Position numbers and translations under genes: made by a program. The notes under the pieces are model-generated. The model did no database searches and was not told the DNA's origin. It saw only the letters and a list, made by a program, of their open reading frames with translations. A DNA stretch of 64,000 nucleotides. It comes from Bacteroides bouchesdurhonensis. Its GTDB lineage: Bacteria > Bacteroidota > Bacteroidia > Bacteroidales > Bacteroidaceae. Positions 1 to 64,000 of the stretch are shown here, piece after piece. Numbering within the stretch: the first letter of the stretch is position 1; the number at the start of each line of letters is the position of its first letter. The DNA lies in contig NZ_LT707006.1 in the NCBI RefSeq assembly GCF_900155865.1, forward strand, positions 4,757,779 through 4,821,778. The letters run 5' to 3'.

Positions 1-10
1 CATCTTCTTT

Positions 11-3000
11 TTATTTTGTGTGTTGTTCCCGGTAATCTTTGGGTGTCATACCAAAACGACGGGTAAATTCTTTATAAAAATAAGAACGGCTAGCTATACC
101 GACATCAGTAATCACATCTTGGATAGACATATCATTATTCAGCAACAAGCGTGCAGCTTTCTCCATCCGATAACTCTTTATCAAATCACCTGGAGCTACA
201 TTTGAAATTTCTTTGAACTTCCGATAAAATTGGCGGGGACTCATCGCCATACGATCAGCAATCAGCGTTGAACCCAATTCTTCCTGATTCAGATTCTGCT
301 CAATCACTTGTAACATTTTACGGATAAAATCAGCTTGTTCCGGCGTGTTACAAACAATCTGTCCGGCGAGATCACCCAAATCCTCCATATAAATCTGCTT
401 CACTTGATACTTACCATATATTGCATTATGAACAACTTCCCGCAAGAACAAAATATCATAAGGAAGTACAATATAAGAGTCTGACCATAAAATTAATTCG
501 CGCTGAATAGACGAACTAACCTTCCAAGTCAGCATAGGGATAAATGCGGTTTTCGAAAGTAATGAACGATTCTTACTAATATAATCCATAAAAACACTTT
601 CGGCATTCGCATACATCGTCATATCAACCAGGAACAGAGAGGGAGCCGAACGATGTATTTCTTCAAATGCAAGCTGCACACTCTTCACCTGCATTACAGC
701 ATATTCATCAGCCAGAAAGTTACCAATCAGCCAAGCCATTTCATCTCTATCTTCCAATAAAAGAACCGTTTTCTTTTTCTTCCCTCCGACTTCCGTCAAG
801 ATTGCCGGTTCAAAGGTTATCGTCAATTGTTTCTTATCGCCCTTATCAGTATAATGAAGTTTTGCATCAATCCGTTCTAAAGCAGACTGCACAAAACACA
901 ATAACAACTGAACACTAAACGCATGATCCGAGCTCCTTACAACATCGGAAGCAGTTTTGCCGGAAAGATGTTCAAACAACATTTTCGCCGTATCGTCTGT
1001 AGACAAGAAAAGCAACAGCATCTCCCCGTTTTCTTCCTTTACATCTACTGTAACACCCAATATGCCTTTTGTTTCGGCTACCCAGAGATAACAATAATAA
1101 AGAATACTATGTAATGCATTCTTATAAATGGGGAAAGTAAAATCCTTCGGTATGACTGATTTCACAATAGAACTATCAATCCCTTGCTCTTTCAATGTAT
1201 GCAACACAGCTAACGAAACTTCCTGTATACACATACGAGCTGCTACAATAAAACGATCCGGAAAGAATTGCTTAAGTTCTCTTCGATTCAGGTTATCCGG
1301 ACTAAGTAAAGCTGCCATTACAGTTTCACGAATTAACTCGACCGTCTCAATACGTTGTTCATAAGATATGTTTTCTGCACGCAACTGGTCACAGAAATTA
1401 TATATAAAAGTAAAACGATCAAGCACGTCCCGATTACAAGAATCGACACCTGCACTTTCCTGACGATTTTCTATCCCGCGCAAACGCTTCATCATACGTT
1501 CCTGAAGCAAATTTTTACGAAGTAAATAAACCAGATATCCTAATAGCATGATTAGTAATAAGCCATAAATGATATAGGCTGGCAGCGAACGATACCAAGG
1601 AGAAAGAACATGGACAGGAATGGAGAAGCACCGATACTCCGTATCGAACACATCATTTTTATATCGGACTTTAAATAAGTAGTCTCCTCCCGGCACACCT
1701 GTATAAGAAGCTTCATTCATACTACTGAAAGAAGTCCAATCCTTATCATATCCCTCTAACATATACGAATACTCAATATCATTCCCCGAAAGGAAATCCG
1801 GTACTACAAAAGAAAGAGTAAAAGAGACGCCTGCTCCCTCAAATTGCAAAGCTTTATCACCATTTACATAATAATCTTTCAAATTTACCTGTGAACGTCC
1901 GATACTCAATTTACGTAATAAAATATCCGGGTGATATTCAGGGACCACTGCAACCACCTTATCTAAAAACAACAATCCGTCAATTCCTCCGAAAAAAAGA
2001 TGTCCAGTATAAGGACAGCGATAATAAGCATCATCACTGAACTCCCCAATCTGTACACCTGCGCTATAATAATAAGCATGAGATGAATCGTTTTTCGGAT
2101 TATATTTAATTAATCCCCGATTTGTACCTAGCCACAGAAATCCATTTTCATCTTCCAATACCCCATGAATCATATCATTTAACAGTCCTTGCTCTCGTCC
2201 GATATAGCTGGCATTGATTTTCTTTCCCTGAAAGGATATACAAACCAATCCGGAAGTGGTCCCAACATACATGCAACCATCTTTAGCACGATGTAAGCTC
2301 AATATATCGTCTACCGACTTATGAAGCATCTCTTTCAAAGAAATCAACTGGTATTCTTCTGTCTTTTTATCAAACTTCACTAATCCTTTTTCGCGACTTC
2401 CTAACCATAAAATAGAATCTCCCTCAGCTAACATCGGATAAAACATAGCTACTTCCCGCTGTTCACTGAAGAAATGATAACGCTTCTGACTCTTAACTTT
2501 TATAGTTCCTCCACTTTTATCAAGTATAATCTTACGAAAACCAACTCCGGCTGTCACCACATAAAGTACACTATCATTCTCTTCATAAATATCATGTATT
2601 TCAATAGCCGGATCTTCCGAATCATCTTCTACCTGATGTAGCACACCGCCTTGAAATGAATAATAAAACAGTCCTGGATTTCCCGATCCAATCCAAAAGC
2701 CATCCATGTATCGGCTCTGTTTCAACTTATAAACATGAAACTCTTTATCCCATTTAATATAGGACGAAATATTTTGTTTTCCCGTTGGAGCATAGACTAC
2801 TGTTTTTGCAGGATCCATTCCATCGCTATAATGGGGAATATGCAACAAGCCGTCTCCTTTTGTTCCAAACCATAATCCTCCATATTTATCCGTCATTACA
2901 GAACGTACCTGCCTACTCAAATTAGGAGATAAATGACTAAGCATTAAGTTTGTTGCGATAGAATATTTCTTTGAATACATAATAGCCCCTTGTCCGTCCG

Positions 3001-3958
3001 ACGCAATCCAAAGAATCCCCTGACGAACATCCCGATAAATATCGTATATACGTATATTACGATCTACAATTTCCGCTTCATACTTTTCAGAGGCACTTAA
3101 TCGTACCAATCCATTCGTTCTGAAACCAATAATGATATCCTCATAAAAAGGGACAATCCCCCTGATATCTCCATACTTCTCCATCAACGAAGAAATATTA
3201 CGAATATAAATTTTAGATTTACGCGAAATATCATATACAAATAAATCCCGATCCCTATCAATAAAAACAAAAATACCATTCTGATAAAACACATCATCAA
3301 TAGGTTTTGCATGGAAATCGGTCAGTGTAGTAGTCACTTTGCCAGTGAGCGTATCTTGTTCAAAACTATCTAGTGAAAATTGTTGTAGACTACCCGTATT
3401 GGATGGAAAAAACCATAGCACCCCATCATCGGCAACAAACGAGCGACGTTCTACGACTTCCATTTCGGTAGGTAGTTCTTTAAGATGAACAAACTTTCTA
3501 TGATGAGTATTGTAATAATAGATTCCATCATGACTCACGACCCAAGTATTCCCTTTAGCATTGGAATACAGATAATAATCCCCGGAAAAATCGTAAGAAC
3601 CGACTATCTCTCGTGCATTCTGCGAAAAACGGTTTACCCCAAGATGTGTAGTTATCCACAAGCAACTACTATCTGCCTGTTGAATGGAATGGATTACATT
3701 ATTACTCAACGTTTGATCAGCAGAAAAGTCAGACCGGAATACTTCCATCCCTTTGCTATCATAACAATTCACACCATCATAAGTACCAAACCACATTAAC
3801 CCCGCTTTATCCTGAAAAAGGCAAAGTACTGCACTATTAGATAACCCTTGCTGATAATCCACTTTTGAGAAAAAATAGGAATCTTTCTCATTACCGGCCA
3901 AGCATCCTAAAGAGAATAAAAGTGTAAATATGTTCAGTATTAAGCGTGTTTTCATCAC
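11..3958 (-). CDS. HTCS-like one-protein regulator (sensor, degenerate kinase, receiver, AraC output)
   Basis: Hybrid two-component-like regulator of 1315 residues. Order seen: signal peptide (~1-22), periplasmic beta-propeller with Reg_prop-type repeats (motifs such as GLMWFGT, GLWFGTKGDG, GFLWLGTNRGL), a Y_Y_Y-type domain (~715-780), one membrane helix (~793-813), a 240-residue kinase-position region, a receiver-like domain (~1062-1180) and an AraC/HTH_18 DNA-binding domain (~1219-1315). In this family the propeller senses a glycan and the output switches a PUL. Odd: the kinase region has no recognisable H-box and no N/G1/G2 ATP-lid motifs. The receiver keeps acidic E1069/D1070, phospho-acceptor D1112 and T1144, but has Leu-Pro (1165-1166) where the conserved Lys-Pro is expected. 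It may therefore act without autophosphorylation. No SusC/D pair is in view. Family call is firm; kinase loss is read from the sequence. Confidence 0.88.
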   Translation of the reverse strand: MMKTRLILNIFTLLFSLGCLAGNEKDSYFFSKVDYQQGLSNSAVLCLFQDKAGLMWFGTYDGVNCYDSKGMEVFRSDFSADQTLSNNVIHSIQQADSSCLWITTHLGVNRFSQNAREIVGSYDFSGDYYLYSNAKGNTWVVSHDGIYYYNTHHRKFVHLKELPTEMEVVERRSFVADDGVLWFFPSNTGSLQQFSLDSFEQDTLTGKVTTTLTDFHAKPIDDVFYQNGIFVFIDRDRDLFVYDISRKSKIYIRNISSLMEKYGDIRGIVPFYEDIIIGFRTNGLVRLSASEKYEAEIVDRNIRIYDIYRDVRQGILWIASDGQGAIMYSKKYSIATNLMLSHLSPNLSRQVRSVMTDKYGGLWFGTKGDGLLHIPHYSDGMDPAKTVVYAPTGKQNISSYIKWDKEFHVYKLKQSRYMDGFWIGSGNPGLFYYSFQGGVLHQVEDDSEDPAIEIHDIYEENDSVLYVVTAGVGFRKIILDKSGGTIKVKSQKRYHFFSEQREVAMFYPMLAEGDSILWLGSREKGLVKFDKKTEEYQLISLKEMLHKSVDDILSLHRAKDGCMYVGTTSGLVCISFQGKKINASYIGREQGLLNDMIHGVLEDENGFLWLGTNRGLIKYNPKNDSSHAYYYSAGVQIGEFSDDAYYRCPYTGHLFFGGIDGLLFLDKVVAVVPEYHPDILLRKLSIGRSQVNLKDYYVNGDKALQFEGAGVSFTLSFVVPDFLSGNDIEYSYMLEGYDKDWTSFSSMNEASYTGVPGGDYLFKVRYKNDVFDTEYRCFSIPVHVLSPWYRSLPAYIIYGLLLIMLLGYLVYLLRKNLLQERMMKRLRGIENRQESAGVDSCNRDVLDRFTFIYNFCDQLRAENISYEQRIETVELIRETVMAALLSPDNLNRRELKQFFPDRFIVAARMCIQEVSLAVLHTLKEQGIDSSIVKSVIPKDFTFPIYKNALHSILYYCYLWVAETKGILGVTVDVKEENGEMLLLFLSTDDTAKMLFEHLSGKTASDVVRSSDHAFSVQLLLCFVQSALERIDAKLHYTDKGDKKQLTITFEPAILTEVGGKKKKTVLLLEDRDEMAWLIGNFLADEYAVMQVKSVQLAFEEIHRSAPSLFLVDMTMYANAESVFMDYISKNRSLLSKTAFIPMLTWKVSSSIQRELILWSDSYIVLPYDILFLREVVHNAIYGKYQVKQIYMEDLGDLAGQIVCNTPEQADFIRKMLQVIEQNLNQEELGSTLIADRMAMSPRQFYRKFKEISNVAPGDLIKSYRMEKAARLLLNNDMSIQDVITDVGIASRSYFYKEFTRRFGMTPKDYREQHTK

Positions 3959-4010
3959 AAACTATTAAAATTAGCTCACAAATAGAGGGACTATTTTTAA
4001 ATATCAAAGG

Positions 4011-4018
4011 CAAATATA
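4011..4018 (-). promoter_or_regulatory. -7 box for the HTCS-like gene
   Basis: TATATTTG on the minus strand matches the Bacteroidota TAnnTTTG box, 53 bp before the start codon. No convincing -33 TTG was found at the usual spacing. Confidence 0.5.
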
Positions 4019-4109
4019 GCAATTTAAAACAATTAGCTAAGACAGTTTTAAACCATATTTCCTTTTTGGTCCTATTTATAGAAATAGGACATCCTTCAAG
4101 AACAAAAAA

Positions 4110-4145
4110 ATAATGCTGCTATCTAGTGGCAGATAGCAGCATTAT
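4110..4145 (-). terminator. Intrinsic terminator of the DUF4827-glmM unit
   Basis: A 15-bp perfect stem (arms 4110-4124 and 4131-4145, 6-nt loop) lies 28 bp past the glmM stop and is followed on the minus strand by a run of seven T. Confidence 0.9.
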
Positions 4146-4173
4146 CTTTTATTTATTGTATTACAATTGGCTT

Positions 4174-5562
4174 TTATTTCGCCAGCTCATTAATCACATT
4201 CATTATCTGCTGACCGATCTCATCTGCTGCTTCCATGGTAGAGGCCTCACTATATACGCGAATAATCGGTTCAGTATTACTTTTACGCAAATGTACCCAT
4301 TTATCAGCAAAATCAATCTTCACACCATCAATATCATTGATTTCTTCATTCTTATAGATCTCTTTCACTTTAGCAAGAATAGCATCTACATCAATTTCAG
4401 GTGTAAGATCTACACGATTTTTAGCAATAAAATAAGGAGGATAAGTCGCACGAAGCTCACTTACCTTTTTACCTTCATGTGCAAGATGACTGAGGAACAG
4501 AGCAATACCTACCAAAGCGTCACGTCCGTAATGACTTGCCGGATAAATAACGCCGCCATTACCTTCTCCACCAATGACCGCATTGGTTTCTTTCATCTTT
4601 GTCACTACATTGACCTCTCCAACGGCAGAAGCAGCATATTCCATACCATATTTGCGAGTTACATCACGCAAAGCACGCGTAGAGCTCAAGTTAGAAACAG
4701 TATTACCCGGAGTATGTTTCAATATATAGTCAGCTACAGTAACTAATGTATACTCTTCACCATACATTGCACCATTTTCACAAATCATAGCTAAACGGTC
4801 TACATCAGGATCTACTACAAAAGCAACATCAGCTTTACCAGCTTTCATTAAATTCATAATGTCACTCAGATTCTTTTCCAGCGGTTCCGGATTATGTTGA
4901 AAATTTCCAGTTGGCTCACAGTAGAGTTTCTCTATATGCTTCACACCTAAACGTTCAAGAAGTTCAGGGAGAATGATACCCCCTACGGAGTTCACACAAT
5001 CAATAGCTACACGGAAATTTGCCTTTTTAATAGCCTCTACGTCTACCAAATCAAGAGCCAAAACACTATCAATATGTTTTTGGTTATAGGTAAGATCTTT
5101 CCGATAGGAACCCAGATGATCTACATCTGCATAATTGAACTCTTCCGCTTCAGCAATACGAAGTACTTCGTTGCCTTCTGCTGCATTCAAAAATTCACCA
5201 TGTTCATTAAGCAACTTCAGTGCATTCCACTGCTTAGGATTATGAGAAGCTGTCAGAATGATACCACCACAAGCACCTTCCATCGTAACAGCCAATTCAG
5301 TAGTCGGAGTAGAAGCCAGATCGATGTCTACAACATCCCATCCCATTCCCATCAATGTACCAACTACTACGTTTTTCACCATTTCGCCAGAAATACGGGC
5401 ATCACGTCCCACAACAATCTTGTTACTTTTCACTTTACAAGTTTTGCGAATCAAAGTAGCATATGCCGAAGTGAATTTTACAATGTCAAGTGGATTCAGT
5501 CCCTCTCCTGCTCCTCCGCCAATAGTGCCACGGATTCCAGAGATAGATTTAATTAGAGTCAT
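4174..5562 (-). CDS. glmM: Phosphoglucosamine mutase / phosphomannomutase family
   Basis: Alpha-D-phosphohexomutase of 462 residues, the usual family length. It interconverts hexosamine-6-P and -1-P (GlmM, towards UDP-GlcNAc and peptidoglycan) or mannose phosphates. Visible motifs: catalytic serine loop TASHNP with Ser106, metal loop DPDVDRLA, sugar loop GGEGNGG and phosphate loop RKSNTEPIIRVY near the C-terminus. It lies 35 bp downstream of the DUF4827 lipoprotein gene on the same strand and ends at a strong terminator, so the two are probably co-transcribed. GlmM is favoured because no other candidate is in view, but phosphomannomutase cannot be excluded by motif alone. Confidence 0.9.
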   Translation of the reverse strand: MTLIKSISGIRGTIGGGAGEGLNPLDIVKFTSAYATLIRKTCKVKSNKIVVGRDARISGEMVKNVVVGTLMGMGWDVVDIDLASTPTTELAVTMEGACGGIILTASHNPKQWNALKLLNEHGEFLNAAEGNEVLRIAEAEEFNYADVDHLGSYRKDLTYNQKHIDSVLALDLVDVEAIKKANFRVAIDCVNSVGGIILPELLERLGVKHIEKLYCEPTGNFQHNPEPLEKNLSDIMNLMKAGKADVAFVVDPDVDRLAMICENGAMYGEEYTLVTVADYILKHTPGNTVSNLSSTRALRDVTRKYGMEYAASAVGEVNVVTKMKETNAVIGGEGNGGVIYPASHYGRDALVGIALFLSHLAHEGKKVSELRATYPPYFIAKNRVDLTPEIDVDAILAKVKEIYKNEEINDIDGVKIDFADKWVHLRKSNTEPIIRVYSEASTMEAADEIGQQIMNVINELAK

Positions 5563-5597
5563 AAGTATTAACTAAAAATATTATTTATGTTAGTGTT

Positions 5598-6257
5598 CTA
5601 ATTCAGTGCTTTACTGAATGACCAAATATCGTAGTGATAAGGAATTACATAATTCGAACTTTGCAATGCAGCATGTCCCATCTTAGAAGGTACAATTAAA
5701 CGGACATGAGCGTTATTACGAACAAAAGGCAATGCCAACAGCCAACCAGCAGGTACTGTATAATCCCTCAATTGGTCTTTAACCATAAGCATCCATGAAT
5801 AATCCATTTCTACAACAGTACCATAAGCATAAGAACCCTGAACATTATAACGAAACACCAAAGGAGATGAATAAATAAGAGGATTCTCGTACCCCGGATA
5901 AAAAACGTTCAAAGATTGAATGGAGTCACTCTTTAGATTTCTTTCTATATAACGAACACAAATTTCATCATTTGTAGCAAAAGTATCCATCTTATTTTCT
6001 TCGGAACCTCTATCTACTATTTGCATATACACCCCATCAGAAAGAGCTACATATTCATTCCTATCCAAATTTGTGACTGTATCATTCCTTTCAAATTCAT
6101 CCTGCGAAATAATGTGGATTCCATTATCCCTAATAAACCTACTCACCTCTCTTTTTTCATCCTCCAACTGCTCAGCATAAGTTTTAGAATTATCACATGC
6201 CTGAAAAAGACCACCGGCAGCCATCAAAGAGAGAAATAAATATACAAGTTTCTTCAT
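5598..6257 (-). CDS. DUF4827 lipoprotein, FKBP-like
   Basis: Lipoprotein of 219 residues. A signal peptide ends in a lipobox-like sequence (AGGLFQAC, Cys21), so it is probably anchored in the outer or inner membrane facing the periplasm. It matches the Bacteroides DUF4827 family. The C-terminal half (VPAGWLLALPFV, RLIVPSKMGHAA, VIPYHYDI) follows the FKBP-type peptidyl-prolyl isomerase pattern (GW..G...L, ..LIVPS..G.G, IP....L.Y.), as in GldI-like lipoproteins. Several FKBP active-site aromatics are not obvious, so isomerase activity is uncertain. It has its own -7 box and precedes glmM by 35 bp. Confidence 0.8.
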   Translation of the reverse strand: MKKLVYLFLSLMAAGGLFQACDNSKTYAEQLEDEKREVSRFIRDNGIHIISQDEFERNDTVTNLDRNEYVALSDGVYMQIVDRGSEENKMDTFATNDEICVRYIERNLKSDSIQSLNVFYPGYENPLIYSSPLVFRYNVQGSYAYGTVVEMDYSWMLMVKDQLRDYTVPAGWLLALPFVRNNAHVRLIVPSKMGHAALQSSNYVIPYHYDIWSFSKALN

Positions 6258-6283
6258 TATCTGTTATTTAGCTATATTTGGTA

Positions 6284-6291
6284 CAAATGTA
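6284..6291 (-). promoter_or_regulatory. -7 box for DUF4827-glmM
   Basis: TACATTTG on the minus strand (TAnnTTTG), 27 bp before the DUF4827 start. A 20-bp hairpin (6314-6356) begins where a -33 box would lie. Confidence 0.55.
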
Positions 6292-6313
6292 TCTCAAATC
6301 AAGGAATAAAACA

Positions 6314-6356
6314 TAAGGAGAAGGTTAAAAGTTTGTAACTTTTAACCTTCTCCTTA
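6314..6356. terminator. 20-bp perfect hairpin between nrnA and DUF4827
   Basis: Arms 6314-6333 and 6337-6356 pair over 20 bp without mismatch around a 3-nt loop. No clean U-tract follows on either strand. It lies just upstream of the DUF4827 -7 box, so it may insulate that promoter from nrnA readthrough or bind a protein as a dyad. Confidence 0.6.
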
Positions 6357-6476
6357 CACATTTAACCATGTTATTATAATCCATATCAATCTCATCGCTA
6401 GAAAAAGCCTCTTACTTTATAAGTAAAAACATAACGATAATAATATCTTTACCTGATCATCTATTCTACTATATAT

Positions 6477-6516
6477 TTAAAAACCACCCCGACTCTTAAC
6501 ATAAAGAATCAGGGCA
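6477..6516 (-). terminator. Probable terminator after nrnA
   Basis: An 11-bp stem with two G-U pairs on the minus strand (arms 6503-6513 and 6486-6496) is followed by a T-rich stretch, 25 bp beyond the nrnA stop. Confidence 0.65.
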
Positions 6517-6541
6517 GCTTTTAGGAAAATATTCTTATTTC

Positions 6542-7579
6542 TTAGCCTTTGGCTACAAGCAAAGGCTTATACTTTTCAAGTGCCTTTTCGAAAACAGCCT
6601 TTGCTTCCGCCATTGTTCCAAAGAATTCACCTCCGGATGCATTCAAATGTCCACCTCCATTAAAGAATTCAGCAGCCACTTGATTACAAGGGAAAGTTCC
6701 TACGGAACGAAGAGATATTTTTATCATCGGCTTCTCGGTATCTTCACGCAAAAAGCAAGAGAAACATATATTTTTAATAGATAAGGGAATATTCACAAAG
6801 CCCTCGCTATCCCCTTTGATATAATCAAATCTCCCCTGCTCCTCTTTCGTAAGAGAAATGAGTGCAGCGTTATAATCAGAATATACAACCATGTTCGATA
6901 AGACATAGCCCATCAGACGCAAACGACTCTCAGAATAGGTATTGTAAACCTTGCGATAAATGTCATCTTTATCAATACCTTTGGAAAGGAGTTCACTGAC
7001 AATGAAATAGATTTCGCGATTGTTGGAGTTATAAGTAAACCCACCTGTATCCGTCATCATACCGGTATAAATACATTCGGCTCCTTCCTTGGATATGTCA
7101 CTGAAATAACCCATTCGGCAAATCAAACGAAATACTAATTCGGAAGTAGAAGAAATGGTAGGATAAGACATCGTAATCTTACAAAAATCTTCCGGATAAA
7201 GATGATGATCAATCAAGACTTTACGTGCCGGAGATGCAGCAACTGCACCTGCCATATCCTCAATACGTTTTAGAGCATTGAAATCAAGACAACAAATAAC
7301 ATCTGCTTCGGCTATCAATTTATCGGCAAAATCTTTATAACGGTCATATAAAAGGATATCCTTACTACCTGGCATCCATCTCAGAAAATCAGGAAACGCA
7401 TTGGGAACAATGACATTTACATTTTTTTCCTGTGAATCCAGAAAGTGATAAAGTCCCAATGATGAACCGATAGCGTCGCCATCCGGAGAAACATGGGACA
7501 CAATTACTATTTTGTCGGCTCGTTCAAACCACTTTGTAAAATGATCAATCTTAGCCTGTTCAATTACTTTAGTCAGCAT
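6542..7579 (-). CDS. nrnA: DHH-family oligoribonuclease / pAp phosphatase NrnA
   Basis: DHH/DHHA1 phosphoesterase of 345 residues. The family degrades short oligoribonucleotides and dephosphorylates 3'-phosphoadenosine 5'-phosphate in the cytoplasm. Motifs seen: HVSPDGDAIGSSLG (metal-binding DxD), the DHH triad in LIDHHLYP, and the DHHA1 glycine motif GGGHLNASGG near the C-terminus. Length is typical. A -7 box directly upstream, overlapping the end of comEC, suggests its own transcript even though it follows the tsaC-comEC run by only 47 bp. Confidence 0.9.
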   Translation of the reverse strand: MLTKVIEQAKIDHFTKWFERADKIVIVSHVSPDGDAIGSSLGLYHFLDSQEKNVNVIVPNAFPDFLRWMPGSKDILLYDRYKDFADKLIAEADVICCLDFNALKRIEDMAGAVAASPARKVLIDHHLYPEDFCKITMSYPTISSTSELVFRLICRMGYFSDISKEGAECIYTGMMTDTGGFTYNSNNREIYFIVSELLSKGIDKDDIYRKVYNTYSESRLRLMGYVLSNMVVYSDYNAALISLTKEEQGRFDYIKGDSEGFVNIPLSIKNICFSCFLREDTEKPMIKISLRSVGTFPCNQVAAEFFNGGGHLNASGGEFFGTMAEAKAVFEKALEKYKPLLVAKG

Positions 7580-7602
7580 ACTATAATTACTTTTTTGAGT
7601 TG

Positions 7603-7610
7603 CAAATGTA
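7603..7610 (-). promoter_or_regulatory. -7 box for nrnA
   Basis: TACATTTG on the minus strand, 24 bp before the start. A TTTG at 7633-7636 inside the comEC 3' end could be the -33 element (22-bp spacer). Confidence 0.5.
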
Positions 7611-7626
7611 CGACAAATCTTTGTAC

Positions 7627-9723
7627 TTAGAGCAAAAAGCGAATAGAACCTTCTTCAGATAATGAGATAAAACGGAAACCTAATTGCCGACATTCCTTTT
7701 CTAGAAGCAGCTTTCGTGATTCTGAGAAAGAAGCATCCAAAACGATACATGACGGAGAAAATATCCGGGTTAGCTCTTCCATATGTCCTTCATAACCTTT
7801 ACACAAATACAGATAATGAATAGATAACGGAGAAACAACAGATTTGTTTTGCCAACGATTGTCTGTGATCATACCCACACGACAGCCATGATAAGATAAT
7901 ATCTGCTGGTGACGAGAGAAACCGGCAGACTGAAAATCCGTTTTAACTTCAACAGGAGGTAAAAGTTGAATCTGTTTCCAATAGTTCGCTGCGACACGCT
8001 GTAAACGTCTCTTATCCGATTGCTGATCTCCGTAACTAAGCCATGAATGCCCATCATTTTCTATGCAATGCACCACTGGACACCCACGAACATTATAGAA
8101 GACAAGACTACGTCGAGGATGATTCGACCAATTCATAATAGAATGTCCCGTTCCCAACATCAACAAAAAGGATAAACACACCCATAAGTTTCGAAGCCGA
8201 CGCTTCATCAGGTAATACAATACCAACAATAGGAATATATAAAAGCCTGCAACTTCCCATTGATAAAGCCAAATATTATCTATGGAAGAGAAAGGTAATT
8301 GCTCTACCCAATGAACAAAATTATTAAGAGACTTAATAAGCAGCCTGCATCCTTCAGCTATCACAGATTGAAACCAGCAAAAAGGAGTCAGGCAAAGCAT
8401 CAAAACAGCCATATATAATATAATGGTTACTAAAGGAATCACTACCAGATTAGTCAATAAGAAATGAGTGGAAAAACGGGAAAAGTAAAACATAACAAGG
8501 GGAGCCGTACCCAATTGTGCGGCTATAGATACTGTCATCAGTCCCCAAACATGTTTTCCCAACCAGCCTTTTACAGGAAATAACCGATAAATCGGTTTCT
8601 GAATTAGTAAAATAGATGCCACCGCAAGAAACGAAAGTTGAAAACCTACATCAAACAGCCAGACCGGTTTACATAATAACATAAGCCATGCAACCGCAGC
8701 TAAAGTATTTAGTGAGATAGCCTTACGACTGAATACTTCTGCCACTGCTAACACAGAAAACATACTGGCTGAACGGATAACTGACGGCGACAATCCTGTG
8801 AAAAATGCAAAGGACCATAATAATAGAAGGAGAAGAAGAGCGCGCAAATATTTTCCCGCATTACCTCCCCTCACATCCAACAATTTCAAAATATAAGAAA
8901 ACAAAACATATAAAAGCCCTATATGCAAACCGGATAATGCCAAAACATGACTTGCACCAGAAACAGAATAACTTTCACGGATAGATTCACTTAGCTCAGT
9001 CTTATCCCCGACAGTCAATGCTGAAAGTACCGCTAATTCATCTCCATCAAACCCTAGTTTCCGATATAAAGCCAGCAACCTCTCCCGATAAGAGTTAGCT
9101 GTCAACCGAAGGGAAGAAACTGGAACAGAAGGTAACTTCGTCCATTTCCCGGAAGCAACATATCCAGTTCCGGCAATCCCTTTATACATCAGATAGCGGC
9201 TATAGTCAAATTCTCCAAAGTTTTTCCCGTTCACAGGAGGAGAAATTTGCGAAGAAACGAATAGTTCATCTCCATCTTGTAACCGCATTACTGACGAATC
9301 TTGTTCCAGATAAAGAATAGCCTTCCGCTCCACCGGACAAATATTAGCCGAATCATGATACTCTTCCAGAAATACACGACAAAGGTAGGACCGCTCCTTT
9401 AACTCCGGTGTATCTGTCAATCGTACCCGATAAACCGTCTCTTGATCTTTAAAGTCATAAACAGACTGTTGCAACTGCCCTGTTATTCCTATCCACCCTC
9501 CCATAAAACAAAGAGCAGAAACCGAGATGCCAAAACACCAACGCAAGGAATGACGTCGTAAAAAATAAAAAGCAAAGGACAAACCGGCAAAAAGACAAAA
9601 AAGAAGGATACTTCCAGACAGTTCAGATGTATTGTCAAAGAACATATCCCCACAAAAAACGCCTGTTATCCATGGGATAATCAAGCGTATATATGGATAC
9701 TGATGTAAATAGTAGTTATCCAA
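7627..9723 (-). CDS. comEC: ComEC/Rec2-family DNA uptake membrane protein
   Basis: Polytopic membrane protein of 698 residues. Order seen: N-terminal helices, an OB-like DUF4131 segment (~95-190), then the Competence domain with the signature HVLALSGLHIGLLY (~260) and about ten membrane helices to ~515. ComEC forms the inner-membrane channel for single-stranded DNA in natural transformation. The last ~180 residues stand where many ComEC proteins carry a metallo-beta-lactamase nuclease domain, but no HxHxDH motif is visible, so that domain is reduced or lost. It follows rpe by 8 bp, in the run tsaC-clc-fmt-rpe-comEC. Confidence 0.88.
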   Translation of the reverse strand: MDNYYLHQYPYIRLIIPWITGVFCGDMFFDNTSELSGSILLFCLFAGLSFAFYFLRRHSLRWCFGISVSALCFMGGWIGITGQLQQSVYDFKDQETVYRVRLTDTPELKERSYLCRVFLEEYHDSANICPVERKAILYLEQDSSVMRLQDGDELFVSSQISPPVNGKNFGEFDYSRYLMYKGIAGTGYVASGKWTKLPSVPVSSLRLTANSYRERLLALYRKLGFDGDELAVLSALTVGDKTELSESIRESYSVSGASHVLALSGLHIGLLYVLFSYILKLLDVRGGNAGKYLRALLLLLLLWSFAFFTGLSPSVIRSASMFSVLAVAEVFSRKAISLNTLAAVAWLMLLCKPVWLFDVGFQLSFLAVASILLIQKPIYRLFPVKGWLGKHVWGLMTVSIAAQLGTAPLVMFYFSRFSTHFLLTNLVVIPLVTIILYMAVLMLCLTPFCWFQSVIAEGCRLLIKSLNNFVHWVEQLPFSSIDNIWLYQWEVAGFYIFLLLVLYYLMKRRLRNLWVCLSFLLMLGTGHSIMNWSNHPRRSLVFYNVRGCPVVHCIENDGHSWLSYGDQQSDKRRLQRVAANYWKQIQLLPPVEVKTDFQSAGFSRHQQILSYHGCRVGMITDNRWQNKSVVSPLSIHYLYLCKGYEGHMEELTRIFSPSCIVLDASFSESRKLLLEKECRQLGFRFISLSEEGSIRFLL

Positions 9724-9731
9724 AAAATAAA

Positions 9732-10385
9732 TTAGATTTCGTGCAACTTCCGTATCATCTGTTCCGGATCGGGTGCTCCGAACACCGCATTACCGGCTAC
9801 TAATACATCCGCTCCTGCCTCCACTAACCGAGCTCCTGTCTCTAAGTTCACTCCTCCGTCCACTTCAATCAAAGCTTTCGAACCTGTACGTTCAATCAAA
9901 GACTTCAACTCACGAACTTTCTCAACAGAGTGTTCTATAAACTTCTGTCCACCGAATCCAGGATTCACACTCATGATAAGAACCATATAAACATCCTGTA
10001 TAATATCTTGCAATAAAGCTACCGGAGTTGCCGGATTAATAGTTACAGCCGGCTGCATCCCCGCTTCCCTGATCTGCTGAATTACCCTGTGCAAATGAGG
10101 GCAAGCTTCATAATGAACATTCATCGTATGAGCACCCAATGCTTTAACTTCCGGTATAAACTTTTCCGGATTAACAATCATTAAATGCACATCCAAAGGC
10201 TTATCCGTTAATTTAGTTACATATTTCAATACCGGAAAGCCGAACGAAATATTAGGAACAAACACTCCGTCCATAATATCAATATGCACCCACTCCGCTT
10301 CACTGCGATTTATCATTTCAATATCTCTCGCCAAATATCCAAAATCAGCCGAAAGAATGGAAGGAGCAATCATTGGTTTCATCAT
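9732..10385 (-). CDS. rpe: Ribulose-phosphate 3-epimerase
   Basis: TIM-barrel epimerase of 217 residues interconverting ribulose-5-P and xylulose-5-P in the pentose phosphate pathway. Seen: APSILSADFGYL at the N-terminus, HIDIMDGVFVPNISFG with metal ligands His and Asp, DVHLMIVNPE, the loop MSVNPGFGGQKF, and EVDGGVN. Length is typical. It starts with two tandem Met codons, so the start may be 10385 or 10382. It lies 24 bp after fmt and 8 bp before comEC, inside one operon. Confidence 0.95.
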   Translation of the reverse strand: MMKPMIAPSILSADFGYLARDIEMINRSEAEWVHIDIMDGVFVPNISFGFPVLKYVTKLTDKPLDVHLMIVNPEKFIPEVKALGAHTMNVHYEACPHLHRVIQQIREAGMQPAVTINPATPVALLQDIIQDVYMVLIMSVNPGFGGQKFIEHSVEKVRELKSLIERTGSKALIEVDGGVNLETGARLVEAGADVLVAGNAVFGAPDPEQMIRKLHEI

Positions 10386-10409
10386 TTATCTATTTTAGTT
10401 CATAAAAGG

Positions 10410-11378
10410 TTAGTTCATTCGAAATTCATCTGTAAGATGGAATCCACGAAGAAGTTCGTCCGTTTGAAGACGTTTCTTGCTAGGAAGCTGCAAAGATAAT
10501 ATGGAAACAAATCCGTCAGGAACGGCAACTTTGATATATTTCTTCCCATCCGTAACAATAGTGCCTGGAGTAAGATCATGTGTTTCATTTATTTTCTCAC
10601 TTTCAAACACTTTCATTACTACTGCTTCCCCTTCAGAGTCTATCAATTCAGTCCATGCGGCAGGATAAGGAGATAATCCGCGAATAAAATCGTATATTTT
10701 CTTCACCGGCTGATTCCAATCAATGCGGCAAGTCTCTTTAAAGATCTTCGGAGCCGGACGAAGTTCACCCACTACAGTCATTTCTTCCTGAGGGATAGAT
10801 TTCACTGTACCATTTAAAATATCATCAACCGTTTCAACAACCAACTTTCCTCCCAACATCATCAATTTATCATGCACCACTTCTACATTATCTGTATCTG
10901 CAATTGGCACTCGTACCTGCTGAATTACTTCACCAGTATCTATTTCATGTTTTAAGAAAAAAGTAGTAATCCCTGTCTCCGTATCCCCATTGATTACCGC
11001 CCAATTGATAGGAGCCGCACCACGATATTGAGGAAGCAGAGAAGCATGAAGATTAAATGTCCCCAATCGAGGCATGTTCCATACCACTTCCGGCAACATT
11101 CGAAAAGCAACCACAATCTGTAAGTCTGCCTTCCAAGCACGAAGAGCCTCTACAAAAGCCTCATCCTTTAGCTTTTCAGGTTGCAGCAAAGGTAAATTCC
11201 GCTCCAACGCATATTGTTTAACCGGAGAATACTGCATTTTATGTCCGCGTCCTGCCGGTTTATCAGGCATCGTTATCACACCTACTACGTTATAACCACC
11301 TTCTACCAACTGCCTCAAGGCCTCCACCGCAAAATCGGGTGTGCCCATATATACGATTCTCAAATCTTCTTTCTTCAT
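10410..11378 (-). CDS. fmt: Methionyl-tRNA formyltransferase
   Basis: Fmt (322 residues) formylates initiator Met-tRNA using 10-formyl-tetrahydrofolate. Seen: N-terminal Rossmann-like fold starting IVYMGTPDFAVEAL, the catalytic/folate motif LHASLLPQYRGAAPINWAVING (Asn, His and the SLLP loop), and a C-terminal OB domain from ~205. It starts 5 bp after the ClC gene ends and precedes rpe, a housekeeping run often kept together in Bacteroides. Confidence 0.95.
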   Translation of the reverse strand: MKKEDLRIVYMGTPDFAVEALRQLVEGGYNVVGVITMPDKPAGRGHKMQYSPVKQYALERNLPLLQPEKLKDEAFVEALRAWKADLQIVVAFRMLPEVVWNMPRLGTFNLHASLLPQYRGAAPINWAVINGDTETGITTFFLKHEIDTGEVIQQVRVPIADTDNVEVVHDKLMMLGGKLVVETVDDILNGTVKSIPQEEMTVVGELRPAPKIFKETCRIDWNQPVKKIYDFIRGLSPYPAAWTELIDSEGEAVVMKVFESEKINETHDLTPGTIVTDGKKYIKVAVPDGFVSILSLQLPSKKRLQTDELLRGFHLTDEFRMN

Positions 11379-11383
11379 TTCTT

Positions 11384-13177
11384 CTAGTCTTCTGAAAAAT
11401 GTACCAACACTTGTCGGTATGAATTAAATATTTTCGACTTAGAGACAAAACCTTCATAACGGCCTTCTTCATCTACCACAGGTAAATTCCATGCTTTTGT
11501 ATCATCAAATGTTTGCATCACTTGCTCCATTCCATCCGTATCGAAGATCTTTGCCGGAGCAGACGTCATCAATTTATTAACGGTAAAGCGATGATAAAGT
11601 TCTTGACGAAACATGATATTGCGAATGTCATCCAACAACACTAAGCCCAATAACTCACCTGTCTTTTTATCCGTCACCGGAAAAACATTTCGGTGCGAAG
11701 CAGCAATTGCTTTTACAAGTTCACCCAAATCCATTTCCGGGTGGACTACTACAAAATCTTTCTCTACCACATTCTCCATCTTCATCAAAGTCAATACAGC
11801 TTTATCTTTATGGTGAGTAAGTAATTGCCCTTTCTTGGCAAGACGCATGGAATAAATACTATGTGGCTCAAATACAATAATCGTCAAGTATGAACTTACC
11901 GAGACAATCATCAAAGGAAGAAACAAATCATATCCTCCTGTCAGTTCTGCAATCAAGAATACACCGGTCAGAGGAGCGTGCATGACACCGCTCATCACTC
12001 CTGCCATTCCCATTAAAGCAAAATTCTTTTCAGGCAGAAAAGAAGAGAAATTAAGCTCATTACTGAAATGAGAAAAGACAAATCCTGCAATACATCCCAG
12101 ATAAAGTGAAGGTGCAAAAATACCACCACATCCACCTCCGCCATTCGTTGCACTGGAAGCAAACACTTTAAACAAGATAATCAGTAAAAGATACACCAAC
12201 AGCAAGTTACCATATCCATAGAACATGGAATTATTCATGACCGTATCCCATTCAAGTGTCGATGTTCCATTCAACAAAAGTTCAATCGTATCGTAACCTT
12301 CACCATAAAGAGGAGGGAAAAGGAAAATCAATACGCTCAACATCACCCCACCGAAAGCCAGTTTCTTATATGGATTCTTGAGCTTTCCGAAAACTCCTTC
12401 TACGGAATTCATTGCACGAGTAAAGTAAAGCGAAACAAGGCCACAAAAAATACCTAATAAAATAACGTAAGGAATACGCTCCAACTCGAATGCCTGATCC
12501 AGATGGAACTTAAACATAGCCTCCGTTCCGGTAATGATGTAAGATACTGTTGCTGCCGTTACTGCTGAAATCAACAAAGGAAGTAAAGAGGACATTGTCA
12601 AGTCGATCATCAAGACTTCCAACGTAAACACCAAACCGGCAATCGGAGCTTTAAAGATTCCGGCAATGGCACCTGCCGCACCGCAACCGACCAGTAACAT
12701 CAGGGTACGATGTTCCATCTTGAACACACTTCCCAGATTAGAACCAATTGCCGAACCAGTTAATACAATAGGAGCCTCCGCCCCAACCGATCCACCGAAT
12801 CCGATGGTTATAGCACTGGCAATAGTAGACGACCAGATGTTATGTCTTTTAATACGTCCTTGTCTGCGGGAAATAGCATACAGAATCTTAGTGACTCCAT
12901 GACTTATATCATCTTTTACTATGTTCCGCACGAACAAACCCGCAAAAAAGATTCCGATTACCGGATAGACCAAATAAAGGTAGTTAGCTTCTGTCGCATT
13001 AAAGTTTTCTGTAAGAAAATTCTGAATTTCATGAATCAGGAATTTCAATATCAAGGCTGCCATCGCCGTAAAGATACCAACAAGAAAACTTAGAATCAAG
13101 ATGAATTGTTTCTCCTTAATATTATTTTCCCGCCATTTAATACAGCACTGTAACAAACTCTGTTTTTCTTTCTTCAT
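11384..13177 (-). CDS. ClC-family chloride channel/transporter with CBS domains
   Basis: ClC protein of 597 residues: about ten membrane helices (~30-430) followed by a paired CBS regulatory region (~455-590). The anion-path motif GFGGSVGAEAPIVLTG keeps the gating glutamate (AEAP), and GGCGGIFAPSLYLG matches the second pore motif. In CLC-ec1 alignment terms, IIEEM reads here as FTLEVL: the internal proton-transfer glutamate (Glu203) is replaced by Val, as in vertebrate ClC channels. The protein may thus be a Cl- channel, or use another proton route. The gene abuts tsaC with no gap. Confidence 0.92.
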   Translation of the reverse strand: MKKEKQSLLQCCIKWRENNIKEKQFILILSFLVGIFTAMAALILKFLIHEIQNFLTENFNATEANYLYLVYPVIGIFFAGLFVRNIVKDDISHGVTKILYAISRRQGRIKRHNIWSSTIASAITIGFGGSVGAEAPIVLTGSAIGSNLGSVFKMEHRTLMLLVGCGAAGAIAGIFKAPIAGLVFTLEVLMIDLTMSSLLPLLISAVTAATVSYIITGTEAMFKFHLDQAFELERIPYVILLGIFCGLVSLYFTRAMNSVEGVFGKLKNPYKKLAFGGVMLSVLIFLFPPLYGEGYDTIELLLNGTSTLEWDTVMNNSMFYGYGNLLLVYLLLIILFKVFASSATNGGGGCGGIFAPSLYLGCIAGFVFSHFSNELNFSSFLPEKNFALMGMAGVMSGVMHAPLTGVFLIAELTGGYDLFLPLMIVSVSSYLTIIVFEPHSIYSMRLAKKGQLLTHHKDKAVLTLMKMENVVEKDFVVVHPEMDLGELVKAIAASHRNVFPVTDKKTGELLGLVLLDDIRNIMFRQELYHRFTVNKLMTSAPAKIFDTDGMEQVMQTFDDTKAWNLPVVDEEGRYEGFVSKSKIFNSYRQVLVHFSED

Positions 13178-13741
13178 CTATTCACGAATTATCTTAATCA
13201 CTCCGCCTTTATCCAACTTAATAATGCTAGAAGGTTTTGGCCGGCTCATATCATCTTGACGATAACCTACTATAAAATCTACAGCAGATTTGATTTCATC
13301 GCTAATCTCACTAAAATTAGCCGCACCCGGTTGCCCGCTAACATTGGCTGATGTGGAAACAATCGCCTTACGGAACTGTTGGCAAAGGCGTTTGGAGAAC
13401 TCTTCATTGGTCACCCGGATACCAACACTGCCGTCCTCAGCCAGCAGATTGGGAGCCAAGTTACGCGCACCTGAATAAATAATGGTAAGTGGTTTTTCAG
13501 CAACATCAATTAAATCCCACGCCACATCCGGAACATCCTGTACATAAAAATCTACTTTCACAGAAGTGTCCACCAGCACCAACATTGCTTTACTGTCGGC
13601 ACGTTTTTTTATCTCATATACCCGGCGTACAGCCTCTTCATTAGTAGCGTCGCAGCCTATGCCCCAAACGGTATCGGTGGGATAAAGGATAACTCCACCT
13701 TCACTCATCACCTGACAGGCTTTTTTAATATCTTCTATCAT
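13178..13741 (-). CDS. L-threonylcarbamoyladenylate synthase (Sua5/YrdC family)
   Basis: YrdC-domain protein (187 residues from the chosen start) making threonylcarbamoyl-AMP from Thr, bicarbonate and ATP for the t6A37 modification of ANN-decoding tRNAs. Seen: GGVILYPTDTVWGIGCDATNEEAV, KRADSKAMLVLV, and the ST/SAN motif VSTSANVSGQPG. ATG 13741 is preferred over GTG 13771, because the -7 box at 13773-13780 would place the transcript start downstream of 13771. It heads the tsaC-clc-fmt-rpe-comEC run and is divergent from the thioesterase. Confidence 0.92.
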   Translation of the reverse strand: MIEDIKKACQVMSEGGVILYPTDTVWGIGCDATNEEAVRRVYEIKKRADSKAMLVLVDTSVKVDFYVQDVPDVAWDLIDVAEKPLTIIYSGARNLAPNLLAEDGSVGIRVTNEEFSKRLCQQFRKAIVSTSANVSGQPGAANFSEISDEIKSAVDFIVGYRQDDMSRPKPSSIIKLDKGGVIKIIRE

Positions 13742-13758
13742 TTCTTGATAAATTTCTG

Positions 13759-13802
13759 TTGAGAATAACACGCAAAAGTACTATTTTTGCTCCGAATTCA
13801 AA
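13759..13802. promoter_or_regulatory. Overlapping divergent promoters (tsaC and thioesterase)
   Basis: Plus strand: TTG 13759-13761 and TATTTTTG 13782-13789 (20-bp spacer). Minus strand: TACTTTTG 13773-13780 and TTTG 13799-13802 (18-bp spacer). The two -7 boxes are separated by one base, so the promoters share DNA and RNA polymerase probably cannot occupy both at once. Confidence 0.7.
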
Positions 13803-13819
13803 AAGATTAAGTGAAAACT

Positions 13820-14260
13820 ATGGAAGAAATTGTATTTCACCACTCATTGCCGATCCAATTACGTTTTAATGACGTAGACAAATTCGGTCACGTCAACAAC
13901 ACCGTTTATTTCTCTTTCTACGATTTGGGAAAGACTGAATATTTTGCTTATGTATGTCCAGGAGTAGACTGGGAAAAAATGGGAATTGTCGTTGTACATA
14001 TTGAGGCAAACTTCGTCAAGCAGATTTTCGGTTCGGACCATATTGCAGTACAAACAGCCGTTTCGGAAATCGGGACTAAAAGTTTTCATTTGGTTCAACG
14101 GGTCATTGACACAGAAACTTTTGAGATAAAATGTGTCTGTAAATCTGTGATGGTTACCTACGATCTGGAAAAACACGAATCCATGCCACTTACCCAAGAA
14201 TGGATCGAGGCTATCTGCAGGTATGAAGGACGAGATTTACGGAAAAAGACAGGAAAATGA
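13820..14260 (+). CDS. Acyl-CoA thioesterase, 4HBT hotdog family
   Basis: Hotdog-fold thioesterase of 146 residues (149 if GTG 13811 is used). The 4HBT catalytic region reads RFNDVDKFGHVNNTVYFSF, with the Asp-x3-HVNN pattern of YbgC/FadM-type enzymes that hydrolyse acyl-CoA thioesters. Cytoplasmic; the substrate cannot be told from sequence. ATG 13820 is chosen because it lies a sensible ~24 nt past the predicted transcript start, but GTG 13811 is possible. It is transcribed divergently from tsaC out of an overlapping promoter pair. Confidence 0.88.
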   Translation: MEEIVFHHSLPIQLRFNDVDKFGHVNNTVYFSFYDLGKTEYFAYVCPGVDWEKMGIVVVHIEANFVKQIFGSDHIAVQTAVSEIGTKSFHLVQRVIDTETFEIKCVCKSVMVTYDLEKHESMPLTQEWIEAICRYEGRDLRKKTGK

Positions 14261-14326
14261 TCAAAAAAAGAGCTGCAATGGCAAATATTCTTTTTAAAAA
14301 GCAATGTAATTTTACTAAAGATATCA

Positions 14327-14334
14327 TATATTTG
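14327..14334 (+). promoter_or_regulatory. -7 box for the JAMM-motif protein gene
   Basis: TATATTTG lies 31 bp before the start codon; no clear TTG at -33. Confidence 0.5.
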
Positions 14335-14365
14335 TTGATTAAACAATCCTTTAATAAACAAAGCT

Positions 14366-15178
14366 ATGAGAAAGATATCAATCCTCACCGCCATTCTTCT
14401 TATATCATGTTTTTCGGTAGTTTATTCTCAAACTAATAATTATACCGAAGCTGAATTAGGACAAAAATGCGACTCTATCATCCAAGAAGGGAATCTCCTA
14501 TATCGATATGAAAAAGCCACCTGGTTATTTTCGGATATGTATATCAATAAACCGGAGATAATGGAAACTGCTGCTACTTATTTAACTTATGAGCAAGGAG
14601 ATTCCATCAAATGTATCCTAATCGACAAAGAGGGAAAATGTAATTTCGAAGTATCCTTTCTTGAGACATCAACTCCTTGTCTAGTACGCCACTTATATCG
14701 AGATCTATCCGATTATGAAAACAACCTACTCAATACCAGAACAAAAATTCTGAAAAATATAATCGAGAATAAATATGAGGTAGGTACAATTAAGGGGTAT
14801 AGCCTGAACTGGATATTACTCCCCTTTGAAAAAGGGTACAAGCTTTATGCGATAAATGGAACCCAGAAAGCAGAAGAGGTCCCTATTGGAAATGACTATC
14901 TGTTCATCACCAATAAAGAAGGAGAGATACAATCCTGGAAGAAATTTCATTCGAGCCTTATCCCCATTGACAAAGGAAAACCTGGTGGAATACATATCCA
15001 TTCTCACCTGAAGCAAGAACCATTTATCTCTGCAACAGACATTTGCACGTTCAAGTTATACCAAAATCAAGTTGGACTCACCAGTTTTGGAGTATATTCA
15101 CCGACCCTTAGTACTTATTTTATCTATCAACTTGAAACAAACTCTATTACAATTTCAAGGGATCTCGACGATATATAG
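14366..15178 (+). CDS. Secreted protein with a JAMM-like metal motif, family unknown
   Basis: Unrecognised protein of 270 residues with a signal peptide (~1-21, cleavage near VYSQ), so probably periplasmic or exported. Its C-terminal third contains H210-x-H212-S-H214-x7-S222-x2-D225. This equals the JAMM/MPN+ zinc-protease core HS/THx7SxxD. Glu170 or Glu171, 41-42 residues earlier, could be the catalytic acid, which lies 45 residues before the first His in AfJAMM. The strands after Asp225 (LTSFGVYSPTLSTYFIYQL) suit the fold. The N-terminal ~140 residues match nothing I know. Catalysis is inferred only. It has its own promoter and is followed by a 690-bp repeat-filled gap. Confidence 0.7.
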   Translation: MRKISILTAILLISCFSVVYSQTNNYTEAELGQKCDSIIQEGNLLYRYEKATWLFSDMYINKPEIMETAATYLTYEQGDSIKCILIDKEGKCNFEVSFLETSTPCLVRHLYRDLSDYENNLLNTRTKILKNIIENKYEVGTIKGYSLNWILLPFEKGYKLYAINGTQKAEEVPIGNDYLFITNKEGEIQSWKKFHSSLIPIDKGKPGGIHIHSHLKQEPFISATDICTFKLYQNQVGLTSFGVYSPTLSTYFIYQLETNSITISRDLDDI

Positions 15179-15260
15179 GAAAACATGGATAGTCTTTCCC
15201 CAATAATCTAGTTTAAGCCTATTCTACCTTCCTTTCTTAGAGATTATAACATTACTTTTT

Positions 15261-15373
15261 ATTGTCATTTGTCACTTTTTTAAGTTAAAGATCTTATTAT
15301 CAGTGCTGAAACAGTGACAATAGACAAGTGACAATAGAGTGACGATAGAAATTTAAACATTCTTATTGTCACT
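15261..15373. repeat. GTGACAAT direct and inverted repeats
   Basis: GTGACAATAGA occurs at 15314-15324 and 15328-15338, with variant GTGACGATAGA at 15339-15349. Inverted copies (ATTGTCA, TTGTCAC) lie at 15261-15275 and 15364-15372. The 15328 copy can pair with 15361-15373 in a ~12-bp stem, so RNA from the upstream gene could fold here. Confidence 0.7.
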
Positions 15374-15670
15374 TCTCCCTGAGTCGCTTCATCACCTAAA
15401 CATCTGATTAGCATCGATTAATAATACAATTTGATTAGCAATTCCCGGAGTGTTAAGAATTCCTTTACCCACTGTATTATTGAGTTTTCCACTCCATTCT
15501 CATTGGATTTTCTCACGAAATCATAATCCACAGCTATTACATTACTTGTTTTTATTAATAGTTAGGATAGTTATTCAACCAATACGGCATATTCTTAAAA
15601 CAAATACTACTAACTTTAACATACAGACAAGGCTCGATTACTGTTTTTTGCAAGGTACACATCCTCGTTT

Positions 15671-15746
15671 CACGTACGTGAACCATTCGGATGATGTACA
15701 TGAACCCAATGGATCACGTACGTGGAGTCATGGGATCATGTACATA
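15671..15746. repeat. Array of four palindromes at an exact 22-bp period
   Basis: CACGTACGTG (15671-15680), gATGTACATg (15693-15702), CACGTACGTG (15715-15724) and cATGTACATa (15737-15746) have centres exactly 22 bp apart and alternate between two versions. The three 12-bp spacers resemble one another (AACCATTCGGAT, AACCCAATGGAT, GAGTCATGGGAT). Two DNA turns per unit would place all dyads on nearly the same helix face. Confidence 0.8.
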
Positions 15747-15869
15747 AAACGATATTTATCATCTAAAAAAAACATTAACTAAAGCTTTAAAACAACTAAA
15801 CTAACGGTTTATTTCCTCTTATATAAGAGGTGAAAAGCATCATTCAACAACAACATCTCATTCAAAACC

Positions 15870-16724
15870 TTATTCATATACATAAAGAAAATTAGCTACC
15901 CGCCGTTCTCCCTTGTGATCGTACCTTTTATTATCACATGGATAATTAACAATACCATTTTCTGATACTCCTGACAACCATAAAGTGGTAGATCCTCCAC
16001 CGTCCAAGTTAATTGCATCTTTACCTCCTAATACTTTAAGTAAATGAGCCAACTCAGGAATATTTATCCCATCTGCAAGACCTTTAGAACGTCCATCTAC
16101 TGTAACAAATAAGATTTTCCCCTTTTGGGTAATGCAGACAGCACTGCGAGGATGCTTTGTCTGAATGAACTCAGAACCACACATACTCCAATCATAATAA
16201 GTCCCGCCCTTCAGCATCAAAGGTCCGGAAGCCAAAATCATTCCTTTTTTCCCTTTATACGTTTTCTCGACATCTCTGTTCCAAGGAATTAATTTCAGTT
16301 TACCCTTCTTGATATAAACTGCTCCTGTTACCCGAGTTTTAAACTCACTCAAAGCAGTCGTGTCCACCAACTGTTCGTCCATTTTCAAGAAACAAATCGA
16401 ATTACCCTCTTTCATATTGAAATAAGAGCCATTAATTGCTGCAATTGCTCGATAATTTGGAGCACTATAGCTGATTTTATCCATTTTTTCATTTACAGCT
16501 ACCCCTACTTTCTTTTGTGTTGCCGGATCAATTTCAATGATATTGATGGATTGAACACCTTGATAAAGAGAAGGGATGACAACCTGTTTATGAACAATAC
16601 CTTTTTGTGTTTCCACCACCTGCCAGGGGGCGGTGACAATAGCAATAGAATCCACTTTGGTCTGAGCACCACCCACACCAACTAAAAAGACAAGCAAAAT
16701 AAAGAAAGTAAAATAACGCTTCAT
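15870..16724 (-). CDS. Phosphodiester glycosidase (NAGPA-domain) family, secreted
   Basis: Exported protein of about 284 residues. The signal peptide begins MKRYFTFFILLVFLVG, so ATG 16724 is preferred, although ATG 16757 is possible. Its NAGPA domain shows GSYFNMKEGNS, AVCITQKGKILFVTVDGRS and the signature NLDGGGSTTLWL. This family removes GlcNAc from phosphodiesters in the mammalian enzyme; bacterial members are thought to act on surface polysaccharide or teichoic-type phosphodiesters. The substrate here is unknown. Single-gene unit with its own promoter, ending in the repeat-filled gap. Confidence 0.85.
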   Translation of the reverse strand: MKRYFTFFILLVFLVGVGGAQTKVDSIAIVTAPWQVVETQKGIVHKQVVIPSLYQGVQSINIIEIDPATQKKVGVAVNEKMDKISYSAPNYRAIAAINGSYFNMKEGNSICFLKMDEQLVDTTALSEFKTRVTGAVYIKKGKLKLIPWNRDVEKTYKGKKGMILASGPLMLKGGTYYDWSMCGSEFIQTKHPRSAVCITQKGKILFVTVDGRSKGLADGINIPELAHLLKVLGGKDAINLDGGGSTTLWLSGVSENGIVNYPCDNKRYDHKGERRVANFLYVYE

Positions 16725-16773
16725 GTTCATTGGAAAAATTATTGTTATGTATTTCACTCAAGAAGAGTAGACA

Positions 16774-16804
16774 CAAAGATAAGTTCTATCCACATATCCA
16801 GCAA
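16774..16804 (-). promoter_or_regulatory. Promoter of the phosphodiester glycosidase gene
   Basis: Minus strand: -33 TTG (16802-16804), 20-bp spacer, -7 TATCTTTG (16774-16781). Confidence 0.65.
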
Positions 16805-16985
16805 GTATTTGCCAGCAGAAAAAAAAGTTCTATTCTTTAAAATAAATCTTAACTTTCAAATCTCCCCGAAATATTTTCGTCACATCTTACTATAAGCTTC
16901 CGCTTTTTTTCGTACTTTTACCCCTTGTTGGAAAGAAGTGCCTTTCCGACCTCTGAGAAAAGAAAAAGAAAAAACAATATATAAA

Positions 16986-18704
16986 ATGAATCACAAATGG
17001 AATTATCAACCCATTACACCCGAGCAGGCAGAGAGAAGCCAGACATTGACCCAAGAATTAGGGATTAGCCCGATACTTGGACAATTATTGGTGCAGCGGG
17101 GAATAACAAAGGCTTCAGAAGCCAAAAAGTTTTTCCGCCCGCAATTGCCCGATCTGTATGATCCGTTCCTGATGAAGGATATGGACATTGCAGTGGAGCG
17201 TCTGAACAGGGCGATGGGAAAGAAAGAACGTATTCTGATTTATGGGGATTATGATGTAGACGGTACTACAGCTGTGGCATTGGTCTACAAGTTTATACAA
17301 CAGTTCTACTCGAACATTGACTATTATATACCTGATCGTTATAACGAAGGATATGGTATTTCTCAAAAAGGTATAGACTATGCCGCAGAAACCGGTGTAG
17401 GTTTGATTATTGTACTCGACTGCGGAATTAAAGCAGTGGAAGAAATTTCGTATGCCAAAGAAAAAGGCATTGACTTCATCATCTGCGACCATCATGTTCC
17501 GGATGATGTTTTACCTCCTGCGGTAGCTATCCTGAATGCGAAACGTTTGGACAATACGTATCCATATACACACCTTTCCGGCTGTGGCGTCGGTTTCAAA
17601 TTCATGCAAGCATTCGCTATCAATAACGGCATTGAATTTCACCACTTGATTCCATTACTTGATTTAGTGGCAGTCAGTATCGCTTCAGATATCGTACCGA
17701 TTATGGGTGAAAACCGGATCTTGGCTTTTCATGGTTTAAAGCAGCTAAACAGTAATCCCAGTGTCGGGATGAAAGCGATTATCGATGTTTGCGGACTTTC
17801 CGAGCGTGAAATCACCGTCAGCGATATCGTATTCAAAATAGGCCCGCGCATCAATGCCTCAGGAAGAATTCAAAATGGAAAAGAAGCAGTAGACCTGCTG
17901 ACAGAAAAGGATTTCTCCACTGCTCTGGAGAAAGCAGGACAGATCAACCAATACAATGAAACCCGAAAAGACTTGGATAAAAGTATGACAGAAGAGGCAA
18001 ATCAGATTGTAGCTCATCTGGAAGGTTTGGCTGATCGGCGATCCATCGTTCTTTTCAATGAAGAATGGCATAAAGGAGTGATCGGTATCGTTGCCTCCCG
18101 TCTGACAGAGATCTATTATCGCCCGGCAGTTGTACTGACACGTACGGATGACATGGCAACAGGTTCGGCTCGTTCCGTATCTGGTTTTGATGTTTATAAG
18201 GCTATCGAGTATTGTCGTGACCTATTAGAAAACTTTGGAGGACATACTTACGCAGCCGGATTATCTATGAAGGTGGAAAATGTGGAAGCATTTACACAAC
18301 GCTTTGAAGAGTTCGTCTCAAAAAACATTTTGCCCGAACAAACTAGTGCGGTAATAGATATTGATGCTGAAATTGACTTTAAGGACATTACTCCCAAGTT
18401 CTTTAATGATCTGAAGAAGTTCAATCCTTTCGGTCCGGATAATACTAAACCTGTATTCTGTACTCATCATGTATATGATTATGGAACCAGCAAAGTAGTT
18501 GGACGGGATCAGGAGCACATCAAACTGGAATTGGTAGACAACAAATCGAATAACGTAATGAATGGCATCGCTTTCGGTCAAAGCTCACACGTTCGTTATA
18601 TCAAAACGAAACGCTCATTTGATATCTGTTATTCCATTGAAGAAAATACACATAAGCGTGGTGAAGTGCAACTTCAAATTGAGGATATAAAGCCGATTGA
18701 ATAA
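16986..18704 (+). CDS. recJ: Single-stranded-DNA-specific exonuclease RecJ
   Basis: RecJ (572 residues from the chosen ATG) degrades single-stranded DNA 5' to 3' in recombination and mismatch repair. Seen: DHH-superfamily motifs IYGDYDVDGTTAVAL, VLDCG, ICDHHVPDD and the downstream GPRINASGR, then the DHHA1 motif NFGGHTYAAGLSM and a C-terminal OB-like domain. ATG 16986 (MNHKWNYQPI) is preferred to 16938 because the first 16 codons are not RecJ-like. recQ starts 8 bp before its end, so the two repair genes are translationally coupled. Confidence 0.95.
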   Translation: MNHKWNYQPITPEQAERSQTLTQELGISPILGQLLVQRGITKASEAKKFFRPQLPDLYDPFLMKDMDIAVERLNRAMGKKERILIYGDYDVDGTTAVALVYKFIQQFYSNIDYYIPDRYNEGYGISQKGIDYAAETGVGLIIVLDCGIKAVEEISYAKEKGIDFIICDHHVPDDVLPPAVAILNAKRLDNTYPYTHLSGCGVGFKFMQAFAINNGIEFHHLIPLLDLVAVSIASDIVPIMGENRILAFHGLKQLNSNPSVGMKAIIDVCGLSEREITVSDIVFKIGPRINASGRIQNGKEAVDLLTEKDFSTALEKAGQINQYNETRKDLDKSMTEEANQIVAHLEGLADRRSIVLFNEEWHKGVIGIVASRLTEIYYRPAVVLTRTDDMATGSARSVSGFDVYKAIEYCRDLLENFGGHTYAAGLSMKVENVEAFTQRFEEFVSKNILPEQTSAVIDIDAEIDFKDITPKFFNDLKKFNPFGPDNTKPVFCTHHVYDYGTSKVVGRDQEHIKLELVDNKSNNVMNGIAFGQSSHVRYIKTKRSFDICYSIEENTHKRGEVQLQIEDIKPIE

Positions 18705-20601
18705 GTATCAGGAGATATTAAAACAATATTGGGGATATGACTCCTTCCGCGATTTGCAGGAGGAGATCATCACCAGTATCGGCGAAAGGAAGGATACGTT
18801 AGGATTGATGCCTACAGGAGGCGGAAAATCCATCACATTTCAAGTACCTGCTCTCGCACAGGAAGGGATTTGTATTGTTATTACTCCCCTCATAGCCCTT
18901 ATGAAAGACCAGGTACAGAATCTTCGGAAACGAGGAATCAAAGCATTGGCTATCTATTCAGGGATGTCCAGGCAGGAAATTCTTACTGCTCTGGAAAACT
19001 GTATCTTTGGTAATTATAAATTCTTATATATATCACCGGAACGTCTGGATACCGAAATATTCCGTATCAAACTACGTTCGATGAAAGTCTCAATGATCAC
19101 AGTGGACGAAAGCCACTGCATTTCACAATGGGGATACGATTTCCGTCCGGCTTATCTTAAAATAGCTGAGATACGGGATTTACTACCTGGTGTCCCGGTA
19201 CTGGCTTTAACGGCTACGGCAACTCCGGAAGTAGTGAAAGATATCCAGTCCAGGTTAAAATTTCGGGAAGAAAACGTTTTCCGAATGAGTTTCGAACGAA
19301 AGAATCTGGCCTATATTGTTCGCAAAACTGATAATAAAACAGGAGAATTACTACATATTTTACATCGAATAGAGGGTAGTGCTATTATTTATGTACGTAA
19401 CAGACGACGCACCAAAGAAATAACCGAACTGCTGATGAATGAAGATATTACAGCAGATTTTTACCATGCCGGACTGGATAATGCTGTAAAAGATATCAGG
19501 CAGAAACGTTGGCAAAACGGGGAAGTACGCGTCATGGTAGCTACCAACGCTTTCGGTATGGGTATCGATAAACCAGATGTACGGATCGTCATCCACCTCG
19601 ACCTTCCCGACTCTCCGGAAGCTTATTTCCAAGAGGCCGGACGTGCAGGGAGAGACGGGGAAAAAGCCTATGCCGTTATCCTGTATGCAAAATCCGATAA
19701 GACGACCCTTCACAAGCGGATCGCCGATACTTTCCCCGAAAAAGAATATATTCTAAATGTTTACGAACATCTGCAATATTATTACCAGATGGCAATGGGT
19801 GATGGCTTTCAATGTGTTCGTGAGTTTAATCTGGAAGAGTTTTGCCGAAAGTTCAAATACTTCCCTGTCCCGGTAGACAGTGCTTTAAAAATACTGACGC
19901 AAGCAGGTTATCTGGAATATACGGATGAACAAGATAACTCCTCGCGTATCTTTTTTACCATTCGGCGGGATGAACTTTATAAGTTGCACGAAATGGGCAA
20001 AGAAGCTGAAGCATTGATACAAGCCATCCTCCGTTCTTACACAGGAGTATTCACCGACTATGCTTATATCAGTGAAGAATCACTTGCCGTACGTACAGGA
20101 CTAACGCGCCAACAAATCTATGCTATTTTAGTGACATTAACTAAACGTCGTATCGTAGATTACATCCCTCATAAAAAGACACCTTATATTATATATACGC
20201 GCGAACGAATGGAACTACATAATGTCCACATTCCCACTTCCGTCTATGAAGACCGCAAAGTACGATATGAAGCACGTATTAAGGCAATGGAAGAATATGT
20301 CACAACAGAGAATATCTGTCGAAGCCGGATGCTACTTCGATACTTTGGTGAGAAGAATGAACATAACTGCAAACAATGTGATGTTTGTCTTAGTCATCAT
20401 GCAGATAATCATTTGTCCGAAACTTCTTTCGAAGAACTAAAAAAACAGATTCTCTTTATACTCAACAAAAAGAAACTTACTCCTGCGGATATCGCTAACC
20501 AAGTGGAAGCAGAAAAAGAAGATATAGGAGAAGCCATTCAGTATTTATTAGAAGAAGGAGTATTGAAGATAGAGGATGGAATGATCTATATTTCAAAATA
20601 A
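18697..20601 (+). CDS. recQ: ATP-dependent DNA helicase RecQ
   Basis: RecQ-family 3'-5' helicase of 634 residues. Seen: motif 0 GYDSFRDLQ, Walker A GLMPTGGGKS, motif II DESHCISQWGYDFR, motif III ALTATATP, motif VI QEAGRAGRDG, a RecQ zinc-binding cysteine set (C-x-QCDVC near 565-575) and a winged-helix region. The end shows no clear HRDC domain. The start is TTG 18697, overlapping the recJ stop by 8 bp; no in-frame ATG occurs before the conserved domain. It works with RecJ in RecF-type gap repair. Confidence 0.93.
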   Translation: MNKYQEILKQYWGYDSFRDLQEEIITSIGERKDTLGLMPTGGGKSITFQVPALAQEGICIVITPLIALMKDQVQNLRKRGIKALAIYSGMSRQEILTALENCIFGNYKFLYISPERLDTEIFRIKLRSMKVSMITVDESHCISQWGYDFRPAYLKIAEIRDLLPGVPVLALTATATPEVVKDIQSRLKFREENVFRMSFERKNLAYIVRKTDNKTGELLHILHRIEGSAIIYVRNRRRTKEITELLMNEDITADFYHAGLDNAVKDIRQKRWQNGEVRVMVATNAFGMGIDKPDVRIVIHLDLPDSPEAYFQEAGRAGRDGEKAYAVILYAKSDKTTLHKRIADTFPEKEYILNVYEHLQYYYQMAMGDGFQCVREFNLEEFCRKFKYFPVPVDSALKILTQAGYLEYTDEQDNSSRIFFTIRRDELYKLHEMGKEAEALIQAILRSYTGVFTDYAYISEESLAVRTGLTRQQIYAILVTLTKRRIVDYIPHKKTPYIIYTRERMELHNVHIPTSVYEDRKVRYEARIKAMEEYVTTENICRSRMLLRYFGEKNEHNCKQCDVCLSHHADNHLSETSFEELKKQILFILNKKKLTPADIANQVEAEKEDIGEAIQYLLEEGVLKIEDGMIYISK

Positions 20602-20606
20602 GTTAT

Positions 20607-20614
20607 TACATTTG
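20607..20614 (+). promoter_or_regulatory. -7 box for the TPR gene
   Basis: TACATTTG lies 26 bp before the TPR-protein start, just past the recQ stop. Confidence 0.5.
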
Positions 20615-20640
20615 CACATAAACTCAAAAATAACAGAATC

Positions 20641-21603
20641 ATGCCGAACTTTTTTAAATCATTCTTCTCAGGGAAGAGTGAAACATCAGAAAGTGAAAAA
20701 CAAAAAAACAACCAAAAGAATTTCGAGATATTCAAATATGACGGCCTGCGTGCACAGCGTATGGGTCGTCCGGATTATGCTGTGAAATGTTTCACCGAGG
20801 CTCTTGCCATCGAAGAGGATTTCGAAACAATGGGCTATCTTAGCCAGCTTTACATACAGATGGGAGAAACAGAGAAAGCACGAACACTTCTGGAAAAGAT
20901 GGCTGTCATAGAACCGGATATGACCAACACCTTCCTGAACTTGGCTAACGTATGTTACGTTCAGGAAGATTACAAAGCAATGGAAGAGGCTGCCAATAAA
21001 GCAATCGCAATCGAAGAAGGGAATGCTGTTGCTCACTTCCTCTTAGGCAAAGCCTGCAAAGGACTAAATGATGATCTTATGACGATCGCACATCTGACTA
21101 AAGCTATCTCACTGAAAGAGGATTTCATCGAAGCTCGTCTAATGCGTGCCCAAGTATTAGTAAAGATGCACCAATACAAAGAAGCAATGGAAGATATTGA
21201 TGCCGTACTGGCACAAGATCAGGAAGAAGAAACTGCCATACTTCTGCGTGGAAAAGTGGAAGAATCTAATCAGCAAGAAGAGAAAGCAGAAGCAGACTAT
21301 AAACTGGTGACAGAAATAAATCCGTTCAACGAACAAGCTTATCTCTATCTCGGACAACTTTTCATTAACCAGAAAAAATTATCGGAAGCGATTAGCCTGT
21401 TCGACGAAGCAATCGAACTGACTCCTAATTTTGCAGAAGCTTATAAAGAGCGCGGACGTGCCAAACTTCTCAACGGGGATAAAGACGGTTCTGTGGAAGA
21501 TATGAAGAAATCACTGGAGTTAAATCCAAAGGATGGCTCAAGTCTTAACGGGGAGTTTAAGAATTTGGGGACCAAACCGGAAACACTGCCTGGAATTTTC
21601 TAA
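20641..21603 (+). CDS. Tetratricopeptide-repeat protein
   Basis: Cytoplasmic-looking protein of 320 residues with no signal peptide. A low-complexity charged N-terminus (~10-30) is followed by about seven TPR units (for example ALAIEEDFETMGYLSQLYIQ, AEAYKERGRAKLLNGD). TPR solenoids mediate protein-protein contacts; no partner or enzymatic domain can be named. It has its own -7 box after recQ and precedes the aromatic operon promoter. Confidence 0.85.
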   Translation: MPNFFKSFFSGKSETSESEKQKNNQKNFEIFKYDGLRAQRMGRPDYAVKCFTEALAIEEDFETMGYLSQLYIQMGETEKARTLLEKMAVIEPDMTNTFLNLANVCYVQEDYKAMEEAANKAIAIEEGNAVAHFLLGKACKGLNDDLMTIAHLTKAISLKEDFIEARLMRAQVLVKMHQYKEAMEDIDAVLAQDQEEETAILLRGKVEESNQQEEKAEADYKLVTEINPFNEQAYLYLGQLFINQKKLSEAISLFDEAIELTPNFAEAYKERGRAKLLNGDKDGSVEDMKKSLELNPKDGSSLNGEFKNLGTKPETLPGIF

Positions 21604-21703
21604 AACAGCTGGAAAGATGTAATTATGAGCGAAATATTTCTGTAACATAGAATGATACTTTCATCTATTTTAGATGAAAAACTAAAAAAAATATCGTTTT
21701 TTA

Positions 21704-21733
21704 TTTGCATCTAACAGAAAAGTATTACTTTTG
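21704..21733 (+). promoter_or_regulatory. Promoter of the aromatic amino acid operon
   Basis: -33 TTTG (21704-21707), 18-bp spacer, -7 TACTTTTG (21726-21733). Transcription would begin near 21740, giving a leader RNA of about 215 nt before pheA. Confidence 0.75.
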
Positions 21734-21775
21734 CCCCATGAATTAAAAAATTAAAGCTAAAAAATCAAGATTCGA

Positions 21776-21862
21776 ATGAAATCATTTACTTATGCATATT
21801 ACTTCTTTTTTTACTTTTACTTTAGCAACAAAGTGGAGCGGGAGTTTGTATGTATCAAGTGA
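21776..21862 (+). CDS. Phe/Tyr-rich leader peptide of the aromatic operon
   Basis: A 28-codon ORF (ATG 21776, TGA 21860-21862). Residues 4-16 read FTYAYYFFFYFYF: six Phe and five Tyr in thirteen. It lies ~36 nt after the predicted transcript start and ~40 nt before an intrinsic terminator. This is the hallmark of a ribosome-sensed attenuator such as pheL, and the downstream genes make Phe and Tyr. Its 3' part (GGAGCGGGA, 21835-21843) doubles as the antiterminator arm. Confidence 0.9.
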   Translation: MKSFTYAYYFFFYFYFSNKVEREFVCIK

Positions 21863-21937
21863 CAGTGATGCTTAAGGACTGAATGAAGAAAGCAATCATA
21901 TGAATCCCGCTCCGACATGGACGCGGGATTTTTTTAT
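21835..21937 (+). promoter_or_regulatory. Transcription attenuator (antiterminator/terminator switch)
   Basis: GGAGCGGGA (21835-21843) is a perfect 9-bp complement of TCCCGCTCC (21905-21913), which is also the 5' arm of the terminator. A ribosome stalled on the Phe/Tyr codons (21785-21823) leaves 21835-21843 largely free, so the antiterminator forms and pheA is read. A ribosome reaching the stop at 21860 covers that arm and the terminator forms. The mechanism is inferred; the pairings are directly visible. Confidence 0.87.
21903..21936 (+). terminator. Intrinsic terminator of the phe/tyr attenuator
   Basis: AATCCCGCTCC pairs with GGAcGCGGGATT (one bulged C) around a 5-nt loop and runs into seven T. 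It is a strong terminator 20 bp before the pheA start, where it could only serve regulation. Confidence 0.92.
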
Positions 21938-21955
21938 TTATAGAAATTTAGAACA

Positions 21956-22804
21956 ATGAAAAAGATAGCAATTCAAGGAACAATCGGCTCGTATCACGAC
22001 ATCGCCGCACACAAGTATTTCGAAGGAGAAGAAATAGAGTTAATCTGTTGTGCCAACTTCGAGGATGTGTTTACATCGATCCGGAAAGACAGTCAAGTCA
22101 TCGGGATGCTTGCCATTGAAAATACAATTGCAGGTAGTTTGTTACACAACAATGAGCTATTGAGACAAAGCGGCACACAAATTATTGGAGAATACAAACT
22201 GCGCATTTCTCACAGTTTTGTCTGTCTCCCGGATGAAGACTGGAAGGATTTGAACGAGGTGAACTCCCACCCTATCGCATTAATGCAATGCCGCGAGTTT
22301 CTGAATCAACATCCACAACTGAAAGTCGTAGAAGGGGAAGACACAGCACGCAGCGCAGAAATTATTAAAAAAGAGAACTTGAAAGGACATGCGGCCATCT
22401 GTTCCAAAACAGCAGCAGAGTGCTATGGAATGAAAGTTTTACAGGAAGGTATCGAAACCAATAAACACAACTTCACCCGTTTTTTAGTAGTGGCCGATCC
22501 TTGGCAGGTTGATGAACTTCGCCAACATCATACCAATGCTATCAATAAAGCAAGTATGGTATTCACACTGCCACATACAGAAGGAAGCCTTTCACAAGTG
22601 TTATCAATTTTATCGTTCTATAATATCAATCTGACTAAGATACAATCGTTGCCGATCATCGGGCGTGAATGGGAATACCAATTTTATGTAGATGTGGCTT
22701 TCAACGATTATCTGAGATATAAACAATCTATTACGGCAATCACTCCATTAACCAAAGAACTTAAATTATTAGGCGAATATGCAGAAGGAAAATCAAACAT
22801 ATAA
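21956..22804 (+). CDS. pheA: Prephenate dehydratase
   Basis: Monofunctional prephenate dehydratase of 282 residues, converting prephenate to phenylpyruvate for Phe synthesis. Seen: IQGTIGSYHDIAA, IENTIAGSLLHNN, the catalytic NFTRFLVV (TRF motif), and a C-terminal ACT domain (~190-275; LPHTEGSLSQVLSIL) for Phe feedback. The ACT ESRP-type segment reads LPIIGREWEYQFYVD. First gene of the attenuator-controlled operon; the aminotransferase ORF overlaps its end by 26 bp. Confidence 0.95.
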   Translation: MKKIAIQGTIGSYHDIAAHKYFEGEEIELICCANFEDVFTSIRKDSQVIGMLAIENTIAGSLLHNNELLRQSGTQIIGEYKLRISHSFVCLPDEDWKDLNEVNSHPIALMQCREFLNQHPQLKVVEGEDTARSAEIIKKENLKGHAAICSKTAAECYGMKVLQEGIETNKHNFTRFLVVADPWQVDELRQHHTNAINKASMVFTLPHTEGSLSQVLSILSFYNINLTKIQSLPIIGREWEYQFYVDVAFNDYLRYKQSITAITPLTKELKLLGEYAEGKSNI

Positions 22805-23960
22805 GATATCTCCAGCCGATAGGCTGAGTAGTGTCAGTGAATACTACTTCTCCAAAAAACTAAAAGAAGTAGCTCAAATGAATGCTGAGGGCAAAGATGT
22901 TATTAGTCTGGGAATCGGAAGTCCTGATATGCCGCCTTCGGAAAAGACGATCGAAACATTGTGCAACAATGCACACGACCCTAATGGACATGGTTACCAG
23001 CCGTATGTAGGTATTCCTGAACTTCGTAAAGCTTTTGCCAATTGGTATCAACGCTGGTATGGAGTAGAACTAGACCCAAATACTGAAATACAACCGCTTA
23101 TCGGTTCAAAAGAGGGTATCCTTCATGTCACGCTCGCTTTCGTTAATCCGGGAGAACAAGTTCTGGTCCCCAATCCAGGATATCCGACTTATACTTCTCT
23201 GAGTAAAATACTTGGTGCAGAGGTGATTAATTACGATTTGAAAGAAGAGGATGGCTGGATGCCGGATTTTGAAGCATTGGAAAAGATGAATCTAAGCCGG
23301 GTTAAATTAATGTGGACCAACTACCCCAATATGCCAACAGGTGCCAATGCAACGCCGGAACTGTACGAACGTTTGGTAGACTTTGCACGTCGCAAGAATA
23401 TCGTGATTGTCAATGACAATCCATATAGCTTTATCCTGAACGAAAAGCCAATTAGTATTCTCAGTGTACCGGGAGCTAAAGAGTGTTGCATCGAGTTCAA
23501 CTCCATGAGTAAAAGCCATAATATGCCGGGATGGCGTATCGGAATGATAGCCTCGAATGCAGACTTTATCCAATGGATCTTGAAAGTGAAAAGCAATATT
23601 GACAGCGGAATGTTTCGTGCCATGCAACTGGCAGCAGCCACCGCTTTAGAAGCAGAGAAGAGTTGGTACGAAGGTAACAACCAGAATTACCGGAATCGTC
23701 GTCATCTGGCAGGTGAAATTATGAATACACTGGGCTGCACGTACGATGAAAAACAGGTAGGTATGTTTCTTTGGGGAAAAATTCCTGCTTCCTGCAAGGA
23801 TGTGGAGGAACTGACGGAAAGAGTACTCCATGAAGCAAGAGTGTTTATTACACCTGGATTTATCTTCGGAAGTAATGGAGCCAGATATATCCGTATCTCT
23901 CTTTGCTGTAAAGACGGCAAACTGGCAGAAGCATTGGAGAGAATAAAGAAACTTTCCTAA
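22779..23960 (+). CDS. Class I/II PLP-dependent aminotransferase (aromatic, by context)
   Basis: Fold-type I aminotransferase of 393 residues. Seen: GIGSPDMPPSEKTIE at the N-terminus, YPNMPTGANA (PNxPTG-type motif), VNDNPYSF, and the PLP lysine in FNSMSKSHNMPGWRIG. In this operon it most likely makes Phe and Tyr from phenylpyruvate and 4-hydroxyphenylpyruvate, or transaminates prephenate; sequence alone gives only the class. It overlaps pheA by 26 bp, which suggests translational coupling. Confidence 0.9.
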   Translation: MQKENQTYKISPADRLSSVSEYYFSKKLKEVAQMNAEGKDVISLGIGSPDMPPSEKTIETLCNNAHDPNGHGYQPYVGIPELRKAFANWYQRWYGVELDPNTEIQPLIGSKEGILHVTLAFVNPGEQVLVPNPGYPTYTSLSKILGAEVINYDLKEEDGWMPDFEALEKMNLSRVKLMWTNYPNMPTGANATPELYERLVDFARRKNIVIVNDNPYSFILNEKPISILSVPGAKECCIEFNSMSKSHNMPGWRIGMIASNADFIQWILKVKSNIDSGMFRAMQLAAATALEAEKSWYEGNNQNYRNRRHLAGEIMNTLGCTYDEKQVGMFLWGKIPASCKDVEELTERVLHEARVFITPGFIFGSNGARYIRISLCCKDGKLAEALERIKKLS

Positions 23961-24045
23961 TCGTCTAAAGAGAGAAACAAAAGGAATAGGACAAATCTCC
24001 TGATAAAAACTGAATATTAGAATAAAATAAAAATAAAGAAAGAAT

Positions 24046-25107
24046 ATGGAACTCGAATCAATTTTATTACCGAACATTGAAGCGAAAAGACCGATTGTCA
24101 TCGCCGGTCCATGTAGCGCAGAGACTGAAGAACAAGTTATGGATACAGCCAAACAACTGGCTGCTAAAGGACTTAAAATATTTCGTGCCGGAATCTGGAA
24201 GCCACGTACCAAACCGGGAGGCTTCGAAGGTATCGGAGTAGAAGCCCTTCCCTGGTTGAAAGAAGTGAAAAAAGAAACAGGTATGTATGTTTCTACCGAA
24301 GTAGCTACCGCAAAGCATGTTTATGAATGTCTGAAAGCGGGTATTGATATTCTTTGGATAGGTGCACGTACTACTGCCAATCCCTTCGCCGTACAAGAAA
24401 TTGCGGATGCTTTGAAAGGGGTAGATATTCCTGTACTTGTGAAGAACCCGGTAAATCCGGATCTTGAATTATGGATCGGTGCTTTGGAACGCATCCATAA
24501 CGCTGGTTTGAAACGTCTTGGAGCTATCCATCGCGGTTTCAGCAGCTACGATAAGAAAATTTATCGCAATCTTCCTCAATGGCATATTCCAATCGAACTA
24601 CGCCGTCGTATTCCTAACTTACCTATTTTCTGCGATCCTAGCCATATTGGAGGTAAACGAGAATTGGTAGCTCCTCTTTGCCAGCAAGCAATGGATTTAA
24701 ATTTCGACGGCCTGATTGTAGAAAGCCATTGCAACCCGGATTGTGCATGGAGTGATGCTTCTCAACAGGTTACTCCGGATGTACTGGATTACATCCTCAA
24801 CTTATTAGTGATCCGTACCGAAACTCAAACAACAGAGAACCTATCCGAATTGCGCAAACAAATTGATGAATGTGACGATAACATCATCCAGGAATTATCG
24901 AAAAGAATGCGTGTAGCACGCGAAATCGGTACTTATAAAAAAGAACATGGAATCACTGTTCTCCAAGCAGGACGTTATAACGAAATTTTGGAAAAGCGTG
25001 GTGCACAAGGTGAGCATTGCGGTATGGATGGAGAATTCATGAAAAAGATATTCGAAGCCATCCACGAAGAATCTGTTCGCCAACAGATGGAAATCATTAA
25101 TAAGTAA
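24046..25107 (+). CDS. Bifunctional DAHP synthase / chorismate mutase
   Basis: Fusion of 353 residues. Residues ~1-265 are a type I-beta (KDO8P-like) DAHP synthase that opens the shikimate pathway from PEP and erythrose-4-P: IVIAGPCSAETEEQV, RAGIWKPRTKPGGFEG, GARTTANPF, KNPVNPD, HRGFSSY and FCDPSHIGGKR. Residues ~270-350 are an AroQ-type chorismate mutase: LRKQIDECDDNIIQELSKRM and VAREIGTYKKEHG. The C-terminal mutase makes prephenate for PheA and TyrA and probably also carries feedback inhibition. It lies 85 bp after the aminotransferase. Confidence 0.93.
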   Translation: MELESILLPNIEAKRPIVIAGPCSAETEEQVMDTAKQLAAKGLKIFRAGIWKPRTKPGGFEGIGVEALPWLKEVKKETGMYVSTEVATAKHVYECLKAGIDILWIGARTTANPFAVQEIADALKGVDIPVLVKNPVNPDLELWIGALERIHNAGLKRLGAIHRGFSSYDKKIYRNLPQWHIPIELRRRIPNLPIFCDPSHIGGKRELVAPLCQQAMDLNFDGLIVESHCNPDCAWSDASQQVTPDVLDYILNLLVIRTETQTTENLSELRKQIDECDDNIIQELSKRMRVAREIGTYKKEHGITVLQAGRYNEILEKRGAQGEHCGMDGEFMKKIFEAIHEESVRQQMEIINK

Positions 25108-25145
25108 TAGGAGAATTACTACGTAATAAACTGATAAATAAAGAT

Positions 25146-25919
25146 ATGAGAATATTAATCCTTGGAGCCGGAAAAATGGGTTCCTTCTTTACCGATATAT
25201 TAAGTTTCCAGCACGAGACGGCCGTGTTTGACGTCAATCCGCACCAATTGCGTTTTGTCTATAACACCTATCGTTTCACTACACTAGAAGAGATTAAAGA
25301 ATTTGAACCGGAATTAGTTATCAATGCTGCTACTGTGAAGTATACTCTTGATGCCTTCCGTACCGTATTACCTGTGTTACCCAAGGACTGTATTATCAGT
25401 GATATCGCCTCGGTAAAAACCGGACTGAAGAAATTCTATGAAGAAAGTGGTTTCCGTTATGTCTCTTCTCACCCGATGTTTGGTCCTACTTTTGCCAGCC
25501 TCAGCAATCTGAGCAGCGAAAATGCAATTATCATCAGCGAAGGTGACCACTTGGGAAAGGTATTCTTCAAAGACCTTTACCAGACATTACGCCTGAATAT
25601 CTTTGAGTATACATTTGACGAGCATGATGAGACAGTGGCTTACTCATTGTCTATTCCATTTGTATCGACTTTTGTGTTTGCAGCAGTAATGAAACATCAG
25701 GAAGCACCCGGTACTACCTTCAAAAAACATATGGCTATCGCCAAAGGACTTTTGAACGAAGATGACTACCTGCTTCAGGAGATTTTATTCAATCCCCGTA
25801 CCCCGTCACAAGTAGCCAATATCAGGACAGAGCTAAAAAATCTGCTTGAAATCATCGAAAACAAAGATGCGGAAGGAATGAAGAAGTATCTGACGAAGAT
25901 TCGGGAGAAAATTAAATAA
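25146..25919 (+). CDS. tyrA: Prephenate dehydrogenase
   Basis: Prephenate dehydrogenase of 257 residues, converting prephenate to 4-hydroxyphenylpyruvate for Tyr. Seen: N-terminal NAD(P)-binding LILGAGKMGSFFTDIL, ISDIASVKTGL, and the conserved HPMFGPTFASL with the catalytic-site histidine. It lacks an ACT domain and is short for TyrA, but of normal length for Bacteroides. Last gene of the operon, ending at a strong terminator 30 bp downstream. The upstream attenuator thus controls both the Phe and Tyr branches. Confidence 0.93.
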   Translation: MRILILGAGKMGSFFTDILSFQHETAVFDVNPHQLRFVYNTYRFTTLEEIKEFEPELVINAATVKYTLDAFRTVLPVLPKDCIISDIASVKTGLKKFYEESGFRYVSSHPMFGPTFASLSNLSSENAIIISEGDHLGKVFFKDLYQTLRLNIFEYTFDEHDETVAYSLSIPFVSTFVFAAVMKHQEAPGTTFKKHMAIAKGLLNEDDYLLQEILFNPRTPSQVANIRTELKNLLEIIENKDAEGMKKYLTKIREKIK

Positions 25920-25949
25920 TCCTTTAGCCTGTATAGGCTATATTTAACG

Positions 25950-25987
25950 ATCCTCTGCTAAAAATCTTTTTTGCAGAGGATTTTTTT
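25950..25987 (+). terminator. Terminator of the aromatic operon
   Basis: ATCCTCTGC pairs with GCAGAGGAT; the intervening A and T runs can also pair. Seven T follow. The 3' arm overlaps the putative -33 TTTG of dnaG. Confidence 0.9.
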
Positions 25988-26000
25988 ATGCGTAACTTTG
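25970..26000 (+). promoter_or_regulatory. Promoter of dnaG
   Basis: -33 TTTG (25970-25973), 19-bp spacer, -7 TAACTTTG (25993-26000). Its position rules out the upstream in-frame ATG at 25988 as the start. Confidence 0.7.
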
Positions 26001-26035
26001 TATCCGCAAAAACGGATCCACAGGAGATAAGAATA

Positions 26036-28114
26036 ATGATTGATCAAGCAACAATAGACCGTATATTAGATGCATCACAGATAATAGATGTTGTATCAGA
26101 CTTTGTCACTCTGCGTAAACGTGGAGTGAATTATGTCGGTTTATGTCCGTTCCATAATGATAAAACACCTTCTTTTTATGTTTCTCCTGCCAAAGGACTT
26201 TGTAAATGCTTCGCTTGTGGAAAAGGGGGAAATGCTGTACATTTCATAATGGAGCATGAGCAGATGTCTTATCCGGAAGCTCTGAAATACCTTGCCAAGA
26301 AGTACAATATTGAAATTAAAGAACGGGAGTTAAGTGATGAAGAGAAACTGGTCCAAAGTGAACGTGAGAGTCTTTTCATCGTCAATAACTATGCACGGGA
26401 CTACTTTCAGAATATTTTAAAAAACCATGTAGACGGTCGCAGCATCGGTATGGCATACTTCCGTAACCGTGGTTTTCGAGATGACATTATTGAGAAATTC
26501 CAATTAGGATATTGTACCGACAGTCATGACGCTTTTGCACAAGAAGCTCTACAAAAGGGATATAAAAAAGAATATCTTGTTAAGACCGGACTTTGCTACG
26601 AAACAGACGACCATCGATTACGCGACCGTTTCTGGGGACGGGTTATTTTTCCTGTTCATACACTATCAGGCAAAGTTGTTGCTTTCGGCGGACGTGTACT
26701 TGCCAATGCAACAAAGGGAGTCAAAGTAAAATATGTCAATTCTCCCGAATCTGAGATTTATCATAAGAGCAATGAATTATATGGTATTTACTTCGCGAAA
26801 CAAGCGATCGTAAAACAAGATCGTTGCTTTCTGGTTGAAGGCTATACGGATGTTATTTCCATGCACCAATCGGGTATAGAGAATGTAGTTGCTTCCTCTG
26901 GAACGGCCTTGACGCCGGGACAGATCCGTATGATCCATCGTTTCACTAATAATATCACTGTTCTTTATGACGGTGACATGGCGGGTATCAAAGCTTCTAT
27001 CCGAGGAATCGATATGCTACTTGAAGAAGGAATGAATATCAAGGTATGTTTGCTTCCTGACGGTGATGACCCGGACTCTTTTGCCCGTAAACATAACTCC
27101 ACTGAATTCCAAGCCTTCATCAAAGAGCATGAAAGTGATTTTATCCGCTTCAAGACAAACTTATTGTTAGAAGACGCCGGCAAAGATCCGATCAAGCGTG
27201 CAGAACTGATAGGCAATCTGGTACAAAGTATTTCCGTTATTCCAGAGGCTATTATACGGGATGTTTATATCAAAGAATGTGCCCAGTTACTGCATGTAGA
27301 AGATAAACTACTTGTATCCGAGGTAGCTAAAAGACGAGAAGCACAAGCGGAAAAACGAGTGGAACAAACTGAACGGGAACGTAGAATTAACGAAAGAGCA
27401 GCCAATATGCCTCAGGCTGTACCTGGAGAAAATATTCCAACGCCTGACGGAGATGTTCCAGTACCACCCGAAGCAGGTGCTGGATATTCGGAAGTTCCAC
27501 CTGCTTTTCAGGAGGATAGCTATACTTCCTTTATTCCTCAGGAAGGAAAAGAAGGACAAGAGTTCTACAAATTTGAACGTTTGATTTTACAAGCGGTAGT
27601 CCGTTATGGCGAAAAAATCATGTGCAAACTGACTGATGAAGAAGGAAATGAGGCTCCTGTAACTGTCATAGAATACGTTATCAATGATTTAAAAGAAGAT
27701 GATCTTGCTTTTCATAACCCGTTACATCGCCAGATTCTGTCGGAAGCAGCAACGCATATTCATGACTCAGGATTTGTGGCAGAACGCTATTTCTTGGCGC
27801 ATCCAGATCCGACTATCAGCAGACTAAGTGTCGATTTGATTAATGTACGTTATCAACTCAGTAAATATCACTCGAAATCACAGAAGATTGTGACGGATGA
27901 GGAACGTCTTTATGAATTAGTTCCCATGCTAATGATAAACTTCAAATATGCAATTGTAACAGAAGAATTAAAACACATGCTTTATGCATTGCAAGATCCA
28001 TCTCTCGCTAATGACAATGAAAAGTGTAACTCACTGATGCAACGTTACAATGAATTAAGAGGAGTACAAAGTATTATGGCTAAACGTTTGGGGGATCGCG
28101 TAGTTCTGCGATAA
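26036..28114 (+). CDS. dnaG: DNA primase
   Basis: DnaG (692 residues) makes the RNA primers for replication. Seen: CHC2 zinc ribbon (CPFHNDKTPSF then CKCFACGKGG), the catalytic core with GGRVLANATKG, Toprim motif FLVEGYTDVISMHQSG with the acidic pair in LYDGDMAG, then a charged linker rich in Pro and Glu (~445-510) and a helicase-binding C-terminal region. ATG 26036 is chosen over 25988 because the latter lies before the -7 box; AGGAG at 26022-26026 is a fair ribosome site. Convergent with folE, 26 bp apart. Confidence 0.95.
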   Translation: MIDQATIDRILDASQIIDVVSDFVTLRKRGVNYVGLCPFHNDKTPSFYVSPAKGLCKCFACGKGGNAVHFIMEHEQMSYPEALKYLAKKYNIEIKERELSDEEKLVQSERESLFIVNNYARDYFQNILKNHVDGRSIGMAYFRNRGFRDDIIEKFQLGYCTDSHDAFAQEALQKGYKKEYLVKTGLCYETDDHRLRDRFWGRVIFPVHTLSGKVVAFGGRVLANATKGVKVKYVNSPESEIYHKSNELYGIYFAKQAIVKQDRCFLVEGYTDVISMHQSGIENVVASSGTALTPGQIRMIHRFTNNITVLYDGDMAGIKASIRGIDMLLEEGMNIKVCLLPDGDDPDSFARKHNSTEFQAFIKEHESDFIRFKTNLLLEDAGKDPIKRAELIGNLVQSISVIPEAIIRDVYIKECAQLLHVEDKLLVSEVAKRREAQAEKRVEQTERERRINERAANMPQAVPGENIPTPDGDVPVPPEAGAGYSEVPPAFQEDSYTSFIPQEGKEGQEFYKFERLILQAVVRYGEKIMCKLTDEEGNEAPVTVIEYVINDLKEDDLAFHNPLHRQILSEAATHIHDSGFVAERYFLAHPDPTISRLSVDLINVRYQLSKYHSKSQKIVTDEERLYELVPMLMINFKYAIVTEELKHMLYALQDPSLANDNEKCNSLMQRYNELRGVQSIMAKRLGDRVVLR

Positions 28115-28140
28115 TCCCCTTGTTTCAAAGCAGAAAACCG

Positions 28141-28731
28141 TTACGAGTATCCGTGCTGAATCAGATTCATAAACTCCTCACGAGTTTTAGCTTGATTGAA
28201 TGCACCTGTAAAGTCGGAGGTGGTAGTTATGGAATTTTGTTTTTCCACCCCACGCATTTGCATACACATATGTTTCGCCTCCACTACAACCATTACTCCC
28301 AATGGATTAAGTGTTTCCTGAATACACTCCTTGATTTGCAGTGTCATACGTTCCTGCACTTGGAGACGGTGAGAAAATATATCGACTACCCGAGCAATCT
28401 TACTCAGTCCGGTAATATATCCGTTGGGAATGTATGCCACATGTGCCTTTCCATAAAACGGTAACATATGATGTTCGCAAAGAGAGAAGAAATCAATGTC
28501 TTTCACAATCACCATCTGGCTGTATTCTTCTTTAAACTTAGCCGAGCGGAGCACTTCATGAGGATCCATATGGTAGCCCTTTGTCAAACTCAGCATTGCT
28601 TTAGCCACACGCTCCGGAGTTTTCAATAAACCTTCCCGTTCTGCATCTTCTCCCAAAAGGGTGATGATACTACGATAATGACTTTTCAACTCCTCCAGAT
28701 TCGGAGAGTCTATTTCTTCTTTTTCTAACAT
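28141..28731 (-). CDS. folE: GTP cyclohydrolase I
   Basis: FolE (196 residues from ATG 28731) converts GTP to 7,8-dihydroneopterin triphosphate for folate. Seen: the zinc-site motif [45 protein letters not shown] and the second cysteine in [11 protein letters not shown] longer reading to 28791 would overlap the SPOR gene and add a non-conserved hydrophobic stretch, so it is rejected. Last gene of DUF1599-DoxX-tpiA-SPOR-folE, 7 bp after the SPOR gene. Confidence 0.95.
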
Positions 28732-28738
28732 AATCAGA

Positions 28739-29188
28739 TTATAAAGGAATATTAATTTGGTCTTTAACAATAGAGACTTCTTTAAATACACCGGTTGCTT
28801 TCATCTTACGCATCATGGCATCCGCTTCTTCAATGCTTCGGAAATCCCCCACACGACAAAGCCAGCGAGGAGAATTGAACGAAGTATATACTGTCAGTTC
28901 CGGAAAATACTCTTTAATACGCAAGCCTATTTTATGAGCCTCATTTTTGGCTTCATTGGTGTTATTGCCGGCATATGCCTGAACTCTGAATCCGGAAGTT
29001 TTCAATACTTTCTGCTCACCCGTTCCCATACGTTCCACACCGATCAACGCTTCTATTGCAGGATCCTGATGAATGGTCACCTTTCCCTGTCCCGGTACGT
29101 TACGTTCCAGACTCTTTACGATATTCTGTGCTTGCGCACCGACGCCCGTAAAAACAAACAATAGGATAAATAAAGATAGCTTTTTCAT
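28739..29188 (-). CDS. SPOR-domain exported protein
   Basis: Exported protein of 149 residues: a signal peptide ([20 protein letters not shown]) followed by a C-terminal SPOR domain (~70-145; [11 protein letters not shown] and [22 protein letters not shown]). SPOR domains bind denuded peptidoglycan glycan at division sites, so a periplasmic cell-envelope role is likely. It sits between tpiA (93 bp upstream, across a palindromic element) and folE (7 bp downstream). Confidence 0.87.
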
Positions 29189-29204
29189 TCAGTGATTTTT
29201 TACA

Positions 29205-29270
29205 TAGACACGGATTTCACAGATTAACTCTTACTTATAGAGTTAGGTATCTCCATGTAATCCGCGTCTA
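29205..29270. repeat. REP-like palindromic element between tpiA and the SPOR gene
   Basis: Outer arms TAGACACGGATT (29205-29216) and AATCCGCGTCTA (29259-29270) pair with one mismatch. An inner 6-bp hairpin (AACTCT/AGAGTT, 29226-29244) sits inside. No U-tract follows, so it looks more like a processing or REP-type element than an intrinsic terminator. Confidence 0.65.
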
Positions 29271-29281
29271 AAAGATTTTAA

Positions 29282-30040
29282 TTATGCATTAAACGCATCA
29301 ATGATACCTTTGAAGTCAGCAACTTTCAAAGCAGCTCCACCAATCAAACCACCATCTACGTCAGGGTTAGCAAACAATTCTTTTGCGTTAGAAGCCTTGC
29401 AGCTACCACCGTAAAGAATAGAAGTATTGTCCGCAATTTCTTTACCGTATTTATTTGCTACCAATGAACGGATGAAAGCATGGATTTCCTGAGCTTGTTC
29501 TGCTGAAGCAGTTTTGCCAGTACCAATAGCCCAAACCGGTTCATAAGCTAAAATGATCTTAGAGAAATCTTCAGCAGACAAAGAGAATACAGATGCCAAT
29601 TGAGCTGCTACTACTTCATTTTGCTTGTTAGCTTCGCGTTCTTCCAAAACTTCACCGATACAGAAGATCGGAGTCAGACCGTTAGCCAGAGCCAATTTAA
29701 CTTTCTCTTCAAGGATAGCAACAGTTTCACCGTAATAAGCACGACGTTCAGAGTGACCCAAGATTACATATTTGGCACCTGTAGAAGCTACCATAGCAGC
29801 AGAAACTTCGCCAGTGTAAGCACCTGATTCTTTATCAGCACAGTTTTCAGCACCTACGCCAATCTTAGCAGCATCTACCAATGGAGTAACAGAAGCCAGG
29901 TGGATGAACGGAGTACAGATAATTACATCACAGTTAGGCTTTTCATTAGCCAATGTTTCGTTCAGTTCTTTTGCCAAAGCAATACCTTCTTGAAGGGTTT
30001 TGTTCATTTTCCAGTTTCCTGCAACAATGTTCTTTCTCAT
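29282..30040 (-). CDS. tpiA: Triose-phosphate isomerase
   Basis: TIM-barrel enzyme of 252 residues interconverting dihydroxyacetone phosphate and glyceraldehyde-3-P in glycolysis. Seen: NWKMNKTL (substrate Asn and Lys), LGHSERR with the electrophilic His, catalytic Glu in [16 protein letters not shown], and the phosphate loop YGGSCK...GLIGGAAL. Codon choice is strongly biased towards a uniform set, as expected for high expression. It follows the DoxX gene by 64 bp. Confidence 0.97.
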
Positions 30041-30104
30041 TTTTGTCTTTTTATTTAAAGGGTTAATAAATTACTATCTATTTATAAATCTTCAAGCAGA
30101 TAAC

Positions 30105-31460
30105 TTAGAATGAAGATTTCTCTCCGTTATCCTCTCTTGTTTCCTCTTTCTTTTCATTCATATTATTTTGTCGTTTCTTAGTAGCTCTGCGTTCCCGGCG
30201 ACGAACGATTAAGATATCTACTCCTAACACCAACAACAATGGTATTACAAACCATAAAACGACAAATCCAATCGTATGAGTATCACTCTCCACCTTCACT
30301 TGACCCAGTGGCAGATTTTCCAGCTTATCAGTCAGCACATACTCATCCGGGATATCTTCATCGCTCCACTTATTCAGGATGGTTCCATTCTTTATTAACA
30401 TCAATCCCGGATTAGAACGTATCATCGTTTTCAGTGTAATATCATCCATCTGGCAAAAAGGATATTCAGCTCCTGTCTTATCTTTCCACAATTCAATTTG
30501 TTCTTCCGGTGAAGAAGTCAGGCAATAAAATTTATAACCATGTTCTACAGAATAATCAAAAACTTCATTAATCAGATCGATATTACTATCGTCAGCGTCT
30601 TCAATACGATGAGCCACTAACAGGAAGGTATATCCCATATCAGTCAGTACATCATCTGTTATATCATCTCCCGTATTCAGTTCCATCATCGAGAAATCGT
30701 GAATAGGAGGTTCGTATCCTTTTTCTTTAAGGACCGTACGGGTATCTATAAATTTCCATGTGCTATCCGGATAGTTCTCTAACGTAAACTCTTTCTTTCT
30801 TCCATCTTTCTCTAAAGTGAATATACTTTCATACACACTGGATTTAGCTCCTTCCGGAATAGTCATGCCTTCCGGGATATTCTTTCCAATCTTGTAAGGG
30901 CGGAAATCTAAAACCGGCAAACGGTCTAAGCAATAAAACGATAATGTAAATACAAAAAACAAAGTATATAGAGATACCAACCACTCCATTTTCTGACTTA
31001 CAAACCGGATCAGCAGCTTTCTTTCTTTAAATACGATGACTGCTGCGATCAACAATATCACATTCTTTCCGAAAGTCTCCCAATTGGTCAATACCCATGC
31101 ATCACCAAAACAGCCACAATCAGAAACCGGATTAAAAAGTGCAAGATATAAAGTCAACGGAGTCATGAAAATCATCAGGATCAATGCTAAAGTAGAAGCT
31201 ACTGATCTTCTGACACCGAAAAACAAGAAAATACCGACAGAGAACTCAATCGCAGATAGAATAATCCCCCCTAACAACGGGAAAAAGGAAGGAAACCAGG
31301 ATGCCATCCCGAACGCTGAAAGATAATCCTGTATCTTATACTGCGAGCCTAGCGGGTCTACAGACTTCGCAAACCCGGAAAAGATAAATGCTGCTGCCAA
31401 CAAAAAACGGCAAACATTCGCTCCTATCTGCTGAATGATATGTATATGCTTATCCTTCAA
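30105..31460 (-). CDS. BT_3928-like DoxX/MauE membrane protein with thioredoxin-like domain
   Basis: Membrane protein of 451 residues. Residues ~10-165 form a four-helix DoxX/MauE-type domain (FIFSGFAKSVDPLGSQYKIQ is typical). A periplasmic segment follows, with a thioredoxin-like fold (~205-395) that lacks a CxxC, and a last helix at ~405-425 before a charged cytoplasmic tail. MauE-type domains are linked to electron transfer and disulfide chemistry; the true function of this Bacteroides family is unknown to me. It overlaps the DUF1599 gene by 11 bp and precedes tpiA. Confidence 0.83.
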   Translation of the reverse strand: MKDKHIHIIQQIGANVCRFLLAAAFIFSGFAKSVDPLGSQYKIQDYLSAFGMASWFPSFFPLLGGIILSAIEFSVGIFLFFGVRRSVASTLALILMIFMTPLTLYLALFNPVSDCGCFGDAWVLTNWETFGKNVILLIAAVIVFKERKLLIRFVSQKMEWLVSLYTLFFVFTLSFYCLDRLPVLDFRPYKIGKNIPEGMTIPEGAKSSVYESIFTLEKDGRKKEFTLENYPDSTWKFIDTRTVLKEKGYEPPIHDFSMMELNTGDDITDDVLTDMGYTFLLVAHRIEDADDSNIDLINEVFDYSVEHGYKFYCLTSSPEEQIELWKDKTGAEYPFCQMDDITLKTMIRSNPGLMLIKNGTILNKWSDEDIPDEYVLTDKLENLPLGQVKVESDTHTIGFVVLWFVIPLLLVLGVDILIVRRRERRATKKRQNNMNEKKEETREDNGEKSSF

Positions 31461-31992
31461 ATTCTATTTTGATCAGTCCGAAAACAGAGTAATTAATCAT
31501 ATCCATGTAATTGGCATCGATACCTTCCGACACTAAAGTGTTTCCTGACAAGCTCTCAATCTGTTTGGTACGATAGATTTTCATCAGGATCAGGTCTGTG
31601 TAAGAACTAACACGCATACTTCTCCAAGCTTCATCATAATCATGATTCTTGGCAAGCATTAATTCCAAAGCTTCTTTAGCATATTTATCATACAATGCCA
31701 ATGCTTCCTCATTGCTTATATCCGCAGATTCAGCATATCCCAATTCTAATTGAATCAATCCTATTAGACCATAATTAACAATAGCAATGAATTCAGAACG
31801 AATCCCTTCATCTATCAAGGTCACTCCTTTTATTTCAATGCTACGTATCCGGTTAGCTTTAATAAAAATCTGGTCAGTTACCGAAGCCGGACGCAAGATG
31901 CGCCATGCAGGCCCATAATCATGCAGCTTCTTGGAAAATAAGTCACGGCACAAAGCGATGACATGTTCAAATTGTTGCTTGGTATCTTTCAT
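31450..31992 (-). CDS. DUF1599 protein with two tandem domains
   Basis: Protein of 180 residues made of two related halves: YGPAWRILRPASVTDQIFIKANRIRSIE in the first reappears as YDEAWRSMRVSSYTDLILMKIYRTKQIE in the second (~80 residues apart). DUF1599 is named in Pfam as a nucleotide-modification-associated domain, but its role in Bacteroides is unknown. Start ATG 31992 is chosen because the -7 box at 32011-32018 excludes the longer ORF at 32022. First gene of the run through folE; the next gene overlaps it by 11 bp. Confidence 0.83.
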   Translation of the reverse strand: MKDTKQQFEHVIALCRDLFSKKLHDYGPAWRILRPASVTDQIFIKANRIRSIEIKGVTLIDEGIRSEFIAIVNYGLIGLIQLELGYAESADISNEEALALYDKYAKEALELMLAKNHDYDEAWRSMRVSSYTDLILMKIYRTKQIESLSGNTLVSEGIDANYMDMINYSVFGLIKIEFEG

Positions 31993-32010
31993 TTTCTTCC
32001 AAATAGTGTG

Positions 32011-32018
32011 CAAAGGTA
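32011..32018 (-). promoter_or_regulatory. -7 box for the DUF1599-folE operon
   Basis: TACCTTTG on the minus strand, 18 bp before ATG 31992; this rules out the start at 32022. Confidence 0.55.
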
Positions 32019-32041
32019 ACAATAATTAAGTAAAAACAGAA

Positions 32042-32075
32042 AGAGGGCACTCTAAATTATATTAAAGTGCCCTCT
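32042..32075 (-). terminator. Terminator of the M23 peptidase gene
   Basis: A 10-bp perfect stem (AGAGGGCACT/AGTGCCCTCT) lies 25 bp past the M23 stop and is followed on the minus strand by TTTCTGTTTTTA. Confidence 0.85.
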
Positions 32076-32100
32076 GCAAAAGATTATATTGTATTACTTT

Positions 32101-32982
32101 TTACGAACAACGCAAAACTTGATTCAATCGCAAAGTACTCTTAGTTGTAATACGATTCAATTCACAGAGTTTCGTAATAGAAACTCCCGTTAACTTAGAA
32201 ATACGTGACAAAGAATCACCCTTCTTCACTTTATAGTAACGAACCGTTCCATCGGCTATTTCCGCATCATGAGAACCGGCACGAGTCGAATTCTTACGTT
32301 GATTCTTACGGAATGTGTATGTATCAGCTACGATATCTTGTTTGGGGAAATCAAACATATAAACCGGATTGATTGCAATCCCCAAGAAACGAGTTTCAAA
32401 ATGAAGATGTGAACCTGTAGAACGTCCGGTGTTACCACCCAAACCAATCACTTCACCAGCTTTTACCAATTGATTTTCTTCTACGAGTTGTTTAGACAAG
32501 TGGCCATATACAGTTTCCAAACCATTATCATGACGGATCACTACATATTTACCATATCCTTTGCGTTCATATTTTACGATACGTACCTTACCATCAAAAG
32601 CAGCTACAATAGTATCACCGATATTCACCTTCAAGTCCAAACCATTATGCATTCTTCTCCAACGCGGACCAAAAGGTGAAGTTATCTTTGTGCTCGGGGT
32701 CGGCATATGGAAACCTGTCAAGTCAATAGTATAAGAATCAGGAATAATAACATCTTTTCCGTATGCATGTACATATTGGTTATTCCAAGTTGGATATAGA
32801 CTAAGGGCAGGGTACTCGGACTGCTCAATACGAATTTGCTTTTGCAATGCCAAAGAGTCTACTGTTTTTAATTTTTTATCTATTGGTGCCTGGCGGGCAA
32901 TCAGGTCTTGAGAAAAAGAGCTCAAACTGACCATAGCCGCTACTGCGACCAATCCTGCTTTAATAATACAATTAAAATTCAT
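32101..32982 (-). CDS. M23 metallopeptidase with C-terminal LysM
   Basis: Exported protein of 293 residues. Signal peptide (~1-25), then an M23/LytM zinc-peptidase domain (~90-210) with the complete set MHNGLDLKV (HxxxD), GNTGRSTGSHLHFE (HxH), and a C-terminal LysM (~245-290; YKVKKGDSLSRISKLTGV). Active M23 enzymes cleave peptidoglycan cross-bridges, and LysM binds the glycan. All catalytic residues are present, so this is probably an active endopeptidase rather than an EnvC-type activator. It follows ndk by 21 bp and ends at a strong terminator. Confidence 0.9.
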   Translation of the reverse strand: MNFNCIIKAGLVAVAAMVSLSSFSQDLIARQAPIDKKLKTVDSLALQKQIRIEQSEYPALSLYPTWNNQYVHAYGKDVIIPDSYTIDLTGFHMPTPSTKITSPFGPRWRRMHNGLDLKVNIGDTIVAAFDGKVRIVKYERKGYGKYVVIRHDNGLETVYGHLSKQLVEENQLVKAGEVIGLGGNTGRSTGSHLHFETRFLGIAINPVYMFDFPKQDIVADTYTFRKNQRKNSTRAGSHDAEIADGTVRYYKVKKGDSLSRISKLTGVSITKLCELNRITTKSTLRLNQVLRCS

Positions 32983-33003
32983 TCGTTCTCGTCAATTATT
33001 CAA

Positions 33004-33468
33004 TCAATATTCGTCATTTGCATATAAGTAGTCAAATGTAACCTGCTTATAATCGAATATTTCTTCCGGTTTAAAAAATCTGGTTAATTCAGCGGCTGCC
33101 GTCTCCGGGGAATCAGAAGTATGAACGATATTTTCTTGAAAACTCATACTATAATCTCCACGAATGGTTCCTGGTGCAGCCAAACGTCCATTAGTTGGTC
33201 CCGCCAACGTACGGACTGTTTGAATAGCATCCACACCTTCAAAGCAACAAACAATAACAGGAGCTGCCATTATCGAGTCCTTCACCCGTTGAAAGAAGGG
33301 TTTACTGCTCAAGTGGGAATAATGTTCACTTAACAAGTCGTCGGTCAATTGCATCATCTTCATTCCAGCCAATCGTAATCCTTTACGTTCAAAGCGATGA
33401 GTGATCTCACCAACCAATCCCCGTTGAAGGGTACAAGGCTTTAAAATGACCAATGTTTTTTCAAGCAT
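33004..33468 (-). CDS. ndk: Nucleoside diphosphate kinase
   Basis: Ndk (154 residues from ATG 33468) transfers the gamma phosphate between nucleoside tri- and diphosphates. Seen: KTLVILKPC, RGDYS, and the phospho-histidine motif NIVHTSDSPETAAAE (canonical HGSDS, here HTSDS). ATG 33477 three codons earlier is possible, but MLEKTLVILKP is the family-typical beginning. Its own promoter lies 50 bp upstream; the M23 gene follows after 21 bp. Confidence 0.94.
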   Translation of the reverse strand: MLEKTLVILKPCTLQRGLVGEITHRFERKGLRLAGMKMMQLTDDLLSEHYSHLSSKPFFQRVKDSIMAAPVIVCCFEGVDAIQTVRTLAGPTNGRLAAPGTIRGDYSMSFQENIVHTSDSPETAAAELTRFFKPEEIFDYKQVTFDYLYANDEY

Positions 33469-33517
33469 AATATGCAATATTCAGACGGTTAAACAATACA
33501 TTTTCTAAAAATTCTCC

Positions 33518-33547
33518 CAAAGATAGCATTTTCTAATGAAACAGCAA
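33518..33547 (-). promoter_or_regulatory. Promoter of ndk
   Basis: Minus strand: -33 TTG (33545-33547), 19-bp spacer, -7 TATCTTTG (33518-33525). Confidence 0.7.
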
Positions 33548-33652
33548 GGTAATTATTAACTATTTTTCAGATAGACCGGACTAAAGAAAGACAGAAAACG
33601 AGCTGTAAATGCCTATGAATAGGAGAAATAAAGAAAAACATGTTTTGCAACA

Positions 33653-33666
33653 TATTTACGTAAATA
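33653..33666. promoter_or_regulatory. 14-bp perfect palindrome between recG and ndk
   Basis: TATTTACGTAAATA is self-complementary over 14 bp, 20 bp past the recG stop and ~110 bp upstream of the ndk promoter. It could be an operator; no regulator is indicated. Confidence 0.35.
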
Positions 33667-33686
33667 AACTGTATGTTTAACCGTTT

Positions 33687-35783
33687 TCAACTAATCGCAG
33701 CCCAATTAACGTTCGACTTCCGAAGTGCCTTCAACTGACGCCATAAGATTTCATTTTCCGGGTTCTCTCCCATAGGATCATGCTCCACAATATCTTCAGC
33801 TATCGAACGGACATATTGTAACAATTGTCCGTCACGGGCAATATCCGCAATCTTCAAATCAAAAGCGATGCCACTCTGTTGCGTACCTTCCAAATCACCG
33901 GGACCACGCAACTTCAAATCGGCTTCCGCAATTTCAAATCCATCATTGGTACGTACCATAATCTCAAGCCGCTTTCGGGTATCTTCCGTCAGTTTATAGG
34001 TAGTAACCAAAATACAATACGACTGATCGGCACCACGCCCCACTCTACCCCGCAACTGATGCAATTGTGAGAGACCGAAACGTTCGGCATTTTCTATAAT
34101 CATCACAGAAGCATTAGGTACATTTACGCCCACTTCTATCACAGTAGTAGCCACCATAATCTGTGCCTGTCCCGAAACAAAAAGCTGCATTTGCTTGTCT
34201 TTCTCAGCCGACTTCATTTTACCATGTACTTTGCAAACTTTACATTCGGGAAATTCTTCAAGAATATGTTGATATCCCTCTTCCAGATTCTTCAAATCAA
34301 TCTTCTCACTTTCCTTTATCAGAGGATAGACGATATAGACCTGGCGTCCTTCTTCAATTTGTTTGTGCACTGAACGATATAGACTTTCACGACGATTATC
34401 AAATTGATGAATCGTAGCGATTGGCTTTCGTCCCGGTGGGAGTTCATCAATAATAGAAACATCCAAGTCGCCATATAAAGTCATCGCCAACGTACGGGGA
34501 ATTGGGGTTGCAGTCATCACAAGCACATGAGGTGGCTGAACATTCTTACTCCAAAGACGGGCCCGTTGTGCCACACCAAAGCGATGTTGCTCATCAATCA
34601 CCACAAATCCCAAAGAAGAGAAGTTTACCGTATCCTCAATAACAGCATGTGTACCTATTAATATATGCACATCTCCTGTTAATAGACCGGACAGAATAGC
34701 TTCCCTTTTTTTCCCTTTGATGGAACCTGTCAAAAGTTCCACACGAATGTCCATTCCAAAGAGTAACTCTTTGATGGTTTCGTAATGTTGATTTGCTAAA
34801 ATCTCGGTAGGAGCCATCATGCAAGCTTGAAAACCATTGTCCAACGCCAACAACATACTCATCAACGCGACCAAAGTCTTTCCACTACCTACGTCTCCTT
34901 GTAGAAGACGGTTCATCTGCTTTCCACTTCCGACATCGTTTCTTATTTCTTTCAGCACTCTCTTCTGAGCACCCGTCAGTTGGAAAGGGAGATTCTGTGT
35001 ATAAAAGGTATTAAATATATCGCCCACCTTTTCGAAGACATATCCCCGATAACGCCTTTGCCTGTCTTTGGCATACCGGAGAATATTTAATTGCACATAG
35101 AACAGCTCTTCAAATTTAAGACGATATTGGGCTCTGCGCAACACATCAGGATTTGCGGGAAAATGAATATTCCGAAGGGCTTCCGTCAAAGACATCAAAT
35201 GATGGTCGGCGAGCAGTTTAGGAGAAAGTGTTTCCGGCAGAGGTTCCTGTATTTGTTGGATAACCGTTGTCATCATCTTCTCAATAGCATGAGAATTGAG
35301 AAAACAACGCTTCATCTTCTCCGTTGTATTATAATAAGGTTGCAGTCCCACGGAAGAAAGTTTTAATTCATCCGTTTTATCGATATCAGGATGTGCCACA
35401 TTGATCCGTCCATTAAAAACAGTTGGCCTGCCAAATATGATATATTCTTCGTGAAGCTTGTATTTCTCCAATATATATTTAATTCCCTGAAACCACACCA
35501 AGTCCACTACGCCTGTACCATCAGAGAAATGAGCTGTCAGACGGCGTTGCCGTCCTTCACCTGCTGTTTCGAAGCCGAGAATTTTCCCTTTCAATTGGAT
35601 ATACGGCATATTACCATCTATTTCGTGAATGTAATAGATGCGGCTCCGGTCTACATATTTATAGGGGAAATAATAAATCAAATCATGCAAAGAGTAGATT
35701 CCTAACTCCTTATTTAATACAGTTGCCTTTTGAGGACCTACACCGGAGATATATTTTATGTCACGTGTAACTAAATCGAACAT
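33687..35783 (-). CDS. recG: ATP-dependent DNA helicase RecG
   Basis: RecG (698 residues) regresses stalled replication forks and processes Holliday junctions. Seen: an N-terminal wedge/OB domain (~1-170), Walker A LLQGDVGSGKT, DEQHRFG (motif II), TATPIPRT (motif III), and LHQLRGRVGRG (motif VI). Length is normal. It follows ispD with no gap, at the end of the seven-gene run from pdxJ. Confidence 0.95.
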   Translation of the reverse strand: MFDLVTRDIKYISGVGPQKATVLNKELGIYSLHDLIYYFPYKYVDRSRIYYIHEIDGNMPYIQLKGKILGFETAGEGRQRRLTAHFSDGTGVVDLVWFQGIKYILEKYKLHEEYIIFGRPTVFNGRINVAHPDIDKTDELKLSSVGLQPYYNTTEKMKRCFLNSHAIEKMMTTVIQQIQEPLPETLSPKLLADHHLMSLTEALRNIHFPANPDVLRRAQYRLKFEELFYVQLNILRYAKDRQRRYRGYVFEKVGDIFNTFYTQNLPFQLTGAQKRVLKEIRNDVGSGKQMNRLLQGDVGSGKTLVALMSMLLALDNGFQACMMAPTEILANQHYETIKELLFGMDIRVELLTGSIKGKKREAILSGLLTGDVHILIGTHAVIEDTVNFSSLGFVVIDEQHRFGVAQRARLWSKNVQPPHVLVMTATPIPRTLAMTLYGDLDVSIIDELPPGRKPIATIHQFDNRRESLYRSVHKQIEEGRQVYIVYPLIKESEKIDLKNLEEGYQHILEEFPECKVCKVHGKMKSAEKDKQMQLFVSGQAQIMVATTVIEVGVNVPNASVMIIENAERFGLSQLHQLRGRVGRGADQSYCILVTTYKLTEDTRKRLEIMVRTNDGFEIAEADLKLRGPGDLEGTQQSGIAFDLKIADIARDGQLLQYVRSIAEDIVEHDPMGENPENEILWRQLKALRKSNVNWAAIS

Positions 35784-36443
35784 TTACAAGAGAGCACTCC
35801 CTATTTTCATATCGAAAGGAGTAGTTATTTTTATATTTTCACGATTACCGGGTGCAAGATAAACAGAAACACCCATAGCTTCTACTACAGAAGCATCATC
35901 GGTAAAAAACGGAGTATATTCCTGCGCATAAGCCTGTTTAAGAAGTTCCACATCAAAGACCTGAGGAGTTTGTACGAGTTTATAGTCATTACGACTGACT
36001 GTCTCACTTCCTGCATCAGTCAGATGCCGCAAAGTCTCGACAACATCAATCACCGGAATTACAGCTTTGTATTGCTTTGCCAGAATATAACAATTACGAA
36101 TCACTTCAACTGCCACGAATGGACGAACTCCATCATGTACGCCGACCAATCCGGGACCTTTTACTTGTGCCAATCCGTTTTTCACTGAATGGAAACGAGT
36201 TTCACCACCATCGGCAACAACATGCTCCACAGTAAAACAATACTTTTCACAGAGTTGCCTCCAAAACTCCTGTTGTGCAAGTGGAAGTACCAGGATAATC
36301 TGAAGATTCGCATCAAATTCCCGAAAGACTTCCAAGGTACGCATCAATACAGGTTTGTTGCCGATGGGAAGAAATTGTTTAGGTAAATCACTTCCCATCC
36401 GCAACCCCTTGCCACCGGCAACAATAATCACATATCGATTCAT
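35784..36443 (-). CDS. ispD: 2-C-methyl-D-erythritol 4-phosphate cytidylyltransferase
   Basis: IspD (219 residues) makes CDP-methylerythritol in the MEP isoprenoid pathway. Seen: nucleotide-binding [32 protein letters not shown], and the C-terminal [11 protein letters not shown]. It lies 7 bp after the DJ-1 gene and abuts recG, so all three are probably on one transcript. Confidence 0.94.
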
Positions 36444-36450
36444 AAGCAGT

Positions 36451-37002
36451 TCAGCGTTTAACGCACATTGCCTCTACCAATTCGTCCACTTTTTCTTTAC
36501 CGACCAACAAATCAACAATAGTCAAAGCAAATTCCATTGCAGCTCCCGGCCCCATACCTGTGATAATATTTCCATCACGAACCACTGGTTGATTAACACA
36601 CTCGGCTCCATCCAAGTATTGTTCGAAGCTTGGATAACAAGTAACTTTCTTACCTTTCAACAAGCCCAACTTACCTAATACCATCGGAGCGGCACAAATT
36701 GCAGCGATTGGTTTATTCTTGGCTGCAAAGTCCAAGATCAATCTGCGTAATCCTTCATGTTTATCAAGAGTAGCTGCCCCCGGCATTCCACCCGGCAACA
36801 GCAACAAATCGGCATCAAAGAAGTCACAATTATCAAAGTTAATGTCACAAAGCAAAGATACATCATGTGCACCTACTACAATTTCATCCGGAGTAACAGA
36901 TACGATTTCTACGTTCAACCCGGCACGTCTCAGTGTATCAACGGCAGTAAAGGCTTCTATTTCTTCAAAACCATCTGCAAAAAAAGCATATACAGTTCCC
37001 AT
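36451..37002 (-). CDS. DJ-1/PfpI family protein
   Basis: DJ-1-type protein of 183 residues. Seen: [13 protein letters not shown] with the conserved Glu near residue 15, [10 protein letters not shown], and the nucleophile-elbow cysteine in [11 protein letters not shown] (~Cys103). The DJ-1/YajL branch is reported to act as a cysteine-based glyoxalase or deglycase, and in oxidative stress; which applies here cannot be told. It lies 25 bp after tonB and 7 bp before ispD. Confidence 0.88.
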
Positions 37003-37027
37003 AATCTTAATATTTTGATCAGTGATA

Positions 37028-37906
37028 CTATTTCAAATTAAAATAATAAGTAATCGTTCCACTCTGGTTGTTTACTCCATCTACCGAGTTGAAACGAGCC
37101 TTCTTTGCGGCATCCTCCGCTGATTTACGCAAAACGGCATTCACCGTATTTGTTTGAGGGTTTATGCTGGTAGCAATAACCAAACCTGCAGGATTCACCG
37201 TAATATTTACAACCACACGCCCCTCTTCTTGTACATTATAAGCAGGCTTCGGCAAACCACCTTCACCTAAAGAACGTCCACCGAGGTTAAATGTTCCGTA
37301 ACCGGCAACTCCGGTCTTCGCTCCTGTAGAAGAATTTCCGTCCTTACTACCTTCCACTCCGGTTCCGGATTCAGAAGTTCCTTTATTTCCTCCCATCTGA
37401 GCCCCTTTACCAAAAGCATTTGCAACTTTTTTCTTTGCAGCTTCTTCGGCTGCTTTCCGCTCACGTTCTGCCTTTTCTTCTGCCAGACGTTTCGCTTCTG
37501 CCGCTTTCTCTGCTTCTGTCTTCTCCGGTTTCTTTACTGGTTCCTTTGGTTTAGTCACTTCTTTCGGCTTCACGGTTTCTTTCTTTGGTTCCGTCTTTGG
37601 TTTAATAGCCACTGTTTCTTCTTCCGTTTGTGTCAGTAGTTCCTGTTCAGAAGGAACTTCCGGCGGAGTTGGTTCGGGTTCGGCAACAGCCGGTTCTTCC
37701 GGCAATATATCCACATCCACCAATGAAGGATCCTCAAAGCCTCGTGCAGTATCTACATTTCCCATCATGACAGGTATTCCACCAGCATCTTCATCCGGCT
37801 GGGGAACCGTAAAGCTCACCAGAATCAAAAGAGCAATCACTGCCACGTGCACCAACAGTGCACCCAACGCTCCGATATATTCACCCTTTTTTCTTCTGTC
37901 CATCAT
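37028..37906 (-). CDS. tonB: TonB-family energy transducer
   Basis: TonB-like protein of 292 residues. A short cytoplasmic end and one membrane helix (~12-34), then a long periplasmic Pro/Glu/Lys-rich spacer (~65-160), a glycine-rich stretch, and a C-terminal beta domain (~210-292; GRVVVNITVNPAGLVIA). It couples the ExbB/ExbD proton motor to outer-membrane receptors. Directly downstream of exbB and exbD (2-bp gaps), so the complete motor is encoded together. Confidence 0.9.
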   Translation of the reverse strand: MMDRRKKGEYIGALGALLVHVAVIALLILVSFTVPQPDEDAGGIPVMMGNVDTARGFEDPSLVDVDILPEEPAVAEPEPTPPEVPSEQELLTQTEEETVAIKPKTEPKKETVKPKEVTKPKEPVKKPEKTEAEKAAEAKRLAEEKAERERKAAEEAAKKKVANAFGKGAQMGGNKGTSESGTGVEGSKDGNSSTGAKTGVAGYGTFNLGGRSLGEGGLPKPAYNVQEEGRVVVNITVNPAGLVIATSINPQTNTVNAVLRKSAEDAAKKARFNSVDGVNNQSGTITYYFNLK

Positions 37907-37908
37907 TC

Positions 37909-38325
37909 TTATTTATTTTCCGGCGGGCGGGTAGCCAGCACCATTTTAAAATGATTCTCATTCGCAATATTCAGTATCTTCACCACTTCGCGATAAGGTA
38001 CTGTTTCATCCGCATACAATGCAACATACATTTCAGGTTCCTTCTCCGAACATGATTTCAGGAACGGAGTCAGTTCGTCCAAAGTTAGTGTTTTCTCCTT
38101 TTCATTACCGAAAGCAGCGTAGAACTTAAGGTTTTTATCAATGATCACTCTCGTCAGCGGTTTGGCCGAGGTTTGTTGTTTTCCTTGAGGTAACAACACC
38201 TTTATTGCATTGGGCGATACCACTGTAGAAGTAATCATAAAGAAGATCAATAACAGGAAAATGACGTCCGTCATGGATGCCATACTAAAATTGGGCGATA
38301 TTTTATTTCTTCTCTTTAATCCCAT
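37909..38325 (-). CDS. exbD: ExbD-type biopolymer transport protein
   Basis: ExbD/TolR family, 138 residues: one membrane helix (MTDVIFLLLIFFMITSTV) with the motor aspartate in MASMTDV near residue 19, and a periplasmic domain. It forms the proton-driven inner-membrane complex with ExbB and TonB. It sits between exbB (2-bp gap) and tonB (2-bp gap), which makes the assignment firm. Confidence 0.93.
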   Translation of the reverse strand: MGLKRRNKISPNFSMASMTDVIFLLLIFFMITSTVVSPNAIKVLLPQGKQQTSAKPLTRVIIDKNLKFYAAFGNEKEKTLTLDELTPFLKSCSEKEPEMYVALYADETVPYREVVKILNIANENHFKMVLATRPPENK

Positions 38326-38327
38326 AG

Positions 38328-39044
38328 TTATTTCGTTGGCTCATTCAACAAGTCCATAAACTCCATTGTACGAGATTCCATCTTGTTTACGACGCGGTCT
38401 ACCAACATCACCAGATAGTTATAAGCAAACATGGCAATGATACCTACAATCAAACCACCGACTGTGGTAATCATAGCTTCGTAGATACCACCGGAAAGCA
38501 GTGTAATGTCAATGTTGCCGCTTCCTGCATTGGCCATCTCGTAGAAAGCACGCACCATACCGGTCACCGTACCCAAGAATCCGAGCATCGGAGCACCACC
38601 GGAAATGGTTGCCATTACAGTCAGTCCTTTTTCAAGCTTGGCAACTTCGATATTACCAACATTTTCAATAGCAGCCTGTACGTCATTAATCGGACGGCCC
38701 AAACGGCTGATACCCTTTTCAATCATACGAGCCGAGGGGGTATTCATGGTACGGCAATAATTAATAGCCGCTTTTATCTCACCACTATGAATATAATCTT
38801 TGATACGGTCCATAAACATCGGATCTTCTTTTCCAGCCTTACGAATCATGTAATTACGTTCGAACAGAATATAGAAGCATACCACCGAAAGTACTCCCAG
38901 TACAATCATAATCCAGCCACCCTTGATAGCCATATCAAGCATGTTCATTTCCGGAGCACTGACCGGAGTTAACACAGGATTGGCTGTCGCGAGCGAATCA
39001 GCCATACTCATAGCCCCTTGGGCCAATAACATCAATCCATTCAT
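38328..39044 (-). CDS. exbB: ExbB/MotA/TolQ-type proton channel
   Basis: ExbB/TolQ family, 238 residues with three membrane helices (~38-60, ~145-170, ~185-215) and the conserved segment MATISGGAPMLGFLGTVTGM. Inner-membrane proton channel that powers TonB. Its start codon shares one base with the pdxJ stop (TAATG), so translation is probably coupled. Confidence 0.93.
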   Translation of the reverse strand: MNGLMLLAQGAMSMADSLATANPVLTPVSAPEMNMLDMAIKGGWIMIVLGVLSVVCFYILFERNYMIRKAGKEDPMFMDRIKDYIHSGEIKAAINYCRTMNTPSARMIEKGISRLGRPINDVQAAIENVGNIEVAKLEKGLTVMATISGGAPMLGFLGTVTGMVRAFYEMANAGSGNIDITLLSGGIYEAMITTVGGLIVGIIAMFAYNYLVMLVDRVVNKMESRTMEFMDLLNEPTK

Positions 39045-39757
39045 TAGCGTAGACAGTTTTTATATTCCTGAATGGTACGTTCCAATCCCAGATACAACGC
39101 ATCACTGATTAATGCATGTCCGATGGAAACTTCATCCAACCAAGAAATGTTTTTATAGAAATAATTTAAGTTCACAAGACTCAAGTCGTGTCCGGCATTC
39201 AAGCCTAATCCCAACTTACGGGCAGTTTTTGCCGCTTCTATAAAAGGAGCGATAGCCGCTTCAGGATCTTTAGGGTAATCCGTAGCATAAGGTTCAGTAT
39301 AGAGTTCTACACGGTCTGCTCCTGCTTTTGCAGCATATTCCACCATTTCCGGATCGGCAGCAACAAACACAGAAGTACGGATACCGGCACTATTGAATTG
39401 GTCGAGCACTTCCCTCAAGAATTCCAGATTCACTTTCGTATCCCACCCGGAGTTGGATGTGATTTGAGAAGGAGAATCGGGAACCAAAGTAACCTGATGC
39501 GGTTTTACCTTCAATACCAGATCTATAAATTCAGGAGCCGGATAACCTTCGATATTAAATTCTGTCCTCAACAATGGACGCAAATCATATACATCTGCCC
39601 GGCGGATATGACGTTCGTCAGGACGGGGATGAACGGTAATACCGTCGGCACCAAAAGTTTCACAATCAAGAGCTACCTTTACCACATTGGGGACATCCCC
39701 TCCACGCGCATTTCTCAATGTAGCGATCTTGTTTATGTTCACACTTAATTTAGTCAT
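39044..39757 (-). CDS. pdxJ: Pyridoxine 5'-phosphate synthase
   Basis: PdxJ (237 residues from ATG 39757) condenses 3-amino-2-oxopropyl phosphate with deoxyxylulose-5-P to make pyridoxine phosphate. Seen: [47 protein letters not shown] and [12 protein letters not shown] reading extended to 39919 adds 54 non-conserved codons and crosses the -7 box (39779-39786), so it is rejected. It heads pdxJ-exbB-exbD-tonB-DJ1-ispD-recG and is divergent from nadK. Confidence 0.94.
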
Positions 39758-39778
39758 AGTTTTATGCAATATTTGCCG

Positions 39779-39786
39779 CAAAAATA
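39779..39786 (-). promoter_or_regulatory. -7 box for the pdxJ-recG operon
   Basis: TATTTTTG on the minus strand, 21 bp before the pdxJ ATG. Confidence 0.55.
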
Positions 39787-39905
39787 CAAATATTATTATT
39801 AGTTGCCTAATAATACGAAACGCATTCTTAGTTCTTTTTTGGTTATTTAAAGTAGAATTCCAAGAAAAAATGCCAAATTTGCAATCGAAACTAATGATAT
39901 AACTT

Positions 39906-40784
39906 ATGAGATTTGCCATTTTCGGAAATACTTTTCAGGCTAAGAAGTCTTCTCATGCCGCTAATCTGTTCCAACTCCTGCAAAAGCATGGAGCAGAGAT
40001 TTATGTGTGCAGAGAATTTTATCAATTTCTGACTTCAGACTTGAAGATGCAGATTCATGCAGACCGCTTGTTTGATGGCAATGATTTTACGGCTGATATG
40101 GTAATCAGTATCGGTGGTGACGGTACTTTCCTGAAAGCGGCTAGTCGTGTAGGCAGAAGGGGTATCCCTATCCTTGGAATTAATACGGGACGTTTAGGAT
40201 TTCTGGCCGATATCTCACCGGAGGAAATGGAAGAGACATTCGAAGAGATTTATTCCGGAAGATATAGTGTGGAAGAAAGGGGGGTATTACAACTTATTTG
40301 TAATGACAAACGCTTGCAGAGTTACCCATACGCACTTAATGAGATTGCTGTTCTGAAACGGGATAGTTCTTCGATGATCAGTATTCGTACAGCTATCAAT
40401 GGAGCTTATTTGAATACGTATCAAGCTGACGGCCTGGTAATAGCTACCCCTACCGGTTCTACTGCATATTCTCTCAGTGTAGGCGGTCCTATTATTGTCC
40501 CCCATTGCAATGCGATTGCTATTACTCCTGTAGCACCTCACAGCCTCAACGTCCGTCCTATCGTCATTCGTGACGATTGGGAAATAACTCTTGATGTAGA
40601 GAGTCGTAGCCATAATTTTCTCGTAGCTATTGACGGACGAAGCGAGAGTTGCAAGGAAACGACTCAACTCAAAATCCGTAAAGCGGACTACAACATCAAA
40701 GTAATAAAACGCTTCAATCACATATTCTTCGATACACTTCGCAGCAAAATGATGTGGGGAGCGGATGGTAGGAGCAACAACTAA
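39906..40784 (+). CDS. nadK: NAD kinase
   Basis: NadK (292 residues) phosphorylates NAD to NADP. Seen: [16 protein letters not shown] (catalytic GGDGT), [16 protein letters not shown], the second motif [16 protein letters not shown], and the C-terminal domain. Transcribed alone, divergently from pdxJ; a repeat-filled gap follows it. Confidence 0.95.
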
Positions 40785-40873
40785 GGCTCTGAGAATCTTT
40801 GTTAGAACAACTGATTCCCTTTCATATTAAACAAAGGAATCACATCCTAGAAAAAAAAATCATTTTTCTCTAT

Positions 40874-40970
40874 CAACCTATCACCAATCTTCTGTGTCCC
40901 CTTATTCATCGTACTTTCAAGAGGTGATAGGTTGATTTCCAACCTATCACCACATCTATCACCTATCACC
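40874..40970. repeat. CTATCACC/GGTGATAG repeats with a 12-bp dyad
   Basis: CAACCTATCACC occurs at 40874-40885 and 40940-40951, its inverse GGTGATAGGTTG at 40923-40934, and CTATCACC at 40956-40963 and 40963-40970. The 40923 and 40940 copies form a 12-bp perfect stem with a 5-nt loop. Confidence 0.8.
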
Positions 40971-40995
40971 CATTAACACTCACTACTTCTATTCC

Positions 40996-41249
40996 AGAGT
41001 ATTAATAGATAAGTTCCTCTTTATTAATACTAAAGTTCTTTTCCTTTAATAGTAAAGTTTCTCTCTATTTGATTCAATCTATAAACAGAACTTGCAATTA
41101 TACAAACGCAAGTTCCGTTTATATAATTGCAAGTTTCATTTATACAATCAAAACTTGCAATTATAGATTTATATTAGGTACAAACAAGTTTGGTATTGGA
41201 TTAGAACAAGTTTGGTATTAAGAGACAGGAACTTATCTATTAATACTCT
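40996..41249. repeat. AAGTT/AACTT array, 21-22-bp period, inside a 23-bp inverted repeat
   Basis: The ends 40996-41018 and 41227-41249 are perfect inverted copies over 23 bp (AGAGTATTAATAG... outward). Inside, AAGTT or AACTT begins at 41011, 41033, 41055 (22-bp steps), 41089, 41110, 41131, 41152 (21-bp steps), 41186, 41208 and 41230 (22-bp steps). Neighbouring units share further words: AACTTGCAATTATA twice plus an inverse copy, and AAGTTTGGTATT twice. Units are divergent, so this is a decayed or heterogeneous array. Confidence 0.8.
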
Positions 41250-41313
41250 AGGAAGAAAGAAGTAATAGTTATAAGAACCACTTTGTAACTATAGTCCGAA
41301 AAGCATTAATCAA

Positions 41314-41381
41314 ACTATATAATTGCAGAAAAGCCTTATATTGTTTATGAGCAATACAAGGCTTTTCTGCAATTATATAGT
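41314..41381 (-). terminator. 30-bp stem hairpin downstream of the coiled-coil gene
   Basis: Arms 41314-41343 and 41352-41381 pair over 30 bp with one exception, around an 8-nt loop. The odd pair is A-C in plus-strand RNA but a G-U wobble in minus-strand RNA, where the stem is thus fully paired. It begins 43 bp past the minus-strand gene stop. There is no strong U-tract. Confidence 0.7.
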
Positions 41382-41424
41382 CTACCCGAAAGGATTACCT
41401 TTTGAGTCCCATAGATTCCAACTA

Positions 41425-42297
41425 TTATTTCAACGTGAAACTCTGAGAACCAATCAGATTACCACCTTCAAAAATATCCACCCGATAGTTACCGGCATAC
41501 AAGAACTCTTCTACATCCCAGAACACATTTACATTCTGCTCTTCTCCATTATATTCGATATACTTCTTAATCGAATAAACCAATGTACGGTTTTCATAAG
41601 GAAATGTATTCGATGCACTTTTTGTCAATACATCATTATCCGGTTTCGTGATACGTATATAGATGGTACGTTCGCCATTCTCAGCAGTAATATTCTTTAC
41701 GACTGTAAAGCTGATAGCCAGCTTCACTATATCTTTCACCTTCTTAGCTTCCTTACCTCGTTTATTACGCGGTTCAATCCGAATATTGGTAACATCCAGT
41801 TGAGCAGCCAGAGTCACTTTCTTATCCAAATTCTTCTTTTCCTCAGAAAGAGCATTGACCTGCCGTGAGGCCTGATTATATTTCTTAGTAACATCAGCGA
41901 TCTGCTGTTGCTGCATAGTAGTCAGTTTATTCAATGAGTCAATCTGGGCAATATAATTAAACAAGATAGCACGCAACGTTGCCACTTCCTTTTTCAAACG
42001 GCGGATTTCAGTAGCATTCGAACTTTTCACTGTACGTAGTTCTTCCAGTAACCGCTGGCTTTTCAATTGCTCTTGTTCCAACAATTGAGCCAATGAATCA
42101 TTAGTAACGGTGATCTTCAACTCGTCGTATTTTTGCACAAAACCAGCATATTCGTTTTCCAGATCTTCCTTATCCAGATTAAACTCTTCCACCAACTCCC
42201 GGTTAGCTTTCTTTTCGGTAATCAATAAATAAGTAATGCCGATAAAAGCAATTATCAGAACAGCTACAGCTGTAATTAGAAGGCTTTTTTTATTCAT
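41425..42297 (-). CDS. Membrane-anchored coiled-coil protein, function unknown
   Basis: Unrecognised protein of 290 residues. One membrane helix near the N-terminus (~6-27), then a long heptad-rich coiled coil (~30-170; for example LLEQEQLKSQRLLEELRTVK and TEIRRLKKEVATLRAI), then a ~110-residue C-terminal domain rich in beta strands (RIEPRNKRGKEAKKVKDIVK, NRTLVYSIKKYIEYNGEEQN). The layout suggests a periplasmic rod ending in a binding domain. It has a single-gene promoter, divergent from mdh. Confidence 0.75.
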   Translation of the reverse strand: MNKKSLLITAVAVLIIAFIGITYLLITEKKANRELVEEFNLDKEDLENEYAGFVQKYDELKITVTNDSLAQLLEQEQLKSQRLLEELRTVKSSNATEIRRLKKEVATLRAILFNYIAQIDSLNKLTTMQQQQIADVTKKYNQASRQVNALSEEKKNLDKKVTLAAQLDVTNIRIEPRNKRGKEAKKVKDIVKLAISFTVVKNITAENGERTIYIRITKPDNDVLTKSASNTFPYENRTLVYSIKKYIEYNGEEQNVNVFWDVEEFLYAGNYRVDIFEGGNLIGSQSFTLK

Positions 42298-42326
42298 AGT
42301 TTCTGTATGCTAATTAATAACGGCTG

Positions 42327-42334
42327 CAAAAGTA
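42327..42334 (-). promoter_or_regulatory. -7 box for the coiled-coil gene
   Basis: TACTTTTG on the minus strand, 29 bp before the start. Confidence 0.5.
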
Positions 42335-42422
42335 ATCATTTCATAACAGAGTAACACAGAATGAGGTGTTTTCTTTAACGAAAATTATTACGGAAAAATT
42401 TCTTTAATCAGGATTATCGTTG

Positions 42423-42430
42423 TAATTTTG
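42423..42430 (+). promoter_or_regulatory. -7 box for mdh
   Basis: TAATTTTG, 50 bp before the mdh start; no clear -33 TTG. Confidence 0.55.
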
Positions 42431-42480
42431 TCGCGCAAAATAGATAAAACTAATTATCAACTTTTTAAATAAATAGTATT

Positions 42481-43422
42481 ATGTCAAAAGTAACCGTAGT
42501 AGGCGCAGGTAACGTAGGTGCTACATGTGCAAATGTACTTGCTTTCAATGAAGTAGCAGACGAAGTAGTAATGCTGGACGTTAAAGAAGGCGTATCAGAA
42601 GGTAAAGCAATGGATATGATGCAGACAGCTCAACTGTTGGGCTTCGACACTACTGTAGTAGGATGCACAAACGACTATGCTCAAACTGCTAACTCTGACG
42701 TTGTTGTAATTACTTCAGGTATTCCTCGTAAACCGGGTATGACTCGTGAAGAACTGATCGGTGTAAACGCTGGTATCGTTAAATCGGTAGCAGAAAACAT
42801 CTTGAAATATTCTCCTAACGCAATCCTTGTTGTTATCTCTAACCCGATGGATACAATGACTTACCTGTCATTGAAATCTCTGGGATTACCGAAGAATCGT
42901 ATCATCGGTATGGGAGGGGCTCTGGATAGTTCCCGTTTCAAATATTTCTTGTCTCAGGCTTTGGGATGCAACGCTAACGAAGTAGAAGGTATGGTAATCG
43001 GCGGTCACGGCGATACCACAATGATCCCTTTGACTCGTTTCGCTACTTACAAAGGTATGCCTGTAACTAACTTCATCTCTGAAGAAAAACTGAACGAAGT
43101 TGCTGCTTCTACTATGGTAGGTGGTGCTACTCTGACTAAGTTATTGGGTACTTCTGCATGGTATGCACCGGGTGCAGCAGGAGCATTCGTCGTTGAATCT
43201 ATCTTACACGACCAAAAGAAGATGATCCCTTGTTCAGTATATCTGGAAGGTGAATACGGTGAATCAGATCTTTGTATTGGCGTACCTGTAATCCTTGGTA
43301 AGAACGGTATCGAAAAGATCGTTGAACTGAACCTGAATGAAGACGAAAAAGCTAAGTTTGCTGCCAGTGCTGCTGCTGTTCACAAAACAAACGCTGATTT
43401 AAAGACTGTAGGTGCTCTTTAA
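42481..43422 (+). CDS. mdh: Malate dehydrogenase (LDH-like type)
   Basis: Mdh (313 residues) reversibly oxidises malate to oxaloacetate with NAD; in Bacteroides it works in the reductive branch to fumarate and succinate. Seen: VVGAGNVGATCANVL, VITSGIPRKPGMTREEL (substrate loop with Arg), VISNPMDTMTYL, and catalytic His in IGGHGDTTMIPL. Uniform codon use suggests high expression. Single gene with a promoter and a strong terminator. Confidence 0.96.
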   Translation: MSKVTVVGAGNVGATCANVLAFNEVADEVVMLDVKEGVSEGKAMDMMQTAQLLGFDTTVVGCTNDYAQTANSDVVVITSGIPRKPGMTREELIGVNAGIVKSVAENILKYSPNAILVVISNPMDTMTYLSLKSLGLPKNRIIGMGGALDSSRFKYFLSQALGCNANEVEGMVIGGHGDTTMIPLTRFATYKGMPVTNFISEEKLNEVAASTMVGGATLTKLLGTSAWYAPGAAGAFVVESILHDQKKMIPCSVYLEGEYGESDLCIGVPVILGKNGIEKIVELNLNEDEKAKFAASAAAVHKTNADLKTVGAL

Positions 43423-43453
43423 TTGAGCCCTTCATTTTTTATTGATAAATTAC

Positions 43454-43490
43454 AAGGCTATTCTTCCATTGAGAAGAATAGCCTTTTTTT
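43454..43490 (+). terminator. Terminator of mdh
   Basis: A 13-bp perfect stem (AAGGCTATTCTTC/GAAGAATAGCCTT, 6-nt loop) runs into seven T. Confidence 0.95.
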
Positions 43491-43545
43491 ATTTTCTTCT
43501 CCGCCACTTCCTCTCCACAAATATGCATTTAAAAAAACTAAATTC

Positions 43546-43577
43546 TTTGCATTACTCAAGAAAAGCATCTATTTTTG
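43546..43577 (+). promoter_or_regulatory. Promoter of the efflux operon
   Basis: -33 TTTG (43546-43549), 20-bp spacer, -7 TATTTTTG (43570-43577). Transcription should start about 65 nt before the TolC ATG. Confidence 0.75.
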
Positions 43578-43648
43578 CATCGTTGCTTATGCAATTATTG
43601 TCTATTTAAGAAGCAAACAAAGTAATCTGATAAAAGATGCTAGACACA

Positions 43649-45112
43649 ATGAAGAAAGTACTGACTCTGACAATTCTATGTAGCTTGACTCTAGTGGGCA
43701 AAGCGCAAGGCGTTCTTAGCCTAGATAGTTGTCGTGCATTGGCTCTTGCCAATAACAAGGATTTACTGATTAGCAATGAAAAAATAAATGCAGCACACTA
43801 TCAACGCAAAGCTGCATTTACCAATTACCTTCCGAGTATTTCGGCTACGGGAGCTTACATGAGAAATCAAAAAGAGTTCTCACTGCTGAACGATGACCAA
43901 AAGGCTGCACTCTCAGGACTGGGAACGAATCTGGCAGGCCCCATCGGAGAGGTGGCAACAAAAATCGTAACAGCATACCCCGATCTGGCTCCACTCGTTT
44001 CTTCACTAAGTGGGAAACTGGGTGCAGTTCTGCCCGAACTCGACAAAGCAGGAAGTTCGATTGTAGATGCTTTCCGTACCGATACAAGAAACGTATACGC
44101 AGGAGCTATTACTCTCACCCAACCTTTATATATGGGTGGAAAGATTCGTGCTTACAACAAAATCACTAAATATGCTGAAGAACTGGCACAACAGCAACAC
44201 CAATCAGGCAAACAAGAGGTGATTATGAGTACCGATCAGGCTTATTGGCAAGTTATCTCGCTCGTCAATAAGAAAAAACTGGCGGAAGGATATCTGAAAC
44301 TTCTTCAACAACTCGACAGCGATGTGGAAAAGATGATTAACGAAGGAGTAGCAACCAAAGCCGACGGACTATCTGTACGTGTAAAAGTCAATGAAGCAGA
44401 AATGACCTTAACCAAAGTAGAGGACGGACTAAGTCTTGCCCGAATGTTGTTATGCCAACTATGTGGTATCGATCTAAGCTCTCCGATCACATTGGCGGAT
44501 GAAAACATGAATGACATTCCTTTGATAACTCCAGATACTCATTTCGACATGAACACCGCTTATGCTAACCGGCCGGAAATACGCAGCCTTGAACTTGCTA
44601 CACAGATTTATGGACAGAAAGTGAATGTGACACGCGCCGAATATCTTCCTTCCATCGCATTAATGGGAAATTATATAGCTACCAATCCTTCTGTATTCAA
44701 CAGTTTTGAAAACAAATTCAAAGGAATGTGGAATGTGGGGGTGATGGTACAAGTTCCTATCTGGAATTGGGGACAAGGTTTCTATAAAACAAAAGCAGCC
44801 AAAGCGGAAGCTCGCATTGCACAGTATCAGTTGCAAGATGCAAAAGAAAAGATTGAATTGCAAGTCAATCAGGCAGCTTTCAAAGTAAATGAGGCGAATA
44901 AGAAGCTAACAATGGCTTCCAAGAACATGGAAAAGGCAGATGAAAATCTTCGTTATGCTGTGCTGGGATTCAAAGAGGGAGTGATTGCTACAAGCAATGT
45001 TCTCGAAGCACAAACGGCTTGGTTGTCTGCCCAGTCGGAGAAAATCGATTCACAAATAGATGTGAAACTTACCCAAATCTATCTGGAGAAGTCTTTGGGA
45101 ACTTTAAGATGA
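43649..45112 (+). CDS. TolC-family outer-membrane efflux protein
   Basis: OEP/TolC-type protein of 487 residues. ATG 43649 gives a clean signal peptide (MKKVLTLTILCSLTLVGKAQ); ATG 43637 is four codons earlier. Two long helical repeats with TolC-like features are seen (TDQAYWQVISLVNKKKLAEG and QAAFKVNEANKKLTMASKNM). It forms the outer-membrane exit channel for the HlyD and ABC-2 proteins encoded downstream. The substrate is unknown. Confidence 0.9.
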   Translation: MKKVLTLTILCSLTLVGKAQGVLSLDSCRALALANNKDLLISNEKINAAHYQRKAAFTNYLPSISATGAYMRNQKEFSLLNDDQKAALSGLGTNLAGPIGEVATKIVTAYPDLAPLVSSLSGKLGAVLPELDKAGSSIVDAFRTDTRNVYAGAITLTQPLYMGGKIRAYNKITKYAEELAQQQHQSGKQEVIMSTDQAYWQVISLVNKKKLAEGYLKLLQQLDSDVEKMINEGVATKADGLSVRVKVNEAEMTLTKVEDGLSLARMLLCQLCGIDLSSPITLADENMNDIPLITPDTHFDMNTAYANRPEIRSLELATQIYGQKVNVTRAEYLPSIALMGNYIATNPSVFNSFENKFKGMWNVGVMVQVPIWNWGQGFYKTKAAKAEARIAQYQLQDAKEKIELQVNQAAFKVNEANKKLTMASKNMEKADENLRYAVLGFKEGVIATSNVLEAQTAWLSAQSEKIDSQIDVKLTQIYLEKSLGTLR

Positions 45113-45177
45113 ATGAAATGAAGAACGAGGACATTCTTCATACAAAAACAATTTAGTAATTTAAAAATCAATATGAT

Positions 45178-46170
45178 ATGACCTCTACAAAATCACAAAA
45201 CAGTAATATGCTACTTGCATTCCTCACTTTATTGGGAGTGATCGCAATTGTTGCAGTCGTTGGTTTCTTTATGCTTCGCAAAGGCCCCGAAATCATTCAG
45301 GGACAGGCTGAGGTAACGGAATATCGTGTTTCAAGCAAAGTTCCGGGACGCATCTTGGAATTTCGCGTGAAAGAAGGACAAAAGGTCAGTGCAGGAGATA
45401 CTCTAGCTATTTTGGAAGCACCGGATGTAATGGCTAAGATGGAACAGGCACGTGCTGCCGAAGCAGCAGCTCAGGCACAAAATGAAAAAGCAATCAAAGG
45501 AGCACGTCAGGAACAGATTCAGGCAGCTTACGAAATGTGGCAAAAAGCACAAGCGGGAGTTACCATTGCAGAGAAATCTTATAAAAGAGTTAAGAATCTA
45601 TTTGAACAAGGGGTAATGCCCGCCCAAAAACTGGATGAAGTAACTGCACAACGTGACGCGGCTATCGCTACAGAAAAAGCAGCCAAAGCACAATATACGA
45701 TGGCAAAAAACGGAGCGGAACGTGAGGATAAAATGGCAGCGGAAGCTTTAGTAAATCGTGCCAAAGGGGCTGTTGCAGAAGTGGAATCATATATCAAAGA
45801 GACTTATCTAATAGCTCCGGCAGCCGGGGAAGTCTCTGAAATTTTCCCAAAGGTTGGAGAACTAGTCGGAACAGGAGCACCCATTATGAATATTGCAGAA
45901 CTTGACGACATGTGGGTCTCATTCAATGTACGCGAGGATTTACTCAAAAACCTGACTATGGGAACCGAATTCGAAGCGATTGTTCCTGCATTAGATAACA
46001 AAACGATCAAACTGAAAGTATATTACTTGAAAGATCTAGGTACTTATGCTGCCTGGAAAGCAACTAAAACAACCGGTCAGTTTGACCTGAAGACATTCGA
46101 AGTAAAGGCTAACACTCTGGAGACTGTAGAAAATCTCCGCCCGGGTATGTCGGTCATTATCGATAAATAA
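45178..46170 (+). CDS. HlyD-family periplasmic adaptor
   Basis: Membrane-fusion protein of 330 residues. One N-terminal membrane helix (~13-34), a split biotinyl-lipoyl domain (YRVSSKVPGRILEFRVKEGQKVSAGDTLA and YLIAPAAGEVSEIFPKVGELV), a helical hairpin (~80-195), and a beta-barrel end. It bridges the inner-membrane permeases to TolC. It lies 65 bp after tolC and 2 bp before the first permease. Confidence 0.92.
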   Translation: MTSTKSQNSNMLLAFLTLLGVIAIVAVVGFFMLRKGPEIIQGQAEVTEYRVSSKVPGRILEFRVKEGQKVSAGDTLAILEAPDVMAKMEQARAAEAAAQAQNEKAIKGARQEQIQAAYEMWQKAQAGVTIAEKSYKRVKNLFEQGVMPAQKLDEVTAQRDAAIATEKAAKAQYTMAKNGAEREDKMAAEALVNRAKGAVAEVESYIKETYLIAPAAGEVSEIFPKVGELVGTGAPIMNIAELDDMWVSFNVREDLLKNLTMGTEFEAIVPALDNKTIKLKVYYLKDLGTYAAWKATKTTGQFDLKTFEVKANTLETVENLRPGMSVIIDK

Positions 46171-46172
46171 TC

Positions 46173-47354
46173 ATGAAAGAGAAAGAAAAGAAATATATAG
46201 CTTTATGGCAGGTCATGCAACGAGAGTGTCGCCGATTGGTATCGCGACCACTCTATCTGTTTTGCATGGTGATCGCTCCCCTATTCTGCTATATCTTCTT
46301 CACTACCCTTATGGGTTCGGGACTTCCTCAAAACTTGCCTGCCGGAGTTGTGGATATGGATGACTCTTCCACTTCTCGCAATATTGTTCGTAATTTGGAC
46401 GCTTTCTCTCAAACGGGGGTGGTAGCCCACTACAGCAATGTAACCGATGCCCGGATTGCTCTGCAAGAAGGGAAAATCTATGGATTTTTCTACATTCCGA
46501 AGGGTCTTTCTATCGAAGCACAAAGTCAAAAGCAACCGACCCTCTCTTTTTATACCAACTATTCATATCTGATAGCAGGCTCCTTGCTTTTCAGAGATAT
46601 GAAAATGATGGGAGAACTAACTTCCGGAGCGGCTGCACGAACTGTTTTGTATGCCAAAGGTGCAACAGAGAGCCAGGCAATGGCTTATTTACAACCGATT
46701 GTGATCGACACGCACCCATTAAATAATCCCTGGCTAAATTATTCGGTATATCTTTGCAACACCATTATACCGGGGGTACTCATGTTACTCATATTCATGG
46801 TAACCGTTTATGCAATTGGCGTAGAGATTAAGGACCGCACTGCCCGCGAATGGCTTCGCATGAGTAATAATTCAATTTACATTGCATTGGCCGGTAAGTT
46901 ATTACCTCATACGGTAGTCTTCTTTATCATGGGAATATTCTATAATGTATACCTATATGGTTTCTTACATTTTCCCTGTAATAGCGGTATTCTTCCAATG
47001 ATCTTTGCCACTCTTTGTCTGGTACTGGCTTCCCAATGTTGTGGCATTGTCATGATAGGAACACTACCTACCTTACGACTGGGGCTGAGCTTTGCTTCAT
47101 TATGGGGAGTCATCTCTTTCTCCATCTCCGGATTTTCGTTTCCGGTCATGGCGATGCATCCGGTTCTTCAGGCACTGAGTAACTTATTCCCACTACGTCA
47201 TTACTTCCTGATTTATGTCGATCAGGCATTAAACGGATATAGCATGGCCTATTCATGGCCCAACTATATGGCATTGCTAATATTTATGATGCTTCCTTTC
47301 TTTGTGGTTCACCGACTGAAAGAAGCATTGATTTACTATAAATATATACCCTAA
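46173..47354 (+). CDS. ABC-2 type permease (first of two)
   Basis: Inner-membrane permease of 393 residues: one helix near the N-terminus (~25-45), a long periplasmic domain (~50-185), then five to six helices including the conserved ABC2_membrane stretch. YhhJ-like arrangement. It abuts the next permease with no gap, so the two probably form a heterodimer. No ATP-binding subunit is encoded in the operon. Confidence 0.9.
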   Translation: MKEKEKKYIALWQVMQRECRRLVSRPLYLFCMVIAPLFCYIFFTTLMGSGLPQNLPAGVVDMDDSSTSRNIVRNLDAFSQTGVVAHYSNVTDARIALQEGKIYGFFYIPKGLSIEAQSQKQPTLSFYTNYSYLIAGSLLFRDMKMMGELTSGAAARTVLYAKGATESQAMAYLQPIVIDTHPLNNPWLNYSVYLCNTIIPGVLMLLIFMVTVYAIGVEIKDRTAREWLRMSNNSIYIALAGKLLPHTVVFFIMGIFYNVYLYGFLHFPCNSGILPMIFATLCLVLASQCCGIVMIGTLPTLRLGLSFASLWGVISFSISGFSFPVMAMHPVLQALSNLFPLRHYFLIYVDQALNGYSMAYSWPNYMALLIFMMLPFFVVHRLKEALIYYKYIP

Positions 47355-48605
47355 ATGAAAGATATAAAATTAAAAGATAAGATAGCCCAAGGCATCAATG
47401 ACCTGTTTTATATCTGGAAACATGAGTTTCAGACGACTTTCCGCGACCAGGGAGTATTGATATTCTTCCTCCTAGTCCCACTGGGTTATCCACTGATTTA
47501 TAGCTTCATTTATGACAATGAAGTGGTTCGTGAAGTTCCAGCGGTTGTAGTAGACGATTCACATTCTTCTTTAAGTCGTGAATATCTCCGCAAAGTAGAC
47601 GCTACACCAGATATACAAATTGTTTCATACTGTGCGGACATGGAAGAAGCTAAGCAAATGCTGAAGAACAGACATGCGTATGGAATCATTTATATACCTT
47701 CTGATTTCAGTGATAACATTGCCAAAGGCGAACAAACTCAAGTCAGTATTTACTGTGACATGAGTGGGCTATTATACTATAAATCGATGCTACTCGCCAA
47801 TACAGCCGTTTCACTGGATATGAACAAAGATATCAAAATAACCCGAAGTGGAAATACTACAGAACGGCAAGACGAGATTACAGCCTACCCGATTGAATAC
47901 GAAGAAATCTCTATATTCAATCCGACTACCGGCTTTGCTGCTTTCCTAATCCCTGCGGTACTAGTTTTGATTATTCAGCAAACGTTATTGTTAGGTATCG
48001 GGCTCGCTGCCGGAACTGCCCGTGAACATAACCGCTTTAAAGACCTTGTTCCTATCAACCGGCATTACAACGGAACATTACGAATTGTACTAGGAAAAGG
48101 ACTCAGTTATTTCATGGTTTATATACTGGTGTCATTCTATGTTCTTTTCGTTGTCCCTCGTTTGTTCAGCCTCAACCAAATAGGACAACCAGAATCTTTG
48201 GTGTTGTTTGTGGCACCCTATTTAGCGGCTTGTATTTTCTTTGCAATGACAGCGTCCATCGCTATCCGCAACCGGGAAACCTGTATGTTGATATTTGTAT
48301 TCACATCAGTACCTTTATTATTTATTTCCGGAATTTCATGGCCTGGAGCAGCCATCCCTCCTTTTTGGAAATATGTTTCTTACCTGTTTCCATCAACATT
48401 CGGAATCAATGGTTTTGTAAAGATCAACAATATGGGAGCAACTCTTAGTGAAGTTGCTTTTGAATATAAAGCTTTGTGGATACAAGCCGGAATTTACTTT
48501 ATAACCACCTGTTTGGTATATCGCCGACAAATCATGATGAGCCGGAAACATGCAATTGAGAAATATAGAGAATTGAAAGAGAAAAGTAGCATGAAGGAAG
48601 AATGA
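47355..48605 (+). CDS. ABC-2 type permease (second of two)
   Basis: Inner-membrane permease of 416 residues with the same layout as its neighbour: helix at ~33-53, periplasmic domain (~58-195), and C-terminal helices from ~200, ending in a charged tail. Seen: REHNRFKDLVPINR in the cytoplasmic loop and FISGISWPGAAIPPF in the last helices. Partner of the upstream permease; last gene of the operon. Confidence 0.9.
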   Translation: MKDIKLKDKIAQGINDLFYIWKHEFQTTFRDQGVLIFFLLVPLGYPLIYSFIYDNEVVREVPAVVVDDSHSSLSREYLRKVDATPDIQIVSYCADMEEAKQMLKNRHAYGIIYIPSDFSDNIAKGEQTQVSIYCDMSGLLYYKSMLLANTAVSLDMNKDIKITRSGNTTERQDEITAYPIEYEEISIFNPTTGFAAFLIPAVLVLIIQQTLLLGIGLAAGTAREHNRFKDLVPINRHYNGTLRIVLGKGLSYFMVYILVSFYVLFVVPRLFSLNQIGQPESLVLFVAPYLAACIFFAMTASIAIRNRETCMLIFVFTSVPLLFISGISWPGAAIPPFWKYVSYLFPSTFGINGFVKINNMGATLSEVAFEYKALWIQAGIYFITTCLVYRRQIMMSRKHAIEKYRELKEKSSMKEE

Positions 48606-48685
48606 TTTTCTCCATCCTCAGCTTTAGAAAACTACTGTTTACAAGACTTACAACCTACAGACGTGCTAATATCTATTAGAAAATA

Positions 48686-48716
48686 AAAATCCCTTGCTCG
48701 ATTGAACAAGGGATTT
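48686..48716. terminator. Terminator in the efflux/OMP convergent gap
   Basis: A 10-bp stem (AAATCCCTTG/CAAGGGATTT) has T-rich flanks on both strands; the minus-strand side (ATTTTTATTT) is stronger. It probably serves both genes. Confidence 0.8.
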
Positions 48717-48754
48717 ATTATAAATACAGTACAATATAATAAGTATACTATCTA

Positions 48755-49309
48755 TTAGAACTTATAACCTACACCAATAGTAAAGTTCATATTTTTTGCA
48801 GAACCATCAGCATCACCAAGCTTGGTCAACCCAAATTCACCAGTCAAATCAAAGAAAATCCGACCAATTTCATAAGCAACACCTACACCCAATCCACAAT
48901 CAAATCTCTTTGCACCATTATCACCGAAGAAATCAGTCTTATTATCTCCTGCTTTATATTTACCGGCAATACCACAAGCAAAATACGGACCGGCTTTAAC
49001 TACCACATTCTGATTATCAACAACTGCAAATCTAGCTGCAGCAAATACTGGCAATTCCAGATACATAGGAGTAGCTTTTACACCACTAAATTTAGCTCCT
49101 TTAGTAGTAAACATTAAAGAAGGCTGGATAGACCACATTTCTGTGAATTGATATTCCATACCAACACCAGCCTGGAAACCTACTTTCATATCCCAACCAT
49201 CGGAAGTAAAGTTACTCATGTTCATACCAATTTTGGCATTCCAAGAAGTCTGTGAATAAGAAACGATAGAAATCAATGCAAATAGCACGAAAATCAAACC
49301 TTTTTTCAT
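48755..49309 (-). CDS. Outer-membrane beta-barrel protein (PorT/OmpA-barrel type)
   Basis: Exported protein of 184 residues: signal peptide (MKKGLIFVLFALISIVSYSQ) followed by eight or so amphipathic strands of alternating polarity, ending with an aromatic residue (IGVGYKF) as outer-membrane barrels do. It belongs to the small outer_membrane_beta-barrel families common in Bacteroidota; function unknown. It has its own -7 box and a 115-nt leader. Confidence 0.85.
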   Translation of the reverse strand: MKKGLIFVLFALISIVSYSQTSWNAKIGMNMSNFTSDGWDMKVGFQAGVGMEYQFTEMWSIQPSLMFTTKGAKFSGVKATPMYLELPVFAAARFAVVDNQNVVVKAGPYFACGIAGKYKAGDNKTDFFGDNGAKRFDCGLGVGVAYEIGRIFFDLTGEFGLTKLGDADGSAKNMNFTIGVGYKF

Positions 49310-49430
49310 ATCTTTCAGTTTTTCTTGCTTCCCTCTTCCCCTTGGTCAGCATTATTTAGAGTTCAAAGTGCAGGGAAGAATTTCATAACTTTTCAAGTAA
49401 TGAAACGCACCCATATTAGTTTTGTGACTG

Positions 49431-49438
49431 CAAAGGTA
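49431..49438 (-). promoter_or_regulatory. -7 box for the barrel protein gene
   Basis: TACCTTTG on the minus strand, about 120 bp before the start. Confidence 0.5.
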
Positions 49439-49619
49439 TTTGATTTATTTTATATAAAAAAGACTTATATAGCAGTTTTTCCTGTGAATATAACTCATCA
49501 GCTTCTTACCCAACCATATTTGCCAATGATAATTACACAACTTCCCAGAATCAATCATATACTCCCCCCAAAACAATCATACATTTTCCACACATTTACA
49601 ATATTTAACCTGCTATCTA

Positions 49620-49669
49620 TTGTTTAATTACGAAAGATTCGTAGATTTGCGAAAGATTCGTAATTAAAC
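49620..49669 (+). promoter_or_regulatory. blaI promoter with two operator dyads
   Basis: -33 TTG (49620-49622), 19-bp spacer, -7 TAGATTTG (49642-49649). Dyad TACGAAAGATTCGTA (49629-49643) fills the spacer and TGCGAAAGATTCGTA (49648-49662) follows; their centres are 19 bp apart. The whole stretch is also one inverted repeat, with 13-bp outer arms starting GTTTAATTACGAA. Layout suits autorepression by BlaI. Confidence 0.78.
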
Positions 49670-49679
49670 AAATATCTTT

Positions 49680-50051
49680 ATGGAAAAATTAAGCATACAA
49701 GAAGAAGAGGTAATGATCTACATTTGGGAGTTGCAGAATTGTTTTGTGAAAGATATCGTAGCTAAGTTTCCACAGCCGGCACCTCCTTATACAACAGTAG
49801 CATCCATTGTGAAAAACCTGGAACGGAAAGGATATGTAAAACCCAAACGTGTAGGTAACACTTATGAATATACTCCCACGATTCATGAAAATGAGTATAA
49901 ACGTCATTTTATGAGCGGGGTAGTGCGCAACTACTTTGAAAACTCTTATAAGGAAATGGTATCCTTCTTTGCAAAAGACAATAAAATTTCTGCCAATGAC
50001 CTGAAAGAAATCATTGACCTGATAGAAAAAGGAAAAGAAGAAAATAAATAA
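49680..50051 (+). CDS. BlaI/MecI/CopY-family repressor
   Basis: Winged-helix repressor of 123 residues: helix-turn-helix in the first ~70 residues (EVMIYIWELQ, YTTVASIVKNLERKGYVKPKRVGNTYEYTPT) and a C-terminal dimerisation region. BlaI-type repressors bind dyads and are inactivated by cleavage when the partner M56 sensor is triggered. The double dyad in its own promoter supports autoregulation. It lies 13 bp before the M56 gene. Confidence 0.92.
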   Translation: MEKLSIQEEEVMIYIWELQNCFVKDIVAKFPQPAPPYTTVASIVKNLERKGYVKPKRVGNTYEYTPTIHENEYKRHFMSGVVRNYFENSYKEMVSFFAKDNKISANDLKEIIDLIEKGKEENK

Positions 50052-50064
50052 TATATATATTGCC

Positions 50065-51900
50065 ATGACTCCGGAACTCGCCTATTTTCTGAAGATTAAC
50101 GTAGCAATCGCATTGTTCTACGCATTTTATCGGTTGTTCTTTTATAAAGACACCTTCTTCCAGTGGAGACGGACGGCCCTGCTTTGTTTCTTTGTAATTT
50201 CTATCTTTTATCCTCTACTGAATATCCAAGAATGGATAAAGGCTAATGAACCTATGGTAGCAATGGCGGATCTTTATGCAACGATCATATTGCCAGAACA
50301 GACAATAGTAGTGTCACCAGAAACAAATTTCAATTGGCAAGAGCTACTCACTTTAATTCTGGAATACGTTTATTGGGGAGTTCTATTGCTTCTTTTAGTA
50401 CGTTTTTTTATTCAATTAGGTTGTATTATACGATTACATATTCAATGCCCTAAAAGTAATATACAAGGAACGAATATCCATCTTTTAAAGAAGGAAAGTG
50501 GACCTTTTTCTTTTTTCAATTGGATATTTATATACCCACTTACTCATACGGAATCGGAAATTAGTGAAATAATTACTCACGAAAAGACTCATGCCCGCCA
50601 ATATCACTCAGTAGATGTACTTATCAGCGAAATAATGTGTATCGCCTGTTGGTTTAATCCCTTTATTTGGCTAATGAAACGCGAAGTCAGAAGCAATCTG
50701 GAATATATGGCAGACCATCAAGTATTAAAAACCGGACATGACAGTAAATCATACCAGTACCATTTATTGGGGCTGACTCACCACAAGGCTGCAGCAAATT
50801 TATCTAATAGTTTCAATGTTTTACCACTCAAAAATCGAATTAAAATGATGAATAAAAGAAGAACGAAAGGAATAGGAAGAACAAAATATCTAATGTTTCT
50901 TCCATTAGCAATACTGCTGATGATTGTCAGCAATATCGAGATGGTGGCACGCACTACCACAAAATTTGCAAAAGAAATGATGGATGAAGTATTTGTGCAA
51001 TCTACTCCTTCTCCTGCAGAAGTAACGATTCCACAAATACAAGTATCTGAAACTCCCCAAATTGTGAAATCACAACAACAAGTAACTCAACAGCCGGAAG
51101 TGACTGCTACTAAAGATACCATTCCGGAAGATGTTCTTTTTGAAGTTGTAGAACAGATGCCCGAATTCCCTGGAGGACTAGAAGCACTTCAGCTGTTTCT
51201 GAGAAATAATATAAGATATCCGGAAATAGCTCATGAAAAAGGAACGCAAGGACGGGTAATCGTACAATTCGTTATTAGAAAAGATGGTAGCATATCAGAC
51301 ATAAAAACGATAAACAGTGTAGATCCTTATCTCGACAAAGAAGCCGAAAGAGTCATTTCATGTATGCCGAAGTGGATCCCCGGCAAGCAACGTGGCAAGG
51401 CGGTCAGTGTAAAATTTACAATTCCTATTATGTTCCGGTTGAACGGTCCGAAAAAGCCAGAAATAAAATTGAGTGCAATAACCGGACGAGTAGAGAAGCC
51501 TCTACCACTGGAAGAAGTGAAAAAGACCGTTCTGTCAGAAGTAGTAGTTACGGGCTATGCCCCTAGTAAAACATCCGAAGAAGAAGCTGTCGCTGATACA
51601 ATAGAAAAGATGCCCAAATTCCCGGGAGGAGAAGAAGCATTAATGCGATTCATAGCCCAAAACATCAAATATCCGACAATCGCGCAGGAAAATAAAGAAC
51701 AAGGTAAAGTGATCTTAAGGATGATCGTCGGAAAGGATGGCAAAATATCAAATATAAAGATACAACAGAGCGTATCTCCTTATTTAGATGCAGAAGCTAT
51801 CCGCGTAATAAGTGAAATGCCGGAATGGGAACCAGGAGAAAACAAAGGGAAACCTGTCAATGTAGAATTTACATTACCTATTACATTCCGCTTACAATAG
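50065..51900 (+). CDS. M56 (BlaR1-like) metallopeptidase with two TonB_C-type domains
   Basis: Protein of 611 residues. Helices at ~5-25, 37-53, 92-120 and 286-303 anchor an M56 zinc-peptidase domain with HEKTH (172-176; HExxH) and a downstream Glu in NLEYMAD. The periplasmic C-terminal part carries two tandem TonB_C-like domains (~355-465 and ~510-611), each with PxFPGG, a YPxxA segment and a RMPxWxPG-type motif. There is no penicillin-binding sensor domain, so the signal is not a beta-lactam in the usual way. It presumably controls BlaI cleavage. Confidence 0.9.
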   Translation: MTPELAYFLKINVAIALFYAFYRLFFYKDTFFQWRRTALLCFFVISIFYPLLNIQEWIKANEPMVAMADLYATIILPEQTIVVSPETNFNWQELLTLILEYVYWGVLLLLLVRFFIQLGCIIRLHIQCPKSNIQGTNIHLLKKESGPFSFFNWIFIYPLTHTESEISEIITHEKTHARQYHSVDVLISEIMCIACWFNPFIWLMKREVRSNLEYMADHQVLKTGHDSKSYQYHLLGLTHHKAAANLSNSFNVLPLKNRIKMMNKRRTKGIGRTKYLMFLPLAILLMIVSNIEMVARTTTKFAKEMMDEVFVQSTPSPAEVTIPQIQVSETPQIVKSQQQVTQQPEVTATKDTIPEDVLFEVVEQMPEFPGGLEALQLFLRNNIRYPEIAHEKGTQGRVIVQFVIRKDGSISDIKTINSVDPYLDKEAERVISCMPKWIPGKQRGKAVSVKFTIPIMFRLNGPKKPEIKLSAITGRVEKPLPLEEVKKTVLSEVVVTGYAPSKTSEEEAVADTIEKMPKFPGGEEALMRFIAQNIKYPTIAQENKEQGKVILRMIVGKDGKISNIKIQQSVSPYLDAEAIRVISEMPEWEPGENKGKPVNVEFTLPITFRLQ

Positions 51901-51940
51901 GTTATAGATAAAATACAGAACATCCTTCCAAAGAAGGATT

Positions 51941-51978
51941 AAAAAGAAGTTATCTCAATTTTGATATAACTTCTTTTT
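51941..51978 (+). terminator. Terminator of the blaI-M56 operon
   Basis: A 13-bp perfect stem (AAAAAGAAGTTAT/ATAACTTCTTTTT) ends in a T-run. A small 7-bp hairpin (51922-51939) precedes it. Confidence 0.88.
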
Positions 51979-52011
51979 CTATTATAATTAGGGAAAAAAC
52001 AAATATTTATT

Positions 52012-52019
52012 TATATTTG
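52012..52019 (+). promoter_or_regulatory. -7 box for the thioredoxin-domain gene
   Basis: TATATTTG, 22 bp before ATG 52042; no clear -33. Confidence 0.45.
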
Positions 52020-52041
52020 TTGCACACCAAATATAATGTTC

Positions 52042-53958
52042 ATGAAAAAATTCACGTGGATTATAAGTTTTCTGTTTTGTACTATCTGCATAGTGCAAGT
52101 AGAAGCAAAAGATAGAGTCATTAAATGTCCTCCTTTTACAGCTTGGAGTTCCACTACCATTGAGATTGAGAAGATCGTCATTAATGACACAGCTACTACA
52201 TTACATATCAAAGCATTCTATGAACCTAAAAATTGGATAAAAGTTGCAACAGGAAGTTTCCTTAAAGACAATAATGGAACAATATACCCAATACGTAAAG
52301 GAGTTGGCATCACATTAGACCAAGAATTTTGGATGCCGGAATCTGGTGAGGCTGAATTTCAGCTCATTTTCCCCCCACTTCCTCCAAACATTACTAGGGT
52401 TGATTTTATTGAAGGAAATGATGAAAGAGCATTTAAAATCTGGGGAATTCAGTTAAACAAGAAAGCATTTGAAAAGGAACAATTACCACAAGAGGTGGTT
52501 GTGCACAAGATGAATAAGAAAGCAGCTTTACCCATCCCAGAACTATCTTATGGAAATGCTGTATTGAAAGGAAGAATTCTGGATTATCAAAAAGATATGC
52601 CAAAGGAATGCAGAATTCATGTGTTCAATCCTGCTTTCAGAGAGGACAACACAAGCTTCCTTAAGATCAATGAAGACGGGACCTTTCAAACAGAAATAGG
52701 AATTCCGACAGTTACGAATGTTGTACTAACTTTTTCTTGTGGCAATGTGGTATGTCTTGTAGCTCCACATGAAGAAACATATATTGCAATAAATCCTAAA
52801 GAGCTTTGCCGTCAGCAATCACGCCTACAAAGGAAAGCAAAAAGTTACGGAGCCACTGCCTATTTTAAAGGTTATCTCGCTAGTTTGCAACAAGAGTTTT
52901 TAACAGTAGATTTAGATATGACACTAGGAAATCACGATTACATGGATTACCTTAAGGCTATTGCCGGAAAAAGTGCAGAGGAATATAAAAATTATATTCT
53001 GAGATCTATTCCAACGATCCGAAAAAAGATTGCACAGTCTAAATATAGTGAAGCTTGCAAAGAACTATTAAACATTAAATTAGATATTATAGCAGTATCC
53101 TGCATTGCCACTACAATCAGAGATTTAGAATATGCATATATAAAAATCAATAAGCTGGATAGAGAAAAAACTGCCGAATATTTCAAAAACAATCCGATCA
53201 ATACTCCGAAAGAGTATTATAATGTATTGAAAGAATTCTCATCCATCAACACTACTAAAGCTTTATATAATGATAGGTATGCATCAATGGTGAATTTTTT
53301 AAATATTATCCCCGACAAGGAAAATGTACTCAAAGAAGCATTAGGCACAGATAAAGGTGCTTTATTCGACTATATTGAGGTCCAGAAGATTTATTCAGCT
53401 TTGAAAGATTTTACACCTTTGACAGCAGAACAGGAAGTTCGATTAAAAAAACTTTCCTCACCTGCTTATACCGAACTGCTTGCTCAAATAAACAAAAAAC
53501 TGATAGCATCCATCGAATTAAATAAAAAGAAGAGTGGATTCACAGTTAATGAAGCTGGAGAAGTAATCAATGAAGAGTTATTTCCCTCCATCATTTCAAA
53601 ATACCGGGGACATGTATTAATGGTAGATTTTTGGGCAACCTGGTGCGGTCCATGTCTTAAAGCACAAAAGGCATTGACACCTATGAAAGAAGATTTGAAA
53701 GATAAAGATATTATCTATTTATACATTACAGGGGAAACTTCTCCCAAAGAAACCTGGGATAAAATGATACCCGATATTCACGGAGAACATTTTAGACTAA
53801 AAGATAATCAATGGGATTATCTGATAGAAAATTTAAAAATTCGAGGAGTACCAACACACTTAATCATCGATCGGGAAGGAAATATATCCTACAGGGAAAC
53901 CGGATTATCAAAGGCAGAAGTTATCAAAGAACAATTAATGAAAGCTTTAGAGAAATAG
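52042..53958 (+). CDS. Exported TlpA-like thioredoxin-domain protein
   Basis: Protein of 638 residues with a signal peptide (MKKFTWIISFLFCTICIVQVEA; ATG 52036 is two codons earlier). The C-terminal ~125 residues are a TlpA/ResA-type thioredoxin domain with the redox motif WCGPC in MVDFWATWCGPCLKA and the cis-Pro region IRGVPTHLIID. The long N-terminal part (~25-510) is strand-rich then helical and matches no family I can name. A periplasmic thiol-disulfide role is likely. Single gene, convergent with mrp. Confidence 0.85.
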   Translation: MKKFTWIISFLFCTICIVQVEAKDRVIKCPPFTAWSSTTIEIEKIVINDTATTLHIKAFYEPKNWIKVATGSFLKDNNGTIYPIRKGVGITLDQEFWMPESGEAEFQLIFPPLPPNITRVDFIEGNDERAFKIWGIQLNKKAFEKEQLPQEVVVHKMNKKAALPIPELSYGNAVLKGRILDYQKDMPKECRIHVFNPAFREDNTSFLKINEDGTFQTEIGIPTVTNVVLTFSCGNVVCLVAPHEETYIAINPKELCRQQSRLQRKAKSYGATAYFKGYLASLQQEFLTVDLDMTLGNHDYMDYLKAIAGKSAEEYKNYILRSIPTIRKKIAQSKYSEACKELLNIKLDIIAVSCIATTIRDLEYAYIKINKLDREKTAEYFKNNPINTPKEYYNVLKEFSSINTTKALYNDRYASMVNFLNIIPDKENVLKEALGTDKGALFDYIEVQKIYSALKDFTPLTAEQEVRLKKLSSPAYTELLAQINKKLIASIELNKKKSGFTVNEAGEVINEELFPSIISKYRGHVLMVDFWATWCGPCLKAQKALTPMKEDLKDKDIIYLYITGETSPKETWDKMIPDIHGEHFRLKDNQWDYLIENLKIRGVPTHLIIDREGNISYRETGLSKAEVIKEQLMKALEK

Positions 53959-54120
53959 AAACTAATATTATATTATCCATAACAATAAAACTACAACCAA
54001 ATAAGTAAAAGACAAAACCTCATCAAAGTAAGGATAAAACATCCAATACCCACCAGAAGTTATGAAGTTTGGATATTTATCAAAATGAATATTCCAATAC
54101 TTTTTCGCCCTTAATAAAAC

Positions 54121-54161
54121 AAAATCGCCCATTGAGCATTTTCACGCATCAACGGGCGATT
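54121..54161 (-). terminator. Terminator of mrp
   Basis: AAATCGCCC/GGGCGATTT stem with further inner pairing (TTGA/TCAA), followed on the minus strand by TTGTTTTATT. Confidence 0.8.
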
Positions 54162-54204
54162 TATTATTCAGAATGATTCTCTAGAAAGCTATATGATAAA
54201 ATAA

Positions 54205-55305
54205 TTATTTCTGCATTTCTACTATCTGAGTCGGTGCCATTTCTACATTCCGACGGTCTACTTGTCTAACAACACTTGCAGCCAATGACAAGAAAGCGCG
54301 ACCCGTCACTGTATTCTCGTCCAATGCAACCGGTGTACCGTTATCACCACTTTCACAGATGCTTTGCACAATAGGAATCTGCCCCAGCAAAGGCACATGC
54401 ATTTCTTCCGCCAGCTTCTTAACTCCCTCCTTACCAAAGAGATAATATTTATTTTCCGGAAGTTCAGCAGGTGTAAACCAAGCCATATTTTCCACTAGAC
54501 CAAGAATAGGCACATTCACCTTTTCATTTGTAAACATATTAATTCCTTTACGAGCATCAGCTAAAGCAACCGCTTGCGGAGTACTAACAACGATTGCACC
54601 TGTCATTGCCAACGTCTGAACAACAGTCAGGTGGATATCACTAGTTCCGGGAGGAAGGTCTATCAGGAAATAATCTAAATCTCCCCATACCGCATCGCCA
54701 ATTAATTGTTTCAAAGCATTACTTGCCATACCTCCACGCCAGAGAGTAGCCTGATCAGGATCGACAAAGAAACCGATAGACAAAAGCTTTACTCCGTATT
54801 TCTCAACTGGAATAATCATATCACGACCATCCACACGCTCTGCATATGGACGAGCATCTTCCACCTGAAACATTTTTGGCATAGAAGGGCCAAAGATATC
54901 TGCATCAAGCAACCCCACTTTATAGCCTAGTTTAGCCAATGCAACAGCAAGATTAGCTGATACGGTAGACTTACCAACTCCACCTTTACCAGAAGAAATA
55001 CCAATAATATTCTTTACTTGCGGAAGTAACTTACCAACTTCCGGACGGGCTGCCTGTTTACTTTCAGTTGCTATTGTTACCTGCACATCCGGAGATACGT
55101 AAGTATGAATAGCTGTTTCAGCAGCTTTCAGCATTGATTTCATGAAAGGATCAGTCGGCTTCTCAAAAATTAAAGAGAAACTAACTGACATGCCATCTAT
55201 GCGAAGATTGTCTGCAACCATCTCCGCTTCTACCAGATTCTTTCCCGTACCGGGATAACGCACTGTTGCCAGTGCATCTAATATTAATTTAGGATAGAGT
55301 GTCAT
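54205..55305 (-). CDS. mrp: Mrp/ApbC-family Fe-S cluster carrier ATPase
   Basis: P-loop ATPase of 366 residues: an N-terminal MIP18/DUF59-like region (~1-85), then the deviant Walker [31 protein letters not shown] and [13 protein letters not shown]. Mrp proteins carry and deliver Fe-S clusters to target enzymes in the cytoplasm. The CxxC expected near the C-terminal part is not seen in the translation, a possible difference from ApbC. Single gene with its own promoter. Confidence 0.92.
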
Positions 55306-55333
55306 AATCTATATTTTTTAATTTATCTACTCA

Positions 55334-55362
55334 CAAAAGTACCTAGCCATATTGTAGTACAA
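55334..55362 (-). promoter_or_regulatory. Promoter of mrp
   Basis: Minus strand: -33 TTG (55360-55362), 18-bp spacer, -7 TACTTTTG (55334-55341). Confidence 0.6.
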
Positions 55363-55385
55363 TCGGTAACTAATCAGACGGGGTA

Positions 55386-56144
55386 TCATTTAGAAGTCTG
55401 CAACCCACTCCGCTTACTACGGTTATAACTACGATACGAATCAAGCTCTATTTCTACATCCGGTTCCTCTAGCCGGCCGTCTTGGGGAAGTCGAAACTTG
55501 ATATATTTGATGCTTAAACCACGATCAAGCCATTGTTGTTCATAATATGTCTTAATCCCCAAAATATCATCAACCAAATCTGAATGATACAAGTCTTCTG
55601 TTATAAAATCAACCGGAAGTTGATTCGTCTCAATCATATACCTAGTATAAGTAAACATAAAGTTACTATCTGTCTTGAGATGAATGATTCCATTCGGTTG
55701 CAGAAATTTGCGATACCGCTCCATGAAATAAGTAGAAGTCAGTCTTTTAGTCGCTTTCTTCATTTGAGGATCAGAGAAGGTAAGCCAAATTTCACTCACT
55801 TCACCTTCAGCAAAGAAACGTTCGATGATCTCAATATTAGTACGCAAGAAAGCTACATTCTTCATACCCGACTGCAAAGCCTCTGTTGCTCCGGTCCACA
55901 TACGGGCACCTTTGATATCAACAGCAATGAAGTTTTTCTCCGGAAACATTTTGCCTAATCCGACGGTATATTCACCCCGTCCACAACCAAGCTCAAGCAC
56001 TATCGGATGATCATTCTTAAAAAACTCCTGATGCCATTTCCCTTTCATGTCAAAAGGCACATTATCTACTGCTGAATAGGGATATTCAAACACGTGTGGA
56101 TAACTTGCCATATCGGCAAACTTCTCTAATTTATTCTTTCCCAT
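55386..56144 (-). CDS. trmB: tRNA (guanine-N7-)-methyltransferase
   Basis: TrmB (252 residues) makes m7G46 in tRNA using SAM. Seen: SAM-binding [41 protein letters not shown], and the catalytic [15 protein letters not shown] (usual FPDPWxKxxHxKRR; here [11 protein letters not shown]). It is longer than most TrmB at the N-terminus, which is common in Bacteroides. Own promoter upstream. Confidence 0.92.
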
Positions 56145-56165
56145 ATCATTTCACTGATTAGAGTA

Positions 56166-56197
56166 CAAAGTTACTTACTTTTGACGTAAACGGCAAA
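56166..56197 (-). promoter_or_regulatory. Promoter of trmB
   Basis: Minus strand: -33 TTTG (56194-56197), 20-bp spacer, -7 TAACTTTG (56166-56173). Confidence 0.7.
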
Positions 56198-56238
56198 AAC
56201 TATCCTGTATTTGTTAAAAGTAACAAGTGAAAGGGAGA

Positions 56239-56643
56239 TCAGATTCCAATGTAGATATTACGAACCCAAATCAATAATTCAAGAAAGAGAAAGGGGATAA
56301 GAATATACTTATTATGCAACAACTTATCAACATATATATAAAGACGGTACAATCGGTTACCACTTGAAAAGGCATCTGTAAAAAGTAGAACAGTCATAAC
56401 CAACAGAGCCAGCAATACCAAAAAACTATTAGGATTCATTTGTAATGCGTCCAATGGTTGGGCATGAAGCAACATCACAATACCACGAGTTGTACCACAT
56501 GCAGGACAAGGCAAATGAAAAAAAGATTTCGAGAGACAGGGAGTAAAACCTCCCTGTCCTGCAAAATATAAGTGATAATATAATCCAATATATGCGCACA
56601 AACAAAGCAAAGTGCACAATTTATAAAATCCTTTTGGGGACAT
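56239..56643 (-). CDS. DUF2752 membrane protein
   Basis: Small inner-membrane protein of 134 residues with three to four helices and the DUF2752 signature CPACGTTRG (~residues 45-53). Function of the family is unknown; the paired cysteines suggest metal or redox binding. It lies 4 bp after the TM2 gene and is probably co-transcribed with ilvE and TM2. Confidence 0.87.
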   Translation of the reverse strand: MSPKGFYKLCTLLCLCAYIGLYYHLYFAGQGGFTPCLSKSFFHLPCPACGTTRGIVMLLHAQPLDALQMNPNSFLVLLALLVMTVLLFTDAFSSGNRLYRLYIYVDKLLHNKYILIPFLFLELLIWVRNIYIGI

Positions 56644-56647
56644 CTAT

Positions 56648-56983
56648 TTACAGAAATACCTGCAATTTCTTTAGATTTTCCTCACGTGTAGCTTTACTGA
56701 TCAAGAACCAGTCAATAATAGCCCAGACTCCCAAACCGCCACAAGTGAGCAATTTGCCAACTCCCAATCCAATATTACCAATATAGAAACGGTCGATACC
56801 ATATGCTCCTAGGAAGATAGAAAGCACCAAAGCTACGGTAGTACTTTTAAACTGCAAGGCTGATATTACAGGCCACTTTGCATCATCCATTTCCAATAAT
56901 TTTTCTCTAATAATCATATTCTGCTCTTCAGGAAAGTTCTTTCCATTAGTAAGCATAAACATATCAACTTTTTGTGTGTCCAT
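56648..56983 (-). CDS. TM2-domain membrane protein
   Basis: Protein of 111 residues with a TM2 domain (~55-105): two helices joined by the family's acidic-aromatic turn (LGAYGIDRFYIGN, LGVWAIIDWFLI). ATG 56983 (MDTQKVDMFM) is chosen; the longer ORF from 57025 would run into ilvE. Role unknown; TM2 genes often sit next to DUF2752 genes in Bacteroidota. Confidence 0.87.
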   Translation of the reverse strand: MDTQKVDMFMLTNGKNFPEEQNMIIREKLLEMDDAKWPVISALQFKSTTVALVLSIFLGAYGIDRFYIGNIGLGVGKLLTCGGLGVWAIIDWFLISKATREENLKKLQVFL

Positions 56984-57003
56984 AACATTAAATATAAAAT
57001 TAA

Positions 57004-58023
57004 TTACTCTACAATAGTCACCCAACCATGTGTATCCGGTTCATCACCATATTGAATACCACGCAGTTTATTATACAACTTCGTACAAATCGGCCCCGGT
57101 TTTCCATCTTTAGAGATAACGTATGATTTACCGTTTTCCAAATCATCAATACGTTCAATTGGGCTGATCACCGCAGCCGTACCACAAGCACCTGCTTCTT
57201 CAAAAGTTGCAAGTTCTTCTTCAGGCACAGGACGGCACTCTACTTTCAATCCCATATCTTCTGCCAATTGCATCAAACTCTTATTTGTGATAGACGGCAG
57301 AATGGAAGTTGATTTCGGAGTGATGTATGTATTGTCTTTGATTCCGAAGAAATTGGCAGCACCACACTCATCAATGTATTTCTTCTCTTTTGCATCCAGA
57401 TAGAATTCACAGGAATATCCCAACTCATGTGCTTTCTTATTTGCACGCAGACTAGCAGCATAATTTCCGCCTACCTTATAAATCCCTGTGCCCAGAGGTG
57501 CCGAACGGTCGAACTCACGAATAATGACATACGGATTAGTAGAGAAGCCACCTTTGAAGTACGGACCTACCGGAGTTACAAATACTACAAACATATATTC
57601 ATTAGCCGGATGTACTCCTACCTGAGCACTTGTTCCAATCAATAACGGACGAATATATAAAGAAGCACCTGTTTCATAAGGAGGAATAAAACGCTCATTC
57701 AACTTCACTACTTTCAAAATAGCTTCCTTGAAACGTTCAGTCGGTAATTCAGCCATCATGATCCCTTGACAAGTAGATTGCAAACGTGCTGCATTTTCTT
57801 CCAAACGGAAAATACGTACTTTACCATCTTTACCGCGGAATGCCTTTAATCCTTCAAATGCCTCCTGACCATAGTGCAAACAAGTAGCTGCCATGTGCAA
57901 ATTAAGGTATTCTTCACTACTAACCTCCAATTCTCCCCACGCACCATTACGGAAATTAATTCTCACGTTGTAATCTGTCTTCATGTATCCAAACGACAGA
58001 TTCGCCCAGTCTATTTCTTTCAT
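57004..58023 (-). CDS. ilvE: Branched-chain amino acid aminotransferase
   Basis: Fold-type IV PLP enzyme (339 residues from ATG 58023) for the last step of Ile, Leu and Val synthesis. Seen: LHYGQEAFEGLKAFRGKDG, the region with the PLP lysine (GIYKVGGNYAASL), DECGAANFFGI, and GTAAVISPIERI. ATG 58065 is rejected, since it lies inside the -7 box and the start MKEIDWANLSFGY is family-typical. First gene of ilvE-TM2-DUF2752. Confidence 0.95.
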   Translation of the reverse strand: MKEIDWANLSFGYMKTDYNVRINFRNGAWGELEVSSEEYLNLHMAATCLHYGQEAFEGLKAFRGKDGKVRIFRLEENAARLQSTCQGIMMAELPTERFKEAILKVVKLNERFIPPYETGASLYIRPLLIGTSAQVGVHPANEYMFVVFVTPVGPYFKGGFSTNPYVIIREFDRSAPLGTGIYKVGGNYAASLRANKKAHELGYSCEFYLDAKEKKYIDECGAANFFGIKDNTYITPKSTSILPSITNKSLMQLAEDMGLKVECRPVPEEELATFEEAGACGTAAVISPIERIDDLENGKSYVISKDGKPGPICTKLYNKLRGIQYGDEPDTHGWVTIVE

Positions 58024-58062
58024 TTCGTTATGTATTAGTTTATTTTCTTGTCCATTGATTCG

Positions 58063-58070
58063 CAAAAATA
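58063..58070 (-). promoter_or_regulatory. -7 box for ilvE
   Basis: TATTTTTG on the minus strand, 39 bp before ATG 58023. It overlaps the longer-ORF start at 58065 and so excludes it. Confidence 0.55.
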
Positions 58071-58074
58071 GCTT

Positions 58075-58284
58075 TTATTCTTCAGATTGCCCCTTTTCTT
58101 GCAATAATTTTTCCACTTCTCGATCTGCTTTCGTTAGTTTTTCGGTACAAAAGGCAATAATTTCATTTGCTTCCTTGATTTTTTCGCTCAAAATGTCGAT
58201 ATCCAATTCATTGTTGTCAATCTGGCGAACGATCTTTTCAAGACGTTCTATCGCACGGGAATATGTTTCTTTTTTTGCTGCCAC
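58075..58284 (-). CDS. xseB: Exodeoxyribonuclease VII small subunit
   Basis: XseB (69 residues), all helical and highly charged (YSRAIERLEKIVRQIDNNELDIDIL). It joins several copies to one XseA to form the single-strand-specific exonuclease VII. It lies 54 bp after xseA and ends just before the ilvE promoter. Confidence 0.92.
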   Translation of the reverse strand: MAAKKETYSRAIERLEKIVRQIDNNELDIDILSEKIKEANEIIAFCTEKLTKADREVEKLLQEKGQSEE

Positions 58285-58338
58285 GATGATATGTTATTTA
58301 TGGTTGAAAATGAATATTTTATAAGTTATTAGAAGTAA

Positions 58339-59568
58339 CTACTCAACAACGGAATGAACTTCACCTTTCGACAAACGGGTTACGAGTTCATCACCCGTTT
58401 TTAATGAAAAGGCATCCGTCACCGCTTTCCCATCTTTCAGAGTGATGCTATACCCACGTTTCAAAAGTTTGTCCGGCGAAGCATCCATTATACGTTGTTG
58501 CAATAACTCCAGCCGATGACGATGACGGGAAAGTAAAGCAAGAGTCATTTGAGTCAAATCCTTTCGGGCCGTTAATAAAGAGAAACGTGCCTCCGAAAGT
58601 TTTCGGTGAACAAGTACAGGAATACGGGTTTGAATAGTAACAAGCCTTCTCTGTTCCTGTTCTAGCAATGCATAGGCTCCTTGTTGAATACGAGTTGACA
58701 AATCTTCCAAATGTTCCGCTACCTCTGTCACTTGATGAATCAGAAGTTCAGCAGCTGCCGTAGGCGTTTTTACACGCGTATGAGCTACAGAATCGAGTAC
58801 TGTATCGTCCCGCTCGTGCCCGATACCTGTAATAATCGGCAATGGAAACTGTGCACAGGCCGCTGCCAATAGATAAGTATCAAAGCCGGAAAGATCAGAA
58901 GTAGCCCCACCTCCACGTATGATAACGACAACATCAAAGTCGTCAATACGTGCATTAATGCGATCTAAGGCGTCCAATACCGATTCTTCTACTTGATTTC
59001 CTTGCATCAGAGCAGGGAAAAGTTCTGTATAGAAAAAGAATCCGCAGGGATTATGCTTCAACTGATGACAAAAGTCACCATATCCTGCTGCTGTAGCGGA
59101 AGAGACTACCGCAATACGTTGAGGAAGAAGCGGCATCTCCAATTCCTTGTTCAATGTTAATACCCCTTCCTCTTCCAGTTGCAACAGTATTTCACGACGA
59201 CGACGTGCCATATCGCCTAACGTATAGGTAGGATCAATATCCAACACTGTCAGACTGTATCCATACAACTCATGAAACTGAACGGTCACTTTCACCAATA
59301 CTTTGATACCGGAAACAAACAATTGTCCGGTAGCCTGCTCAAAATATGGTTTGAGCAGACGATAAATGTTATTCCAGATCATCCCACGTGCCTTAGCCAC
59401 AAGATTATTGCTACGCGGATCTTTTTGTACAAACTCCAGATAGCAATGTCCGGTCGTATTGGAACGGACATCACTCAACTCAGCCTGTATCCAATACTCA
59501 TCAGGAAGACATTGTTCCAGGCTCCGCCGCACCAATGCATTCAGTTCCAGAAGAGAAAGAGAATCCAT
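58339..59568 (-). CDS. xseA: Exodeoxyribonuclease VII large subunit
   Basis: XseA (409 residues) degrades single-stranded DNA in both directions. Seen: N-terminal OB fold (IQAELSDVR...GHCYLEFVQKD), catalytic region RIAVVSSATAAGYGDFCHQL, IRGGGATSDLSGFD, GIGHERDDTVLDSVAHTRVKTPTAAAELL, then a coiled coil and C-terminal end. ATG 59568 (MDSLSLLELNALV) is preferred; ATG 59619 would overlap the S8 peptidase gene. Confidence 0.94.
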   Translation of the reverse strand: MDSLSLLELNALVRRSLEQCLPDEYWIQAELSDVRSNTTGHCYLEFVQKDPRSNNLVAKARGMIWNNIYRLLKPYFEQATGQLFVSGIKVLVKVTVQFHELYGYSLTVLDIDPTYTLGDMARRRREILLQLEEEGVLTLNKELEMPLLPQRIAVVSSATAAGYGDFCHQLKHNPCGFFFYTELFPALMQGNQVEESVLDALDRINARIDDFDVVVIIRGGGATSDLSGFDTYLLAAACAQFPLPIITGIGHERDDTVLDSVAHTRVKTPTAAAELLIHQVTEVAEHLEDLSTRIQQGAYALLEQEQRRLVTIQTRIPVLVHRKLSEARFSLLTARKDLTQMTLALLSRHRHRLELLQQRIMDASPDKLLKRGYSITLKDGKAVTDAFSLKTGDELVTRLSKGEVHSVVE

Positions 59569-59579
59569 ACGCGTGCCTT

Positions 59580-60944
59580 TTATCGTTTTTTCTTTATCGT
59601 CGATTGGTATGCCTTCCACAAATCAGGAATCCCATACCCATAGATATTATCCGGAAAATCCGCCCGATCCCCTGAATGACGTACCAGTTCGATAATTTCT
59701 TTTGCTGTCAACTTCGGACAAGCCTGCCAAAGACAAGCCACCATACCACACATGATCGGAGAAGAGAAAGATGTTCCGTTTGCATGACGAAGATTACCGT
59801 CTGTACCCATCACATCAGCCCAAAGCCCAACTGCTACAACATCCGGTTTAACCCGGCCATCCGCAGTATTTCCGATAGAAGAGAATGGAGCCAACAAGCC
59901 TTTTTTATCAATTGCACCGACTGTAATTACATTTTCTGCATCTCCCGGAGGAGTTGTTTTTTTCCAGGAATCCATTCCTGAATTGCCGGCACTGCAAACC
60001 ACCACCATTCCCTTGTCTGCTGCCATTCCTGCTTCACGAGACATCAATGCATAATGTCCGTTCAGATCACGATATCTATAATTCTTCGTCGGATCATCAA
60101 ATGTATAATAACCAAGAGAAGTATTCACAATGTCTACTCCTACACTATCTGCAAATTCGATAGCCGCTGCCCAATAGTCTTGTTCAACCAGATTCTCTGA
60201 GTATTCATCTTCACTACGTAACAACCAGTAAGAAGCTTCAGGAGCAGTACCTATCATCACATTCGGCTGATTCATAGCCATACATGAAAGTACGCACATT
60301 CCATGACTACTCTCCGCATAAATATCTGCCTCCGGATTCACAAAATCGCGTGTACCAAGAATACGGATATTATTCATTGCTTCAATCTTATCCGCATTGT
60401 GGAACCCTGCATCAATCACAGCAATTGTCATTCCCTGTCCTTTAAAACCGGCTTCATGCAAACGGTTGGCATTACTCATCTGAATCTGAGTAATAGCCGG
60501 TCCATACAAACTATCTGTACGCAATGGCTTATTAATCAAAGAGTCTCTTCTCTGGGATTTTTTTGCTTGGCCCTTCCAAACTCTCTCTGTAGAACGTACA
60601 AAAGGAAGTTTAGCTATTTCACCGATCAATGTGCTATCATTACATGAAACAGTTACAAAGTTATCCCACTTTCCAGTCACTAGTATATGAACCCCTTTCT
60701 CACGGATAGCATCTATATACTTCTTACAAACCGGCAAATCGGTAACATTCACAGATAATCCTTGTTTCTTTCTCCGTTCAATGGATTTCTTGGATAGAAA
60801 CATCTCGGGTTTCTTTACAGAATAGGTCGTTGCCTTTTTATCCTTCAAACTAATACGATACTTTAAAGTATCAGTAGAAGTAAACTGAGCAGACGCACCT
60901 AAGACTATATTCAAAGCGAACGCCAATAATACAAACTTCTTCAT
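59580..60944 (-). CDS. Exported S8 (subtilisin-type) serine peptidase
   Basis: Subtilase of 454 residues with a signal peptide (MKKFVLLAFALNIVLGASAQ), a ~130-residue N-terminal propeptide-like part, and a complete catalytic set: Asp178 (VIDAGF), His214 (SSHGMCV), oxyanion Asn321 (SAGNSG) and Ser392 (GTSFSSP). It should be active outside the cytoplasm. It lies between mnmA (22 bp upstream) and xseA (11 bp downstream); no functional link with them is evident. Confidence 0.92.
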   Translation of the reverse strand: MKKFVLLAFALNIVLGASAQFTSTDTLKYRISLKDKKATTYSVKKPEMFLSKKSIERRKKQGLSVNVTDLPVCKKYIDAIREKGVHILVTGKWDNFVTVSCNDSTLIGEIAKLPFVRSTERVWKGQAKKSQRRDSLINKPLRTDSLYGPAITQIQMSNANRLHEAGFKGQGMTIAVIDAGFHNADKIEAMNNIRILGTRDFVNPEADIYAESSHGMCVLSCMAMNQPNVMIGTAPEASYWLLRSEDEYSENLVEQDYWAAAIEFADSVGVDIVNTSLGYYTFDDPTKNYRYRDLNGHYALMSREAGMAADKGMVVVCSAGNSGMDSWKKTTPPGDAENVITVGAIDKKGLLAPFSSIGNTADGRVKPDVVAVGLWADVMGTDGNLRHANGTSFSSPIMCGMVACLWQACPKLTAKEIIELVRHSGDRADFPDNIYGYGIPDLWKAYQSTIKKKR

Positions 60945-60966
60945 AAGTTATCTTTATTTTAAGCTA

Positions 60967-62052
60967 TTAAAAATTTCCATTTTCTAAAATTACCAGCCCA
61001 ATGCCACGTTGAGAAGCAATAAATGCACCACCTAGCACGCGCTTTCCATCATAAAATACAGCAGATTGCCCAGGTGCAATAGCAGAAGCTGCCTCCAAGA
61101 AATGCACCAATAAATGTCCATCTTCCAAGCGTTTCACCCGACAAGACAATGGACGACTCCGATAACGAATCCTTACTGTCAGGTTCTCACATTGGAACAA
61201 TTCTTGCTCGTCAATAATCTTATCTCGTTCCAACAACATATACTCAGCCTTTAGCTGCTCGGCATCTCCAAGCATTACCGTATTTTTTTGCGGATTGATT
61301 TTCAATACATAAGCAGGTTTACCCAAGGCAATCTCTAATCCTTTCCGTTGTCCAATGGTATAATAAGGGGCTCCTTTATGTTGTCCTAATTTGACTCCTT
61401 CAGAGCTAACAAACCATCCGGGACCGACTTCACGATCCAACTCAGGACATTGCTCACGGAGAAAATGCCGATAGTCTCCTTTTATAAAACAAACTTCCAT
61501 ACTCTCCCCTTCTTTTGACTTGGCTTCATATCCCTTCCCAGCTAGATACTCACGAACCTTTATCTTTGTATAATTCCCCAATGGGAATATACAGCGTTTC
61601 AACACTTCCTGGCTCAATTGCCAAAGAAAATAGGACTGGTCTTTCTTTTCATCATCTCCGGCAACAATGTAAATATGTCCGTCACATTCTTTCAATCGGG
61701 AATAATGACCGGTAGCCACCCAAGCACAATCCAACTTATCCGCCCATTCTGTCAATACACGAAATTTAAACAACGGATTGCACATCACACAAGGGTTAGG
61801 TGTCCTTCCTTCCTTATATTCGTCAATGAAATTCTTTACTATTGTCTCTTTAAAAGGAATACGTTCATCAGCTACATAATGTTCAATCCCCATTCGTTCG
61901 GCCAGCTCCCTGGCATCCTGTGGTTCGTCACCCCATACACGCATGGTGACTCCCACAATCTCGTATCCCTGTTCTTGCAACATCAGACAAGTAGCAGTAC
62001 TGTCTATACCGCCACTCATACCGACCAATACTCTCTTATTTCGTTCTTTCAT
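60967..62052 (-). CDS. mnmA: tRNA-specific 2-thiouridylase
   Basis: MnmA (361 residues) puts sulfur on U34 of Lys, Glu and Gln tRNAs. Seen: PP-loop [27 protein letters not shown] (first catalytic Cys), ATGHYSR, the second Cys in [15 protein letters not shown], and TIGQRKGL. The spacing fits the family. First gene of mnmA-S8 peptidase-xseA-xseB. Confidence 0.93.
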
Positions 62053-62079
62053 CCGAATTTTCTACTGATTATATGGATA

Positions 62080-62087
62080 CAAATGTA
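62080..62087 (-). promoter_or_regulatory. -7 box for the mnmA-xseB operon
   Basis: TACATTTG on the minus strand, 28 bp before the mnmA start. Confidence 0.55.
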
Positions 62088-62147
62088 CAAGTTTATAAGG
62101 AGAAAATAAATTAATTCTTTCACTTCCTTCTTTTACTGTTTAAAGAA

Positions 62148-62179
62148 TTTGCTTTTCCTATAATACAAGTGTATCTTTG
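62148..62179 (+). promoter_or_regulatory. Promoter of the interrupted HU-like gene
   Basis: -33 TTTG (62148-62151), 20-bp spacer, -7 TATCTTTG (62172-62179): as good as any promoter in the window. Confidence 0.7.
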
Positions 62180-62266
62180 TAGTAGAAACTATTGTTCCCA
62201 GACGTACATCCGGGGATATCTTTTTATGTAGTATACAAAGAAAAGAGTAGTAAGTAATAACCATTA

Positions 62267-62590
62267 ATGTCGATTCCGTATCAAGTACGTAAGAAAGTGA
62301 ATTTCCTAAAAGGAGAAAAAGAAGAGTTATGGTACGCTGTACCCAAATAGTTACAAAAGAAAGGAAGTAAAACAGAAAAGAATATTGCACGAATGATTGC
62401 CCAACGGATAGAATTACACCGTGTATCGCGCATGTATTTCGTTGCCGACCGCAAAGTAAACAAACGTTTGAAAGAAGAGACTTGCCACCGAATTCCTTTT
62501 AAATATCATCTTCCGGAAAATGTACTGACGAAAGAAATGGAAATCTGCGATATAGAAGATGAAAAGTCTGAAACGAAAGTGGAAGACTAA
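62267..62590 (+). pseudogene. Interrupted small gene, possibly HU/HU-HIG-like
   Basis: ATG 62267 opens a frame (MSIPYQVRKKVNFLKG...LWYAVPK) that meets a TAG stop after 27 codons (62348-62350) and then stays open, in the same frame, to TAA at 62588-62590 (107 codons in all). The beginning resembles Bacteroides HU-HIG DNA-binding proteins (M-I-Y-x-V...WY), as does NIARMIAQRIELHRVS after the stop; the C-terminal part does not. The promoter is intact. A CAG-to-TAG change would explain the break. ATG 62393 could give a 65-residue product. Family call is tentative. Confidence 0.45.
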
Positions 62591-62743
62591 ATAATTGATG
62601 CAAAAACTAAAAACGCTACAAAGTGATGACTATCCTGCTATAATAAGAATATGCAGAGAAGATAACGCATCCGAAACAAATGAATAAAAGGAAATAAGTT
62701 TATAAAATATTATTAATTGAGCTTATCTAAGCTGCAAAAAGGC

Positions 62744-62774
62744 TTGCTTTTTTAATATAATATTCATATATTTG
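62744..62774 (+). promoter_or_regulatory. Promoter of the ExoX-C-like gene
   Basis: -33 TTG (62744-62746), 20-bp spacer, -7 TATATTTG (62767-62774), 27 bp before the start. Confidence 0.65.
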
Positions 62775-62801
62775 AGATATACTTAAAAAGTAAACACAAT
62801 T

Positions 62802-63680
62802 ATGGCTAATCCAAAATTACCGGGTATTCCCGCAAGTGAACAGGCCTTATTGTATGCCAAGCTCAATGAATACAATCGAGGAAGAACTTCTTTCAAGGAA
62901 GCGGGGGTTTATTTGGTAGTATTGCCTAAACCGGGAAAATCCAATTACTCGCTGTGGCACTATTCCCCCTTGCTTGAAAAACAATCTATCATTTATATAC
63001 ATGATTTGTCACCAGATATCAATGAATCATTGAGAATGGCTAGCACCATGCTTTATTACTCACAGCGTTGTCTTATCCTCGTAGAATATAATGAAAAGAG
63101 AATGCAGAGTAATGGTGACGATCTTATCTCTTTCGGAAAATACCGCGGGCATTTTCTGCATGAAATTTTAAAAATAGATCCACCATATCTCAGCTGGATT
63201 GCCTATAAATTTACTCCTAAAACTCCCAAGCAAGAACGGTTCGTGAAAATAGCTCAAGTCTATCATTCTATACATTTGGACTTTATGTTACGTAAAGTCA
63301 AAGAAACGCGGCGTGAAAGCCGTTATCTAGGTGAACCTGGTGAAAAACTGACAGACTTGAGTTTGAAAGTGATGAGAGTAAGACTAGAGGACAACCCATA
63401 TAAAACAAGATTGAATGGCAACATTCCACAATTCTATGTCAAACAGATTTTGACTTTGAACGACGCCAGTGGTAATTCTGTGATTATGACGATTTCATCG
63501 AAAAATCCCAGTTCTGTATCATGTACCCTGTCTGGATTAGAGCATGAATACGAACCGGGACAAATTGTGTATGTAACATCTGCGCGAATTTCACACATAT
63601 ATGAAAGTCATGGGGTTAAATATACACGCCTCAGCCATGTCAAGCTGGCTAATTTCAACGCTTTGTCCAATCATCCTTGA
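62802..63680 (+). CDS. Protein with an ExoX-C-like module, function unknown
   Basis: Cytoplasmic-looking protein of 292 residues. The centre (~108-132) reads ISFGKYRGHFLHEILKIDPPYLSWIA, which fits the small ExoX C-terminal-like/DUF3820 module (FGKYKG..L..V...YL.W) found at the ends of exonucleases and alone. The first ~100 residues are unrecognised; the last ~90 (VKQILTLNDASGNSVIMTIS, YEPGQIVYVTSARISHIYES) look like a beta domain, possibly OB. No nuclease active site is seen, so a nucleic-acid-binding role is only inferred. Own promoter; its 3' end overlaps the convergent gene by 26 bp. Confidence 0.7.
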   Translation: MANPKLPGIPASEQALLYAKLNEYNRGRTSFKEAGVYLVVLPKPGKSNYSLWHYSPLLEKQSIIYIHDLSPDINESLRMASTMLYYSQRCLILVEYNEKRMQSNGDDLISFGKYRGHFLHEILKIDPPYLSWIAYKFTPKTPKQERFVKIAQVYHSIHLDFMLRKVKETRRESRYLGEPGEKLTDLSLKVMRVRLEDNPYKTRLNGNIPQFYVKQILTLNDASGNSVIMTISSKNPSSVSCTLSGLEHEYEPGQIVYVTSARISHIYESHGVKYTRLSHVKLANFNALSNHP

Positions 63681-64000
63681 CGAAACTTGCAGGATAAGAG
63701 ATCCTATCCACTACTCCATCTTTCTGACGAATCCAGGAAGTAAAAGTACGTGTACCTTCATTTAACTCTATGACGCGGGCTCCATTCGGCAAATGATTAT
63801 ATTCCGTATTCCCACCGGTAAAACGCCCGTAAGCCAATAATATATCTTTCCACATCACTGCGTAATCGTTATCATGATCGTGACCAACGAAAACACCCAT
63901 CACATCTCCTGCTTCTTTCATTGCCGCAAACATTCCTGTATTCAACTTAGGAGCACAAGCCTCTTCCATTCGGGTGCCACGAAGGATGGCGTTCTCATTA
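63655..64000 (-). CDS. Metallophosphoesterase, C-terminal part (runs off the window)
   Basis: Open to the right edge, so the start lies beyond 64000; about 115 codons are seen. GVFVGHDHDNDYAVMWKDILLAYGRFTGG contains the terminal GH-x-H metal motif of calcineurin-like phosphoesterases (here GHDH). The remaining motifs must be outside. The family is secreted or periplasmic in many Bacteroides members, but no signal can be judged here. It converges on and overlaps the ExoX-C-like gene by 26 bp. Confidence 0.82.
   Translation of the reverse strand, partial: NENAILRGTRMEEACAPKLNTGMFAAMKEAGDVMGVFVGHDHDNDYAVMWKDILLAYGRFTGGNTEYNHLPNGARVIELNEGTRTFTSWIRQKDGVVDRISYPASFVKDDWTKR

Follow-up and report, generated by a model that had tools for sequence, protein, structure and literature searches.

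A probable Phe/Tyr-sensing attenuator upstream of the pheA operon of Bacteroides and its conservation in Bacteroidota

In the stretch of Bacteroides DNA analyzed here (64,000 nucleotides, hereafter the window), a short open reading frame (ORF) rich in Phe and Tyr codons precedes the pheA operon. Does this leader belong to a switch that adjusts transcription of the operon to the supply of its end products and, if so, which parts of the RNA would do the switching? The original prediction was that of a Phe/Tyr-sensing ribosome-mediated attenuator of the pheA operon; this reading is supported by the codons and the covarying pairing that are conserved in related bacteria, from which we infer the switching itself. 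Very probably, the element attenuates transcription in the classical ribosome-mediated way, with three hairpins, and responds to the levels of charged tRNA-Phe and tRNA-Tyr.

Components of the leader and the operon

The components initially described, namely, the ORF, the complementary arms, the terminator, the promoter motif and the operon, are all present at the positions given for them (Table 1). Direct reading of the sequence confirmed the 28-codon leader with 6 Phe and 5 Tyr codons in a 13-codon stretch, the exact 9-bp match between GGAGCGGGA and TCCCGCTCC, the promoter motif TTTG-18-TACTTTTG, and the seven T residues that end the terminator, and Pfam matches bear out the gene identities in the predicted order pheA-aminotransferase-DAHPS/CM-tyrA. 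This gene order is unchanged in all 67 named loci for which enough sequence was available. The host is a Bacteroides, its PheA being 98.6% identical to that of B. faecichinchillae, the nearest named one at the fetched loci.

Table 1. Positions of the pheA leader components and operon genes in the window
Feature	Position	Strand	Description or evidence
-33 TTTG of a Bacteroides-type promoter	21704-21707	+	sequence
-7 element TACTTTTG (TAnnTTTG)	21726-21733	+	sequence
Leader peptide ORF	21776-21862	+	product MKSFTYAYYFFFYFYFSNKVEREFVCIK, 28 codons; kept 5' of pheA in relatives
Control codons 4-16	21785-21823	+	6 Phe and 5 Tyr codons
Strand 1 (5' arm of the 1:2 protector hairpin)	21795-21823	+	inside the control codons; two possible pairing registers
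Strand 2, antiterminator arm GGAGCGGGA	21835-21843	+	exact complement of 21905-21913
Conserved block CAAGTGACAGTGATGCTTAAGGA and neighbours	21856-21880	+	around and after the leader stop codon
Intrinsic terminator	21903-21935	+	hairpin 21903-21930, strand 4 at 21920-21930, T tract 21929-21935
Strand 3 TCCCGCTCC	21905-21913	+	partner of strand 2 or strand 4
pheA, prephenate dehydratase	21956-22804	+	Pfam PF00800, 1.9e-54
Class I/II aminotransferase	22779-23960	+	PF00155, 1.1e-61
DAHP synthase / chorismate mutase	24046-25107	+	PF00793, 5.4e-40; PF01817, 8.8e-26
tyrA, prephenate dehydrogenase	25146-25919	+	PF02153, 1.8e-09

Eleven of the 13 control codons specify the end products of the operon, which is the kind of run that distinguishes attenuator leaders, and codon 24, outside this run, is one further Phe. 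On both strands of the window, there are four ATG-initiated ORFs of 8-50 codons with at least seven Phe or Tyr within 14 codons; the pheA leader has 11 such residues, and the other three have 7, 7 and 8. Thus, the leader is richer in Phe and Tyr than expected by chance. A second ORF, in a different frame, overlaps it (21792-21875).

Between the leader and the first gene lies an intrinsic terminator, as is typical of attenuators. Its hairpin has a predicted folding energy of -16.1 kcal/mol, and the segment 21860-21940 yields a folding z-score of -3.8, with none of the 200 shuffled sequences folding equally well. A generic consensus scan for terminators and promoters reported neither this terminator nor the promoter of the leader and was not used as evidence; the stem rule of the scan seems to misfit the bulged terminator stem. 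Upstream of the leader, 18 nt separate TTTG from TACTTTTG, an arrangement that we take to be the Bacteroides promoter type.

Conservation of the leader and covariation of its arms

We collected 250 regions upstream of pheA, comprising 30 loci from the family of the window (including that of the window itself), 80 named loci, nearly all from Bacteroides and Mediterranea, and 140 hand-picked stretches (60 from the family, 50 from the order, and 30 from the class or phylum). Here, "family" denotes the window's own family in the genome collection, taken to be Bacteroidaceae, and PheA matches in the family list at about 29-31% identity were left out. Counts over the 250 regions refer to a non-random sample, in which the two genome collections share species.

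A Phe/Tyr-rich leader precedes pheA in 106 of the 110 loci L001-L110; three of the four exceptions are cut by contig ends, and the fourth, L047, retains the codon run and the arms without an ATG. When a uniform rule was applied, the leader was found in 217 of the 250 hand-picked regions, and a terminator directly follows in 204 of the 217, so that the conservation of the Phe and Tyr codons in relatives, which the original prediction had proposed as a check, came out positive. Among the 33 regions without a leader by this rule, five are shortened by contig ends (L044, L066, L090, L132, L192), eight, on inspection, seemingly retain a weaker or re-started unit (L047, L141, L149, L156, L158, L197, L206, L213), and L162 has a Phe/Tyr ORF with a GTG start. 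In the remaining 19 of the 250 regions, the unit is absent by the rule within about 450 nt of pheA, and no weaker one was noticed; the five of these regions that were viewed in full (L178, L186, L189, L219, L220) contain no unit within 450 nt upstream of pheA, so in these, it was either lost, never gained, or is located further upstream. Thirteen leader-bearing regions lack a terminator by the rule, but a stem can be discerned by eye in some of them, for example, L028 and L110.

From the 210 leader-terminator units, three, in which the hairpin was less than 25 nt from the codon run, were removed, leaving 207 units in 201 regions. In 205 of these 207, the leader peptide contains at least two Phe and at least two Tyr, with means of 6.5 Phe and 4.4 Tyr per peptide. 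Both amino acids would count in the signal. A Trp codon is also present in 22 of the 207 leaders, 20 of which are among the 63 units from outside the window's family (L229, L243, L248, L249 and others among L171-L250); this codon may serve the pairing or add a Trp signal. Of 204 units, 169 have a TAnnTTTG element no more than 90 nt 5' of the leader ATG, compared to 9.6 expected from mononucleotide shuffles, and a suitably spaced TTTG or TTG lies 5' of it in 152 of the 201 units with enough sequence (a raw count, without shuffle comparison).

The strands of the antiterminator change together across lineages. Co-changed arm pairs include GAGCGGGA/TCCCGCTC and AAGCGGGA/TCCCGCTT as well as GAGCAGGA/TCCTGCTC in L185, AAGGTGGGA/TCCCACCTT in the second unit of L171, AGCCGGGAT/ATCCCGGCT in L247 and AGGATTGT/ACAATCCT in L224. 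For a quantitative comparison, the 63 units from outside the family were grouped into 48 clusters (less than 70% identity), and the pairing of each cluster's own arms was compared to that of arms swapped between clusters. Own 2:3 arms paired at -15.9 kcal/mol versus -10.0 kcal/mol for swapped arms and were better in 47 of the 48 clusters (Wilcoxon p = 1e-14, kinship ignored), as expected of an antiterminator that excludes the terminator. For 1:2, the respective energies were -8.5 and -6.4 kcal/mol, with own arms better in 38 of the 48 clusters (p = 2e-6, kinship likewise ignored), whereas the negative control, 1:3, was flat (23 of 48, p = 0.57). For one further pairing analysis, which again supported covarying arms, the 207 units were thinned to 60 of the 63 from outside the family and 94 of the 144 from within it.

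Inside the family, we aligned 60 of the 124 distinct units, chosen for diversity (one row, L094, is incomplete). The 3:4 terminator stem pairs in 98.5% of the cells of this alignment, with covariation, and 2:3 pairs in 91.3%; for both helices, the pairing percentage and the covariation score were reached by none of the 500 shuffles. The number of pair types in 2:3, in contrast, does not exceed that in shuffles, 483 of 500 of which attain it, and 28 of 57 family units lack the outermost 2:3 pair, 21835/21913. Together with the swap comparison, these results answer in the affirmative the second check originally proposed, that for a covarying antiterminator pairing. The 1:2 hairpin, whose 3' side spans 21830-21852 in the window, pairs in 86.4% of the cells, compared to 49-74% for slid versions, yet without excess covariation in the family, where 387 of 500 shuffles pair at least equally.

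These observations bear on the simplest alternative, namely, that there is no switch at all, the hairpin constitutively terminating transcription of the upstream TPR gene, or the ORF being an unrelated gene for a small protein. A strong terminator behind a short ORF is what such an arrangement would look like, but the promoter motif 5' of the leader in most units, the covariation of the alternative pairing, and the fit between the Phe/Tyr codons and the function of the operon all argue against it, and we consider this explanation highly improbable.

The proposed switch and the role of the 1:2 hairpin

The strand 2 motif could be located in one register in 166 units, of which 130 have it in frame 2, 13 in frame 0 and 6 in frame 1, while the remaining 17 have it at the stop codon or 3' of it. 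Evidently, judging from the sequences, this arm is conserved as RNA rather than as peptide, which argues against a mechanism based on the nascent peptide. In such a mechanism, the leader peptide itself would act by arresting the ribosome, with the terminal residues KVEREFVC as the conserved part, and the C-terminal peptide is indeed well conserved across the Bacteroides loci. However, apart from the varied reading of the RNA arm in other lineages, many leaders stop only 2-4 codons past the run, so that we give nascent-chain arrest very little credence.

What is kept, instead, is a distance. In the middle half of the 207 units, strand 2 starts 10-12 nt after the end of the last Phe or Tyr codon, whereas the distance from the codon run to the end of the stop codon varies from 6 to 54 nt. 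A ribosome reaches about 12 nt ahead of its A site, close to the distance between the codons and the arm, and a ribosome with the last Phe or Tyr codon in the A site would overlap strand 2 by no more than 3 nt in 200 of the 207 units. In an occlusion model of the window's leader, 2:3 forms when the A site is on codons 1-16 and is blocked on codons 17-28, with the changeover after codon 16, where the run ends in a Phe; the last free codon shifts from 17 to 15 as the assumed leading edge is extended from +9 to +16 nt, and at +9, codon 1 is blocked as well. Hence, in the model, stalling on the control codons frees the antiterminator and further translation blocks it, which is the behavior expected of an attenuator.

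The classical three-hairpin attenuator would then work as follows. RNA polymerase would start near 21740 and transcribe the leader, and a ribosome would initiate at 21776. When Phe-tRNA or Tyr-tRNA is scarce, the ribosome would halt on codons 4-16, covering strand 1 and leaving strand 2 free to capture strand 3 as the latter emerges, such that no terminator could form and the operon would be transcribed. When both tRNAs are ample, the ribosome would proceed over codons 17-28, strand 2 would be blocked, 3:4 would form, and transcription would end near 21935. If no ribosome is present, 1:2 would form first, and termination would again be the default. In equilibrium folding of the full-length leader, the terminator is favored at 27 of the 29 ribosome positions, and therefore, antitermination must be kinetic. 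The original prediction further held that a ribosome finishing the peptide would itself cover the antiterminator arm. This applies to codons 17-28, on which the arm is blocked, but, once the stop codon occupies the A site, seven of the nine 2:3 pairs are possible in the model before strand 4 emerges.

The assertion that such a ribosome suffices was part of a two-state reading, which was originally preferred, with competition only between 2:3 and 3:4, no functional 1:2 hairpin, and the ribosome alone keeping strand 2 off strand 3. In its favor are the blocking of strand 2 while codons 17-28 are in the A site, in the model, and the covariation in the family, which was detected for 2:3 and 3:4 but not for 1:2. 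Nevertheless, when the leader is folded up to strand 3 without a ribosome, the 1:2 hairpin sequesters strand 2, and no 2:3 forms; the strands 1 and 2 of the same unit fit better than swapped ones, with the 1:3 control flat; and 1:2-type hairpins have been rebuilt with other bases, for example, CUCCUUC/GAAGGAG in L221. The two-state switch is therefore not favored, and we regard it as unlikely. Even so, in the three-hairpin attenuator, 1:2 is the weakest and the least certain of the hairpins; it is supported by the ribosome-free fold, the swap comparison, and the modest effect of synonymous codon permutation, which weakens it by only about 1.4 kcal/mol on average, and its fit may, in part, reflect pyrimidine-rich codons facing a purine-rich arm.

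Relationship to known leaders, and tandem units

No Rfam 15 family matched the pheA leader at its gathering threshold; with E-values up to 10, there were 19 hits, all below their thresholds. Among the families of special interest, Phe_leader (RF01859) scored 16.6 bits against a threshold of 55 (E 3.4), which we treat as no match, and Bacteroid-trp (RF01692) had no match in the window although this model does recognize the genome's own trp leader. A riboswitch or a T-box, that is, a metabolite- or tRNA-binding leader with an incidental ORF, could likewise present a terminator and an antiterminator upstream of an amino acid operon. Such a leader, however, would leave the Phe/Tyr run and its fixed distance to strand 2 unexplained; neither a T-box nor any other Rfam family was found at the gathering score, and, besides the parts of the proposed attenuator, the leader showed just one conserved stretch, the short block at its stop codon (Table 1). 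Accordingly, the chances of this explanation appear minimal.

The enterobacterial pheA and trp leaders (RF01859, RF00513) combine a peptide rich in the regulated amino acid with 1:2, 2:3 and 3:4 hairpins, an intrinsic terminator, and a biosynthetic operon, and the Bacteroides leader resembles them in all these respects. Unlike in these attenuators, the Bacteroides leader employs both Phe and Tyr codons, its strand 1 lies inside the codon run, and the stop codon is usually behind the start of strand 2. Some attenuators in Bacteroidetes/Chlorobi were reportedly predicted by Vitreschak et al. in 2004, and Lopatovskaya et al. are said to have published a comparative paper on attenuation in 2010.

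Several published elements come closer to the present one in taxonomy or in function. Bacteroid-trp, titled "Bacteroidete tryptophan peptide leader RNA" in Rfam and included in a table of PMC2864571, is from the same phylum but differs in codons, genes and sequence. In Flavobacterium psychrophilum and other Flavobacteriaceae, a structured 5' element without an Rfam hit was reported upstream of pheA, along with strong clues that leader peptides attenuate amino acid operons (PMC9723704). The gene is the same, and the class-level relatives surveyed here have Phe/Tyr leaders before pheA; Phe/Tyr codons, the pairing and a cross-phylum analysis do not appear in the portion of that text available to us. 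The uORFC-13-1 motif upstream of aroF in Acholeplasma (24 examples), with a terminator and U-rich codons that reportedly include at least one for Phe (PMC8632094), is similar in preceding an aromatic pathway gene but comes from another phylum, and no Tyr run is mentioned in the part of the paper accessible to us. In B. thetaiotaomicron, leader-peptide-like small ORFs have been described in long 5' UTRs, pheA not being named in the corresponding part of the report (PMC7366714). Titles and the beginnings of abstracts, among the matches listed, described no Phe/Tyr leader in Bacteroides. Thus, the kind of attenuator is already known, whereas the pheA member, the dual codons and the cross-family covariation would seem to be absent from print, at least among the matches listed.

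Other amino acid operons of the same genome have leaders of similar design. The hisG leader encodes MKYTATHHHHHFPNE, with five His codons, and the ilvD leader encodes MNMLHTSINLAVLHIIRVVVVPSRA, with runs of Ile and Val codons, each followed by a terminator; neither matches an Rfam family at the gathering score. In a simple duplex test of the arm after the codons against the terminator arm, equally good pairing was found in 5 of 500 shuffles for his and in none of 500 for ilv. The trpB leader has three Trp codons (WWW) and matches Bacteroid-trp at 107.5 bits, but its 2:3 pairing is not above shuffles in the same test (73 of 500 equally good). The ORF MMNCYPHTVTSMCMCTMTLRG upstream of thrA is short and includes codons for Thr, Met and Cys; a clear terminator was not seen. 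A search of the whole genome with the pattern TTYTAYTTYTAYTTY yielded 7+3 matches versus 8+4 for the reversed pattern and, hence, no evidence of further Phe/Tyr leaders.

The least expected by-products of this analysis are tandem copies of the leader and a conserved block that follows it. Two Phe/Tyr leaders in series, within about 450 nt before pheA, were found by the uniform rule in 7 of the 250 regions, from 6 families (L171, L175, L177, L179, L210, L217 and L228), and by eye in L222. In six regions, both units have a terminator and arms of their own; in L171, the second terminator was seen by eye only. Tandem attenuators are known in Salmonella mgtCBR, according to the part of PMC3641672 available to us, and no tandem amino acid attenuators that respond to the same signal were seen among the matches listed. 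These copies are a natural experiment on serial attenuators.

Taken together, these findings incline us, with some reservation, to the view that, in Bacteroidota, aromatic amino acid synthesis has an old and common regulator in a dual Phe and Tyr attenuator without an Rfam family. Compensating changes would allow it to be followed from Bacteroides to class-level relatives; it would be part of a wider attenuation regime, as suggested by the His, Trp and Ile/Val leaders of the same genome, and would have been doubled in series in several lineages, where the response to one signal would become graded. Such a regulator extends attenuation, known mainly from Proteobacteria, to another phylum and provides a point at which the control of aromatic amino acid synthesis in gut Bacteroides can be tested. 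Moreover, the divergence of the leaders separates the fixed feature, the 10-12 nt between codon run and strand 2, from the free ones, the stop codon and the reading frame of the arm, and the pheA leader could become an Rfam family.

Finally, of the 25 alignment columns that make up the block at and beyond the leader stop codon, 19 are at least 90% conserved in 72 leaders of the Bacteroides set, compared to 3 of 22 in the spacer 21881-21902. This block is, perhaps, a site of polymerase pausing. A short ORF with the consensus M[YCR]QVTV[MT]LK[ND] overlaps it in 60 of 80 cases and is disrupted by indels in others.
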